Source of the DNA: Alphaproteobacteria bacterium
GTDB taxonomy: Bacteria; Pseudomonadota; Alphaproteobacteria; Micavibrionales; Micavibrionaceae
Direction of reading: 5' to 3'
DNA: 50,561 nt
NCBI GenBank assembly: GCA_021741325.1
Contig: JAIOYC010000002.1
Location: 1 to 50,561 of the forward strand
The position numbers were made by a program, and so were the translations under genes. Below the pieces are notes generated by a model, which did no database searches, had not been told where the DNA came from, and worked only from the letters and a program-made list of their open reading frames with translations. Shown piece after piece: positions 1 through 50,561 of this stretch. Position 1 is the stretch's first letter. Each line of letters starts with the position of its first letter.

Positions 1-1
1 G

Positions 2-625
2 ATTGAAGACCTGCCCCAGCCCTTCGTCGCGGTGGCCTCGGATCTTGTGACCGGCCATGAAATCTGGCTCCGCAAAGGCCCGCTCGTCGAAGCGCTGCGC
101 GCGTCGTTCGCCCTGCCCGGCGTCTTTCCGCCGGTGAACCATAATCACCGCCTGCTGGTCGATGGCGCACTGACCAATCCTGTGCCCGTATCGGTCTGTC
201 AGGCGCTGGGAGCGCGCATGACAGTGGCGGTGGACCTGAACGCCGACATTATTGGTAAATCCGTAAAAAGCGGGCAGGCCTATCAGACCATCACGGGATT
301 CGATCTCTACAATGATCAGGACGTTCCCCCCGAAACACAGAAAAAATTCTCCAGCGGATTGGCCAAACGCCTGTTCCGCCGGGAGGAAAACAACCCCAGC
401 CTGTTCGGCGTGATGGTTTCGGCACTGAACATCATGCAGGACCGCATGACCCGCTCACGCCTGGCGGGCGATCCGCCCGATGTACATATAAAGCCCCTAA
501 TTGGCCATATCGGCCTGCTGGAGTTCGAGCGCGGCGCCGAGTTGATTGCCGAGGGAGAGTCTGCAGCCCTGCGCGCGCTGCCCGACATCAAGGCCGCCAT
601 GGATGTGTTCCTGCCGCAGGGGTGA
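2..625 (+). CDS. Patatin-like phospholipase, C-terminal part (5' truncated by window edge)
   Basis: The reading frame is open from base 2, so the start and the GxSxG nucleophile elbow lie outside the window; 207 residues are visible. The seen part has the patatin hallmarks: an LRASFALPGVFPPV stretch followed by LLVDGALTNPVPV, in which Asp of the DGA motif is the second member of the Ser-Asp dyad. Families of this type (RssA/YchK-like) hydrolyse acyl esters of lipids. The C-terminal ~120 residues are less conserved. It ends 54 bases before truB, so it may be co-transcribed with it; in many alphaproteobacteria rbfA occupies this place instead. Family call secure, substrate unknown. Confidence 0.85.
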   Translation: MEDLPQPFVAVASDLVTGHEIWLRKGPLVEALRASFALPGVFPPVNHNHRLLVDGALTNPVPVSVCQALGARMTVAVDLNADIIGKSVKSGQAYQTITGFDLYNDQDVPPETQKKFSSGLAKRLFRREENNPSLFGVMVSALNIMQDRMTRSRLAGDPPDVHIKPLIGHIGLLEFERGAELIAEGESAALRALPDIKAAMDVFLPQG

Positions 626-679
626 CAAGATACCTCGCAATATGCTTTAAGGGCGCTCTTTACCCCGACAGGACACATC

Positions 680-1615
680 ATGGCCCGCACGCGCAAAGGC
701 GAGAAAATCGACGGCTGGATCAATCTGGACAAGCCCTCCGGCATGACATCCACTCAGGCCGTCGCGCGGGTCCGGCGTCTTCTGAATGCTCAGAAAGCCG
801 GTCACGCGGGAACTCTTGACCCGCTGGCGACCGGAATTTTGCCTATCGCACTGGGCGAGGCCACCAAAACCATCCCCTTCGCGCAGGACGCCCTGAAAAC
901 CTACAGCTTCACGGTTTCATGGGGAGAACAACGAGACACAGACGATTCCGAGGGCACGGTAATTGCGACCTCCGCACACAGGCCCGCCCCGGAAGATATT
1001 GAGAAGGGGCTGGTGGCTTATAGGGGCCACATTCTCCAGACGCCCCCGCAATATTCCGCCCTGAAAATCGGTGGGAAGCGAGCCTATGATCTGGCCCGTG
1101 CCGGGGAAGAGATCGACCTGCAGCCGCGGGAGGTCTTTATAGAGGATTTGCGTCTGACCGCCGTCGAGATGGACAAAGCCGATTTCCTGATGATCTGCGG
1201 CAAGGGCACATATGTGCGGTCCATCGCGCGCGATCTGGCCCGGGATATGGGTACATGCGGGTATGTTTCCACCTTGCGGCGCGAGCGCGTGGGTGCGTTT
1301 GGAGCGGATCGCGCAATTTCTCTGGACAATCTGGAAAAAATGCAGGATAGTCCGGCCCTTGGCTCCGCCCTTTTGCCTCTGGACTTTGCGCTGGACGACA
1401 TCCCGGCTTTGACCGTGAGGGACTTTGAAGCGGCGCGGCTGAGAAGCGGACAGGCTTTGGCCTTTATCTCCCGCCCCGATTTCGAGCGTTTGCGCGAAGC
1501 GGGACTGGCAGAGGAAAGCTCTTCCACGGCCCTTGCTGTTTTTGGCGGCAAAGCCGTGGCCCTGGTGGAAATCAGCGGGGGAAGCATACAGCCTGTACGT
1601 GTGTTTAATACTTGA
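680..1615 (+). CDS. truB: tRNA pseudouridine(55) synthase TruB
   Basis: A 311-residue protein that isomerises U55 of the T-loop in tRNAs to pseudouridine. The N-terminal block [17 protein letters not shown] and the catalytic motif [20 protein letters not shown] (with the catalytic Asp in LDP) are typical of TruB. A later [13 protein letters not shown] block is the family's third signature, and the C-terminal ~70 residues fit the PUA-like tail. The chosen ATG has AGGA about six bases upstream. It lies 23 bases ahead of rpsO, the usual truB-rpsO pairing. Confidence 0.97.
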
Positions 1616-1638
1616 AAACCCTAGATAAGGAGGACCCG

Positions 1639-1908
1639 ATGTCGATTACCGTAGAACGCAAGGCCGAAGTCATTAAGGAATACCAGACCGAACCCAACGA
1701 CACGGGCTCGCCCGAAGTTCAGGTCGCCATCCTGACCGAGCGCATCAACAACATGTCCGAGCATATGCAGTCCCACAAAAAGGACTTCCACAGCCGCCGT
1801 GGCCTTCTGGCCATGGTGGGACGCCGCCGGAAACTGCTCGACTACCTGAAATCAAAAAGCGAAGAGCGTTACCAGACCATCATCTCCCGTCTGGGCATCC
1901 GCCGCTAA
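1639..1908 (+). CDS. rpsO: 30S ribosomal protein S15
   Basis: An 89-residue protein, the canonical length for S15, which binds 16S rRNA helices 20-22 and organises the central domain of the small subunit. The stretches [15 protein letters not shown] and [20 protein letters not shown] are diagnostic. The start is set by a strong AAGGAGG at 1627-1633, five to six bases before ATG; an in-frame upstream ATG at 1612 overlaps truB and would remove this spacing. The gene normally downstream (pnp, polynucleotide phosphorylase) is absent here; two orphan genes on the other strand follow instead. Confidence 0.98.
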
Positions 1909-1916
1909 TTTTCTTT

Positions 1917-1941
1917 CCGGCCTCCCTTTCGGGGAGGCTGG
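1917..1941 (+). terminator. Hairpin after rpsO
   Basis: Arms CCGGCCTCCC and GGGAGGCTGG pair over ten base pairs (one G-T) around a five-base loop, nine bases after the rpsO stop. No T-run follows on the plus strand, so this is either a weak terminator or an mRNA-stabilising 3' hairpin. It also lies between convergent genes. Confidence 0.45.
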
Positions 1942-1952
1942 GAAATCTCCCA

Positions 1953-2294
1953 TTATAATCGCCGCGTCAAATCCCTGCTCAGGGCCCGTAATGTGCCTTC
2001 GGCTTGCTTTGCCATTTCATCGAAAGAGCCTTGCGCCGAGTGAGGGATCTTCTGCCTTGCTTCTGCAATAAGGCTCCGGGCGGTATAGGCAGAGATCTTG
2101 AATATTTTTGAAAATTCTGCCTGATCGGAAAACTCTCTGCGCGCCAGATCCCCATCATCGCTATGAGAAACCACCACGTCCCGGGCGGCCGCCAGCGTGA
2201 CCGCAAAGTTGCCTGGCAGGGAGACCATTCCCACAAAACTATTTCCCAGATCATTTACTTGCCGGTGAAATTGCCCAAATAAATCTCCCCCCAC
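1953..2294 (-). CDS. Orphan protein, paralogue of the 2445-2831 protein
   Basis: I do not recognise the family. The GTG at 2294 is chosen because AAGGAG lies six to seven bases upstream and because the resulting N-terminus, MGGDLFGQFHRQVNDLGNSF, lines up with MSADLFVKFHNDVEALKIGF of the neighbour; a TTG at 2324 would precede the ribosome binding site. The product is 113 residues, soluble, with no signal peptide or membrane segment, and is probably helical in its C-terminal half. The C-terminal parts also align (a shared A-SLI...F...TL..L pattern). The gene is AT-richer than rpsO and cpaA around it. Confidence 0.7.
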   Translation of the reverse strand: MGGDLFGQFHRQVNDLGNSFVGMVSLPGNFAVTLAAARDVVVSHSDDGDLARREFSDQAEFSKIFKISAYTARSLIAEARQKIPHSAQGSFDEMAKQAEGTLRALSRDLTRRL

Positions 2295-2444
2295 CGCATC
2301 ACTCCTTTTTTCAGGAAACTGCAATAAATAGAAATATAGAAGGAAATATTCGCAAGATTCTAATAAATCGGCAAATTAAAATGCAGAATTATCCACCGTT
2401 GCGGGTTCTGGTAAGTGTTTTCTTAATTTGCTGAGAAAGAAGAC

Positions 2445-2831
2445 CTATAGCGTCGCGCCGGCTTGCGCTTGAACGGCGGCCTTCAGCTCTTGCAGAGTTT
2501 GACGTATTTTAACAGATTCTCCCTCAAAAGCCCGGCGGGCTTTCTGTTTCAGATTATATCCAGCCAAAGTAATCAAACTGCCTGCGCTTTTAACCTGGAG
2601 ATCAAACTCCCAGGACGCCAAGGCCGCTGCTTCAGTGTGGGAATCTTGAAGGGCCGGGACCAATTCGTATTGCCCTACGACCTTCTGCGCCATTTCCAAA
2701 GTTTTTGTGAAAATCTTCTGCAGATGAACGGGACGCAGGGAAGAATCCGGAACATCGTGCACTTCCCCCGCAAAACCGATCTTCAAGGCTTCTACGTCGT
2801 TATGAAATTTTACAAACAGATCTGCGGACAT
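2445..2831 (-). CDS. Orphan protein, paralogue of the 1953-2294 protein
   Basis: A 128-residue soluble protein of unrecognised family that begins MSADLFVKFHNDVEALKIGF and ends in a Gln/Ala/Lys-rich helix-like tail. The start ATG has AAGGAG about seven bases upstream, and a TTGACA promoter lies behind it at 2859-2886. It is the first gene of the pair; its downstream neighbour is a diverged duplicate. There are no Cys pairs, no membrane helix and no export signal. The pair sits between rpsO and the pilus locus and reads away from the latter. Confidence 0.75.
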   Translation of the reverse strand: MSADLFVKFHNDVEALKIGFAGEVHDVPDSSLRPVHLQKIFTKTLEMAQKVVGQYELVPALQDSHTEAAALASWEFDLQVKSAGSLITLAGYNLKQKARRAFEGESVKIRQTLQELKAAVQAQAGATL

Positions 2832-2858
2832 TTTTCTCTCCTTAAGGGGTGCCGGGAA

Positions 2859-2886
2859 AACATAGAATAAATTAAATTTATGTCAA
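2859..2886 (-). promoter_or_regulatory. Sigma-70-type promoter for the orphan pair
   Basis: On the minus strand TTGACA (2881-2886) is followed after 16 bases by TATGTT (2859-2864). The predicted start near 2852 leaves a leader of about 20 bases with a Shine-Dalgarno sequence before the ATG at 2831. Confidence 0.6.
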
Positions 2887-2922
2887 GATAATTCCGGCAT
2901 TTTGGAGTGCGCATTTTTTTGC

Positions 2923-2928
2923 TACCAT
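2923..2928 (+). promoter_or_regulatory. -10 element for a probable leaderless cpaA transcript
   Basis: TACCAT lies exactly six bases before the cpaA ATG, so transcription would begin at or next to the start codon. No Shine-Dalgarno sequence is seen before this ATG and no convincing -35 is visible. Six other genes in the window show the same arrangement. Confidence 0.4.
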
Positions 2929-2934
2929 GGGCGA

Positions 2935-3483
2935 ATGTTTTTGCTCACATTTTTCCTGATTTGTGTGTTTATCGCTCTGGGCGCTGGCTTTCTGGCTGCG
3001 CTGTCCGATCTGAAGGGCTTGAAAATTCCGAATTTCCACAGCGTCCTCATCGCTGGAACCTTCCTCATGGCTTATGCGGGCTTATGGCTTGGGGGGCGCG
3101 AGGACGTCTTCGCACCCCTCCTGTCACATATGTTGGGCTTTGCTCTGGTCTTCCTGATGACGCTGGCGCTCTTCGCCTTCAGGGCCATCGGCGGGGGTGA
3201 TTCCAAGATGGCCAGCGCCTTTGCGCTCTGGATGGGCCTGAAAGGCATTATCCTGTTTCTTTTCTACACCGCGATGTTCGGAGGGCTTCTAGGCGCAGCC
3301 GCCCTGATTTTAAAACGTTGGAAACCCTTTAAAGGCCCCGCCCCCAATAGCTGGATCGCGCGCGTTCAGGCCGGAGAAAACGCCGTGCCCTATGGCGTGG
3401 CCATCCTTGCGGGGGCACTGGTATCCTTCGCGAAAATAGGGTATTTTGGATCAGAAGTTCTCTCCTCGTTCCTGCTGTCCTGA
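2935..3483 (+). CDS. cpaA: Prepilin peptidase CpaA/TadV
   Basis: A 182-residue polytopic membrane protein of peptidase family A24, which cleaves the leader of Flp-type pilins at the inner membrane. Both aspartates of the aspartyl protease are visible: one in LSDLKGLKIPN near the N-terminus and one in the AIGGGDSK motif. The short form lacks the N-terminal methylase domain of PilD, as is usual in Tad systems. The ATG at 2935 starts directly with a hydrophobic helix; a TTG at 2902 would add eleven unlikely residues. It is the first gene of the pilus cluster. Confidence 0.93.
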   Translation: MFLLTFFLICVFIALGAGFLAALSDLKGLKIPNFHSVLIAGTFLMAYAGLWLGGREDVFAPLLSHMLGFALVFLMTLALFAFRAIGGGDSKMASAFALWMGLKGIILFLFYTAMFGGLLGAAALILKRWKPFKGPAPNSWIARVQAGENAVPYGVAILAGALVSFAKIGYFGSEVLSSFLLS

Positions 3484-3504
3484 CAGCCCTGAAGGAAGTA
3501 TCAC

Positions 3505-4392
3505 ATGAATAAAAACGTCCTGATCGTTCTGGGCGGAGCCGTTTTGGTTGCTATCCTCGTGGCTGTCCTCGTACAGGTGACGCTGGGCGGCAAACAAAAA
3601 AAACAGGTCGCCCAGGAAGCGCGGGTCGAAATTCTCGTGGCCGCCCAGGATCTGGGCATCGGGCGCGAATTGCAGCCCGGCGATCTCCGATGGCAGGAAT
3701 GGCCTAAAAGCAGCGTCTTCCCCGGTGCCCTGACCCGCAAGGACAAGACCGAACTGGCCGAAAAGGCTCTTGAAGGCCGACTGTCGCGCAATATCGCGCA
3801 GGGCGAGCCGGTCATGAAAAACGCCCTCTTGGGGCAATCCAAGGGCAATTTCGTCGCCGCCAGCCTGGAGCCGGGCATGCGGGCCATGGCCATAGAGGTT
3901 TCCGCCTCCTCCATGGTGGCCGGCTTTCTGGGCCCGGGCGATCATGTCGATATCATCCTGACCTATAAGGAAACCATCAACACGGAGGATAGCGATCCCC
4001 GCGTGCATGCCATGATTGAAAAAAACCTGGACAAGCTCGCAACAGAAACAATCCTGCAAAATGTCAAAGTCCTGGCGGTTGATCAAATCGCGGAACGGAA
4101 AGACGACGACAAGATCAAGGTAGGAAAAACGGTTACCGTGTCGGTCAGCGCCGAGGATGCGGAAAAACTCTCCCTGGCGGCGGAGATTGGAGAATTGATG
4201 CTCTCCTTGCGGGGGGTCGGGGACGATAAAATCATCACGCGGACATGGCCCACGATCTCCGATGCCCGCTTGACCACTATGGACGATGAAATATTTACGG
4301 AATACGATAAAATCAAAAAGGATGCTGGCATTCACTCCAATAGTGTGAGAATCTATAATGGAGCTGCGGTCGCGGCACAGTCCTCGCCATAG
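3505..4392 (+). CDS. cpaB: Flp pilus assembly protein CpaB (RcpC)
   Basis: A 295-residue protein with one N-terminal membrane anchor (residues ~4-27, a Val/Leu/Ala-rich helix) and a periplasmic SAF domain. The region beginning VEILVAAQDLGIGRELQPGD is the typical SAF start, followed by the RcpC/CpaB block with SLEPGMRAMAIEV and GPGDHVDIILTY. It is thought to link the secretin to the inner-membrane part of the Tad machine. AAGGA precedes the ATG. It is followed by a 70-base gap with a hairpin before cpaC. Confidence 0.94.
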   Translation: MNKNVLIVLGGAVLVAILVAVLVQVTLGGKQKKQVAQEARVEILVAAQDLGIGRELQPGDLRWQEWPKSSVFPGALTRKDKTELAEKALEGRLSRNIAQGEPVMKNALLGQSKGNFVAASLEPGMRAMAIEVSASSMVAGFLGPGDHVDIILTYKETINTEDSDPRVHAMIEKNLDKLATETILQNVKVLAVDQIAERKDDDKIKVGKTVTVSVSAEDAEKLSLAAEIGELMLSLRGVGDDKIITRTWPTISDARLTTMDDEIFTEYDKIKKDAGIHSNSVRIYNGAAVAAQSSP

Positions 4393-4415
4393 TACTCTCC
4401 AATTCTTGTCCTCCA

Positions 4416-4440
4416 TTCCCGCACCGGGAAACTTTTCTCT
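4416..4440 (+). terminator. Intra-operon hairpin between cpaB and cpaC
   Basis: TTCCCG and CGGGAA form a six-pair stem with a three-base loop, followed by ACTTTTCTCT. It lies in a 70-base gap of an otherwise tight operon, so it may be an attenuator or a partial terminator. The stem is short. Confidence 0.35.
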
Positions 4441-4462
4441 TGTCTGGTAAAACGGGCCTTTA

Positions 4463-5989
4463 ATGATGATACCCTACCCATATTCCGGCTTGTCTTCCGG
4501 TAGGGCGCCACTGGTTTTCGCACTCTCGTGCGTTCTTTTCTCGTGCGCGCTTATTCTTCTTTGCAGTCCTTTGCCCGCCCAAGCCTCTAAGGGGGACTTG
4601 ATGGCGCCCCATGCTTCCTCCGGAGAAACGATGACTCCTCTGTATGTTCCACTTGGCAAGGCCGAGCTCGTGGATATGCCCGGGGAAATCGGAGATGTCC
4701 TGGTCGCGGACCCGGGCGTAATCGAGGTCATGGCCGTTCAGGCCAATCGCCTCTATGTAGTGGGCCTGAAGGTGGGGGACACGAACCTGATCGCGCTCGA
4801 CGCTGCGGGCAACGTGGTTAAAAAGCTGGATGTGCACGTCAAGTACGACCTACAGGCCATTCAGGGCCTTCTGGGCGATCTGTTCCCCGAAGAAACCGTA
4901 AAGGTGGCTTCTATTCACGACCAAATTCTCCTGACCGGAACCGTCTCCAACCCGGAAAAAGCCAACAAGATCGCCAATGTGCTGGGCCGCTATGTCAGCA
5001 AGCTGCAAGGCGAGGGAAAATCTCCGGACGAGGTCATCTCGAATCTTCTGGAAGTGCGCGGGGAACAGCAGGTGATGCTCCAGGTCAAGATCCTGGAAGC
5101 CAAGCGCAGTATCCTCAAGGAGCTGGGCCTGGAAACAGATTTCAATGACCCCAATGAATTGGCCACGACCACCCTTTTTGGAGGCACGCGTTCTGGCAGC
5201 AATACGAGCCGGGGAGATTCCGCAATGTTCGCCACCGGCGCGGGGATTGGGCTGACGCAGGATCCCACGGGAATGGCTCGTATCCTGGCAGAGACGGGCA
5301 TTCGCGGCATTGGCCAAATCGGCCTGTTCCTGAATGCGCTGGAAGAAGAAAATCTTGTGAATGTCCTGGCCGAACCAAATCTGACCGCAGTATCGGGCGA
5401 GCAGGCCGGCTTTTTGGCCGGAGGAGAATTTCCCGTTCCCGTCGGCAGGGATCAAGTGGGGAACATCGTCGTCGAATTCCGGGAATTCGGAGTGTCTTTG
5501 AATTTCCGGCCCAAAGTCCTGTCGGATTCCCGCATCAGCCTGCAGCTCAACACGGAGGTTTCCTCTCTCGACTTTGAGAGCGCGATTGTCCTTTCGGATT
5601 TGACCGTACCGGGCCTGAATATCCGCCGCGCCGACACCACTGTCGAAATCGCCAGCGGGGCCAGCCTCATGATCGCCGGATTGCTGCAATCGGAAGCCGT
5701 CAAAGGCATGGCGGGTCTTCCGGGTATTCGCAAAGCGCCTATTTTGGGTGACCTGGTTTCATCGGACAGTTTCCAGCGCGATGAAACGGAGCTTGTGGTG
5801 ATCGTCACGCCTTACATGGTAAAGCCGTATGCCGAGGAAAAACGGGCCGATCTTCCACCCGCGCCCAAGCGCAGCGACAATCCCCTCGCGGCCGCTTTCG
5901 CGGGGAATGTCCGGCGCTCCTATGATATTGAAAAAGATGATAAGGAACTCTTCGGCGATGACAGTCATTTCGGCTATTTATTGAATTAG
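4463..5989 (+). CDS. cpaC: Tad pilus secretin CpaC (RcpA)
   Basis: A 508-residue outer-membrane channel subunit for the Flp pilus. An N-terminal signal segment ends near PAQAS (~residue 43). It is followed by the pilus-formation N-domain (LGKAELVDMPGEIGDVLVAD), a BON-like part (~residues 130-175), and the secretin core with MLQVKILEAKRSILKELG and the conserved VPGLNIRRADTTVEIASG. The core ends with LPGIRKAPILGDLVSSDSF and VVIVTPYMVKP. A short hydrophilic tail follows. Two adjacent ATGs begin the frame and no clear Shine-Dalgarno sequence is present. It is separated by 16 bases from cpaD. Confidence 0.95.
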   Translation: MMIPYPYSGLSSGRAPLVFALSCVLFSCALILLCSPLPAQASKGDLMAPHASSGETMTPLYVPLGKAELVDMPGEIGDVLVADPGVIEVMAVQANRLYVVGLKVGDTNLIALDAAGNVVKKLDVHVKYDLQAIQGLLGDLFPEETVKVASIHDQILLTGTVSNPEKANKIANVLGRYVSKLQGEGKSPDEVISNLLEVRGEQQVMLQVKILEAKRSILKELGLETDFNDPNELATTTLFGGTRSGSNTSRGDSAMFATGAGIGLTQDPTGMARILAETGIRGIGQIGLFLNALEEENLVNVLAEPNLTAVSGEQAGFLAGGEFPVPVGRDQVGNIVVEFREFGVSLNFRPKVLSDSRISLQLNTEVSSLDFESAIVLSDLTVPGLNIRRADTTVEIASGASLMIAGLLQSEAVKGMAGLPGIRKAPILGDLVSSDSFQRDETELVVIVTPYMVKPYAEEKRADLPPAPKRSDNPLAAAFAGNVRRSYDIEKDDKELFGDDSHFGYLLN

Positions 5990-6005
5990 TAGGGAGATAT
6001 CAGAC

Positions 6006-6656
6006 GTGAGGAAGCCCAGACGCATCATCATCCCTTTTATCCTTTGCGCCGTTGGCCTGGCATCGTCTTCCTGCGACATGAATCATCCCACCTATGTCCA
6101 CCCTCAAAGGGCCCAGGTGGATCAGGGACGATTCCATGAAGAGATTTCCCTCTCCGAGGTGGACAGGACTTACGCGCGCAATCTGGGCACTGTTTATGAC
6201 CGCAGTGGAGAGGGTCCGGTGAACGTGACGGTCACCTATGATCAGTTCTCTCAATTCAACACGCCTATAAAAGCCCGCACGGAACTGGGGCGGATACAAA
6301 CCCTTCTGAAAGAGGCTGGAATTCCCCAGATTGAGGGATCTATCCTTCCTGTCTACAACTCGGGAGAGGATTCACAGCTTCTTGTCTCTTTTAAATCCTA
6401 CAAAGCCCTTCCCCCTGAGGATTGCACGGTTTTACCGGGGCTGGAGGATCGGAATGTAGAAGCCAACCCTGAGTATCGTCTGGGCTGCACGGTTGAAACA
6501 CTCCAGGCAAAACAAATCGCCCGTCCCCGGGATCTTCTGGGCCGGGATCAGCGCGGTGCAACAACCGACGGACGGCGCGGGGGCAATATAATTGAAACCT
6601 ATCGTTCGGGAGTTCCGAATGAAAGCCTGGGCGGCGAAAAAGCGTCCGGAGATTGA
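6006..6656 (+). CDS. cpaD: Pilus biogenesis lipoprotein CpaD
   Basis: A 216-residue protein starting at GTG, with AGGGAG about ten bases upstream. The N-terminal signal peptide ends in LASSSC, so Cys23 is the likely lipidated residue. In Tad systems CpaD is an outer-membrane lipoprotein that helps secretin assembly. The C-terminal half carries the family feature of a short Cys-bearing region (EDCTVLPG ... YRLGCTVE). It is followed at once by cpaE, whose ATG lies one base after the cpaD stop. Confidence 0.88.
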   Translation: MRKPRRIIIPFILCAVGLASSSCDMNHPTYVHPQRAQVDQGRFHEEISLSEVDRTYARNLGTVYDRSGEGPVNVTVTYDQFSQFNTPIKARTELGRIQTLLKEAGIPQIEGSILPVYNSGEDSQLLVSFKSYKALPPEDCTVLPGLEDRNVEANPEYRLGCTVETLQAKQIARPRDLLGRDQRGATTDGRRGGNIIETYRSGVPNESLGGEKASGD

Positions 6657-6657
6657 A

Positions 6658-7959
6658 ATGAGTAAGGACGATACAAAAATCCAGGGAACAATGACGGACA
6701 CGGCCAGTGAATTTACCTATGTTCTTCTGCCGTCCGCGCGGGTCGCGGTGTTTTCGAAAGATCCGGAAACGCTGGCGGCTGCCCGCGCCATCGAAACCGA
6801 CTGGCGATTCGCGCGCGTGGATATCGGTGTCCATGAAGGAAGCATAGAAACGGCTTCCGAAATCTACCGGGATGAAGCCTCCCCCGAGATGGTGATTATC
6901 CAGATCGAAAAGATCGAGGATTCCCTGACGCGCAAACTGGAATCTCTGGCGGAGCATTGCGCCGAAGGAACCGCGGCGATCATCATCGGTCCGGTCAACG
7001 ATGTAAATCTCTATCGGCGCCTTATCGATATGGGTGTCAGCGATTATCTCGTCAAGCCGACAAGCACCGGGATGCTCGCAGAAGTTATTGCCAGAACATT
7101 GATCGAAAAACTGGGTGTTACAGGAAGCCGCCTGATCGCCTTCGCGGGTACCAAAGGCGGCGTTGGAACCTCCGTTCTGGCGCAAGCCATGGCCTGCGGA
7201 ACAGCGGATCTTTTAGGCCAAAAAACGGTATTGCTGGATGGAGCAGGCGGCTGGTCCACCATGGGGGTGGGGCTTGGATTTGAGCCCTCAACCACTCTTG
7301 CGGAAGCGGCCCGCGCCGCGTCACGCGACGATGAAGACAGCCTGAAGCGCATGTTGTTTAAATCCGGGGAAAAACTAAGCGTTCTGGCCAGCGGGGGAGA
7401 AATCATGCTTGAGCCGGTTCTCGCCCCCGCTCAGATGGAAGAGCTTATAGACACCCTGATGATCACCTACCCGGTTGTGATTGTAGATCTCTCCCACACT
7501 GCTTCGGATCTGCAGCGTATTGTTTTGGCCCGGGCGAACCAAATCATCCTGGTTTCCACGCCTACCTTGCCATCCCTCAGGCTTGCCCGCAGCCTCCTGC
7601 AGGAAATCCGAAACACGCGGGGCGGGAAATCGGGAGGCGTTGATGTGTTGATCAATAAAAAAGGGCTTGATTCCGCCAGCGAAATCCCTTCCAAAGACAT
7701 TGCCGAAGCCCTTGATCTTGTGCCTGCCGCGGTAATTCCATTTCAACCTAAAGTCTTTATGAAAGCCGAAAGCGAGGGTTCAAAACTGCTCCGGTACAAG
7801 GAAGGAGAGCTTCTTGTAAAAACTCATCTTCTGCCTTTGGTCGAACAATTTTTTTCCGCCCGGACGGGGCCGGATTCAGAAAAAAGATCCTCCACGGAAA
7901 TTCTTATAGGAAAAATTCTGGATGGTATCGGCATAAAAAAGATCCTCCCTAAAAAATAA
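6658..7959 (+). CDS. cpaE: Pilus localisation ATPase-like protein CpaE (TadZ)
   Basis: A 433-residue cytoplasmic protein with two parts. Residues ~20-150 form a receiver-like domain whose usual phospho-acceptor region reads VIIQIE, so the Asp is missing. Residues ~157-400 form a ParA/MinD-like fold with KGGVGTS at 166-172, in which the second Lys of the Walker A is Thr, as in many CpaE proteins. CpaE/TadZ positions the pilus at a cell pole. The start at 6658 follows the cpaD stop directly and has GGAG upstream; an earlier in-frame ATG would overlap cpaD by 65 bases. Confidence 0.92.
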   Translation: MSKDDTKIQGTMTDTASEFTYVLLPSARVAVFSKDPETLAAARAIETDWRFARVDIGVHEGSIETASEIYRDEASPEMVIIQIEKIEDSLTRKLESLAEHCAEGTAAIIIGPVNDVNLYRRLIDMGVSDYLVKPTSTGMLAEVIARTLIEKLGVTGSRLIAFAGTKGGVGTSVLAQAMACGTADLLGQKTVLLDGAGGWSTMGVGLGFEPSTTLAEAARAASRDDEDSLKRMLFKSGEKLSVLASGGEIMLEPVLAPAQMEELIDTLMITYPVVIVDLSHTASDLQRIVLARANQIILVSTPTLPSLRLARSLLQEIRNTRGGKSGGVDVLINKKGLDSASEIPSKDIAEALDLVPAAVIPFQPKVFMKAESEGSKLLRYKEGELLVKTHLLPLVEQFFSARTGPDSEKRSSTEILIGKILDGIGIKKILPKK

Positions 7960-7973
7960 ATCGGAATATTTTC

Positions 7974-9689
7974 ATGTTTGGAAAAAAACAACAGGACGGC
8001 TCGCCGGCGAAAAAAGAACCTGAGACCAGTTCCTCCCCGGCTGAAAAATCATCGGGGGACGTAGCGTCTTCTCCGAAAAAGATGGACGGGCCTGTGAATA
8101 AACAAGCCCCCGCACCTCCGCAGGTATCCGTCACTGTAGATACCGCGGCCATGCTGGCCGGACTTGGGGACGCGCTGGCAACGCCAAACACGGGCGACCC
8201 GGACGATAGCGAAATAATCCGGACGAAACCTCCGTCCAGCCCTCCAAAAAAATCCTCAGGAGAACTCTTGCCAAAACCGGCGGAATTTTTTCCCGAGAAA
8301 CCCGTCGAAAAAAAAGAAAAAAAGCCTTCTAAAAAAGATTCCGAAGACCCCTTCACCTCCAAGTCTCTTCCTGCATCCGAGGGTGCCGGGAAAAAAGAAG
8401 ATCCTGCCTCCCTCTCGGCTCTGCGCCTGCAGCGCGCCCGAAACCGGATCTGGCTGGATTTACGCGACGGAATTGATTTAAAAGCGCTCTCCCGCATGGA
8501 TGGAAAGGCCGCGCGGAACGAGGTTTATTCGGCGGTCGAGGAAATCGCGCGCTTTCGCAATCTTGATCTCACTCCCGCAGAACTCCAAAGCATTGGAAAA
8601 GAATGCGCCGACGATATGCTGGGTTTCGGTCCGCTGGAAGAATTGCTGGAACGCGACGACATAGCGGATATCATGATCAACGGTCCCGATGTCACCTATA
8701 TCGAGGTTAAGGGCAAGATCGAGCGAGCGAGTATCAAGTTTCGCGACAATCAACATCTTGTCACCATCTGCCAGCGCATCGTGGGCGCGATCGGACGACG
8801 CGTGGACGAAGCCTCCCCCATTTGCGATGCTCGCCTTCCGGACGGTTCGCGCGTGAATGTCATCATTCCGCCGCTGGCTGTGGACGGCGCGTGCATGACC
8901 ATCCGGAAATTTAAAAAGGATAAGCTGACCCTCGAAAAGCTGATGGAGTTCGGCTCCATGACGCCCAGCTGCGCCAAACTTATCATGGCGGTGGGGCGCT
9001 GCCGTGTGAATGTGCTCGTTTCCGGCGGGACGGGCTCGGGCAAGACCACCATGCTGAACTGCCTTACCTATTATATCGAAGAGGGTGAGCGGATCATCAC
9101 CTGCGAGGACGCCTGCGAACTCCAATTGCAGCAGCCGCATGTGGTGCGTCTTGAAACGCGCCCCCCCAACCTTGAGGGCGTAGGCGAGATCACCATGCGC
9201 GATCTGGTAAAGAACTGTCTGCGGATGCGCCCCGAACGCATCATCGTCGGTGAGGTGCGCGGGCCGGAAGCCTTCGATTTGCTGCAGGCGATGAACACCG
9301 GCCATGACGGTTCCATGGGAACCGTCCATGCGAACAATCCGCGCGAAGCCATTTCCCGGATGGAGAACATGATCGCCATGGGCGGCTTAAACCTTCCCCA
9401 AAAGGCCGTGCGGGAACAAATCGCCTCCGCCGTTAACGTGGTGATCCAGGTGCAGCGCCTGCGCGACGGCTCCCGCAAGACCACGCATGTCACCGAAATC
9501 ACGGGAATGGAAGGTGATATCGTTACCATGCAGGATCTGTTCGTTCTGGACATTTTGGGGGAAGACGAAAACGGGAAATTAATTACCAAGCACCGTTCCA
9601 CGGGCCTGCGCCCGAAATTCTACGATAATGCCCGGCAGTTCGGCGTGGAGAAACTGGTTCTGGACGCTATGGAAGAGGCATACGACTGA
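7974..9689 (+). CDS. cpaF: Tad secretion ATPase CpaF (TadA)
   Basis: A 571-residue hexameric ATPase of the VirB11/GspE superfamily that powers Flp pilus assembly. The first ~150 residues are Lys/Ser/Pro-rich and look disordered, a long extension for the family. The conserved core includes DIMINGPDVTYIEVKGKIE and the Walker A GGTGSGKT (351-358). Further on come the Walker B/His-box region (RPERIIVGEVRGPEAFDLLQ) and MNTGHDGSMGTVHANNPREA. The stop overlaps the tadB start by one base. Confidence 0.97.
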   Translation: MFGKKQQDGSPAKKEPETSSSPAEKSSGDVASSPKKMDGPVNKQAPAPPQVSVTVDTAAMLAGLGDALATPNTGDPDDSEIIRTKPPSSPPKKSSGELLPKPAEFFPEKPVEKKEKKPSKKDSEDPFTSKSLPASEGAGKKEDPASLSALRLQRARNRIWLDLRDGIDLKALSRMDGKAARNEVYSAVEEIARFRNLDLTPAELQSIGKECADDMLGFGPLEELLERDDIADIMINGPDVTYIEVKGKIERASIKFRDNQHLVTICQRIVGAIGRRVDEASPICDARLPDGSRVNVIIPPLAVDGACMTIRKFKKDKLTLEKLMEFGSMTPSCAKLIMAVGRCRVNVLVSGGTGSGKTTMLNCLTYYIEEGERIITCEDACELQLQQPHVVRLETRPPNLEGVGEITMRDLVKNCLRMRPERIIVGEVRGPEAFDLLQAMNTGHDGSMGTVHANNPREAISRMENMIAMGGLNLPQKAVREQIASAVNVVIQVQRLRDGSRKTTHVTEITGMEGDIVTMQDLFVLDILGEDENGKLITKHRSTGLRPKFYDNARQFGVEKLVLDAMEEAYD

Positions 9690-10681
9690 TGCCTTTGCTG
9701 CAAATCATCCTCACCATTCTTATCTTTGTGATCGCATTGGGTGGAGCTTTTCTTTATCTTTCCCGCCAGGAGATCCAACGAAAAAAGCGCCTGATGGGAG
9801 TCATCAAAGGCGACGGTTCACGCGCCGACCGGCCAAAAGACACGGAAAAAGACCGTCAGAACAAGCGCCGCGAGGTAATGACCAAAAAACTGAAGGGAAC
9901 AAAACTCCAAGAAGAGAGCACAGAGAAAAAAAAGAAAAAAGTTCCGATTACCCTTCTGATACAACAGGCAGGCCTTGAGATTTCTGAGAAAAAATTCTGG
10001 ACTTTCTCCGTCCTGTTAATGATCGGCATGATCATTGCGGCGGCCGCCTCCGGACAGTCGCCTTTTGTGATCCTCATGGCTGGAATTGTCGGACTTCTGG
10101 GTCTTCCGCGTTTTATCCTTAAACGCAAAGCGGCCAAACGGCAGAAGAAATTTCTGGAGGAATTTCCCGACGCCCTGGAAGCGACCGTGCGGCTTTTAAA
10201 GGCCGGGATGCCGGTCTCGGAAGCCATTTTGATGATTTCCCGGGAATATTCCGGCCCCGTGGGCGAGGAAATGTCCCGAATTTATGATAAGCAGAAAATA
10301 GGAATCTCCCTCCCCGAGGCCGCCTTCGACGCCACAAAACGGATGCCGCTCTCGGAAATGCATATGTTCGCCACGGGTCTTTCGATTCAGGCCCAAACCG
10401 GATCCAGCCTTTCGGAAGTTCTGACCAATCTTGCAAGCGTCATCCGGGCGCGTTTCCGGCTCAAGCGCAAGATCAAGGCCTTGTCGTCCGAGGCCATTGT
10501 CTCTGCCAGTATTATTGGAGCTCTGCCGAATTTCGTCGCTCTGAGCCTCTATTTCGTGAACCGGGATTATATTAGCGTCCTGCTGACCGATTCTTTCGGC
10601 AAAATCCTTCTGGGCGGCGCGATCGCATGGATGTGCCTGGGTATCATCGTGATGAAGGCCATGATCAATTTCAAGATTTAG
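9689..10681 (+). CDS. tadB: Tad inner-membrane platform protein TadB
   Basis: A 330-residue type II secretion F-family membrane protein. There is an N-terminal helix (residues ~5-25), a highly charged Lys/Arg/Glu linker (~30-85), two membrane helices (~105-145), a cytosolic GspF-like domain with EFPDALEATVRLLKAGMPVSEAI, and C-terminal helices. It pairs with TadC to form the pilus platform that the CpaF ATPase drives. The ATG shares its A with the cpaF TGA, so translation is coupled. Confidence 0.94.
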   Translation: MPLLQIILTILIFVIALGGAFLYLSRQEIQRKKRLMGVIKGDGSRADRPKDTEKDRQNKRREVMTKKLKGTKLQEESTEKKKKKVPITLLIQQAGLEISEKKFWTFSVLLMIGMIIAAAASGQSPFVILMAGIVGLLGLPRFILKRKAAKRQKKFLEEFPDALEATVRLLKAGMPVSEAILMISREYSGPVGEEMSRIYDKQKIGISLPEAAFDATKRMPLSEMHMFATGLSIQAQTGSSLSEVLTNLASVIRARFRLKRKIKALSSEAIVSASIIGALPNFVALSLYFVNRDYISVLLTDSFGKILLGGAIAWMCLGIIVMKAMINFKI

Positions 10682-10693
10682 AAAGGCAGAAAC

Positions 10694-11659
10694 ATGGAGT
10701 TTGCCCTCGACAACCAGTTCCTCATCACACTCATCAGCGCGCTGGCAGCCGCCGGATCGTTCGCCGCTTTTGCCCTGCCTTTCATGAAAAAAACGGAAAG
10801 GAAAGAGCACTTCCGGGCCGTCATTGAAAAGCGCCGCAAAGCCCTTTTCGAGGCGACGCGCGAAGGATCCATTCATAAGGGAAAACCCGGCTCAAATGTA
10901 TCCGCCCGGGAATCCATCGCCACCTTTTACAAGGTCCAGCAGATGGCCGGGAAAATGGGCGAAAAGATACGCGAGAAAATGATGCAGGCGGGCATACGAG
11001 ACCCTAAGGCGCCCATCAAGTTCATGATCGCGCAAGCCGTCACGCCGTTGATCCTGTGCGGGTTCGCCATGATATTTATCGCCGGTTCGGAAAAAGAGAT
11101 TTCCAACATCATGCGCCTCACCATCCTTCTGGCGGCGGGAATCGCCGGCTATAAGCTCCCGGATATCTTGCTCAAGAACACCGCCCTGAAACGCCAGCAG
11201 GAAATCAATCTGAGTTTTGCCGATGCGCTGGATATGATGCTGATCTGCGTTCAAGGCGGGATTGGTTTGGAACAAACGATAGATCGGGTCGCGCACGAAA
11301 TTGTAGAATCTTCCCCCACCCTTGCGGAGGAACTCGGTATTTTGAGCGCCGAGATGGCGATGCTGAACGACCGGCGCAAGGCCTTGCAGGATTTCGCCCG
11401 GCGCGTGGGAAGCGGGGCGGCCAAAAGTTTTGCTACCACCCTGGTCCAGGCCGAACAATACGGGACTTCGGTTTCGCAGGCCATGCGGGTAATGGCCGAT
11501 GAATTGCGGGAATCGCGCATGGCCCTGGCCGAGCAGAAAGCGGCCTCGCTCCCGCCAAAATTGACGGTACCAATGATCCTGTTTTTTCTGCCCGCTCTCT
11601 TCATCGTGATTCTCGGTCCTGCCGGGATTCAGGCCTCCCACGCGGGAATGGGCGGCTAA
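10694..11659 (+). CDS. tadC: Tad inner-membrane platform protein TadC
   Basis: A 321-residue partner of TadB in the same GspF superfamily. There is an N-terminal membrane helix, a central pair of helices (~115-160), a cytosolic domain with INLSFADALDMMLICVQGGIGLEQTI, and a C-terminal helix near PKLTVPMILFFLPALFIVIL. AAGGCAG lies before the ATG, twelve bases after tadB. It is the last pilus gene here: no tadD, tadE, tadF, tadG or Flp pilin gene follows or precedes the cluster in this window. Confidence 0.93.
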   Translation: MEFALDNQFLITLISALAAAGSFAAFALPFMKKTERKEHFRAVIEKRRKALFEATREGSIHKGKPGSNVSARESIATFYKVQQMAGKMGEKIREKMMQAGIRDPKAPIKFMIAQAVTPLILCGFAMIFIAGSEKEISNIMRLTILLAAGIAGYKLPDILLKNTALKRQQEINLSFADALDMMLICVQGGIGLEQTIDRVAHEIVESSPTLAEELGILSAEMAMLNDRRKALQDFARRVGSGAAKSFATTLVQAEQYGTSVSQAMRVMADELRESRMALAEQKAASLPPKLTVPMILFFLPALFIVILGPAGIQASHAGMGG

Positions 11660-11703
11660 AAGACCGTGCATAAAAACCCCCTGTTTTTCTCGGCGCGGCG
11701 TTG

Positions 11704-11709
11704 TACTCT
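11704..11709 (+). promoter_or_regulatory. -10 element for a probable leaderless recG transcript
   Basis: TACTCT lies six bases before the recG ATG, with no Shine-Dalgarno sequence between. No clear -35 is visible. Confidence 0.4.
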
Positions 11710-11715
11710 GCGTTT

Positions 11716-13803
11716 ATGTCCCGGCCCTTTGATCTCGACCCGATTTTCCGCAGTCTTACGGCCCTGCCGGGCGTGGGTCCCCGCAACGCGAAGCTTTTCG
11801 AGCGCCTGACCGGCGGGCCGAAGGTTTTGGATCTGCTGTGGCATCTGCCGATTGATTTCGTGGACCGCCGATTTTCCCCGAAAATTTCCGGCGCGCCGGA
11901 TGGAAAAATCGCAACCCTGGCGCTGAAAATCGGCAAGCACTTCCCCAACGCCAAAAAAGGCCAGCCTTACCGCGTCTGGTGTACCGATGATACCGGCACG
12001 ATCAACCTCGTATTTTTTCACGCCAATAAGGGCTGGATTGAAAAACAGCTTCCCGAAGGCGCGGATTTGATCGTCAGCGGCCGGGTCGAATACTACAACG
12101 GCAACCCGCAGATCGTTCACCCCGACGCCATCGCAAAACCGGAAGATCGCACCGCCATTGAGATCATGGAGCCCGTTTATCCCCTGACACAGGGTCTCAC
12201 GAATCAGGCCGTGCGCAAAGCCTTGCAGGCCTCCCTAAAATTCGTGCCCGCGATGCCGGAATGGCTGGACCCCGCGCTGAAAAAACGGGAAAATTGGCCC
12301 GACTGGAACAGCGCGCTCCGCGCGGCGCACCAACCGGAAGACGAGCACGGGCTTTCCCCGCTTCATCCCGCGCGGGCGCGGCTGGCCTATGACGAGCTTC
12401 TGGCCAACCAGCTCACACTGGCCCTCGTCCGGCGGCAACAGAAAAAGAAGGCCGGACGCAGCTTTAAAACGCCGGGCCTTCTCAAGGAAAAACTCATCGC
12501 GGCGCTTCCCTTTGCCCTGACGGGCGCGCAGAAACGGACCCTTGCGGAAATTGAATCGGATATGGTCCAACCCCTGCGGATGCTGCGCCTGCTGCAAGGC
12601 GACGTGGGCAGTGGCAAGACCATTGTGGCCTGCCTTGCCATGCTGGGGGCGGTGGAATCGGGTGCGCAGGCCGCACTGATGGCTCCTACCGAAATCCTGG
12701 CCCGCCAGCACGCGCAAAGCCTCAAGCCGTGGCTGGATATGGCAGGCGTACGCAGCCTCGTCCTCACCGGGCGGGACAAGGGCAAGGCCCGGGAAGCCCT
12801 TCTGGAGCATATCCGCAACGGCGAAGCGCAGATCGTGATCGGCACGCACGCCCTGTTCCAGGACGATATCGAATTTTCCAATCTGGGCCTGGCCGTGATC
12901 GACGAACAGCATCGCTTCGGCGTTCACCAGCGGCTTCAGCTTTCCGCGAAGGGAAAGGGCACGGATATTCTGGTCATGACGGCCACGCCCATTCCGCGCA
13001 CGCTGGCCCTGACCGCGTATGGCGACATGGATGTCAGCCGTCTGGATGAAAAGCCGCCCGGACGCCGGCCCATCGAAACGCTGCTTCTGCCCTCCGACCG
13101 GCTGGAGGACATGGTCGCGGGCCTGAAACGCCGTATCGGCCAAGGCGCGCGCGTTTACTGGGTTTGTCCGCTGGTCGAGGAATCCGAGCTTCTGGATCTT
13201 GCCGCCGCGACGGAGCGCCATGAAACTCTGCAGAACTGGTTCGGGGACCGGGTGGGGCTTATCCACGGCCGCCTCAAGCCCGATGAAAAAGATTCGGTGA
13301 TGGAAAAATTCACCGCCGGGGATCTGGATGTTCTTGTCGCCACAACCGTCATAGAGGTCGGGGTGGACGTGCCCGAAGCCACGATCATGGTGATCGAACA
13401 TGCGGAGCGATTCGGATTGTCCCAGCTTCACCAGCTGCGCGGACGGGTGGGGCGCGGCGCGCAGCAGTCCTATTGCTTCTTGATGTACGCACCCCCGCTG
13501 GGAGAGATCGCCAAGGAACGCCTGTCCATCATGCGCGCCACGGAGGATGGATTCGTTCTTGCGGAAAAAGACCTGGAACTGCGGGGCGGCGGAGACGCGC
13601 TGGGCGTACGTCAGAGCGGAATGCCCGGTTTCCGCCTGGCCGACCTGAGCGTCCATGGCGGATTGCTGTCCGTGGCGCATGACGACGCGCGGCTTCTTCT
13701 GGAGAAAGATCCGGACCTGTCCACCCCGCGCGGACAGGCGCTGAAAACGCTTCTTTATCTGTTCGAGCAGGATCAGGCGATCCAGTATTTAAGATCGGGG
13801 TAA
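11716..13803 (+). CDS. recG: ATP-dependent DNA helicase RecG
   Basis: A 695-residue branch-migration helicase that remodels stalled forks and Holliday junctions. The order is as expected: a wedge OB domain (residues ~1-200), then a superfamily 2 helicase with Walker A LQGDVGSGKTIVA, Walker B as DEQH, MTATPIPRTL, and the C-terminal helicase motifs DVLVATTVIEVGVDVPEAT and LHQLRGRVGRG. The end holds the RecG-specific ERLSIMRATEDGFVLAEKDL and RGGGDALGVRQSG. The ATG at 11716 is chosen over an in-frame one 15 bases upstream because the -10 motif lies just before it. Confidence 0.97.
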   Translation: MSRPFDLDPIFRSLTALPGVGPRNAKLFERLTGGPKVLDLLWHLPIDFVDRRFSPKISGAPDGKIATLALKIGKHFPNAKKGQPYRVWCTDDTGTINLVFFHANKGWIEKQLPEGADLIVSGRVEYYNGNPQIVHPDAIAKPEDRTAIEIMEPVYPLTQGLTNQAVRKALQASLKFVPAMPEWLDPALKKRENWPDWNSALRAAHQPEDEHGLSPLHPARARLAYDELLANQLTLALVRRQQKKKAGRSFKTPGLLKEKLIAALPFALTGAQKRTLAEIESDMVQPLRMLRLLQGDVGSGKTIVACLAMLGAVESGAQAALMAPTEILARQHAQSLKPWLDMAGVRSLVLTGRDKGKAREALLEHIRNGEAQIVIGTHALFQDDIEFSNLGLAVIDEQHRFGVHQRLQLSAKGKGTDILVMTATPIPRTLALTAYGDMDVSRLDEKPPGRRPIETLLLPSDRLEDMVAGLKRRIGQGARVYWVCPLVEESELLDLAAATERHETLQNWFGDRVGLIHGRLKPDEKDSVMEKFTAGDLDVLVATTVIEVGVDVPEATIMVIEHAERFGLSQLHQLRGRVGRGAQQSYCFLMYAPPLGEIAKERLSIMRATEDGFVLAEKDLELRGGGDALGVRQSGMPGFRLADLSVHGGLLSVAHDDARLLLEKDPDLSTPRGQALKTLLYLFEQDQAIQYLRSG

Positions 13804-13872
13804 ACTTAGAGTTTATGCAAGCAATTGTTTTTAATATATTTTTAGAATTCACAAGTTCGTTTGTCATTTTTT

Positions 13873-13961
13873 GGGGAGGGGGTGGGGGTATTAATTTTTC
13901 TATAATAAATAAACGCAGGCGCAGATGGGGGCCGTTGGATTTTAGGAACTTAGGGTGGGGG
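13873..13961 (+). repeat. G-run cluster (C-rich on the minus strand)
   Basis: Runs of four, five and five G occur within 16 bases (13873-13888), another run of five at 13927-13931, and GGGTGGGGG at 13953-13961. On the plus strand this could form a G-quadruplex; on the minus strand it would give a C-rich RNA just downstream of the promoter at 13982-14010. Confidence 0.6.
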
Positions 13962-13981
13962 ACCAAGGTGCTCACCGGATA

Positions 13982-14010
13982 AATATAGGATTATTTTCCT
14001 GTAATGTCAA
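13982..14010 (-). promoter_or_regulatory. Near-consensus sigma-70 promoter on the minus strand
   Basis: TTGACA (14005-14010) and TATATT (13982-13987) are separated by exactly 17 bases, the best promoter match in the window. No annotated gene begins just downstream. A GTG lies six bases after the -10 (13973-13975) and opens a 148-codon frame, but most of that frame is antisense to the recG 3' end. A small RNA or a leaderless peptide is possible. Confidence 0.55.
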
Positions 14011-14061
14011 GGGGATTCGGAAAGAGAAATTAAACGGAGGCACTGCCTTGAAAAATTTCAT

Positions 14062-14098
14062 GCAAAGACCGCAAAAGAAACCGCAAAGGGCGCAAGAA
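14062..14098 (+). repeat. Short imperfect GCAAA-type tandem repeat
   Basis: Four units starting GCAA (GCAAAGACC, GCAAAAGAAACC, GCAAAGGGC, GCAAGAA) follow each other. They fall inside a possible 17-codon frame at 14048-14101 that begins TTG with GGAGG upstream; I do not claim that frame as a gene. Confidence 0.35.
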
Positions 14099-14121
14099 TA
14101 ATTTTGGATTCAGCTAGAAAT

Positions 14122-14538
14122 TCACCCTGAGCGAATCGCGCCGGTTGCCAGCACATCGGCGCGTTCATTTTCGGGGTGGCCGTCATGACCCCGGACCCAG
14201 TGGAATTTGACTTTATGAATCTGAAGAAGGGCGTCGATTTCCTTCCAGAGATCCTGATTTTTGATTCGGGCAGGCCAGCCCTTCGCCTTCCAGCCCTTCA
14301 TCCATTCGGTGACGCCCTTTTGCACGTAGGTGCTGTCGGTGTAAAGATCCACGATGGAGGGTTTTTTCAGAATTTTGAGCGCTTCGATCACCGCCTGCAT
14401 TTCCATCCGGTTGTTGGTGGTGGCCGGTTCGCCGCCCGAGATTTCCTTTTCGTGGCCGTTCCAGCGCAGGACCGCGCCCCATCCGCCCGGACCGGGATTG
14501 CCGCTGCACGCGCCGTCGGTGAAAATTTCTATACTCAT
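14122..14538 (-). CDS. rnhA: Ribonuclease HI
   Basis: A 138-residue enzyme that cuts the RNA strand of RNA-DNA hybrids. The four carboxylates of the active site are visible: Asp8 ([11 protein letters not shown]), Glu46 (NNRMEMQAV), Asp68 (LYTDSTYV) and Asp128 (NERADVLA), with the loop His at 121 (GHDGHPENE). The start ATG overlaps the thrB stop in an ATGA, so the pair is translationally coupled. The order thrB-rnhA is common in alphaproteobacteria. Confidence 0.97.
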
Positions 14539-15500
14539 GCTGCGATGATATCCCGTGCGCGGTGAAACCGTAAACGATCGAGATATTCCCCCGGATCATG
14601 GGGCGTCATGAGAGATTCCGCCGGGTCATGGGTGAGATATTCCTCCAGCCGGGACATCAGGAAGCGCAAAGACGCCAGCCGGCAGGCGGTCTGGAAAGCA
14701 GCCCGCTCCGCCTCTTCCAGCAGACGTACACCCTCATACCCCGCCAGCAGGGCATGGAAATTTCTCTCCTGAAAATGCCCGGCCCCGTCGAAACACCAGG
14801 CGTTGGCCACAATCGCCAGATCGTAGACCAGCGCGTGCGTACAGCCGAAATACAGGTCGATCATGGAAACGATCCGGCCTTCCCGGAAAAAAACATTGTC
14901 GGGAAACAAGTCACAATGCACGACGGCCCGGGGCAGGGTCTCTTCCGGCCAGTGCGCGCGTATATAGGCGATTTCCTCGGCAATCAGAGTGTTTAATTCA
15001 GGACTGTATTTTTTAATTTTTCCTGCCTGAGCCTGTGAAATATTTTCCATCCGCGCCAGCGGCCAGTCATTTTCACGTTGAGGCTGAAACTCCGCCGAGG
15101 CGCGATGCATCCGAGCTGTGAACTCCCCCATTTGCGCGCAATGATCCGGAGTCGTCTGTCCCCGGGGGATGTCCTCTCCCTCCAGAAAGCTGATGAGAAC
15201 GGCGGGTTTTTCCTGGATATCGTGAATCATGCGACCGTTTTTGTCCAATATGGCTTGGGGACAGTTGATCCCGCGCGCCGCCAGATGCGCGGCCCAGGCG
15301 AACAAAAAGGGCAGATCCGCGCGCCGGGTCCGCCGTTCCTCGAAAATCGTCAGGATGAAGCGGCCCCGGGTGGTGAAGACATGATAGTTGGTGTTGCTGA
15401 CGCCCCGGGCGATCCCGGCGAAGGAGACGGGGGGTCCGGTTTCATAGGGCTCCAGAAACGCCTGAAGCTCCTCAAGGGTAATGCGCGTGAAAACAGCCAT
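14535..15500 (-). CDS. thrB: Homoserine kinase, ThrB type II (phosphotransferase fold)
   Basis: A 321-residue kinase of the aminoglycoside/choline-kinase fold that phosphorylates L-homoserine in threonine synthesis. The N-terminus ([19 protein letters not shown]) and GVSNTNYHV are typical of the alphaproteobacterial enzyme. The catalytic loop is [13 protein letters not shown], followed by MIDLYFGC with the metal-binding Asp. It is first in a two-gene unit with rnhA. No Shine-Dalgarno sequence is seen; a TACAAT lies six bases before the ATG, suggesting a leaderless message. It is divergent from secB. Confidence 0.93.
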
Positions 15501-15506
15501 GAAAAG

Positions 15507-15512
15507 ATTGTA
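15507..15512 (-). promoter_or_regulatory. -10 element for a probable leaderless thrB transcript
   Basis: TACAAT on the minus strand lies exactly six bases before the thrB ATG. At 17 bases upstream sits TGTAAA, which is the reverse complement of the TTTACA used as the secB -35, so the two divergent promoters may share this site. Confidence 0.45.
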
Positions 15513-15529
15513 GAAGATCAGGGATTGGC

Positions 15530-15559
15530 TTTACAGCCCCCTCCCGACTTTAATAGAAT
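15530..15559 (+). promoter_or_regulatory. Candidate promoter of secB
   Basis: TTTACA (15530-15535) and TAGAAT (15554-15559) are separated by 18 bases. The start near 15566 would leave a leader of ~40 bases ending in a GGAG-type ribosome binding site before secB. Confidence 0.5.
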
Positions 15560-15604
15560 TGTCCCCGCGATCATTGAAAAATAAGAGATTCGGAGAAAAA
15601 GATC

Positions 15605-16114
15605 ATGGCTGAGGAAAAACAGGAACAGACGCAGGGCCCGGAAATGCCGGTTACCGTTTTGGCGCAATATATCCGCGACGTGTCTTTTGAAAACCCTCAC
15701 GCGACCGATATTCTGCGCGGGGCCGGGGCCCTGCCAGAGATGGATATCAATATCGGCATGGACGCCCGCAAGATCCCGGATGAAAATTCCGACAGTCTTT
15801 ATGAGGTCGTCCTCAACCTGCGCGCCGTGGCCAAGCGCCAGGAGCTGACTATTTTCATCGCGGAGCTTCAATACGGCATCACCGTGATCATCAGCGACGA
15901 AGTGCCCGAGGATAACCACCATCCGCTGCTGCTGATCGAGATTCCCCGCCTGGCCTTCCCGTTCGCGCGGCAGATCATGGCGAATCTAACGCAGCAAGGC
16001 GGCTATCCGCCGCTCCTTCTTAATCCCGTGGATTTCCACGCGCTCTACATGCAGCGGTTCGGCAAGGAAATCGAAGAGGCGCGCCGCCAGTTCGAAGCGG
16101 AACAGCAAGCCTAA
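15605..16114 (+). CDS. secB: Protein-export chaperone SecB
   Basis: A 169-residue cytosolic chaperone that keeps precursors unfolded and hands them to SecA. The region VLAQYIRDVSFENPHATDILRG is the family's opening signature, and IEIPRLAFPFARQIMANLTQQGGYPPL matches the conserved core. There are acidic/Gln-rich tails at both ends, as in other alphaproteobacterial SecB proteins. CGGAG precedes the ATG. It is convergent with dnaQ, only 15 bases apart. Confidence 0.97.
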   Translation: MAEEKQEQTQGPEMPVTVLAQYIRDVSFENPHATDILRGAGALPEMDINIGMDARKIPDENSDSLYEVVLNLRAVAKRQELTIFIAELQYGITVIISDEVPEDNHHPLLLIEIPRLAFPFARQIMANLTQQGGYPPLLLNPVDFHALYMQRFGKEIEEARRQFEAEQQA

Positions 16115-16129
16115 ACTCCCGAGCGGATT

Positions 16130-16837
16130 CTATCCGCTTGCGATCTTCCAAAGAGTTTTTCCCATTTTTTCCAAAAGGGCGTCGTGCAAGGCTTGCTCCG
16201 CCGGCGTGGGTTCGTGGGGGCGGGGTGCCCGCGGGGCTGAAGAGAGGGCAGGACCGCCCTGGATCACGTCCGCAGCCTTGGAAGGGCTCGCCGCCAGACC
16301 CAATCCGTGCTGGCGTCCGCCCAGAAGCTCCAGATACACTTCGGCCAGAAGCTCTGAGTCCAAAAGCGCGCCGTGGAAGGTGCGCGCGGTGTTGTCGATG
16401 CCGAAGCGGCGGCACAGGGCATCCAGATTGGCCGGGGAGCCCGGAAATTTCCGGCGGGCCATGGTGAGCGTATCCACCACCCGGGGCCAGGGAATGGGGG
16501 GGTGACCGACGGTCTGGAGCTCCCGGTTGATGAATTTCATGTCGAATTCAGCGTTGTGAATAACCAGCCGCGAATCGCCGATAAATTCCAGAAGATCGCT
16601 GTAGACCTGAGAAAAAACGGGTTTATCGGCCAGAAAAGAATCCGTGAGGCCGTGCACAGAAGTTGCTTCCGGCGGAACCGGGCGTTCAGGATTGATATAA
16701 AGTTGCAAATGCCGGCCGGTTGGTATGTGGTTCTCCAGCTCCACACAGCCAATCTCCACGAGCCGGTGGCCATCTTCGGGGGACATGCCGGTCGTTTCGG
16801 TGTCCAGAACGATCTCGCGCAGGAATTCGATGCTCAT
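16130..16837 (-). CDS. dnaQ: DNA polymerase III epsilon subunit (3'-5' proofreading exonuclease)
   Basis: A 235-residue DEDDh exonuclease. ExoI is VLDTETTGM (Asp/Glu pair), ExoII is VIHNAEFDMKFIN, and ExoIII ends in HGALLDSELLAEVYLELL with the catalytic His and Asp. The C-terminal tail (~55 residues, Pro/Ala-rich) is the usual polymerase-binding linker. The ATG at 16837 is chosen because it overlaps the upstream gene's stop in an ATGA; an ATG seven codons earlier would lie inside that gene. It is last in the aroE-coaE-amidotransferase-dnaQ unit, an order familiar in alphaproteobacteria. Confidence 0.95.
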   Translation of the reverse strand: MSIEFLREIVLDTETTGMSPEDGHRLVEIGCVELENHIPTGRHLQLYINPERPVPPEATSVHGLTDSFLADKPVFSQVYSDLLEFIGDSRLVIHNAEFDMKFINRELQTVGHPPIPWPRVVDTLTMARRKFPGSPANLDALCRRFGIDNTARTFHGALLDSELLAEVYLELLGGRQHGLGLAASPSKAADVIQGGPALSSAPRAPRPHEPTPAEQALHDALLEKMGKTLWKIASG

Positions 16838-17544
16838 AGCCCGGCCCTTTGAAGCCATTCGCTCAGGAACAGGCGTGTTTGATTCTGCAGAACCGGCCCG
16901 TACAGGGCGTTGTGCGCGCGCAGCTCGGAAAGCGGGATCGCGGGATTGTCTCCCGTGGTTTCATCGAGAAGGGCAAGCTCCCATTCCTTCAGCAAGGCGG
17001 GATGGACCTCTGCGTGGCATTGCAGTCCGATGGCACGAGGGCCGTACTCGAAGACCTGATGCGGATAGCGCTCGGAGGACGCCAGCAAAGTGGCGGCTTT
17101 GGGCAGGGTGTACGTGTCCTGATGCCAGTGAAACATATTGGTTTTTGTGCCGCAGAAATGGCGCACCGGATGATCCCGGGCTTCGGGGTGCAGGCTTAAG
17201 GGATTCCATCCGATTTCAAAACCGTGGGCTCCTTTGTAGACATCGGCTTCCAGCGCCCTGGCGAGAAGCTGGGCTCCGAAACAGATCCCGATAAAGGGCC
17301 GCTGCGCCTCAATTCGCTTTTGGATGATCGAAAGTTCCTGGTGGATAAAGGGAAACAAATCGGCCTGATAAATCCCTATCGGAGCGCCCAGAACAAGCAG
17401 GAGATCGGGCCCCAGGGCGTCAATCTCGTCCATATTTGCGGTGGGTACGCAGACCGTATCCACAGTAAAACCCAGATCCTCCAAGGTTTCCTCAAACGTG
17501 CAGGGCATTTTGCGGCTGTGTTTAAAAATCGTCGCGGTCTTCAT
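16834..17544 (-). CDS. Class I glutamine amidotransferase-like protein
   Basis: A 236-residue protein with the catalytic triad of class I amidotransferases: Cys88 in GICFGAQLLA and His177/Glu179 in GLQCHAEVHP. It resembles stand-alone GMP-synthase-like amidotransferases (YfeJ type) whose acceptor substrate is usually unknown. The start overlaps the end of coaE by 23 bases and the stop overlaps the dnaQ start, so it is part of the coupled operon. The specific reaction cannot be told from sequence. Confidence 0.85.
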   Translation of the reverse strand: MKTATIFKHSRKMPCTFEETLEDLGFTVDTVCVPTANMDEIDALGPDLLLVLGAPIGIYQADLFPFIHQELSIIQKRIEAQRPFIGICFGAQLLARALEADVYKGAHGFEIGWNPLSLHPEARDHPVRHFCGTKTNMFHWHQDTYTLPKAATLLASSERYPHQVFEYGPRAIGLQCHAEVHPALLKEWELALLDETTGDNPAIPLSELRAHNALYGPVLQNQTRLFLSEWLQRAGL

Positions 17545-18208
17545 GGGCGCTTTCAGGCGGGTTTCCAGAGGATCTATGAGAAATATTATGCCGGATGTCG
17601 GCCAGAATCTCCATGAGTCTTTTCATGGTGTGGGCCCGTCCCAAGCCCGTTTCCAGGACGTAATCGGCCCGCGCGCGTTTTTCGCTGTCTGGCATTTGGG
17701 CCGCCAGAATGGCCTCGAATCTCTCCGGAGTCATGCCGGGACGGGACAGGACGCGCGCGCGCTGGATATGGGGTGGGGCGGAGACGACAATAACGCAATC
17801 CACGCGGTCCTGCGCGCCGGTTTCAAACAACAGAGGAATATCCAGAACCACCAATCCGGCACCGGCCTTGGAATGCTTCCGGATAAATCTCGTTTGGGCT
17901 TGCCGGACGCGGGGGTGAAGGATCGATTCGAGCGCCCGCCTTTTGTCAGGATCCTTGAATATGATTTCCCCCAGAGCCGCACGGTCTATGGGCCCCTGAG
18001 GGGAGCCTGCATAGACCCGTGGATAGGCAGAGGGGGGGAAAAGGGACTTTAGATCCGCCAGCGTGTCCTTATCCGACAACAAGGAGTGAACCTCCGCATC
18101 GGAATCATGGACGGGAACGCCCAGGCGCATCAGCATCGACGCCGTGACCGACTTCCCCATGCCGACAGAGCCGGTCAGCCCCACCACGATCATTCCGCGC
18201 GCCTTCAT
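17522..18208 (-). CDS. coaE: Dephospho-CoA kinase
   Basis: A 228-residue enzyme catalysing the last step of coenzyme A synthesis, phosphorylation of the 3'-OH of dephospho-CoA. The P-loop GLTGSVGMGKS is near residues 10-20, and VPVHDSDAEVHSLL carries the substrate-binding aspartate. LESILHPRVR and VLDIPLLFETG are also typical. The tail past ~residue 200 extends beyond the core. The ATG overlaps the aroE TGA. A second ATG five codons on is possible. Confidence 0.95.
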   Translation of the reverse strand: MKARGMIVVGLTGSVGMGKSVTASMLMRLGVPVHDSDAEVHSLLSDKDTLADLKSLFPPSAYPRVYAGSPQGPIDRAALGEIIFKDPDKRRALESILHPRVRQAQTRFIRKHSKAGAGLVVLDIPLLFETGAQDRVDCVIVVSAPPHIQRARVLSRPGMTPERFEAILAAQMPDSEKRARADYVLETGLGRAHTMKRLMEILADIRHNISHRSSGNPPESAHEDRDDF

Positions 18209-19035
18209 GAGAGAATCTTCGCTGTGAGATTTTCATCAATATCGGGTAAAATCCCGAACCAGAGCTTGAAAGCCGGGCGGGCTTGATGGAGGAGCATCCC
18301 CGCGCCGGTAATAATATTATTCCCCCGGCTCCGCGCTTTTTTCAAGAGATCGGTGTAGAGAGGCGTATACACGATATCGTTCACCACGGCCCGGGACGGC
18401 AGAGCCCCCAGATGAATGTCCAGGGGCGGATGTCCGTTCATCCCCAGCGCGGTTGTGTTCACAAGGATTTCCAGGCCTTCCAGCGCATCGGCGCGATCGT
18501 CCCAATCCATCACCGTAATCCGGTCAGGCGCAATACAGGCCAGACGCAGGGCCTCGGCCTTCTCCCGGGTGCGATTTAAGAGGCGGATGGCCGGGATACC
18601 TTCGTGTAAAAGACCATGCACCACAGCCCGGGCCGCGCCGCCGGCCCCGAGGATAGCGGCCGGTCCCGCCTTGAAATCGAACGCGGGAACATGGGCCCGG
18701 ATATTTTCAAGAAATCCAAAAACATCCGTGTTCGTGCCTTCCACGCGCCCGGCACGGATGGTCACCGTGTTGACCGCGCCCACAGTCCGGGCCAGCGTGT
18801 CGATGTCATCACACAAAGCCAGCATGGATTTTTTATAGGGGAGGGTGACATTGAATCCGGCGCATCGGTCCTGAACGCGGGCCCTTACGGTTTTTTCCAG
18901 ATCCGGGGACTGCACGTCCCATGAATCGTAAGATCCCAAAAGCCCGTATTTTTCGATCCAGTGGCAATGAATGAGCGGAGATTTGCTGTGTGAGACAGGA
19001 TGGCCAATCAGCCCTGTCTTGATGGTATTTTTCAT
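18205..19035 (-). CDS. aroE: Shikimate dehydrogenase
   Basis: A 276-residue NADP-dependent enzyme reducing 3-dehydroshikimate to shikimate. Visible signatures are GHPVSHSKSPLIH (shikimate site), GFNVTLPYKKSML with the catalytic Lys, the nucleotide-binding ILGAGGAARAVVHGL, and a C-terminal TGAGMLLHQARPAFKLWFG. It opens the four-gene minus-strand unit and has a promoter with a perfect TATAAT 31 bases upstream. Confidence 0.96.
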   Translation of the reverse strand: MKNTIKTGLIGHPVSHSKSPLIHCHWIEKYGLLGSYDSWDVQSPDLEKTVRARVQDRCAGFNVTLPYKKSMLALCDDIDTLARTVGAVNTVTIRAGRVEGTNTDVFGFLENIRAHVPAFDFKAGPAAILGAGGAARAVVHGLLHEGIPAIRLLNRTREKAEALRLACIAPDRITVMDWDDRADALEGLEILVNTTALGMNGHPPLDIHLGALPSRAVVNDIVYTPLYTDLLKKARSRGNNIITGAGMLLHQARPAFKLWFGILPDIDENLTAKILS

Positions 19036-19065
19036 GGCACGGTTTCCGGTTTTATTTCCAGAGCC

Positions 19066-19093
19066 ATTATAACCGGGATTTCAGGGGCGTCAG
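19066..19093 (-). promoter_or_regulatory. Promoter of the aroE-coaE-amidotransferase-dnaQ unit
   Basis: On the minus strand CTGACG (19088-19093) is followed after 16 bases by TATAAT (19066-19071). Transcription would begin near 19058, leaving a leader of about 23 bases. Confidence 0.6.
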
Positions 19094-19179
19094 GAAAGAT
19101 TTTTGGAGAAAATTAATAACCACGCCGCACGCGTCCGCCGAAGCAAAGTGCCCGGATTCCCGCAGACAGGCGGTCCCTC

Positions 19180-19227
19180 CCACCGATGGATGGATTGCCG
19201 CGTCGGCTCCGCCTCCTCGCAATGACG
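19180..19227 (-). repeat. Dispersed CATTGCGAGGAGG repeat, partial copy
   Basis: Read on the minus strand this begins CGTCATTGCGAGGAGG and runs through GCAATCCATCCATCGGTGG. It aligns over ~48 bases with the plus-strand element at 50468-50517, with a few gaps. Similar CATTGCGAG...GCAATCC units are widespread as intergenic palindromic repeats in bacteria. The flanking sequence (19124-19175) looks like further degenerate repeat material. Confidence 0.75.
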
Positions 19228-19259
19228 GGGGAATGGATGAGAAATAAATCCAAAATAGA

Positions 19260-19316
19260 TTTAGGGCGTGTCGTCAATTATTGTCTTTTGAGCCGAAAAT
19301 GACGACACGCCCTAAA
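19260..19316. repeat. Perfect 17-bp inverted repeat at the 3' end of maf
   Basis: TTTAGGGCGTGTCGTCA (19260-19276) is matched exactly by its reverse complement at 19300-19316, with a 23-base spacer. The right arm contains the maf stop codon. On the minus strand it could act as a terminator hairpin, but the length and exactness of the arms also fit the ends of a collapsed insertion sequence. Confidence 0.85.
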
Positions 19317-19914
19317 GACGGGCAAGCCCAGCACCGTCGAGATAGGTCAAAAGCGGGAGGAGCGGCAAGCCCAAAATGGTGAAAAAATCACCTTCCACCT
19401 TTGAGAAAAGCCAGCTGCCCGGGCGTCCCAGCTCGTAGCCGCCGACACATTCTGTCAGAGCCGCCCCGGCACGGCGGGCATAACGCCCGATAAAATCCTC
19501 GTCCACATCCCGCATCGTCAAACATGCTTCATCAGTGTGCGCCCATAGAATCTCTTCGTTGAGCGCGACGCAAGCCGACGATACAAGCCTGTGGGTTTTG
19601 CCGGACAGTCTGCGTAAAATCCGCTTCGCTTCTGCCGCCGTTTCAGATTTCATGAGGATCTCGCCTTCAAATTCCAGGACCTGATCCGCACCGATCACAA
19701 AAGATCCGAGATTTTCTGCCGATACATGGAGGGATTTGGCCGCCGCGAGAGCGCCCGTGATTTTCTCCGGATCCTTTTCGGGGTGATCCCGCATAAACGC
19801 GGCTTCATCCAGGGAAGCGGGAGACACAGAAAAAGTCAGCCCGGCATTTTCCAGCATGGTCCGGCGCGCCGGACTCCGGGACGCTAAAATCAGAGACGGC
19901 CTAGACGAGGTCAC
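19312..19914 (-). CDS. maf: Maf-family nucleoside triphosphate pyrophosphatase
   Basis: A 200-residue Maf/Ham1-fold enzyme that hydrolyses non-canonical or modified nucleoside triphosphates to monophosphates. The opening LILASRSPARRTMLENAGL is the phosphate-binding signature, and GSFVIGADQVLEFEGEILMK carries the catalytic Asp. The GTG start overlaps the end of ppsR by 14 bases. The last codons and stop lie within a 17-bp inverted repeat arm, so the C-terminus (AGLARL) may have been shaped by that element. Confidence 0.93.
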   Translation of the reverse strand: MTSSRPSLILASRSPARRTMLENAGLTFSVSPASLDEAAFMRDHPEKDPEKITGALAAAKSLHVSAENLGSFVIGADQVLEFEGEILMKSETAAEAKRILRRLSGKTHRLVSSACVALNEEILWAHTDEACLTMRDVDEDFIGRYARRAGAALTECVGGYELGRPGSWLFSKVEGDFFTILGLPLLPLLTYLDGAGLARL

Positions 19915-20776
19915 CGGATTTTTCCCTTCGCGCCTGCAGCAGGGCCATAATTTCGGCCGCGGTTTCCTCGACGGAGCGCTTGGTCACGTCAATCACGGGC
20001 CAGCCGTGGCGGGTGAAGAGCTTTCGCGCCTGTCGAACCTCGTCCGTGATCTTCTCAGGATCCAGATATTTATTTTCTTCCAGTTTTTTTCCGTCATGCC
20101 CGTCCGCCTTCAGGCGGTTGCGCCGGATATGAACCAGCCGGTCCGGGGAGGTTGTAAGACCCACATACAGGGGCGTCTTGAGCTCGAATCTCTCGGGCGG
20201 GACCTCCACGCCGGGGACAAGGGGGATATTGGCGGCCTTGATTCCCCTGCGCGCGAGAAAAACGCTGGTTGGGGTCTTGGAGGTGCGGGAGACGCCCACA
20301 AGAATTACATCCGCCTCTTCCAGGTCCGAGAGTTTCTTCCCGTCATCGTGGCGCAGGGTAAAATCAATGGCCTCCACCCGGCGGAAATACGCGTCGTCCA
20401 TCGTGTGCTGCAAGCCCGGAACACCGCGAGCGTTTCGGCCCAGATAGGAAGACAGACTGCGGATGATGGGGTCCAGGACGGCCACACAGGGCACATGAAG
20501 TTCCTCGCAGCGTTCCTGCAGGCGCCTGCGCATCTTCTCATCCACCAGTGTAAAAATAACGGGTCCGGGATTGTTTTCGATCTCGACTATGATCTTGTCC
20601 AGCTGGCGCTGTGTGCGGACCAGCGGCCAGAATTTCTGAACGGGCTCGACCCCTTCGAACTGTGCCAGACAGGCCCGCGCAAGGCCGAGCAGTGTTGTCC
20701 CCGTGGCATCCGAAACCAGATGGAGATGAAACCGATTGGGTTTCCTGGGTGGTTGATCTATTTTTTTGGGGGTCAT
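19901..20776 (-). CDS. ppsR: PPDK regulatory protein (bifunctional Ser/Thr kinase/phosphorylase, DUF299)
   Basis: A 291-residue regulator of the type that phosphorylates and, by a phosphorolysis reaction, dephosphorylates pyruvate phosphate dikinase or PEP synthetase. The N-terminal FHLHLVSDATGTTLLGLARA and the P-loop-like ILVGVSRTSKTPTSVFLA are family signatures; IPLVPGVEVP follows. The ribosome binding site GGGAG lies inside the end of fdxA, five bases from which the ATG follows, so fdxA-ppsR-maf look like one unit. The target enzyme gene is not in this window. Confidence 0.92.
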   Translation of the reverse strand: MTPKKIDQPPRKPNRFHLHLVSDATGTTLLGLARACLAQFEGVEPVQKFWPLVRTQRQLDKIIVEIENNPGPVIFTLVDEKMRRRLQERCEELHVPCVAVLDPIIRSLSSYLGRNARGVPGLQHTMDDAYFRRVEAIDFTLRHDDGKKLSDLEEADVILVGVSRTSKTPTSVFLARRGIKAANIPLVPGVEVPPERFELKTPLYVGLTTSPDRLVHIRRNRLKADGHDGKKLEENKYLDPEKITDEVRQARKLFTRHGWPVIDVTKRSVEETAAEIMALLQARREKSGDLV

Positions 20777-20781
20777 ATGGC

Positions 20782-21120
20782 TTAGTCGCCCTCTCCCGGC
20801 TCGGGGCTGAAATATTTCTCCAGCTTTTCCTGCACCTCTTTCATCTCCTCGGCCTCCGGCATCGGGGGGCGCTTCCGGGTGAGGTTGGGCCAGAGGTCAG
20901 CATAGCGCTTGTTCAGATCAAGCCAGTTTTCCGCCCGCGAATCGGTATCGGGCAATATGGCGTCGATCGGGCATTCCGGCTCGCACACCCCGCAATCAAT
21001 GCATTCATCGGGATTGATGACGAGCATGTTCTCGCCTTCGTAGAAACAATCCACGGGGCAGACCTCCACGCAATCGGTGTATTTGCAGCGGATACATACC
21101 TCGGTAACCACAAACGTCAT
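20782..21120 (-). CDS. fdxA: 7Fe ferredoxin FdxA
   Basis: A 112-residue electron carrier with one [3Fe-4S] and one [4Fe-4S] cluster. The start [20 protein letters not shown] matches the family N-terminus, so the ATG at 21120 is used rather than one 21 codons earlier. Cysteines at 9, 12, 17, 21, 25 and at 40, 43, 46, 50 give the two binding sets; [20 protein letters not shown] is highly conserved. The C-terminal ~55 residues are the usual alphaproteobacterial extension. A GATAAAGGG leader precedes it. Confidence 0.96.
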
Positions 21121-21245
21121 AAAAAGCCCTTTATCAAGTATCACGCCCTTCCGGAAACTAGCGGCCAACGGCCTGTAACGCAATATACATGGAATAAATT
21201 GTGAATGGTTCCCCGCGCCACCTTATAAAGTTCCCTTCGTGCCTC

Positions 21246-21251
21246 TACCCT
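21246..21251 (+). promoter_or_regulatory. -10 element for a probable leaderless lipoprotein transcript
   Basis: TACCCT lies seven bases before the ATG at 21259, and no ribosome binding site is seen at proper spacing. Confidence 0.35.
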
Positions 21252-21258
21252 TGGGGAT

Positions 21259-21822
21259 ATGTTCAGATTGCCCCCATTATTTCTTCTGTGCCTGATTCTC
21301 CTCAGCCTATCGGCGTGCGGGTCGCGCAAAGAAGAGCATGCGCTTCTTCTGCCGCTTCCCTCAATGCCGGTTGATCCTTCGGACGTCCGTATGCACGAAA
21401 TGGTAAATACTTTCCTTGTGGAAATGGGGGCGCCGGTGGCTTCCACCTATGAATTCAACCGCATTGACCTGGATAAGGACGGATTGCGGGACGCGCTGGT
21501 TTTGCTGAAGTCCCCCTATGGTTACTGGTGCGGGATGCATGGCTGCGCGCTGCTGGTGCTTCAGGCGGAGAATGACAATTTTCAACTGGTGAACGCGGTG
21601 CAGCCCATCCGGACGCCCTTGTATATAAGCTCCCAGGAAACGAACGGCTGGAAGGATCTGGTCGTCCGGGTTTCAGGGCGGTGGGATACCGCCAAGGATG
21701 TGGCTTTGAAATTTAATGGAACCCAGTATCCGGCGGACCCTTCGACTCTTCCGCCAGATTTCGAGATCGCAGCCGCAGGCCCGATGACACGGGCTTTTTA
21801 TACGCATGATTATACGCCCTGA
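21259..21822 (+). CDS. Putative lipoprotein with an EF-hand-like loop
   Basis: A 187-residue protein of unrecognised family. A lipoprotein signal peptide ends LSLSAC, with Cys20 the likely lipidation site. The loop IDLDKDGLRDAL (from residue 69) fits a calcium-binding DxDxDG pattern of the kind found in VCBS/FG-GAP-like repeats. A pair of Cys residues in YGYWCGMHGCALLVL could form a disulfide. It stands alone, convergent with the 6S RNA gene whose 3' end is ~10 bases away. Function unknown. Confidence 0.75.
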   Translation: MFRLPPLFLLCLILLSLSACGSRKEEHALLLPLPSMPVDPSDVRMHEMVNTFLVEMGAPVASTYEFNRIDLDKDGLRDALVLLKSPYGYWCGMHGCALLVLQAENDNFQLVNAVQPIRTPLYISSQETNGWKDLVVRVSGRWDTAKDVALKFNGTQYPADPSTLPPDFEIAAAGPMTRAFYTHDYTP

Positions 21823-21832
21823 AGCGGGGGCA

Positions 21833-21992
21833 AAGAAAAGCCGCGCGGGCCGTGTACGTATGATATCCGCGTGTGGCCCTGTTACCAGGTGGGCGCCATA
21901 TATCAGAAACCACGGTCTCTGACAGAGACAGCTCCCTCGCGAATTGCGCATCGGCCTTCGGGATAAAGTCGTATCACGCACCCCGCAGCATC
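21833..21992 (-). ncRNA. ssrS: 6S RNA
   Basis: On the minus strand the region carries the alphaproteobacterial 6S core: GTGGTTTCTGATATATGG, GCGCCCACCTGG, and AACAGGGCCACACGCGG. The 5' part (GCTGCGGGGTGCGTGATACGA) pairs imperfectly with the 3' part (ATCATACGTACACGGCCCGC) to form the closing stem around a large bubble that mimics an open promoter and sequesters sigma-70 RNA polymerase. The 3' end is set at CTTTTCTTT after a GC-rich palindrome. The position right after zapA is the classic location. The ends are accurate to a few bases. Confidence 0.88.
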
Positions 21993-21998
21993 ATTGAT

Positions 21999-22027
21999 AT
22001 TATACCAAGGAGGCGGGAAGGCAACAA
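21999..22027 (-). promoter_or_regulatory. Promoter of 6S RNA
   Basis: TTGTTG (22022-22027) and a perfect TATAAT (21999-22004) on the minus strand have a 17-base spacer, placing the 5' end of the RNA near 21991. Confidence 0.7.
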
Positions 22028-22094
22028 AATTATGAAAAAATTATAATGTGGAGAACGCCGGAATCAAGGGAACCAAAGGACTACTGGGCCAGTA

Positions 22095-22433
22095 TCAGGC
22101 TTTCTGCACCCGGTCGGCAACCGATTCTATGCGCTCGGCCAGATATTCGATGGCCCGCGCAATGGCCAGTTCGTCTTCTTCCAGGCGGCCACTCTGCTCG
22201 GAGGCGCGCCCGTTGAGTTTTTCCATCGATTCGCGCAGATCGAAAGTCTCATCCGCCAGCACAAGTGCGGTCAGGACCAATAAGTGCGATTCGTTTACCG
22301 CACCACCACCCTGCCCGATGGAACGCAGACGCCCGTCGACATAGCGCGCGAGATCCAACAGCCGTCCCTCCTGCCCGTCATCGCAAGATACGGAAAAACT
22401 CCGGTTGTTGATGGTCAGACTGACTTCGCCCAT
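22095..22433 (-). CDS. zapA: Cell division protein ZapA
   Basis: A 112-residue FtsZ-binding protein. The N-terminal EVSLTINNRSFSVSCDDGQE and the following RLLDLARYVDGRLRSIGQ match the ZapA globular domain. LLVLTALVLADETFDLRE leads into a C-terminal coiled coil (~residues 65-112) that dimerises. It bundles FtsZ filaments at midcell. The gene is followed by 6S RNA and preceded, six bases away, by a small coiled-coil gene. Confidence 0.93.
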   Translation of the reverse strand: MGEVSLTINNRSFSVSCDDGQEGRLLDLARYVDGRLRSIGQGGGAVNESHLLVLTALVLADETFDLRESMEKLNGRASEQSGRLEEDELAIARAIEYLAERIESVADRVQKA

Positions 22434-22439
22434 GAATGC

Positions 22440-22631
22440 CTACACTTCCTCGAGAATGGCCTCGACCTGCGCAATCGCGCGGTCCAGCTTGCGCGCAGCC
22501 GCAGAAGGAAGAGGCGCCGCGAACATGTCCCGCTGCTGCCCGGCCAGATTGCCTTCAAGGCCGCGGACATTCCGGTCCAGCCTTGTGATGGCTTCGTCCA
22601 GTCTTCCGAGCGCCTGCCTGATTGCGGACAT
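22440..22631 (-). CDS. Small coiled-coil protein upstream of zapA (DUF4164-like)
   Basis: A 63-residue protein, almost all predicted coiled coil (ALGRLDEAITRLDRNVRGLE and RKLDRAIAQVEAILEEV). The ATG at 22631 has GGGGAGG five bases upstream; an earlier in-frame ATG lacks this. In alphaproteobacteria a short coiled-coil protein of the DUF4164 type is often encoded directly before zapA, so it may act with ZapA at the division ring. That role is inferred from position. Confidence 0.75.
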   Translation of the reverse strand: MSAIRQALGRLDEAITRLDRNVRGLEGNLAGQQRDMFAAPLPSAAARKLDRAIAQVEAILEEV

Positions 22632-22755
22632 ATGTGCCTCCCCATCTATCAATGATCAATATGAGCCCAGAGTATCGGCAGCCCGGGCGGGCGGTCAAGA
22701 GCGCCCGTTTATTTTACAATGTTATGCAGGGAAAAGAATCGTCCGGGAAGGCTTT

Positions 22756-23187
22756 CTAGCCTTCCTCCTCCTGTCGCCGCCGCCGGAAAGCCTCCACGCC
22801 GATATCGTCCAGCATATTGGATTCTTTTTTATCCTGGGCCCGCCCAGCCTCGTCCTCCCGGCGTTCCTGCGTGATTTCAATTTTTTTCAGATCAGCGAAG
22901 GCTTCGCGCATATCCTCGCGCGCGCGCTCGATCCGCTTTTCCAGCTTCGCGCGGTCTTCCTCTATATCCTTGACCCGCCCCCGGACGGCCTCGGCGTAGG
23001 GTCCGAAATAGGAGATCATCTCCGCCCCCATGTCGGCCATTTTTTCCCGCTCTTCGGCCAGCTGCCTTAAAAGAGAGGCCTTGTTGTTGTCCAGTTCCTC
23101 CGCCTGCCGGTAGAGCTCGGCCAGAAATTTCTGCTTCTGCTCGACGGAGTGGCGGCGTACGCGAATGAGGGGGTTCAGATCGGCCAT
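22756..23187 (-). CDS. FliJ-like coiled-coil protein
   Basis: A 143-residue protein made mostly of long charged helices. The pattern LIRVRRHSVEQKQKFLAELY, followed by heptads rich in Glu/Arg/Lys and a C-terminal QERREDEAGRAQDKKE block, resembles FliJ, the stalk-like protein of the flagellar export ATPase. No other flagellar gene is in the window, so this could instead be a stand-alone coiled-coil protein. The start ATG has weak upstream signals; its divergent neighbour is nuoM. Confidence 0.55.
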   Translation of the reverse strand: MADLNPLIRVRRHSVEQKQKFLAELYRQAEELDNNKASLLRQLAEEREKMADMGAEMISYFGPYAEAVRGRVKDIEEDRAKLEKRIERAREDMREAFADLKKIEITQERREDEAGRAQDKKESNMLDDIGVEAFRRRRQEEEG

Positions 23188-23304
23188 ACCATCCAGTACA
23201 GCCTGTGCGGGGGTGTTTTCAAGCGATACCCTCCTCTAAAGATCCATAGAGCGTTATATAAAATATAAATCAGGGCAAGCATTCCGCCTTGGGGAAAGAT
23301 CGTC

Positions 23305-23333
23305 TTGAAACCCCTGCCTTTCGCAGCTAACAA
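23305..23333 (+). promoter_or_regulatory. Candidate promoter of nuoM
   Basis: TTGAAA (23305-23310) is followed after 17 bases by TAACAA (23328-23333). The -10 is weak; a TATCAT at 23340-23345 is an alternative without a good -35. Confidence 0.3.
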
Positions 23334-23366
23334 TAGGGGTATCATACTCTCCAGACCGCCGGACCC

Positions 23367-24881
23367 ATGATTGATTTTCCCCTCTTGTCCCTGATGACCT
23401 TCCTGCCTCTGGCGGGGGCGCTTTTGCTGCTTGCGGTGCGGGGGAATGAGGAAGCCGTGGCGCGCAACGCCCGCTATACGGCGCTGTACGCCTCCTTGCT
23501 GACACTGGCATTGGCCGTGTTCATGCTGGTGAAATTCGATTCATCCTCCGCCGATTTCCAGTTCGTGGAAAACAGCGCGTGGCTGCGCCCGCTCGGGATC
23601 AATTATCATCTGGGCGTGGACGGGATTTCGCTGTTTTTTGTCCTGCTTTCGGCCTTTTTGACCCCTGTGTGCATCCTGTCGGCCTGGACGGCCATCGGCA
23701 CGCGTGTCCGGGAATTCATGGCCGCGTTTCTCATTCTGGAAACTTTCATGATCGGGACGTTCTGCGCGCTCGATTCCGTGTTGTTCTATGTGTTTTTTGA
23801 GGGCGTTTTGCTCCCCATGTTCCTTATCATCGGAATCTGGGGCGGGAAGAGGCGCGTTTATTCGGCTTATAAATTCTTTCTCTATACGCTGGCGGGTTCG
23901 GTCTTGATGCTGCTGGCCCTGCTCTTCCTCTACGCTCAGACGGGAACGACCGATATTCCGACCTTGATGGCCCATCCGGTGGCGGAAAATATCCAGATCT
24001 GGCTGTGGCTGGCGTTTTTTGCCTCTTTCGCCGTCAAAATGCCGATGTGGCCGGTCCATACATGGCTGCCCGACGCGCATGTGGAGGCCCCCACGGCGGG
24101 GTCGGTCATTCTGGCGGGTGTCCTTTTGAAAATGGGTGGCTATGGATTCCTGCGTTTTTCTCTGCCGATGTTTCCGGACGCGAGCCTGTATTTCCAGCCG
24201 CTTATGTATGGGCTGAGCATCATCGCGATCATCTATACGTCCCTCGTCGCGCTGGTCCAGACCGACATGAAAAAACTGATCGCTTATTCCTCCGTCGCGC
24301 ATATGGGATTTGTGACGCTGGGAATTTTCACGATCACCACGCAGGGGATTGAGGGCTCGATCTTCCAGATGCTCTCCCACGGCCTGATCTCGGGGGCGCT
24401 GTTTTTATGCGTGGGCGTGGTGTATGACAGGCTCCACACGCGCGAAATCGCCCGCTATGGCGGAATTGTCGAGAACATGCCCCGCTATGCCACTTTGTTC
24501 ATGATTTTCATGCTGGGCTCGGTCGGTTTGCCCGGCACCAGCGGATTTGTCGGAGAATTTCTCACGCTGCTGGGGGCATTCCAGGTCAATACCGGAATTG
24601 CGGCGCTGGCCGCGACAGGCGTGGTTCTGGGCGCGGCCTATATGCTTTTGCTTTACCGGCGGGTCATCTTCGGTCCCCGCGAAAACGCCGATGCGCTCGC
24701 CATGCCCGATTTGAACGGTCGGGAGCTTTTTTTGCTCGTGCTTCTGGCCGCGCCCGTTTTATATCTGGGCGTGTTTCCTTCCTCGGTTATGAGCCGGATT
24801 TCCCCCGCCGCGGAACGGCTTTTGAATCATGTCCGTGAACACGGCGCCCCTGCGCCCGCTTCGGAAAGAGCCGCCCCATGA
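23367..24881 (+). CDS. nuoM: NADH-quinone oxidoreductase subunit M
   Basis: A 504-residue antiporter-like, proton-pumping subunit of complex I with ~14 membrane helices. Key charged residues are present: Glu145 in YVFFEGVLLPMF and Lys224 in FAVKMPMWPVHTWLPDAHVE. The N-terminus (LLSLMTFLPLAGALLLL) is complete. The gene opens a transcription unit here: none of nuoA-L lies upstream, which differs from the usual single nuo operon. Its stop overlaps the nuoN start by four bases. Confidence 0.97.
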   Translation: MIDFPLLSLMTFLPLAGALLLLAVRGNEEAVARNARYTALYASLLTLALAVFMLVKFDSSSADFQFVENSAWLRPLGINYHLGVDGISLFFVLLSAFLTPVCILSAWTAIGTRVREFMAAFLILETFMIGTFCALDSVLFYVFFEGVLLPMFLIIGIWGGKRRVYSAYKFFLYTLAGSVLMLLALLFLYAQTGTTDIPTLMAHPVAENIQIWLWLAFFASFAVKMPMWPVHTWLPDAHVEAPTAGSVILAGVLLKMGGYGFLRFSLPMFPDASLYFQPLMYGLSIIAIIYTSLVALVQTDMKKLIAYSSVAHMGFVTLGIFTITTQGIEGSIFQMLSHGLISGALFLCVGVVYDRLHTREIARYGGIVENMPRYATLFMIFMLGSVGLPGTSGFVGEFLTLLGAFQVNTGIAALAATGVVLGAAYMLLLYRRVIFGPRENADALAMPDLNGRELFLLVLLAAPVLYLGVFPSSVMSRISPAAERLLNHVREHGAPAPASERAAP

Positions 24882-26323
24882 TCTCGTTTAATCTTATCCC
24901 GCTTCTTCCTGAAATATACCTTAGTCTAGCCGCCATGGGATTGCTGCTCCTAGGCGTTTTCCGGGGAAACGAATCCTCTTCGGTGATCTCGTGGGCTTGC
25001 GTCATGGCAGCGGGGATTGCGGCTTTGCTCCTGCTCTGGATGCCGCCTGAACGGATGATCGTTCTGGACGGCATGATTACAATGGACCGTTTTTCGGTCT
25101 TTATGAAATACCTGGTCCTCGCCGGGGTCGCGGCGGCGATCATTCTGTCCATCGAGTATATGGAACGGGAGAAGGCCGCGCGCTTTGAATATCCCGTGCT
25201 CGTGCTTCTGGCGGGCGCGGGCATGATGATCATGCTGTCCGCGTCGAATCTGCTCGCGGTGTATATGGGGCTGGAACTTCAATCCCTGAGCCTTTATGTG
25301 CTCACCGCGTTCCGGCGGGATTCGGTCCATGCGGCGGAAGCGGGCCTTAAATATTTCATTCTCGGCGCGCTGTCTTCGGGTATGCTGCTGTTTGGGATTT
25401 CCCTGATCTATGGATTTACGGGCTCGATCGATTTCGGGCTCATCCATTCCAGCCTGTCCAAATTCGCGGAAATTCCGGCAGGAGCCATTGTGGGGCTGGT
25501 CTTTATCCTGGCGGGAACCGCCTTTAAAATTTCCGCGGCCCCGTTCCATATGTGGACTCCGGACGTTTACCAGGGCGCGCCCACCGCCGTCACGGCGCTG
25601 CTGGCCATGGCGCCCAAGGTGGCGGCGATTGGCCTTCTCATGCGCCTGTTGCTAGGGCCGTTCGAGCCCGCCGCGTTCCAATGGCAGCAGATCATATGGT
25701 TTCTCTCCGCCGCGTCGATGATCACGGGGGCATTCGCCGCCATGATGCAAAGCGATATCAAGCGCCTGATGGCGTACAGCTCGATCGGTCATATGGGATA
25801 TGCGCTCATCGGCCTGGCCGCGTTCTCCCAGGCGGGCGCGGGGGCTGTATGTCTCTACATGCTGATTTACGTGATCATGGGCGCGGGGGCCTTCGCGGTC
25901 ATTCTTTGCCTGCGCCGTGACGGCCGTTCCTGCCAGCGGATCGAGGATTTGAGCGGACTGTCCCGCACACATCCCCTGTTGGCGTATGCCATGGCGATCC
26001 TCATGTTCTCGATGGCGGGCATTCCGCCCCTGGCCGGGTTCTTCGGGAAGCTTGCCATCTTTCAGTCTGCCATGACGGCGGGACTGTATGGCCTTGCTAT
26101 TTTGGGCGTCCTGACGTCCGTGGTGGCCGCGTATTACTATCTCCGGATCGTTAAGGTCATGTTTTTCGAAGAGCCCACGGTCGCAAGCCTCGACCGGGGA
26201 ATGCCGCTTGCACGCGGGCTGATTTTAATCCTTTGCCTTGTGTTTGTGACGGGATTTATTCTCGCGCCTTCGTCGATCATGGCGACCGCCCAGAATGCCG
26301 CGGCTGCCCTGTTCCCGGAATGA
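24878..26323 (+). CDS. nuoN: NADH-quinone oxidoreductase subunit N
   Basis: A 481-residue antiporter-like membrane subunit of complex I. Typical blocks are VYMGLELQSLSLYVLTAF with the conserved Glu, GLKYFILGALSSGMLLFG, and FKISAAPFHMWTPDVYQGAP with the central Lys. A further conserved block is LMAYSSIGHMGYALIGL. Its ATG overlaps the nuoM stop, and its stop overlaps the birA ATG in ATGA, so the three genes are coupled. Confidence 0.97.
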   Translation: MISFNLIPLLPEIYLSLAAMGLLLLGVFRGNESSSVISWACVMAAGIAALLLLWMPPERMIVLDGMITMDRFSVFMKYLVLAGVAAAIILSIEYMEREKAARFEYPVLVLLAGAGMMIMLSASNLLAVYMGLELQSLSLYVLTAFRRDSVHAAEAGLKYFILGALSSGMLLFGISLIYGFTGSIDFGLIHSSLSKFAEIPAGAIVGLVFILAGTAFKISAAPFHMWTPDVYQGAPTAVTALLAMAPKVAAIGLLMRLLLGPFEPAAFQWQQIIWFLSAASMITGAFAAMMQSDIKRLMAYSSIGHMGYALIGLAAFSQAGAGAVCLYMLIYVIMGAGAFAVILCLRRDGRSCQRIEDLSGLSRTHPLLAYAMAILMFSMAGIPPLAGFFGKLAIFQSAMTAGLYGLAILGVLTSVVAAYYYLRIVKVMFFEEPTVASLDRGMPLARGLILILCLVFVTGFILAPSSIMATAQNAAAALFPE

Positions 26324-27084
26324 CCGTTCGCTGGGATCTCCGGCTTTTCGAGGAAGCCGCAAGCACGCAGGATATTCTCAAAGATCTCGCCCGTACCGGC
26401 GTCCCGCAGGGCACGGCGGTGCAGGCCCTCTCGCAGACAGCCGGGCGCGGACGCCACGGACGGGAATGGGAACCGGGGGCCGGAAATCTTTATCTCTCTG
26501 TGCTGCTCCGGCCCGCCTGCGCCCTTCAGGATATAGGCCAGCTGGGCCTGGTCGCGGGGGTTGCAATCGGTCAGGCCCTTGCGCCTTTTCTTGAAAATCC
26601 GTCCCTTCTGCGTCTCAAATGGCCCAACGACGTCTTTTTAAGCGGGAAAAAATGCGCGGGCATCCTGATTGAAACCGATACCATCCCTTCCGGAGATTTC
26701 GCCTGGGCGGTCGTGGGAATGGGGGTCAATATTCTTGAAGCGCCCGCCGGTCTTTCTTCACGCGCCACGGGGATCGCCGCGCATGCGAAAAAGAACATTC
26801 CCGCGCCCGGGCGGGACGAGGTCCGGGAGGCGATTTTAAAAGAGCTGGGTGACGTTTTTACCCTGTGGCAGGATTCCGGGTTCGAGCCTATCCGCCGCGC
26901 CTGGCTGGCGCTGGCGCATCCGCCGGGAACGCCCATGAGCGTCAAGGTTGGCGCGATGATCCATGAGGGGTTGTTTCAGGATGTGGATGAGACAGGGGGA
27001 TTGCGCCTGCGCGAACAAGATGGAACCCTGCGCACCATCACAGGCGGCGAGGTTTTTGTTCAAACGGACGGGGGGACGGGATAG
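26320..27084 (+). CDS. birA: Biotin--[acetyl-CoA-carboxylase] ligase BirA (class I)
   Basis: A 254-residue enzyme that attaches biotin to the carboxyl carrier protein through biotinyl-AMP. The glycine-rich biotin/ATP loop GRGRHGR is at residues 42-48 and the catalytic Lys100 is in KWPNDV. There is no N-terminal helix-turn-helix, so it is a ligase only and not the repressor form. The ATGA overlap with nuoN is the common alphaproteobacterial arrangement. The next genes usually found, coaX and rnj, are ~19 kb away in this window. The 3' end overlaps the convergent chorismate mutase gene by 25 bases. Confidence 0.94.
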   Translation: MTVRWDLRLFEEAASTQDILKDLARTGVPQGTAVQALSQTAGRGRHGREWEPGAGNLYLSVLLRPACALQDIGQLGLVAGVAIGQALAPFLENPSLLRLKWPNDVFLSGKKCAGILIETDTIPSGDFAWAVVGMGVNILEAPAGLSSRATGIAAHAKKNIPAPGRDEVREAILKELGDVFTLWQDSGFEPIRRAWLALAHPPGTPMSVKVGAMIHEGLFQDVDETGGLRLREQDGTLRTITGGEVFVQTDGGTG

Positions 27085-27905
27085 CCCCCGATGACCGCGC
27101 AGCGCCCCTGCCCGGTTTCAAATCTGTCCCCGATCGCTTTTAAATTTTCATCCGTTCCTGAAACGTAGCCTTCCACTTCGATTAAATGAAAGCCGGCTCC
27201 GGCAGTGTTTTCTTTTTTCCGGCTATGGATTCCCAGAGGAGTCAGGGCGCATTCCCGCAGGATTTTTAAAATCCGGTCACGGCTGACGCCCTGATCCACT
27301 TCCAGGGCGAGAAAACTTCTGTCCTTTCCGGAAGGGGAAAAATCAATTTTCGAAACAATCAGAGCCTTCCCGGAGGTGCGGCTTTCGGACCGCATGCCAT
27401 AGGGAAGCGCCCCGACGATCCGCAGGTCGTTTTCAGGATGATTAAACAAAACGACCCACCACGGATGGGCGGCTTCGTCCTCGGGCCAGGGAAGAACGGC
27501 GAAGGTGGAATTTCCTTCCCGGACGGAGGCCAGCGCGCTCAGAGACCCGGAAAGCTTTTGCATTTCGGTCGCGCTGCCAAAATAATTCCGCGCCATGTCC
27601 CAGATTTCTCCGGAGGCCCCTTCGGTCGAGATGGAAATCTTGACCCCTGTCTGAAGAAGGGAGACCGCCGTTACCAGCTCGCGCCAGATCCGCACGATGA
27701 CCTCCGGAGGCAAGCAGCCCTCGTGACGCTCCAGCAGACGCCGGATCATTTGAGCCTCCCGGGCAGGCTGTATAAACGGGAGGTTGTTCTTTCGTTTCTC
27801 CGTGATAATGCCTTCGACCAGTCCCGCGCGCTCCATCAAAGCGTCATGAATACGGTCATCGAGAGAATCTATTTTCCGGCGTATCTGGTCCAGCTTCTTC
27901 GACAC
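27060..27905 (-). CDS. Chorismate mutase with degenerate prephenate dehydratase-like region and ACT domain
   Basis: A 281-residue protein. Residues ~4-85 are an AroQ-type chorismate mutase (LDQIRRKIDSLDDRIHDALM ... REAQMIRRLLER), which converts chorismate to prephenate. Residues ~90-185 weakly echo the prephenate dehydratase fold (DMARNYFG; VREGNSTFAVLPWPEDEA), but the usual ENS reads PED and no TRF motif is found, so dehydratase activity is unlikely. Residues ~195-270 resemble an ACT regulatory domain (FLALEVDQGVSRDRILKILR; GIHSRKKE). It starts at GTG with GGGG upstream. Aromatic amino acid pathway; allosteric control is inferred. Confidence 0.8.
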   Translation of the reverse strand: MSKKLDQIRRKIDSLDDRIHDALMERAGLVEGIITEKRKNNLPFIQPAREAQMIRRLLERHEGCLPPEVIVRIWRELVTAVSLLQTGVKISISTEGASGEIWDMARNYFGSATEMQKLSGSLSALASVREGNSTFAVLPWPEDEAAHPWWVVLFNHPENDLRIVGALPYGMRSESRTSGKALIVSKIDFSPSGKDRSFLALEVDQGVSRDRILKILRECALTPLGIHSRKKENTAGAGFHLIEVEGYVSGTDENLKAIGDRFETGQGRCAVIGGYPVPPSV

Positions 27906-28002
27906 GGTTTTCCCCGGTTGTTTCTTTGTCTTCCTGTTTTCTACAGATAAGGTTTCCGCAAATCAATCCATGTGGGAAATGAGGAGCCGCCTTTGCGATT
28001 TC

Positions 28003-30126
28003 TCAGGCCGCTTTGGCCGGGGCCCCGGAAAGGTGCTTTTGCAATATCCGGATCATTTCGGGAAGCCGGACAGGCTTGCTCATATAATCATCCGCCCCTA
28101 CTCTGAGGCATTTTTCGCGGTCTCCCTGGATGGCGTTGGCCGTCAGGGCCACAATTTTCATGTGCCGGCCCCACTCGCTCCGGCGAATTTTTTCAATCGC
28201 CTCATGACCGTCCATGACGGGCATCTGCCAATCCATGAAGACAATGTCGTAAATCTCAGATTTTTCCTCAAGAAGCGCCAGCGCTTCCCGGCCATTCCCC
28301 GCGACATCAACGGTGCAGCCAAGCTCGCTCAGGGCGCTTTTGGCCATGCGCTGGCTGACCCGGTCATCCTCGACGACCAGGACGCGCGCCGCAAAATCCG
28401 GCAAAACCTGCGGGAAATTTTCAGGGGCGGGTTCCGGGAGATTTTCTGCGGGCGATCCTTTAAGAGCGGCGACGACGCACCCGATCAGGGCATCGGGATA
28501 GACAGGCTTCAGGAGATGGGCGCAAAATCCAGCTTGCCCCAAGGATTCAAGGTTTTTTCTCTTGCCCAGCGCGGTCACGAGGATACGCCGGGGATTTCCA
28601 AACTCTCTGGGATTTTCCATGATCCTGCGGCTCAGCATTTCACCGTCCATATGGGGCATGACATAGTCAATAATCATGGCGTCGCAAGATTCTCCTTTTT
28701 TGTGCGTCCTGCGCAAGATTTCAAGCGCCTCCGCGCCCGATGAAGCCCTCGTGGTTTCAATTCCGCTCATCGCCAGATATTCCGAAAAAAGATCAAGATT
28801 GAGCGTGTAATCATCGACGATCAATATTTTTTTCCCCTCCAGACAGTCCCGATAATCCGGTTTCAGGCCGATTTGATTGTCCAGGACGGGAAAGGCCGCT
28901 TCAAAGCGGAAGGTTGCCCCCTTGCCCAGAGTGCTGTCCACTTCGATGGTTCCCCCCATCATTTCGACCAGGCTCTTGGAAATGGCCAGTCCCAGCCCCG
29001 TGCCGCCGTACTGCCGCGTGGTGGAAGAATCCACTTGGGTGAATTTCCCAAAAATCTTATCCAGCTTGTCATGCGGAATGCCAATGCCTGTATCCTGCAC
29101 TTCAAAGCGCAAACGAATATTATTTCCTTCCATTCCCTGCCTGGACACGCTGATCAGCACATGGCCGTCCTTCGTGAACTTGATCGCATTGCCGATGATG
29201 TTGAGAAGAATTTGCCGCAAACGCCCCGGATCCGCATTAATCACAGGAAGTATGTCGTCATGCGGCCAGCGCAAAATAAGCTCTACCCTGTTTTCAGCGG
29301 CCCGTCCGCCTAACAGATGGATGATCTCGGTCAGGAGCTGGTCCACCTCCAGCGGCCTGCACTCCAGCTCCAATTCCTGCGCCTCGATCTTGGAGAAGTC
29401 CAGAATGTCATTGATAATGGTCAGAAGCCATTCGCCGGAGGACCTGATTGAGCTTACATATTTCTCCTGCTTTTCGCTCAGGCCGGTGTAGGAAAGAAGA
29501 TCGGCCATGCCGATGATCCCGTTCATGGGCGTCCGGATTTCATGGCTCATGGTGGCCAGGAATTCGCTTTTGGCGCGGTCGGCGCGGATGGCTTCTTTTT
29601 CCTTTTGCTCGGCCTTTTCCTTGGCCTTTTGAAGTTCTCTGTGCTGGCTTTCGACCTTTTCCAACAAGCGGGCGCGATCAATCGTATTGACGATGGCGCG
29701 CTGCAAGGCTTCGCCTGTGACGATGCTTTTTGCCAGATAATCCTGCGCGCCATGCTTGATGGTATCGGCGGCGATGGATTCGCTGCCCTGCCCCGTCAAC
29801 ATCACCACAGGGAGTATGGGCGTGATGGCGGCAAAATCCTCCAGAAGATCCAGGCCGTTCGTATCGGGAAGCCTGTAGTCCAGAAGGACGCAGTCGGGGC
29901 GAAGCTCCCTGTACATCGCCAGACCCTCGCGGCCCGTGGAGGCTTCGTGAAAAACATAGGGGATGTCGGTATTGACCCGGCGCAGGAAATTTTTGAACAA
30001 GGCCCGGTCCGCCTCGTCGTCGTCGATGATCAGGATGATGTACTGCCCCTGCTTCATGCCTTCAATGTGCGGGCTAAGCGTTTTCTTTTCAAACGAAAAG
30101 ACCGGCGCAATACGATTGTATTGCAT
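28003..30126 (-). CDS. Hybrid histidine kinase, REC-HisKA-HATPase-REC-REC
   Basis: A 707-residue soluble kinase with no membrane helix and no PAS or GAF sensor. The order is: a receiver with Asp83 ([12 protein letters not shown]), a coiled-coil linker (~150-185), HisKA with His195 ([16 protein letters not shown]), HATPase (N-box [14 protein letters not shown]-boxes DTGIGIP and GGTGLGL), a second receiver with Asp487 ([13 protein letters not shown]), and a third with Asp632 ([12 protein letters not shown]). The N-terminal receiver probably serves as the input. It follows the lone receiver gene by 14 bases, with GAGGGG before the ATG, in the sigma-54-preceded operon. Confidence 0.93.
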
Positions 30127-30140
30127 GTTTCCCCTCTTTC

Positions 30141-30593
30141 TCAGTGAAGTTTGGGACAGAGTTGGATAAAATGCAGCATATGCTGCGGATTGAAGGGTTT
30201 CGCCACGAACCCCTTCGCGCCCGTTTCAACGGATTTTATGACGTTATCCCTGTGGCTGTGCCCGCTGAACATTACCACAAACGCGCCCGGATCATTGCGC
30301 AGCATCCACGTCAAAAGATCCTGTCCATTGCCGTCGGGCAATTCTATATCCAGAAAGACAATGTCGGGCTGGAAGGCATTGTAGGCGCTAATTCCCTGAC
30401 TGGCGTCAGGGACGTCGATCAATTCGCAATGATCCTGAAGCGCCGCGGTCACAAGGTGGCGGGTGGTCCGGTCGTCCTCGATCAACAGGACGCGGGCCGG
30501 TTTGGAATTGAGAACCTGAACGGCGCGGGATTCGCCGGCCTGTTCCCGGGAATTCTCCCTCTGCGCGGCGGAAAAACGATTTTGAAAGAACAT
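30141..30593 (-). CDS. Single-domain response regulator
   Basis: A 150-residue protein with a ~30-residue N-terminal tail and one receiver domain. The acidic pocket is IEDD (39-41), the phospho-acceptor is Asp82 in [12 protein letters not shown], and the Lys is in GFVAKPF. There is no output domain, so it probably shuttles phosphoryl groups or acts by protein binding. AGGAGGGG lies five bases before the ATG. It sits between the small membrane protein gene and the hybrid kinase gene. Confidence 0.9.
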
Positions 30594-30626
30594 TAACCCC
30601 TCCTGTGTTTTCTTTGATTTTGAGTT

Positions 30627-31061
30627 TTACTCGCCCACGTCGATCGCGTTCAGCGCGTAGGCCAGGGCTTCGGGATTGAGCTCCATGGCGGTTAAAAGCA
30701 GATTGTCATCAATGTGAAGCGCCGCCTGGGAGAGAATTCCCGATACATTCAGGCTCATGGTCACGCCCACGAACACGACCAAAGCACCCAGCGCGAAATG
30801 GTGCAATCTGGAGCGAAAGGCAAAGAGATCGCCCGCATTGTCATTGATGGTCCGGACTTCTTCCACCTTGAACATCAAAGCCCAGTCCCTGTTTTTCGCT
30901 TTCGGGGTTTTCTCGGGCTCTTGATGAGCATTTTGAAAGGAAGGGGCCCGGCCCTTCACAGGGCCGGGTTCTCCCAAAGGCGCACGAAGAGGACCAGAAT
31001 CCTTCGACGAAGGCAGGGGTTGTGTTTCCGATTCTGCTTTGAGGTAAGTCCGCCGTTCCAT
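30627..31061 (-). CDS. Small one-helix membrane protein, first gene of the sigma-54-preceded operon
   Basis: A 144-residue protein of unrecognised family. Residues 1-60 are hydrophilic and Pro/Lys/Glu-rich, and ~61-87 are mixed. Residues ~88-111 (FALGALVVFVGVTMSLNVSG) are a membrane helix, and ~30 residues follow, rich in Leu/Ala/Asn. The ATG has AAGGAG eight bases upstream. It is the only membrane protein of the two-component cluster, so it may anchor or sense for the soluble kinases; that is inferred. The gap to the next gene is 33 bases. Confidence 0.75.
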   Translation of the reverse strand: MERRTYLKAESETQPLPSSKDSGPLRAPLGEPGPVKGRAPSFQNAHQEPEKTPKAKNRDWALMFKVEEVRTINDNAGDLFAFRSRLHHFALGALVVFVGVTMSLNVSGILSQAALHIDDNLLLTAMELNPEALAYALNAIDVGE

Positions 31062-31110
31062 GACCTGATCTCCTTTTCATGCGATGAGCCTTATGCTCTG
31101 GCTTTGTCAG

Positions 31111-31126
31111 TACAATAGCCGTGCCA
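31111..31126 (-). promoter_or_regulatory. Sigma-54 (RpoN) promoter
   Basis: The minus strand reads TGGCACGGCTATTGTA. This matches the consensus TGGCACG-N4-TTGCA at all but one fixed base (T for C in the -12 GC). The -24 GG and -12 G are 10 bases apart as required. The start near 31100 would leave a ~39-base leader before the ATG at 31061. A sigma-54 activator is encoded divergently next door. Confidence 0.65.
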
Positions 31127-31176
31127 TTTACCACTTTTGTTTATTTTCAAATAGTTAAGTTGTTTTTGAGAAAACC

Positions 31177-31238
31177 CGCTCCGGAGAAGCGTCCGGAAAA
31201 CGTCCGGCCATGCGTTTCCATCGTATGATTCCCGGACG
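31177..31238. promoter_or_regulatory. Array of CGTCCGG half-sites (putative activator binding region)
   Basis: CGCTCCGG (31177-31184), CGTCCGG (31190-31196) and CGTCCGG (31201-31207) repeat at 11-13-base steps. An inverted copy CCGGACG is at 31232-31238. The array lies ~50-110 bases upstream of the sigma-54 -24 element and directly in front of the activator gene, as expected for an enhancer that may also autoregulate. A TATGAT at 31224-31229 lies between the inverted arms. Confidence 0.55.
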
Positions 31239-31273
31239 GTTTTTCTTGAAAGGAAGGATCTTCGGGCGCAACG

Positions 31274-32677
31274 ATGGGAGGAATGATTTCTTCCTCCGCC
31301 CTCATCGTGGACGATGATCGCACCGCCCGCAGAATGGCGATGGGCGTTTTGCGCAACAGCCTCGGGCTGGCCTGCGTGGAGGCTGTAAACGGACAGGAAG
31401 CCTTGCAATGCCTGGAAGCGGATCTTCATAAGGAAATCCGGCTTATCCTGCTGGACCTGGACATGCCGGTCATGGGGGGGATGGAGGTGTTGCCCGCCCT
31501 TGTACGGTCCTATCCCCATATCCCCGTCATCATCCTGACCGGGGGTGGAGGCACAGGAGAAGCCGTGCAGGCTATCAAGGGCGGAGCATCCGATTTCCTC
31601 TCCAAGCCCATCGCAGCCGACCGCCTGGCGGTGTCCGCGCGCAACGCCCTGAAAATGTCCCTGATGTCCCGGGAAATATCCCGCCTGAGACGCAGGGAAG
31701 AAAGCGCTGCTACATTTTCGGATCTCATAGGATGGGACGGAGGCCTGGCGGAAAGCGTAAAAATCGGCAAAAAAGCGGCGTTGTCCGATCTGCCCGTTCT
31801 GATCTCGGGCGAGACGGGAACCGGAAAGGAGATCTTCGCCGGGGCCATCCACGGGGAAAGCAGCCGGGCGGGACGATCCTTTATCGCGGTGAATTGCGGA
31901 GCCATTCCTGAAAAGCTGGTCGAGAGCACTTTATTCGGCCATGAGAAGGGATCCTTCACCGGGGCCATCAACAAATCGGCGGGGAAATTCCAGGAAGCGG
32001 AGGGTGGGACGCTCTTTCTGGACGAGGTGGGCGAATTGCCCATGGACGCGCAGGTCAAGCTTCTGCGTGCGCTTCAGCAAAAGGAAATCGAACCCGTCGG
32101 GGCGGGCAAGCCGGTCCGGGTGAATGTGCGGGTGATTTCAGCCACCAACCGCAAGCTGGAAGAGGATGTAAAAAACGGGCGCTTTCGCGAGGATCTTTAT
32201 TTCCGTCTGAATGTCCTTCCGATCGACCTGCCGCCCCTGCGATTGCGGACGCAGGATATAAGTCTTTTGGCGCAATATTTTATCGAACAGTTCTGCGCCG
32301 CCCACCGCGCAGCCCCTAAAACTTTGAGTCCCCGAGCGTTGGAAACTCTGCAGAATCACTCCTGGCCGGGCAATGTCCGGGAGCTGGAAAACACCATGAA
32401 CCGGATCATGGCCCTGTGCGAGGAGAACATTTTGGAGCCGCAGCATTTCGTGCTGCGGTCTTCTGCGCCCGCTATCATGCCGGCGGTTAAGAACGCGATC
32501 ATCCCGGTCCAGGAGGACGGCGTTTTTAAATCCATGGATACGCTGGAGCGCGAGATCATTGCCCTGGCCCTTGCGCATCACGGGCACAACATGTCGCGCA
32601 CGGCCCGGAGCCTAGGAATTGCGAAATCGACTTTGTACGCGAAGATCGGCCACATGACCGATCTGAAAGCAGGATAG
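31274..32677 (+). CDS. Sigma-54-dependent response regulator (NtrC family)
   Basis: A 467-residue transcription activator. The receiver spans ~5-125 with Asp61 (LLDLDMPVMGG). The AAA+ domain (~150-385) has Walker A GETGTGKE (179-186), the sigma-54 contact loop GSFTGA at 226-231 (Ser in place of the usual Ala) and Walker B GGTLFLDEVGELP. The C-terminal Fis-type helix-turn-helix is at ~425-465 (ALAHHGHNMSRTARSLGIAK). It is divergent from the membrane-protein/kinase operon, and the space between holds a sigma-54 promoter and repeated half-sites. A second ATG three codons in is possible. Confidence 0.94.
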   Translation: MGGMISSSALIVDDDRTARRMAMGVLRNSLGLACVEAVNGQEALQCLEADLHKEIRLILLDLDMPVMGGMEVLPALVRSYPHIPVIILTGGGGTGEAVQAIKGGASDFLSKPIAADRLAVSARNALKMSLMSREISRLRRREESAATFSDLIGWDGGLAESVKIGKKAALSDLPVLISGETGTGKEIFAGAIHGESSRAGRSFIAVNCGAIPEKLVESTLFGHEKGSFTGAINKSAGKFQEAEGGTLFLDEVGELPMDAQVKLLRALQQKEIEPVGAGKPVRVNVRVISATNRKLEEDVKNGRFREDLYFRLNVLPIDLPPLRLRTQDISLLAQYFIEQFCAAHRAAPKTLSPRALETLQNHSWPGNVRELENTMNRIMALCEENILEPQHFVLRSSAPAIMPAVKNAIIPVQEDGVFKSMDTLEREIIALALAHHGHNMSRTARSLGIAKSTLYAKIGHMTDLKAG

Positions 32678-32695
32678 GTTTATCCAGAGCTCCGC

Positions 32696-33580
32696 TTAGG
32701 GTCTTGCCTTATGAACCGCGTCGTGAAGTCTCTTCTCGGCACGCTCAAAGGCCTCCAGAAGGTTTTTCAACCAAGGGCGGGCGGCTTCTATGGACGCGCC
32801 GGATTTGGCGGCCTCCCGCGTCAGGAGATTGATGGATTCAGCGGCGGCCGAAACCGCCATGAGCCCCAGAGCCTTGCTGTTGGATTTCAAGGGGTGGGAA
32901 CCCCGCGCCGCCTTGTCCGCATCGCCTTTTTCCAGGCCGTCTTTTATATCGCGGATATAGGCAGCCGCGTCTTCCAGATAATCCTCGACCGTCTCGGAAA
33001 ACCCGCCTCTCAGGAGAAGACGCGTTTCCTCCAGGATGGCCGGGTCGAACGCATCCGGATCAAAGGGCTTTTCCGTGCCGGGAACATCGGAGGGGGGCGA
33101 AGAAGAGAAATCCTGCACATCGAATTTTCCCGCGAGCAGCCCTTCCAGATTATCGAGAAGCGTCTTTCGCCACCGGGGCATCCAGACATCCTTGGGCAGG
33201 TAAGCGTCCATGCCCGCCGCCAGGCATTTTTCACGGTCGCCGGGTTGCCGGTTGCCGGTAAAGGCGAGCACGGGCATAAAGGGAAGTTCTCCCCGTCCCT
33301 GGCGGGCGCGAATAATTTTCACCGTCTCCAGACCATCGAGCCCCGGCATATCCCAGTCCATGATAATCAGGTTGAATTTTTTTCCGGCGTCCAGATGAGC
33401 GAGCGCGGCATACCCGTCTTCCGCGCCCACCGTAGAAAAACCGTATTCCCGAAGGATATTTTCCATCAGAGTCCTGTGGGTCGTATCATCCTCCACGACA
33501 AGAATTCTAATCGCGGCAGGACCGGAGACGGGTATATTGACTTGCTCCACCGCCGGTTTTTCTTTTTCAATCCCGATCAT
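32696..33580 (-). CDS. Response regulator with C-terminal HPt domain (REC-HPt)
   Basis: A 294-residue protein. The receiver (~23-145) has Asp75 in LIIMDWDMPGLDG and the Lys in AYLPKD. A Pro/Ser/Asp linker is followed by an HPt domain (~185-290) with the phosphorylatable His229 in GSHPLKSNSKALG, a variant of the usual AHTLKGSS. It can take phosphate from a hybrid kinase and pass it on, which would complete a relay with the neighbouring genes. The ATG at 33580 is chosen for its AAGGAG; a longer frame upstream lacks one. Confidence 0.88.
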   Translation of the reverse strand: MIGIEKEKPAVEQVNIPVSGPAAIRILVVEDDTTHRTLMENILREYGFSTVGAEDGYAALAHLDAGKKFNLIIMDWDMPGLDGLETVKIIRARQGRGELPFMPVLAFTGNRQPGDREKCLAAGMDAYLPKDVWMPRWRKTLLDNLEGLLAGKFDVQDFSSSPPSDVPGTEKPFDPDAFDPAILEETRLLLRGGFSETVEDYLEDAAAYIRDIKDGLEKGDADKAARGSHPLKSNSKALGLMAVSAAAESINLLTREAAKSGASIEAARPWLKNLLEAFERAEKRLHDAVHKARP

Positions 33581-33694
33581 GAATTGCTCCTTTCCGATTG
33601 TCGCGCCTGCAAGAATTTTCGAACCGCTGCAGTTGAGACAATACCACTTATGATTGTATTTTTCTGCAGTCCCGCGAGTGCATACAGGCGTCCT

Positions 33695-33723
33695 CCGTGA
33701 TGAAATGATTGGCACCGTGATGA
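33695..33723 (+). repeat. Direct repeat CCGTGATGA, 20-base period
   Basis: CCGTGATGA occurs at 33695-33703 and 33715-33723 in the gap between the divergent REC-HPt and kinase genes, two helical turns apart and just upstream of the kinase -10. It could bind a regulator. Confidence 0.4.
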
Positions 33724-33733
33724 CCGGACACTG

Positions 33734-33739
33734 TACGAT
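33734..33739 (+). promoter_or_regulatory. -10 element for a probable leaderless kinase transcript
   Basis: TACGAT lies exactly six bases before the ATG at 33746. TTGGCA at 33709-33714 may be the -35, with a long 19-base spacer. Confidence 0.4.
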
Positions 33740-33745
33740 GGGGCC

Positions 33746-34522
33746 ATGAAACCCGCGGCGATCATTCCGGATAGGCCCCTGACGGAAGCCGAGATCATCG
33801 GGCAGGAATACAGTGAATTTGCCTATATCGTTTCACACGATCTTAGCGCGCCGTTGCGCCATGTGAAAGAATTCACGCGGCTTTTAATAGATCTTCGCCC
33901 CGATACCGACAATGCCGAGGAGAAAAAATACAGAGGATATCTGGAAGAATCCCTGGAAAGGCTGGACCGGATGCAGGAATCGCTTCTGGCCTTTTCCCGG
34001 CTGAACACCGTGCAAGGCATAAACAAGCCCGTGGACTGCAACCGCCTGATGGAGCAGGTGGTGGCAGGTTTGGAACCTGCCATCGCCCGGCATAACGCGA
34101 CCGTGGCCTGCGGGCTTTTGCCCATTGTCACCGGTGATCCCCGGCAATTGCAGTCTCTTTTCCATCACCTGATCGACAACGCCCTGAAATTTCACCGGGG
34201 GACAGGCAAAAGAACCGTGTTTGTCACCGCCCGCGAAGACGGAGAATTTTTTCTTTTTGAAGTCCAGGACAATGGCATAGGAGTGGCCAGCGCCTATCAC
34301 GAAGAAATTTTCCGGATGTTCCGCAGGCTGAATCCTTCGGAGTATCCCGGATCAGGCGCCGGGCTGACCCTGGCACGAAAAATCATTCAGCGGCATGGGG
34401 GATGGATGAGCCTCAAGTCCGCGGAGGACCAGGGGACATCGGTGTGTTTTTCGATTCCCAAAAACAGCGAATCTTCTCCGGAAGAGCCGAGGTTTCCGTC
34501 AATACAAAAACGCCCGGATTAA
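33746..34522 (+). CDS. Sensorless histidine kinase
   Basis: A 258-residue kinase with a phytochrome-kinase-like HisKA (YIVSHDLSAPLRHVKEF, His31) and HATPase (HHLIDNALKFHRG; DNGIGV; GSGAGLTLARKIIQRHGG). It starts only ~22 residues before the HisKA, so there is no sensor domain and no membrane helix; input must come from a partner. It is the last gene of the two-component cluster, and its stop overlaps the convergent dnaN gene by four bases. The Shine-Dalgarno sequence is missing. Confidence 0.9.
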   Translation: MKPAAIIPDRPLTEAEIIGQEYSEFAYIVSHDLSAPLRHVKEFTRLLIDLRPDTDNAEEKKYRGYLEESLERLDRMQESLLAFSRLNTVQGINKPVDCNRLMEQVVAGLEPAIARHNATVACGLLPIVTGDPRQLQSLFHHLIDNALKFHRGTGKRTVFVTAREDGEFFLFEVQDNGIGVASAYHEEIFRMFRRLNPSEYPGSGAGLTLARKIIQRHGGWMSLKSAEDQGTSVCFSIPKNSESSPEEPRFPSIQKRPD

Positions 34523-35634
34523 ACGCGCAGGGGCATCAGCACGTAAAGCGCGCTGGGATCGCCGTTGTCCTGGATGATGGTCGGGGACGCGGCGTCCGCC
34601 AGGGTGAGACGGCACCCCTCCCCTTCGATCTGGCTGGTGATGTCCAGTAGATATTTCGCGTTGAAACCGATTTCGATCTCGGTGTCGCCGTTGACCTCCA
34701 GCTCCTCTGTGGCGCTTCCGGCCTCGGGAGAGCTGGCAGAAATGGTCATGTGCTTTCCCTGCAGTGCGATTTTCACGGCACGGGATTTTCCGTCTGAAAT
34801 CGTGGAGACGCGGTCAATCGCGCTGGTGAATATTTTGGGATCGACTTCCACGATCTTGTTGTTGTTTTCGGGGATCACGCGCTGATAGTCCGGGAAGGTG
34901 CCGTCGATCAGCTTCGAGGTCAGAACCACATGATCGAAGGAAAAGCGGACTTTGTTGGCGGAGAGACCAATCCGGATCGTATCGGCCGCGTCATCGACCA
35001 GTTTGCGCAGCTCCCCGATCGCCTTGCGGGGGATGATGATTCCGGCCATGCCCTCCGCGCCCTCTGGCAGGGGCATTTCAAAACGCGCAAGACGATGCCC
35101 GTCGGTGGCCACGGCGCGCAAAACCTTCATGCCCGCGCTTTCAGCCGCGTGCAGATAAATTCCATTGAGGTAATACCGGGTTTCCTCCGTCGACATGGCA
35201 AAACGCGTCCGGTCGATAATGGCCCGCAGATCATTGGCGGGAATCGAAAATTGCGTGGGCAGTTCGCCGGCGCCGATTTCAGGGAAATCCGCCGTGGGAA
35301 GACAGCCCAGCTTGAACTGGGAGCGGCCGGATTTGACCGTCATCTGGGTTCCTTCGGCGTTCAGAGTCATTTCGACATCCGTGCCGTCGGGCAGCTTGCG
35401 CACGATATCATGGAGCGTGTGCGCGGGCGTGGTCGTGGCGCCACCCTTGGATACGTTGGCGGAAACCGATTCGCTGATCTCCAGATCCATGTCGGTGGTG
35501 GCCAGGGCCAGAACCCCCTTCTCCGCCCGCAAAAGAACGTTGGAGAGTATGGGAATGGTGTTGCGGCGCTCAACGGCGCTTTGCACGTGATTAAGGGCTC
35601 TCAGCAGCGCGGCGCGTTCGATCGTAATCTTCAT
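34519..35634 (-). CDS. dnaN: DNA polymerase III beta subunit (sliding clamp)
   Basis: A 371-residue protein, the usual length, forming the ring that tethers the polymerase to DNA. The N-terminus MKITIERAALLRALNHVQSA and the end SALYVLMPLRV are diagnostic. The three clamp domains each span about 120 residues. In many bacteria dnaN lies between dnaA and recF near the origin; here it points away from recF and is separated from it by two other genes. Upstream signals are weak. Confidence 0.97.
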   Translation of the reverse strand: MKITIERAALLRALNHVQSAVERRNTIPILSNVLLRAEKGVLALATTDMDLEISESVSANVSKGGATTTPAHTLHDIVRKLPDGTDVEMTLNAEGTQMTVKSGRSQFKLGCLPTADFPEIGAGELPTQFSIPANDLRAIIDRTRFAMSTEETRYYLNGIYLHAAESAGMKVLRAVATDGHRLARFEMPLPEGAEGMAGIIIPRKAIGELRKLVDDAADTIRIGLSANKVRFSFDHVVLTSKLIDGTFPDYQRVIPENNNKIVEVDPKIFTSAIDRVSTISDGKSRAVKIALQGKHMTISASSPEAGSATEELEVNGDTEIEIGFNAKYLLDITSQIEGEGCRLTLADAASPTIIQDNGDPSALYVLMPLRV

Positions 35635-35757
35635 GGCATTCCCATACGGTTTCGGGTCTGAAATTCCCGGCTATGTTTTAAAGAAACTGAACAGTATCAC
35701 AGGTTTTTCGGGGGAAAAAGCGCAAAAAATACAACAGGTTTGATGCATCTTCGGATT

Positions 35758-36108
35758 TCAAAAATTCACTCCCCAACCGCGCAGAAGCCAGACTGTTCCC
35801 AAATACAAAACCACCGTCCCCAGACAGGCGCCCCCCAGGGCCGCGTAAAAAGGCATCCCCGCCCGTAAAAGCACGGGCAGGACGAGAAACATCGGCAAGG
35901 AAGGCAAGACAAGCCAAAAAGTGGCCTCTGCGTGAGAAGCAATCCGTTCGGCGTCTCTGGTATCGTGCCACAGCCAGATCATGGCCAGAATTGAGACAAG
36001 CGGCAACGAAGCAATCAACGCACCCCAGGAAGGGCTGCGTTTCGCCGTTTCGGAAACCGCTGAGACCAAAACACCCGACAGCGCGGCTTTAAAGATCGGA
36101 TACCACAT
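35758..36108 (-). CDS. DUF3147 family membrane protein
   Basis: A 116-residue protein with about four membrane helices. The opening FKAALSGVLVSAVSETAKRSPSWGALIASLPLVS is close to the DUF3147 family, whose role is unknown. WLWHDTRD and FWLVLPSLPMFLVLPVLLRAG follow. It lies 25 bases downstream of nrdB on the same strand and 123 bases ahead of dnaN, so it may share the nrdB transcript. Confidence 0.8.
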   Translation of the reverse strand: MWYPIFKAALSGVLVSAVSETAKRSPSWGALIASLPLVSILAMIWLWHDTRDAERIASHAEATFWLVLPSLPMFLVLPVLLRAGMPFYAALGGACLGTVVLYLGTVWLLRGWGVNF

Positions 36109-36133
36109 GCTTTGCTCTCAGTTGGTTTTTCCT

Positions 36134-37210
36134 CTACTCCGCCGCCATGGAGCCGCCATCGTCGGAACCGCCGGTCTTTTTACCGTAGTTTCCGCTGAAA
36201 ACGCCCTTGGTGAACACATCTTCCCATGTACCCTGGGTAGAGGCCTTGGAATATTCCGTGGCGCGGTTTTCAAAAAAGTTCGTGTGCTCCGCGCCGTTCA
36301 ACATCTCATCCATCCAGGGCAGAGGATTTTTGTCGATTCCAAAAACGGCCTCGAGATTCAGCTGCTGCAGACGGCGATCGCCGATATAACGGATATAATT
36401 CTTCACCTCCGTGGGCGTCAGGCCCTCGATGGGGCCCTGTTCGAACGCCAGGTCGATGAACGCGTCCTCGAACCCGACAATCGTTTTGCAGCTCTCGGTG
36501 ATTTCGGATTTCAGCTCATCGTCCCAGATATCCCGGTTTTCATTGATGAAAGAATTGAACAGGCGGATCATCGAAATGCAGTGCAGGGTTTCATCGCGCA
36601 CCGACCATGTGACGATCTGGCCCATGCCCTTCATTTTGTTGAAGCGCGGGAAGTTCATCAGGATCGCAAAGGACGCGAACAACTGGAGCCCCTCCGTGAA
36701 GGCGCCGAACATGGCCATTGTCTTGGCGATATCCCGGCGCGATTTCATGCTGGCGTTTTGCATGTAGTCGAATTTGTCCTTCATCTCCTTGTACTGCATG
36801 AAGGCGGAGTATTCGATCTCCGGCATGCCGATGGTGTCCAGCAAATGCGAATAGGCGGCGATGTGAACGGTTTCGATGTTCGAAAAGGCGGCCAGCATCA
36901 TCTGGACCTCGACGGGGCCGAAAACCTGCGAGTAATGCTTCATGTAGCAGTTGTTGACCTCGACGTCGGACTGCGTGAAAAAGCGGAAAATCTGCGTCAT
37001 CAGATTTTTCTCCGAGGGCGTGAGCGTTTTCTTCCAGTCATGGACATCCTGGGCCAGCGGGACTTCCTCGGGCAGCCAGTGAATGCGCTGCTGGGTCAGC
37101 CATGCCTCATAGCACCAGGGATACAAGAAGGGCTTGTAGACGTGGCGCTCCTGTAAAAGGGGGGAGTTGGCGACTTGAATATCATCGGAAAGCTTTTTGG
37201 GCATGGACAT
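36134..37210 (-). CDS. nrdB: Ribonucleoside-diphosphate reductase beta subunit (class I)
   Basis: A 358-residue diiron radical subunit that feeds dNTP synthesis. The metal ligands are visible in FTQSDVEVNN, ETVHIAAYSH (Glu, His and, four residues after the His, the radical Tyr), FTEGLQLFASF, and RDETLHC. The C-terminus ends in a flexible, Gly/Ser-rich segment used to dock the alpha subunit. AAGGAG precedes the ATG. The alpha subunit gene nrdA is not adjacent. Confidence 0.95.
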   Translation of the reverse strand: MSMPKKLSDDIQVANSPLLQERHVYKPFLYPWCYEAWLTQQRIHWLPEEVPLAQDVHDWKKTLTPSEKNLMTQIFRFFTQSDVEVNNCYMKHYSQVFGPVEVQMMLAAFSNIETVHIAAYSHLLDTIGMPEIEYSAFMQYKEMKDKFDYMQNASMKSRRDIAKTMAMFGAFTEGLQLFASFAILMNFPRFNKMKGMGQIVTWSVRDETLHCISMIRLFNSFINENRDIWDDELKSEITESCKTIVGFEDAFIDLAFEQGPIEGLTPTEVKNYIRYIGDRRLQQLNLEAVFGIDKNPLPWMDEMLNGAEHTNFFENRATEYSKASTQGTWEDVFTKGVFSGNYGKKTGGSDDGGSMAAE

Positions 37211-37531
37211 GAAACTCCTTTTTGGAAGATACGTTGAGGACGAGTGTAAGGATTTTCATCCCCGCCGCCCGGCTTTTTTAAACACAAGCCGTGAATAACG
37301 GGGATAATTTCGAAGGGCGGAGACAGGTTGTACGCCTTAAATTAGCGTATGTTGTGTCTCTGGGTATTGTATACCACCATATGTGGTATATTTAAAGATA
37401 TTTTTAAGCCTTCAAAACAGCCATTTTTTAAAATTCATCCACTTTCCCGCCGAGTTTCTCAAAAAACAAAAGCTGTGACGCCGGGCGAATCCCTTTATGA
37501 TTCGGAAAGGGATAACCTTACGGACCGATAC
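37211..37531. other. Divergent control region between nrdB and recF
   Basis: This stretch of 321 bases is AT-rich, especially 37330-37440. The only clear structure is the palindrome at 37370-37390. No NrdR-type box pair and no DnaA box cluster was recognised. Confidence 0.6.
37370..37390. promoter_or_regulatory. Palindrome TATACCAC-CATAT-GTGGTATA (candidate operator)
   Basis: Eight-base arms pair perfectly around a five-base centre, ~160 bases upstream of nrdB and ~140 upstream of recF. The odd-length centre does not fit the 16-base NrdR box. It may bind a dimeric regulator of either gene. Confidence 0.5.
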
Positions 37532-38680
37532 ATGGCCTTCATATCATCATTGAAGCTTTACAATTTCCGCTGTTATGAAGACGGAGCCCTGGCCGGCATT
37601 TGCCCCGGGTTGATCGCGCTGCATGGACCCAACGGGGCTGGAAAAACCAATATTCTGGAAGCGCTTTCCCTTCTTACCCCGGGCCGCGGATTGCGCGGCG
37701 CGCGCGCGCCTGAGATGCAAAACCGCGCCCATATTTCCCCCTGGGCGGTATCCGCCAATATCGAGACCTCTTATATGTCCGTAAGAATCGGAACGGGCCG
37801 GGATCCGCAGACCGACAAGCGCACCGTGAGAATAAACGGGGAAACGGCCAAGGCCCACCATGAGCTGACGGATTATCTGGCCTGTGTGTGGCTGACGCCT
37901 CAGATGGACAGGCTGTTTCTGGATTCCGCGCGGGAACGGCGGCGATTTCTGGACCGGCTCGTCTTCGCCTTCGATCCGGGTCATTCCGCCAGCCTGAGCC
38001 GGTATGACAATGCAATGGCGCAGCGTTCCCGCCTTTTGAGAGAGGGAAGAGCCGACCCGGCCTGGCTGAACGCGCTGGAAGGGCAGATGGCTCAAACCGG
38101 GGTCGCCGTCGCCGCGGCCCGGGCGGAATTTTCCATGAGGTTGCAGGCCGCGTGCGAATCAGCAAATTCCAACGCTTTCCCCCGCGCGGCCCTCGGGGTG
38201 AAGGGCGAGATCGAAGACTGGCTTCAGGACACCCCGGCCCTTGAAGTCGAAGAAGCCTTCGCCGCGCAGCTTTCTCAAAGCCGGGGCGTGGACATGCTCA
38301 CAGGTGGGGCGGCCACTGGCCCGCACAAGAGCGACCTGATCGTGTCTTACATCGCCAAGGGGATGCCCGCCTCCCATTGTTCCACGGGAGAGCAAAAAGC
38401 CTTGCTGATCGGATTGATCCTGGCCCATGCCCGGCTAATCAAGGCCGAGCGCGGCGCTCCTCCCTTGTTGCTGCTGGACGAGGTGGCGGCCCATCTGGAT
38501 GAGGACCGCCGGGGCGCGCTGTATGAACTTTTGGAAGAGCTGCAAGGACAGGTGTGGCTGACGGGAACGGATGAGGGATTGTTCGAATCCGTGCAAAGCA
38601 CAGCCCAATTTTTAGACGTCCGGGATGTCCGGATAGCTCCGGCAGCCCAAGCGTGTGTGCTGAAATCTGTTGCGAGTTGA
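37532..38680 (+). CDS. recF: DNA replication and repair protein RecF
   Basis: A 382-residue SMC-like ATPase that helps load RecA at gaps. Walker A is GPNGAGKTN (32-40), the signature region is STGEQKALLIGLILAHARL, and Walker B/D-loop is PPLLLLDEVAAHLDEDRR. ATG 37532 starts the conserved FISSLKLYNFRCY; a frame opening 61 codons earlier has no similarity to the family. The gene stands alone without dnaA, dnaN or gyrB directly beside it. Confidence 0.95.
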   Translation: MAFISSLKLYNFRCYEDGALAGICPGLIALHGPNGAGKTNILEALSLLTPGRGLRGARAPEMQNRAHISPWAVSANIETSYMSVRIGTGRDPQTDKRTVRINGETAKAHHELTDYLACVWLTPQMDRLFLDSARERRRFLDRLVFAFDPGHSASLSRYDNAMAQRSRLLREGRADPAWLNALEGQMAQTGVAVAAARAEFSMRLQAACESANSNAFPRAALGVKGEIEDWLQDTPALEVEEAFAAQLSQSRGVDMLTGGAATGPHKSDLIVSYIAKGMPASHCSTGEQKALLIGLILAHARLIKAERGAPPLLLLDEVAAHLDEDRRGALYELLEELQGQVWLTGTDEGLFESVQSTAQFLDVRDVRIAPAAQACVLKSVAS

Positions 38681-38710
38681 ACCGCAGTGAAAAATCAGCC
38701 ATGATTCCTT

Positions 38711-40132
38711 ATGATCAGGAAACCCAAAAGCTTTAAGCCCCGGCAATTTCGGGATGCGCAAGGCGCCATCGACGCCGCCACTGAAATTTACAATGCTCAC
38801 ATAGAATATCTTCAGGGCTGCTTTCAGGATTTCGTTCGCGGCGAACCCGTCCCCAAAGCCAAAATATCCGCGGCTTACCCCTATGTGAAAATATCCACGA
38901 TCCATGCGCGGCGGCGTGATACGAGGCTGTCTTATGGTTTTGTGCCGCGTCCCGGAGTGTACGCGACCACCCTGACCCGTCCTGATATTTTTCATGATTA
39001 TTATCGGGAGCAATTCACGCAGCTTCTGGAAAACCACAATGTTCCCCTTGAAATCGGCGTGAGCACGACGCCCATCCCCGTCCATTTCGGGCTGGGGGAA
39101 GGGTTTCACCTGGAGGGCGATCTCTCGCGGGAGCAAGTCGAACAATTGCCCGATGTCTTTGATATTCCCGATCTGGACCTGATGGATGACGAGATCGCAA
39201 ACGGCACCCATATCCCGGCACCCGGCGGGGCCGAGCCGCTCTCGCTCTTCACCGCGCCGCGCGTGGATCTCAGCCTGCAGCGCCTGCGGCATTATTGCGG
39301 AACGGCGGCGCCTCACTTCCAGAAATTCATCATCTTCACGAATTATCAATTCTATATCGACGAATTCGTGAAAATGGGCATGGCCCAAAGCAGCACGGGG
39401 GGCTACACCGCCTTTACCGGGCCGGACCCAAAGAGCCGAATGCCGCAAATGCCGGCCTGGCACCTTCAGCGTTCGGACGGCAACGGAATCACCATGATCA
39501 ATATCGGTGTCGGGCCATCCAACGCCAAGACCATCACCGACCATGTCGCGGTTTTGCGTCCTCATGCGTGGCTGATGCTGGGCCACTGCGCGGGGTTGCG
39601 CAATTCGCAGCAACTGGGCGATTACGTTCTGGCGCACGGGTATCTGCGGGAGGACAATGTCCTGAACGAAGATGTGCCCCTTGCCGTCCCCATACCCGCC
39701 CTGGCCGAAATTCAGCAAGCACTGGAACAGGCCGTGGCGCAGGTGACGGGCAAGGCGGGTTATGAATCCAAAACCGTGATGAGAACCGGAACCGTGGCCA
39801 CGACGGACGACCGGAACTGGGAGCTGCGCTCATCGGTTCGGCAAAACCGCCGCCTGAGCCAGAGCCGGGCGGTGGCCATGGATATGGAATCGGGAACGAT
39901 CGCGGCCAACGGGTTTCGCTTCCGGGTGCCTTACGGGACATTGCTGTGCGTATCGGACAAACCTCTCCACGGCCAGTTGAAGCTGCCGGGCATGGCGGAC
40001 CGTTTTTACCGCGAGCGGGTGGAACAGCACCTCCAGGTGGGGCTTCTCACCATGACGCTGCTGCGGGGGTTCGACCCGGAAAAACTCCATAGCCGTAAAT
40101 TGCGCAGTTTCAACGAGGTCGCGTTTCAATAA
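38711..40132 (+). CDS. amn: AMP nucleosidase
   Basis: A 473-residue enzyme that splits AMP to adenine and ribose 5-phosphate. The N-terminal AMN domain (residues ~1-170, with PYVKISTIHARRRDTRLSYG and FHDYYREQF) is specific to this family. The C-terminal half has a nucleoside-phosphorylase fold (MINIGVGPSNAKTITDHVAV; MLGHCAGLRNSQQLGDYVLA; AVAMDMESGTIAANGFRF). It sits 30 bases after recF; its own promoter is not clear. It is convergent with the M48 protease gene. Confidence 0.95.
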   Translation: MIRKPKSFKPRQFRDAQGAIDAATEIYNAHIEYLQGCFQDFVRGEPVPKAKISAAYPYVKISTIHARRRDTRLSYGFVPRPGVYATTLTRPDIFHDYYREQFTQLLENHNVPLEIGVSTTPIPVHFGLGEGFHLEGDLSREQVEQLPDVFDIPDLDLMDDEIANGTHIPAPGGAEPLSLFTAPRVDLSLQRLRHYCGTAAPHFQKFIIFTNYQFYIDEFVKMGMAQSSTGGYTAFTGPDPKSRMPQMPAWHLQRSDGNGITMINIGVGPSNAKTITDHVAVLRPHAWLMLGHCAGLRNSQQLGDYVLAHGYLREDNVLNEDVPLAVPIPALAEIQQALEQAVAQVTGKAGYESKTVMRTGTVATTDDRNWELRSSVRQNRRLSQSRAVAMDMESGTIAANGFRFRVPYGTLLCVSDKPLHGQLKLPGMADRFYRERVEQHLQVGLLTMTLLRGFDPEKLHSRKLRSFNEVAFQ

Positions 40133-40151
40133 GAAACGGTTTGGCTTCGCC

Positions 40152-41630
40152 TCAATTTTCTATGATTTTATAAGAAGCACCCGCTTTGAGGGCTTCCTGC
40201 GGGCCCAGGCCGTTCAGCACCCGGAACCGCTGCTCGCTGAGGTTCTCGAAGGGCTGGCGGCGGGAAAGGGACGCCGCCGTATCGGCAGACCCGGCCGTTA
40301 CAATCCGGACGTGATAGGGCCTGAATTGAGCTTTTTCGGATTGATCCATCCTGCGCAGACTGTAGCTGGCGCGCTTGAGATCTTCGACGAGCGCCGGAGA
40401 AGCGCCTTCGGGGATGGCTATCTGGAAACGCGCAAACCGTGTACCGCCGGCAGAATCGCTCCACTGGATCGCGATGAGATGAATAGTGGCGGGACGGTTG
40501 TTGACCTGTCCTTTAAACGCAGCGGTCGCGGCGGGCATTCCATTCACGCTGATGCGCTCGACAGCGCCCGCCTGTCCCTTCATCCAGACCTGAGAGAGAT
40601 AAGAGGACGGATCGCGCGCGCCGCCGCCGGATTCCATGTCAAAGATAATCGCCGCGCCCGCCGGAGACGTCGCAACAACCTGCGCGGATTGATTGACCAG
40701 CGTAAAGCCCGGTGGAACCTCGAACATAAATCCCATCTCCGGATGGACAAAGCGCTGACCGCGCACGAAGCCTTGGGACGGGCTGTCGCCATAGATCATC
40801 CCGTCGATGGCGCGCAGATAGGCGTCGCGGTTTTCAACGCCGTTTTTCGAATACTGGCCCGTCTCTCCCGTCGTCTTGGCCACCCGGTCACCGGTAGGGG
40901 GGTGGGTTGAGAAATAGCTTAACCCTTCGGCCCGGCCGCTTGTCTGGTTTTCCATCGCGCTGGCGGCCTGCATGGAGGCGAGGAAGGACGGCATGGCCTG
41001 CGCGTCATAGCCTCCGCGCGTCATGTAACGCAGACCGAGCGAGTCCGCTTCGTTTTCCTGGCCGCGCGAATAGGAGCTCAGATAAAGGTTATTGCCCAGA
41101 TCAAGCGCCCGGGTCACGCCGCTGCTATCCACCGCCGCGGAGATCACCGCAGCGCCGAGAGAGGTCAACATGCCCGTGGAGTAGCGCTCCGCCGTGTGAC
41201 GGGCGGTAATATGGCCCGTTTCATGCGCCAGAACGGCGGCGAGTTCCGCCTCGCTGTTGGCCAGCGCCAGAAGCCCGCGCGATACGTATATATATCCGCC
41301 GGGCAGCGCGAAGGCATTCACGACCGGACTGTCGAGCACGAAGAATTTATATTGGACATCCGGACGCTCGGTGTCTTGCGTCACGCGCCGCCCCACCTCC
41401 CGGACATAGGCTTGCAAGGCGGGGGCATTATATTCCTTGAATTCAGCCAGGATTTTTTCGTGCTCCTGCGCGCCCACGCTGCTTTCCTGCTGAGGGGGCA
41501 TGAGGGCCGCAAACTGGGATTTGCCCGTGGCGGGGTTCACGCTGCACCCGTATAAAAACGCGCTGCCCGTAAGAACAAGCGCGGGGAGGGTCTTGCCAAG
41601 CAGGCCGGAAATTGTCCACTGTTTCATCAT
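40152..41630 (-). CDS. M48-family metalloprotease lipoprotein
   Basis: A 492-residue protein with a lipoprotein signal (LTGSAFLYGC, Cys29) and the zinc motif HETGH (His136, Glu137, His140) in ELAAVLAHETGHITARH. It resembles the BepA/LoiP-like periplasmic proteases that handle outer-membrane proteins. The C-terminal ~200 residues are a less conserved extension ending in a KAGASYKIIEN segment. Two ATGs (41630 and 41627) are possible; the first lies seven bases from a TAGTAT. The start codon overlaps that of the divergent nuclease-like gene. Confidence 0.9.
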   Translation of the reverse strand: MMKQWTISGLLGKTLPALVLTGSAFLYGCSVNPATGKSQFAALMPPQQESSVGAQEHEKILAEFKEYNAPALQAYVREVGRRVTQDTERPDVQYKFFVLDSPVVNAFALPGGYIYVSRGLLALANSEAELAAVLAHETGHITARHTAERYSTGMLTSLGAAVISAAVDSSGVTRALDLGNNLYLSSYSRGQENEADSLGLRYMTRGGYDAQAMPSFLASMQAASAMENQTSGRAEGLSYFSTHPPTGDRVAKTTGETGQYSKNGVENRDAYLRAIDGMIYGDSPSQGFVRGQRFVHPEMGFMFEVPPGFTLVNQSAQVVATSPAGAAIIFDMESGGGARDPSSYLSQVWMKGQAGAVERISVNGMPAATAAFKGQVNNRPATIHLIAIQWSDSAGGTRFARFQIAIPEGASPALVEDLKRASYSLRRMDQSEKAQFRPYHVRIVTAGSADTAASLSRRQPFENLSEQRFRVLNGLGPQEALKAGASYKIIEN

Positions 41631-42447
41631 GAAACCGATACTAGCTTTTTTTGTCATCTGGTCCAGTATTTTCATCCTGCCAGCGGCCGCGCAGGAACAA
41701 ATGCCCCACGGAGATTTCAGTTCCCTGACGGCGGGAGAAACCCTCACGGTGGAGCGCGTGATCGACCCGCTGACCATCCAGATGCGGAGCGGGCAAACCG
41801 TGTTCCTGACCGGCCTGCATTATCCCGATTTCGACCGGGGAGAGCCCGGAGAATTCGCCGTTCTGGCCACGGGCATCCTGCGGGACATGCTGGAAGGGCA
41901 GGAGGTCGTCCTCTACCGGACAAAAAAGAAAGACACGGGCCGCACGAATCGCTTCGGGCATGAAATCGCGCATATGGAACGCGCGAAAGACAAAGCGTGG
42001 GTCCAGGGAATGATTCTCACCCTCGGCCTCGCCCAGGTGGAAACAACGCGCAGCAACCCGGAAATGGACACGCAGATGCTCGCGCTTGAACAAGCCGCCC
42101 GCGCTGAAAAAACCGGCCTGTGGGAAACCGACGCCTATAAAATTCTAACCCCCGACGACGCCGACCTCTACATGGACAGCTTCCGGATCGTGGAAGGGCG
42201 GGTCCAGAGCGCCGCATTGAACAAAAACCGTCTGTATCTGAATTTCGGACCGGATTGGAAGACGGACTTTACCTTGTCCATCGCGCCCTCGGACCGGCGC
42301 CTGTTTTCAAAACAAGGGCTGGACCCGATGGCCTGGAACGGTCTGACCCTGCGCGCGCGGGGATGGCTGCGGTCCTACAACGGGCCTTACATGGAGGTAG
42401 ACCACCCGCAAGCGGTGGAAGTTCTTGCAGCGGAAAGTGCGGAATAA
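41629..42447 (+). CDS. Secreted SNase-fold (thermonuclease-like) protein with degenerate active site
   Basis: A 272-residue protein with a signal peptide (cleavage after ~PAAA, residue 21) and a staphylococcal-nuclease-like domain at ~35-165 (GQTVFLTGLHYPDFDRGEPG; NRFGHEIAHM; LEQAARAEKTGLWE). The residues matching catalytic Arg35, Glu43 and Arg87 read Phe, Asp and His, so nuclease activity is doubtful. The C-terminal ~100 residues form a second domain (LYLNFGPDWKTDFTLSI) seen in related secreted proteins. The ATG overlaps the start codon of the divergent M48 gene. Confidence 0.8.
   Translation: MKPILAFFVIWSSIFILPAAAQEQMPHGDFSSLTAGETLTVERVIDPLTIQMRSGQTVFLTGLHYPDFDRGEPGEFAVLATGILRDMLEGQEVVLYRTKKKDTGRTNRFGHEIAHMERAKDKAWVQGMILTLGLAQVETTRSNPEMDTQMLALEQAARAEKTGLWETDAYKILTPDDADLYMDSFRIVEGRVQSAALNKNRLYLNFGPDWKTDFTLSIAPSDRRLFSKQGLDPMAWNGLTLRARGWLRSYNGPYMEVDHPQAVEVLAAESAE
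41638..41643 (-). promoter_or_regulatory. -10 element for a probable leaderless M48 protease transcript
   Basis: TAGTAT on the minus strand lies seven bases before the ATG at 41630 and inside the first codons of the divergent gene. Confidence 0.35.
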
Positions 42448-42449
42448 AA

Positions 42450-42478
42450 TTGACATATATTTTTTGATGTGCCATAGA
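42450..42478 (+). promoter_or_regulatory. Promoter of the orphan gene at 42499
   Basis: A perfect TTGACA (42450-42455) begins two bases after the previous stop codon. After 17 bases comes CATAGA (42473-42478), a weak -10. An AAGGAG follows close to the ATG. Confidence 0.45.
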
Positions 42479-42498
42479 GTTTTTGATAAGGAGTAGCT

Positions 42499-43146
42499 AT
42501 GGCCATTATATTTTCTCAGGGCGAAGCCCTCGAAATTCTTAAGCAATGTGCGGATGTGTTCAATACACATGCCTCTTCCGCGCAAAACGGGCTCACAGAG
42601 TTGTTTTTGAAAAAGTCCGGGGCCCTCAAAACAGAGCTGGAAACCTCAAAGAATTTGAAAACCTATCTGACCGCCGCGCTGGAGACTGTAAATTATGTAA
42701 ATTTAAATGCCAAAGATAAAATGGTCCTTGATGAGGAAATATCCGATTTGCTGTCTAAAAAAGACGGGCCCGAACTCCTGGGCCATATGATCGCTGTAGA
42801 TGCTTTCTCTCAGGCTCTTCTGCACAAACCTCTCGATTTGGGAGGGAAATCTCCGATCCAACGTATGTTGGATTCAAGGACGGTGGTTTTTGAAGAGGGT
42901 TTGCCCGACGCACCCCAAATGTCCTTTGACCAACTGGAGGATGCACGGTCTTTGGTTCAAAATCTGAAAACACGCTACGGCGAACTTCTCTTTGAAAAAG
43001 GAGGCTTTGAGGTTATACCCTCCCCGCCTTTGAAAAAATTCCTCTTCTGGACACGAAACGCTGACGGAGAAGAAACGCTTCCGGAAACACTGCGTCAATT
43101 TAAACAAAAAGGCATTTATTCCCTTCTCGCGCCTTCCAGCGAATAA
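42499..43146 (+). CDS. Orphan soluble protein
   Basis: A 215-residue protein of unrecognised family with AAGGAG about six bases before the ATG. It has no signal peptide or membrane helix and is probably helical over residues ~1-120 (GEALEILKQCADVFNTHASS; LKTYLTAALETVNYV), then mixed, with a C-terminal part rich in Leu, Lys and Phe. Its codons are AT-richer than those of its neighbours, and it has its own TTGACA promoter. No partner is evident from context. Confidence 0.75.
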   Translation: MAIIFSQGEALEILKQCADVFNTHASSAQNGLTELFLKKSGALKTELETSKNLKTYLTAALETVNYVNLNAKDKMVLDEEISDLLSKKDGPELLGHMIAVDAFSQALLHKPLDLGGKSPIQRMLDSRTVVFEEGLPDAPQMSFDQLEDARSLVQNLKTRYGELLFEKGGFEVIPSPPLKKFLFWTRNADGEETLPETLRQFKQKGIYSLLAPSSE

Positions 43147-43232
43147 AAATATCTTCTCATTGCGAAAAAACTTGATCATCCTTTCTCAAAGGCTATGTTC
43201 TAGGTCCGTCTTAATTTTTTAATACTTAAGCG

Positions 43233-44252
43233 ATGGCACGCACCGGCAAGAACGATACGCACGATGAGGGCACTGCGCGGCTGCGCCGGGGATATCGCGC
43301 GCCGCTTCTGGATCTTTTTCCCGCGATCACGCCCTATTCCAGCGGATTTTTGAGCGTGGACGATCTCCACACACTCTATTGGGAACAAAGCGGCAATCCG
43401 GAGGGAACCCCCATCCTTTTCCTTCATGGCGGGCCGGGCGCAGGGGCCACCCCCACCCACCGGCGGTTTTTCGATCCCGATCATTACCGCATCGTGATTT
43501 TCGATCAGCGCGGTGCGGGCCGCTCCCATCCGCTGGGCTGTCTGGAAAACAACACCACCGCCCATCTGGTCGAGGATATAGAGCGTTTGCGGGCCCATCT
43601 GGGCATAGACCGCTGGCATGTGTTCGGGGGTTCCTGGGGCAGCACCCTGGCATTGCGTTACGCAACGCACCATCCGCACCATTGCAGCGGGTTGATCCTG
43701 CGGGGCATTTTTCTATGCGAGAAAGAAGAGATTGACTGGTTCCTCTATGGGATGCGGACCGTTTTCCCCGAGGCGTGGGAGCAATTCGCCAGCGTCATCC
43801 CGCAGGCCGAGCAATCGGATCTTCTGGGGGCTTTCTACAAACGCCTGACGGGCACGGACATATCCGCGCAAATAGAGGCGGCGATCCGCTGGCATCTCTA
43901 TGAAGGCGCGTGTTCCTCCCTCTATCCGAATTACGAAACGATCACGACGGAGGAGCAAAAACAAAATGCCCTGTCCATGTCGCGGATCGAAGCGCATTAT
44001 TTCGTGAACGAGCTTATTTCCGCCACACAGAGCATTCTGAACGACATACCGGCTTTTCGTCATATCCCCAGCGTCATCGTGCAGGGACGATATGACCTCA
44101 TCTGTCCCCTCCGCACAGCTCACCGGCTTCATCAGCTCTGGCCGGAGGCGGACTATGTGATTGTCCCCGACGCAGGGCATTCCGCCCTGGATCCGCCGCT
44201 CCGTTCGCGACTGATCGAGGCGACGGAGAGTTTTAAGAGTGTGCGCTCATAA
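43233..44252 (+). CDS. pip: Proline iminopeptidase
   Basis: A 339-residue alpha/beta-hydrolase that removes N-terminal proline from peptides (family S33). The oxyanion region is LHGGPGAGATPTHRRFFDP, the conserved DQRGAGRS follows, and the nucleophile is Ser134 in GGSWGST. The Asp (GRYDLICP) and His (DAGHSALD) complete the triad. The N-terminal ~25 residues form an extra basic tail. The ATG lacks a strong ribosome binding site and is preceded by an AT-rich stretch. Confidence 0.93.
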   Translation: MARTGKNDTHDEGTARLRRGYRAPLLDLFPAITPYSSGFLSVDDLHTLYWEQSGNPEGTPILFLHGGPGAGATPTHRRFFDPDHYRIVIFDQRGAGRSHPLGCLENNTTAHLVEDIERLRAHLGIDRWHVFGGSWGSTLALRYATHHPHHCSGLILRGIFLCEKEEIDWFLYGMRTVFPEAWEQFASVIPQAEQSDLLGAFYKRLTGTDISAQIEAAIRWHLYEGACSSLYPNYETITTEEQKQNALSMSRIEAHYFVNELISATQSILNDIPAFRHIPSVIVQGRYDLICPLRTAHRLHQLWPEADYVIVPDAGHSALDPPLRSRLIEATESFKSVRS

Positions 44253-44258
44253 GGCTTA

Positions 44259-44288
44259 TTGACGTATAAATGAAATTCATGCTAGAAA
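44259..44288 (+). promoter_or_regulatory. Promoter of the orphan gene at 44316
   Basis: TTGACG (44259-44264) and TAGAAA (44283-44288) are separated by 18 bases; the start near 44295 would leave a ~20-base leader with AGGTTAAGGG before the ATG. Confidence 0.45.
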
Positions 44289-44315
44289 CTCTTAAACAGG
44301 ATAGAGGTTAAGGGT

Positions 44316-44672
44316 ATGGCGAAACGACAATTGGGATTGCTTAGAATTCAAGAGATAAAATCGGACGAAGATGCCCAGCTTTTCAGGGCTGTCTTTGGCG
44401 CCTCGCCTCAATTCGTCATTCAAATGGGTCCTTCCTTTTCGAAAAACGCTCTCGTTCCGGTTCAAGAGGAGAGAAAAATACAGGGCATTTTTGGAAACGC
44501 ACGACAAGATGTAAGTTTTGAATACCAGACGCCCCCGGGACAAGCGCCACGAATTGTGCAAATCCCCTGCGCTGATCAAAATCAGAGAACCGTAAAGGTT
44601 TCACTTACATTGCGCGGCGATCCGGATGGCGCTCTGGCTCTGAGAGCCAAGAATATTCGATGCGCGCCGTAA
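44316..44672 (+). CDS. Orphan small protein
   Basis: A 118-residue basic protein of unrecognised family without signal peptide or membrane helix. It looks mostly beta-stranded in its second half (VSFEYQTPPGQAPRIVQIP; VKVSLTLRGDPDGALAL) and has two Cys residues. AAGGG sits close to the ATG. It lies between pip and pgk with its own promoter, is AT-richer at its 5' end, and ends 56 bases before pgk. Function unknown. Confidence 0.65.
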   Translation: MAKRQLGLLRIQEIKSDEDAQLFRAVFGASPQFVIQMGPSFSKNALVPVQEERKIQGIFGNARQDVSFEYQTPPGQAPRIVQIPCADQNQRTVKVSLTLRGDPDGALALRAKNIRCAP

Positions 44673-44684
44673 AACCAGAAAAAT

Positions 44685-44700
44685 TGCGGCCGCGGCCGCA
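44685..44700. repeat. 16-bp perfect palindrome (double GCGGCCGC)
   Basis: TGCGGCCGCGGCCGCA is its own reverse complement. It lies between the orphan gene and pgk, 28 bases before the chosen pgk start. It could form a hairpin in RNA only with a minimal loop. Confidence 0.6.
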
Positions 44701-44728
44701 CATGTCCAACTCGAAAGCCGAACATCCC

Positions 44729-45928
44729 ATGCCCTGCAAAACCATCCGTGATTTTGACTTGAGGGGGAAGCGTGTGCTTGTGCGCGCCGACCTGAATGTC
44801 CCCGCCCAGAACAAAAAAATCACCGATACGACGCGTATCGACCGCTTGAGACCGACCATCGACGCGCTGCGCGGGGCCGGAGCAAAAATCATAATTTTAT
44901 CCCATTTTGGACGGCCGGACGGCGAGCGCACCCCCTCTCTTTCCCTCTCCTTCCTGGTGCCTGCGCTGGAGGAAAGCTGGGGAGCCCCCGTGTCGTTCGC
45001 CCAAGACTGCGTTGGTCCGGCGGCGCAGAGCGCGGCCGAAGGACTGAAGGCCGGAGATGTTCTTCTGCTGGAGAATGTCCGATTTCACAAGGGCGAGGAA
45101 ACCAACGATCCGGACTTCATCAAGGCGCTGGCCTCTCTGGGCGATGTGTATGTGAACGACGCGTTTTCGACGGCGCACCGGGCCCATGCCTCGACAGAAG
45201 GGCTGGCGCATGCTCTGCCAGCCGCCGCCGGGCTCATGATGACGCAGGAGCTGGAGGCGCTCGATCGCGCGTTGGAAAATCCGAAAAAACCCGTAGCGGC
45301 GCTTGTCGGGGGTTCAAAAATTTCGACGAAACTCAACGTCCTGTATAATATTCTGGAGAAGACCGATTACCTCATTCTGGGCGGCGCGATGGCCACGACT
45401 TTTCTGTACGCGCAGGGCGCGGCTGTGGGTGCGTCGCTGTGCGAGAAAAACATGGCCGATGAAGCCTCCGCGATCATGGCCCGCGCGCAGATACAAGGGT
45501 GTGAAATCGTCCTGCCGCTGGATTCGTTCGTCGTGCGGGATATCCGATCCGGCGCGCCGTTTGAAATTGTGGAGAGCGACGCCATTCCAGAGGGCTGCAT
45601 GGCGATCGATATCGGCCCGCGCTCGGTGGAAAATATCGTGCGCAAGATGAGCGCCTGTAAAACAATTTTGTGGAACGGCCCTCTGGGCGTCTTTGAGATC
45701 AAGCCCTTTGACGCGGGCACAAACGCGGTGGCGGGCGAGGTCGCGAACTTGACCGCCGCCGGGAAAATCGTCAGCATCGCGGGCGGGGGCGATACCGTGG
45801 CCGCGCTCGAAAACGCAGGCGTGGCAGAGAAATTTTCCTATATTTCCACCGCGGGCGGGGCCTTCCTGGAATGGCTGGAAGGCAAAACCCTGCCCGGCGT
45901 GGCCGCGTTGATGAAAGATGGCGAATAA
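44729..45928 (+). CDS. pgk: Phosphoglycerate kinase
   Basis: A 399-residue glycolytic enzyme (1,3-bisphosphoglycerate + ADP to 3-phosphoglycerate + ATP). The start MPCKTIRDFDLRGKRVLVRA matches the family N-terminus, so ATG 44729 is preferred over in-frame ones at 44660 and 44702. Conserved blocks are LVRADLNVP, ILSHFGRPDG, LLENVRFHKGEE, VNDAFSTAHRAHAST, and AALVGGSKISTKL. The C-terminal nucleotide site follows: KTILWNGPLGVFE and IAGGGDTVAALE. It is followed by coaX 22 bases later. Confidence 0.96.
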   Translation: MPCKTIRDFDLRGKRVLVRADLNVPAQNKKITDTTRIDRLRPTIDALRGAGAKIIILSHFGRPDGERTPSLSLSFLVPALEESWGAPVSFAQDCVGPAAQSAAEGLKAGDVLLLENVRFHKGEETNDPDFIKALASLGDVYVNDAFSTAHRAHASTEGLAHALPAAAGLMMTQELEALDRALENPKKPVAALVGGSKISTKLNVLYNILEKTDYLILGGAMATTFLYAQGAAVGASLCEKNMADEASAIMARAQIQGCEIVLPLDSFVVRDIRSGAPFEIVESDAIPEGCMAIDIGPRSVENIVRKMSACKTILWNGPLGVFEIKPFDAGTNAVAGEVANLTAAGKIVSIAGGGDTVAALENAGVAEKFSYISTAGGAFLEWLEGKTLPGVAALMKDGE

Positions 45929-45950
45929 AGAATTTTAAGAAAGACCGATC

Positions 45951-46715
45951 ATGCTTCTTGCCGTCGATACGGGAAATACAAACACCGTCTTTGCCGTCTA
46001 CCGGCAAGACACATTGCTGAATTCATGGCGGCTGCGCACCGTGCCGGGCCGCAGCGCGGATGAATACGCGGCTTTTCTGAACCAGGTTTTCGACCTGGCG
46101 GGAATCGCGTGGAACGAGGTGGGGGATATTATCATCAGTTCCGTCGTGCCGGAGACGAATTTTCACCTGTCCGCCTTCTGCTCCAAATATCTGGGCCGCG
46201 AGCCCCTCTTCGTCACCAAGGATCTGGTGGATATCGCCCTGGATATAACACGTCCGGAGGATGTGGGCGCGGACAGGCTCGTGAACGCGGTGGCCGTGCA
46301 GGCTTATTATACCATGCCGGCCATTGTCATTGATTTTGGCACAGCCACGACCTTCGACATCATCGATGCGCAGGGGCGTTATGCGGGCGGTGTCATAGCG
46401 CCGGGCATTAACCTGTCGGTTTCCGCCTTGCACAAGGCTGCTGCGAAACTGCCCAGCGTCAGTATCCGGCGCCCGGAGCATGTGATCGGCAAGGACACGG
46501 TTTCAGCCATGCAGTCAGGCGTGTATTGGGGCTATCGGGGGCTCATCGAGGGCTTGATCTCGGGCATTACCGCCGAAATGGGCATCAAACCCCTTATCAT
46601 TGCCACGGGGGGCCTGGCCCCGCTTTTTGCCAAGGACATGCCGATCATCAATCATGTGGATGACGAACTGACCCTGAAAGGTCTGCTCGTGATCTATAAA
46701 TCTAAAAAGCTGTAA
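45951..46715 (+). CDS. coaX: Type III pantothenate kinase
   Basis: A 254-residue kinase of the ASKHA fold that phosphorylates pantothenate, the first step of coenzyme A synthesis. The phosphate motif is AVDTGNTNTVFAVY. The substrate block ITRPEDVGADRLVNAVA is conserved, as are VIDFGTATTFDII with the catalytic Asp and GGVIAPGINLSVSAL. Together with coaE at 17.5-18.2 kb, two CoA pathway genes lie in the window. coaX-rnj is a familiar alphaproteobacterial pair, normally behind birA; here pgk precedes it. Confidence 0.96.
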   Translation: MLLAVDTGNTNTVFAVYRQDTLLNSWRLRTVPGRSADEYAAFLNQVFDLAGIAWNEVGDIIISSVVPETNFHLSAFCSKYLGREPLFVTKDLVDIALDITRPEDVGADRLVNAVAVQAYYTMPAIVIDFGTATTFDIIDAQGRYAGGVIAPGINLSVSALHKAAAKLPSVSIRRPEHVIGKDTVSAMQSGVYWGYRGLIEGLISGITAEMGIKPLIIATGGLAPLFAKDMPIINHVDDELTLKGLLVIYKSKKL

Positions 46716-46721
46716 ACATGT

Positions 46722-46756
46722 AACCGTAAGGCAGTGCGCGGATCACGGTTTTTAAT
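46722..46756 (+). terminator. Candidate terminator after coaX
   Basis: AACCGT and ACGGTT pair over six bases with a 17-base loop and are followed by TTTAATATATG. The stem is short, so read-through into rnj is likely. Confidence 0.35.
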
Positions 46757-46811
46757 ATATGTAAATATTTATTTCCTTTCCCCGCCGCCCGCTTCCCGGT
46801 AGAACCTCATC

Positions 46812-48479
46812 ATGCCTGATCTTGATAAAGCCGCCCTTCACTTCATCCCCCTTGGCGGGGCCGAGCAATTCGGAGTAAATCTCAATGTCTATGCCACGCA
46901 AGGACAATTCCTGGCCGTGGATTGCGGCATAGGGTTCGCGGATGAGCGCTTTCCGGGCATTGACCTGCTGCTGCCCGATCCGGCTTTTCTGGAAGCGCAG
47001 GGAGAAAATCTCAAGGGACTTATCATCACCCACGCGCATGAGGATCATATAGGCGGGGTGGCTTATCTGTGGGAGCGTCTGGAATGCCCCATCTACACCA
47101 CGCCCTTCACCGCCACTGTTCTGCGCAGAAAACTGGAAGATGCGGGAGTTCGAAAAGTCCCTGTTCATGTCGTAAAGCCCATGGACACTGTGAAAATCGG
47201 ACCTTTCAGCGTTCAGTTCGTGCCTGTGGCGCACTCTATCCCCGACGCCTGCGCGTTGTTCATTGATACCTCTCATGGAAAAATCGTCCATAGTGGCGAC
47301 TGGAATCTCGATCCGCGGCCTGTAACGGGAAAACCCACCGACCCGGCGCCCTTCCGTGAAGCCGGCGCAAAAGGCGTGCTGGCCTATATCGGGGATTCCA
47401 CCAACGCCGCCGTGCCGGGCGTGGCAGGTTCGGAAAGCGATGTGGAAACCGGCCTTGAGGCGCAGTTCCGGACCTGCACCGGGCGCATCGCGGTCACGAT
47501 TTTTTCTTCCAACATCGGCCGGATCATCAGCATAGCGCGCGCCGCAAAGAAATCGGGGCGCAGCGTCGCGATTGTCGGGCGCTCCTTGCACCGGATGCTT
47601 AGCGCGGCGCGCGAATGCGGCCTGATGAAGGGAATTCCCGACTTTATCAGCGAAGAAGATTTCAGCGCGCTTCCCCGCGAGAAAGCCCTGATGATCGTCA
47701 CGGGCTCCCAGGGTGAATACCGCTCGGCGCTGGCCAAGATATCACGCGGCGATTTCCGGGGCGTGTCCCTGAGCAAGGGCGATACCGTTATTTTCTCAGC
47801 GCGCCCCATCCCCGGCAATGACCGGGAAATTAACGAGGTGAAAAACAGCCTGGCGGCCGGGGGGATCGACGTCATCACAACCGACGACACGGACAATATT
47901 ATCCATGTCTCGGGTCATCCCTGCCGGGATGAAATCGCCCAGATGTTCCAGTGGCTCAAACCCGCCGCCGTCATTCCCGTCCACGGAGAGCACGCGCAGC
48001 TCGTCGCGCAAGCGCGTTTTGCCAAGGAATCCCAGATTGAAACCGTGGTCGTGCCGCGCAACGGCTCTGTCATCCAGCTTGCGCCCGGTGCGGCGCGAAT
48101 CGTGGATCACATTGAAACGGGCATTTTGGCCGTGGATCAAAAACGGATCATCCCGCAGAATCATGCCTCCATCACGGAGCGGCGAAAGCTGCAATTCACC
48201 GGGGCGCTCCATGTCTCGCTCGCCATGAACGCGCGCGGCGAGATTCTCGGAGAGCCGCGCCTGGATACGATGGGCCTGTTCGACGAGGACGATGCCGCGG
48301 AAACGCAGATCCTGGATAAACTCTACGAAGAGGTTGAGGAAATTATCGGCGACATGACCAAGGAAGAACGCCTGGACGATCATTTCGTGGCGGAGGAGCT
48401 GCGCATCGGCCTGCGGCGCTTCATGGTCCACATGCTGGGTTTCAAGCCCAAGACCTCGGTGCACGTGCTGCGGGTGTGA
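46812..48479 (+). CDS. rnj: Ribonuclease J
   Basis: A 555-residue metallo-beta-lactamase/beta-CASP enzyme with 5'-3' exo- and endonuclease activity on RNA. The zinc motif HAHEDHIGG is at residues ~74-82, with further ligands in HSGDWNLDPRP and GDSTNA. The beta-CASP region has ALMIVTGSQGEYRSAL and FSARPIPGND, and a late VSGHPCRDEIAQMF/IPVHGEH block follows. It ends in the small C-terminal dimerisation domain. With no pnp gene seen after rpsO, this is the main RNA-decay gene in the window. Confidence 0.95.
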   Translation: MPDLDKAALHFIPLGGAEQFGVNLNVYATQGQFLAVDCGIGFADERFPGIDLLLPDPAFLEAQGENLKGLIITHAHEDHIGGVAYLWERLECPIYTTPFTATVLRRKLEDAGVRKVPVHVVKPMDTVKIGPFSVQFVPVAHSIPDACALFIDTSHGKIVHSGDWNLDPRPVTGKPTDPAPFREAGAKGVLAYIGDSTNAAVPGVAGSESDVETGLEAQFRTCTGRIAVTIFSSNIGRIISIARAAKKSGRSVAIVGRSLHRMLSAARECGLMKGIPDFISEEDFSALPREKALMIVTGSQGEYRSALAKISRGDFRGVSLSKGDTVIFSARPIPGNDREINEVKNSLAAGGIDVITTDDTDNIIHVSGHPCRDEIAQMFQWLKPAAVIPVHGEHAQLVAQARFAKESQIETVVVPRNGSVIQLAPGAARIVDHIETGILAVDQKRIIPQNHASITERRKLQFTGALHVSLAMNARGEILGEPRLDTMGLFDEDDAAETQILDKLYEEVEEIIGDMTKEERLDDHFVAEELRIGLRRFMVHMLGFKPKTSVHVLRV

Positions 48480-48501
48480 ATAAATTTCAGAAAACTCAAA
48501 A

Positions 48502-49911
48502 ATGAGCGCAGAAATACCCTCCATCCCCAAGCCCCTTCCCTACAGCACCCGCGGCGATCTGACCACGGGGCCGGTGCACCGGCATCTGGTGCGCCTGACC
48601 CTGCCGATGATCTGGGGGCTTCTGGCCGTCATCAGCGTACAGATCGTGGATGCCTATTTCATCGCGAAACTCGGCACGAAAGAGCTCGCCGCGATCAGTT
48701 TTACTTTTCCCGTCATCATGGGGATTACACACCTGTCCTTCGGGCTGAACATCGCCACGGCATCGGTGGTGTCCCGCCTGATCGGTGAAAAACGGATGGA
48801 GGATGCAAAACGCATTACCCTCCATACCCTGATTCTCTCCGTGATCGTTTCGGGCGCGGTGGCGCTTTTGTGCTTCGCGTTTTTGGACCCGCTCTTTGCC
48901 CTGCTAGGCGCCGATGATGTCACCTTGCCGATCATTCGGCAATATATGCCGCTGTGGCTGTTGGGTTCTGTTTTTCTCTCCGTGCCCTCCAATGGGAATT
49001 CCGCGATTCGCGCGGGAGGCGATTCGCTGGGCCCCGCGCTGGTCATGACCATTGTGGCGGTCGTGAATCTGGCACTCGCGCCTGTTTTAATTTTCGGTCT
49101 TCTGGGAGCGCCCGCGCTGGGCGTACACGGCGCGGCCATCGCGACTTTATGCGCCTATCTCAGCGGTTTTGCCGCCGGGCTGTATCTGTTGATCGTCCGG
49201 AAAAAGATGATCGACCTGACGCGCTGGCAGATGGACCGCTTCGCTGATTCGGTAAAACGGCTTGTTTTTATTGCCGTGCCGGCCGGCCTGACCAACACGA
49301 TCCAGCCCGCCGCAAACGCCTTTATCGTGGGGCTCCTCGCCCTGCATGGGCCGGAAGCCGTGGCGGCCCAGGGAATCGCCACGCGGGTGGAAGGCTTCGC
49401 GATGCTAGCCGTCATGGCGTTGGCCGTGGGCATGGCCCCGGTGGTGGGGCAGAACTGGGGGGCGCGGGATTATGGCCGCGTCCACAGCACCATCAGGCTG
49501 GCCATCGGGTTCAATATGATCTGGGCGCTGAGCGCGGCGGTCCTGCTGGCGCTGTTCGCGCGTCCCCTGGCGGAGATGTTTTCCAGCGACCCGGCCGTCA
49601 TCGGGGTCGCCGTGCTCTATTTCCGGACGGTTCCGCTGTCCTGGGCGTTCGGGAATCTGGTGTTTGGCTGGGCGTCGGCCTTTAACGCGATGGGCAAGCC
49701 CCAGCGGTCCTTCGCCATGATCGTGGTGAAATTCATCCTGATGATGGTGCCCGCCGTGTATGTGGGCGGCGCGTTTTGGGGGATTCCAGGCATTTTCGGC
49801 GCCATAGCGACCGTGAATATCGTGAGCGGGGTGGGATTTCACCTTCTCAGCCGCCGTGCCTGCCACGCCGAAGGGCTGAAATTCGCGCCCTCTTTGACCC
49901 CCGCGGAATAA
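48502..49911 (+). CDS. MATE-family efflux transporter
   Basis: A 469-residue membrane protein with ~12 helices in two homologous halves, starting after a ~30-residue cytosolic tail. The opening VHRHLVRLTLPMIWGLLAVISVQIVDAYFIAKLG and NGNSAIRAGGDSLGPALVM are typical of MATE exporters, which expel cationic compounds using proton or sodium gradients. The second half begins near VKRLVFIAVPAGLTNTIQP. No clear Shine-Dalgarno sequence. The substrate cannot be predicted. Confidence 0.93.
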   Translation: MSAEIPSIPKPLPYSTRGDLTTGPVHRHLVRLTLPMIWGLLAVISVQIVDAYFIAKLGTKELAAISFTFPVIMGITHLSFGLNIATASVVSRLIGEKRMEDAKRITLHTLILSVIVSGAVALLCFAFLDPLFALLGADDVTLPIIRQYMPLWLLGSVFLSVPSNGNSAIRAGGDSLGPALVMTIVAVVNLALAPVLIFGLLGAPALGVHGAAIATLCAYLSGFAAGLYLLIVRKKMIDLTRWQMDRFADSVKRLVFIAVPAGLTNTIQPAANAFIVGLLALHGPEAVAAQGIATRVEGFAMLAVMALAVGMAPVVGQNWGARDYGRVHSTIRLAIGFNMIWALSAAVLLALFARPLAEMFSSDPAVIGVAVLYFRTVPLSWAFGNLVFGWASAFNAMGKPQRSFAMIVVKFILMMVPAVYVGGAFWGIPGIFGAIATVNIVSGVGFHLLSRRACHAEGLKFAPSLTPAE

Positions 49912-49936
49912 TCCTGGTGATGGTTTTTGAATTTTC

Positions 49937-49965
49937 TTGACTTATTTCCTGTAATTTTGTAGAAA
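49937..49965 (+). promoter_or_regulatory. Promoter of the orphan gene at 50057
   Basis: TTGACT (49937-49942) and TAGAAA (49960-49965) have a 17-base spacer, giving a start near 49972 and a ~85-base leader that contains the small palindrome ACATTTAAAATGT. Confidence 0.5.
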
Positions 49966-50056
49966 TTTTATATCGTTTTCTCGCCGCTTTTGATTTGGGA
50001 GTTGTGGGAGGGTGGCACATTTAAAATGTTAACCTTTTAAAAAACGGAGAAAAAGT

Positions 50057-50305
50057 ATGTTTAACAGCACTCATCAAAGTTTGTTTGATAGCAATGGAGG
50101 AAGGTCCCCCATACAAACCTTTGCAAACCGTGATAAAATCATCGGAGCCCATATCTCACGGGTCAAGTTTGATAATAGCCTAGCCCACAAGTTTGGTGGA
50201 GCCTCCGTTTCCGAGGAAAAACTTCCTCTTCCTGCGCTTAAAGGGCGTGAGGCGTTTAAAAATCGCATCGAAACTCTTCGCGAAAACGGCTTCACGCAGA
50301 GTTAA
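50057..50305 (+). CDS. Orphan small protein
   Basis: An 82-residue soluble basic protein of unrecognised family (FNSTHQSLFDSNGGRSPIQT ... GREAFKNRIETLRENGF). CGGAG lies about nine bases before the ATG. It stands as its own transcription unit, between a TTGACT promoter and a strong terminator, and is AT-richer than the transporter before it. No Cys residues, no signal, no membrane helix. Likely a real gene because of the clean unit around it. Confidence 0.65.
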   Translation: MFNSTHQSLFDSNGGRSPIQTFANRDKIIGAHISRVKFDNSLAHKFGGASVSEEKLPLPALKGREAFKNRIETLRENGFTQS

Positions 50306-50327
50306 GTATTCTTCTGAATAGAAACTG

Positions 50328-50362
50328 AAACGACCGGCTCTTGTCGGTCGTTTTGCATTTTT
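50328..50362 (+). terminator. Rho-independent terminator of the orphan gene
   Basis: AAACGACCG and CGGTCGTTT form a nine-pair stem with an eight-base loop, followed by TGCATTTTT. Confidence 0.8.
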
Positions 50363-50385
50363 GGGGTTCGCCTCCCGTCATTCCG

Positions 50386-50440
50386 GCGACTTCGTCCGCC
50401 GAAGCCCACAGGGGGAAGGGGGAAGGCCGGGACCATGGAA
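50386..50440. repeat. Degenerate CGTCATTCCGGCGA-type repeat
   Basis: The block starts CGTCATTCCGGCGACTTCGT and includes TCCGCCGAAGCCC and AAGGCCGGGACCATGG, which resembles the common GTCATTCCGGCGAA...GCCGGGA intergenic repeat type. The GTCCGCCGAAGC word also occurs at ~19133-19144. Confidence 0.45.
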
Positions 50441-50467
50441 TATAGCGCGTCTCTATAAATTGATGAT

Positions 50468-50561
50468 CGTCATTGCGAGGAGGACGAAGTCCGACGAAGC
50501 AATCCAGCTATCGGTGGATGGATCACCACGCCCCGGATTTATTCCGGGGCTCGCGATGACG
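50468..50561 (+). repeat. Palindromic dispersed element with terminal inverted repeats
   Basis: It begins CGTCATTGCGAG and ends CTCGCGATGACG, which are reverse complements at 11 of 12 positions. Inside are GCAATCCAG and a perfect hairpin CCCCGGA-TTTAT-TCCGGGG (50531-50549). The first 50 bases match the copy at 19180-19227. The element ends at the last base of the window, so its far flank is not seen. Confidence 0.75.

Follow-up and report, generated by a model that had tools for sequence, protein, structure and literature searches.

The window, by which we mean the whole stretch of 50,561 nucleotides analysed here (contig JAIOYC010000002.1 of a Micavibrionaceae assembly), contains between positions 31111 and 31238 a real, conserved sigma-54/IHF/enhancer switch that belongs to an uncharacterised circuit and whose mechanism is textbook and mechanistically ordinary. 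A sigma-54/IHF/NtrC-type circuit with two palindromes is very probably the best explanation of the region as a whole. Conservation among relatives establishes the predicted promoter, the IHF-type element, the candidate palindromes, the spacing between them and the gene order. In the literature searched, no description was found of the activator clade, of the palindrome or of the cargo. What results is a map, down to single bases, of a regulatory module from an alphaproteobacterial group that is little studied and for the most part uncultured. An uncharacterised clade of the NtrC family is connected with the DNA site that it likely uses, and small membrane proteins, likewise uncharacterised, emerge as conserved outputs.

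The sigma-54 promoter and its IHF-type element

The -24/-12 element TGGCACGGCTATTGTA, with the fixed spacing of a sigma-54 promoter, is located on the minus strand (31126-31111) and, as the earlier note had claimed, deviates at one fixed base from the consensus TGGCAC-N5-TTGCW. By itself the element is at chance level and not significant: allowing at most one mismatch, the consensus has 1 match in the window, namely TGGCACGGCTATTGTA, vs 1.7 expected. It is the conservation across relatives, and not the number of matches in the window, that makes the case convincing. When 20 loci (19 plus the window) were turned to one orientation for reading the region before the activator gene, an equivalent element became apparent in most of them, and in total 22 activator loci, window included, have a sigma-54 element that diverges from the activator gene and lies 93-173 bp upstream of its start; none was detected at this place in G027, G031 and G036. 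The start of operon transcription is predicted near 31100. In the window, the -12 reads GT instead of GC (31113-31112), as in most of its close clade, and the TTGT form is common to G029a, G025, G035a, G007 and L054, perhaps as a weaker promoter that has been maintained. The extended pattern TTGA-N18..22-TGGCAY-N5-TTGY has a single occurrence in the assembly, which is the promoter of the window.

Absence of an rpoN gene had been named beforehand as grounds for giving up the sigma-54 reading, and this holds in the literal sense only. Two models gave no rpoN match in this assembly, but the metagenome-assembled genome (MAG) is 84.75% complete and in 116 contigs, and rpoN is found in 56 of 58 genomes and in 47/47 well-completed relatives, so incompleteness is the simplest reason for the missing gene. 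The gap in the assembly, the chance-level count and the GT at -12 would all suit a coincidental element and repeats, with the operon relying on another promoter. Against this, position, IHF-type element and palindromes are conserved across the order, the GT is conserved in the clade and rpoN is there in all well-completed relatives, making such a coincidence extremely improbable.

Between the promoter and the palindromes lies a further element that the earlier note had overlooked, TAACTATTTGAA (31146..31157, minus strand). It reads YAA-N4-TTGAW, the reverse of WATCAA-N4-TTR, with 8 of 8 fixed letters in the window. The same pattern, matching in 7 or more of its 8 fixed letters, is present at -32 to -29 from the TGG in all 22 sigma-54-bearing loci, as compared with a maximum of 6 in 500 shuffles, a control that treats the loci as independent though they are of shared, albeit diverged, ancestry. 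Both IHF subunit genes are found in the genome, himA with 132 bits and hip with 144.5 bits, each above the curated cut-off. The consensus of an IHF-assisted promoter stands between promoter and enhancer in a genome that encodes both subunits, and TAACTATTTGAA is presumably bound by IHF itself.

Paired palindromes and the neighbouring activator

Upstream of the IHF-type element are two 17-bp palindromes, the imperfect CGTCCGGAAAACGTCCG (31190-31206) and CGTATGATTCCCGGACG (31222-31238), whose centres are 72 and 104 bp upstream of the TGG and 32 bp from each other. Both are conserved and count as candidate enhancer sites, which at a promoter of this kind are expected to be palindromic and to lie roughly 80-150 bp before the start. 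The region had been described in the earlier note as a CGTCCGG array of direct repeats plus one inverted copy, some 50-110 bases upstream of the -24. The distance agrees with the measured one (about 52-112 bp, usual for enhancers), and exact heptamers do occur at 31190 (+), 31201 (+) and 31232 (-); the copy near 31178, on the other hand, is only CTCCGG and is not conserved, and the repeats are better read as two imperfect palindromes. The heptamer is frequent in the window (29 found vs 11.8 expected), and three exact copies within 49 bp are unusual, with about 0.01 expected per window by rough arithmetic from this density. The direct-repeat array was rejected since relatives conserve the palindromes and neither the heptamer nor the 31178 copy; the region around 31184 has a poor palindrome score.

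A search for palindromic motifs returned cGTcTgA-aat-TcAgACg, with a log-likelihood of 202.6 vs 46 +/- 9 (maximum 73) for shuffled sequences, a control that likewise takes the related loci as independent. With only the four nearest relatives as training set, and this genome excluded, the matrix ranks 31222 first and 31190 second among 50,545 window positions, while the less specific matrix from all relatives ranks the two only 44th and 137th; the palindrome site has drifted between clades. The top window match to the all-relatives matrix is CGTTTCAATAAGAAACG at 40122-40138, which with 16.8 bits is near chance for 50 kb. The spacing of 32 bp is also present in G029a, G025, G035a, L054 and L057, and is 33 bp in G007; L054 and L057 had been held out from motif building, yet both have two palindromes 32 bp apart. 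The activators of all these loci and of the window are monophyletic in the tree (100/98 support). Loci outside this clade have two or three palindromes at about 58, 73, 90 and 101-106 bp from the TGG, and at L058 the promoter is present with no recognisable palindromes.

The neighbouring gene (P0001, 31274..32677, plus strand) encodes, as had been claimed, an activator with a GSFTGA loop, and Pfam recognises a receiver domain, a sigma-54 AAA+ domain and a Fis-type HTH. D14, D61 and K111 are kept in an alignment of 18 relatives, and the protein has the phosphoacceptor Asp, the GAFTGA-type loop and the Fis-type HTH of an NtrC-family response regulator. Relatives with 48-64% protein identity occur in 16 other genomes among the 58 searched, and further ones in named MAGs, the close ones being recorded as Alphaproteobacteria or Rickettsiales; the promoter architecture is not found in the Rhizobiales relatives L063-L068, L071 and L072, which have 44-53% identity. 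At L050 (G036:C53 34206-35584) two overlapping frames take the place of one intact activator gene, through frameshift, decay or assembly error, and the function of the activator there is doubtful.

The arrangement behind the proposed local circuit, a promoter and a divergent activator gene, recurs in relatives. Among 62 distinct promoter-pattern sites in relatives, a set that omits some activator-locus sites, 9 have palindromes and the other 53 none; seven of the nine are beside the activator gene and two (G031, G036) are unlinked to it, so action of the activator in trans on the promoter is likely. All nine belong to activator-bearing genomes. A different enhancer-binding protein of the Fis type might instead bind the palindromes, since with 22 activator-like matches this genome has other regulators available. 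The confinement of palindrome-bearing promoters to activator-carrying genomes, mostly beside the activator, speaks against this, as does the change of palindrome type between clades of the activator tree, and we consider a different regulator very unlikely.

The operon, its probable phosphorelay and its probable feedback

The first gene of the sigma-54 operon (P0002, 30627..31061, minus strand) encodes a protein of 144 aa in which one membrane helix is apparent and whose tail NPEALAYALNAIDVGE is conserved. It has no match in Pfam or NCBIfam, and it was found in only 4 of 58 searched genomes, every one with the activator. It is followed on the same strand by a stand-alone receiver-domain protein (P0003, 30141..30593; Pfam Response_reg) and by a hybrid histidine kinase in which Pfam finds HisKA-HATPase and three receiver domains (P0004, 28003..30126). 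Small membrane protein, receiver protein and hybrid kinase make up the operon in the clade of the window, and this gene order is kept in G029a, G025 and G035a. On the other side of the activator, and convergent to it, lies the gene of a receiver-Hpt phosphotransfer protein by Pfam (P0005, 32696..33715, minus strand), which adjoins the activator also in G029a, G025, G035a and G007 and is its probable phosphorelay partner. A histidine kinase in which Pfam recognises no sensor domain (P0006, 33746..34522, plus strand) has a counterpart close by in the same four and is a possible partner of the activator, the kinase-activator pairing being suggested by neighbourhood only.

In the proposed mechanism, the NtrC-family response regulator (31274-32677), once phosphorylated, would bind the two 17-bp palindromes, which are about three helical turns apart. 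A bend introduced by IHF at 31146-31157 would let the AAA+ ring reach, through its GSFTGA loop, the sigma-54 polymerase at 31126-31111 and open it. The transcript from near 31100 would run leftwards through the genes of the small membrane protein, the receiver protein and the hybrid histidine kinase. Together with the receiver-Hpt protein and the neighbouring kinase, the operon products probably represent a phosphorelay that feeds the activator, and the circuit is for this reason probably self-reinforcing. Protein binding, the phosphorylation route and the signs of the feedbacks are inferred. A stronger reading takes the module as a dedicated self-amplifying switch. The main sigma-54 target of the activator would be its own phosphorelay operon together with a small single-helix membrane protein, and the promoter module of sigma-54 element, IHF-type site and palindromes would stay the same, even after leaving the neighbourhood of the activator gene, as its cargo changes between small membrane proteins, receiver proteins and a FIST sensor; we put this forward tentatively, as less likely than not.

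The activator probably adjusts its own expression as well, since the palindromes lie 36-84 bp before its ATG. A simple scan for a sigma-70 promoter of the activator gene found none. The autoregulation suggested in the earlier note is plausible: G027 and G036 have palindromes before the activator although the search detected no sigma-54 element there, while G031 lacks palindromes at this place. Repression of its own gene is more likely than activation. The proximity to the ATG and the cases of G027 and G036 would also fit palindromes that work mainly as an operator for the activator gene, bound by the activator or by another regulator, with the divergent sigma-54 promoter merely sharing the region. 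However, palindromes are found in G031 and G036 upstream of the unlinked sigma-54 promoter too, in G031 with none upstream of the activator, and they recur at set distances from the TGG; we judge an operator role of this kind to be unlikely. The preferred reading is that of enhancer sites for the sigma-54 promoter.

In G024, G031 and G036 the promoter type precedes a different single-helix membrane protein of about 70-80 aa, which was found in no other searched genome. The genes stand directly behind the promoter module in G036, G031 and G024 (L150, 4116-3880, minus strand; L146, 3102-3338, plus strand; L155), and the family has two conserved cysteines (AEC...GDVC in G036). The G036 gene is on its own, with a terminator after it. 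A small RNA had been considered for the unlinked G036 promoter, which has no long ORF downstream, and was discarded when an ORF of 78 aa was found there, preceded by a plausible ribosome site, together with the terminator; an Rfam search gave nothing above a gathering score. The cargo of other clades consists of a FIST protein or of receiver proteins whose N-terminal domain is unnamed. A different set of sigma-54-like promoters, with the TTGA spacing and no strong palindromes nearby, is seen at L148, L151 and L152 (G053, G027 and G023), where they precede a conserved protein with an FGDxLDxxNPLxHIPxx-like stretch.

Relation to known systems

The activator shares the REC-AAA+-HTH_8 architecture of NtrC, AtoC and ZraR, with solved relatives 4l4u, 1ny5 and 5m7n. 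Its best NCBIfam matches are AtoC (384 bits, cut-off 714) and NtrC (364 bits, cut-off 559), and its scores stay well under each of the curated equivalog cut-offs shown, those for NtrC, AtoC, NtrX, FlbD and ZraR included. Judged by these scores, the protein is not one of the regulators named. The palindromic site CGTNYGA-N3-TCRNACG probably differs from the site of NtrC.

A close parallel is with the orp operons of Desulfovibrio vulgaris, which are controlled by the enhancer-binding protein DVU2106, IHF and sigma-54 and whose divergent sigma-54 promoters share one cluster with the activator gene (PMC3897727). Palindromic activator sites are located upstream, and the IHF sites, at -43 for orp2 and at -42 and -79 for orp1, are between promoter and enhancer and have been found experimentally to be required for activation (PMC3897727). 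In the same way, the window has a divergent sigma-54 promoter by the activator gene, palindromes upstream and an IHF-type site in between. In contrast to the orp genes, which are thought to concern septum positioning (PMC3897727), the operon of the window encodes signalling proteins, and the likeness of its activator to DVU2106 is known at the level of the AAA+ family.

A second likeness concerns NosP/NahK nitric-oxide signalling, as G038 has a FIST gene divergent to the activator and one copy's operon includes a hybrid kinase; the operon of the window, in contrast, is without a FIST gene and its kinase reaches 207 bits vs the NahK/ErcS cut-off of 400. At both G038 loci (L049 and L051) the FIST-domain gene is NosP-like and hybrid kinases are nearby, and a link to nitric oxide or haem sensing is possible.
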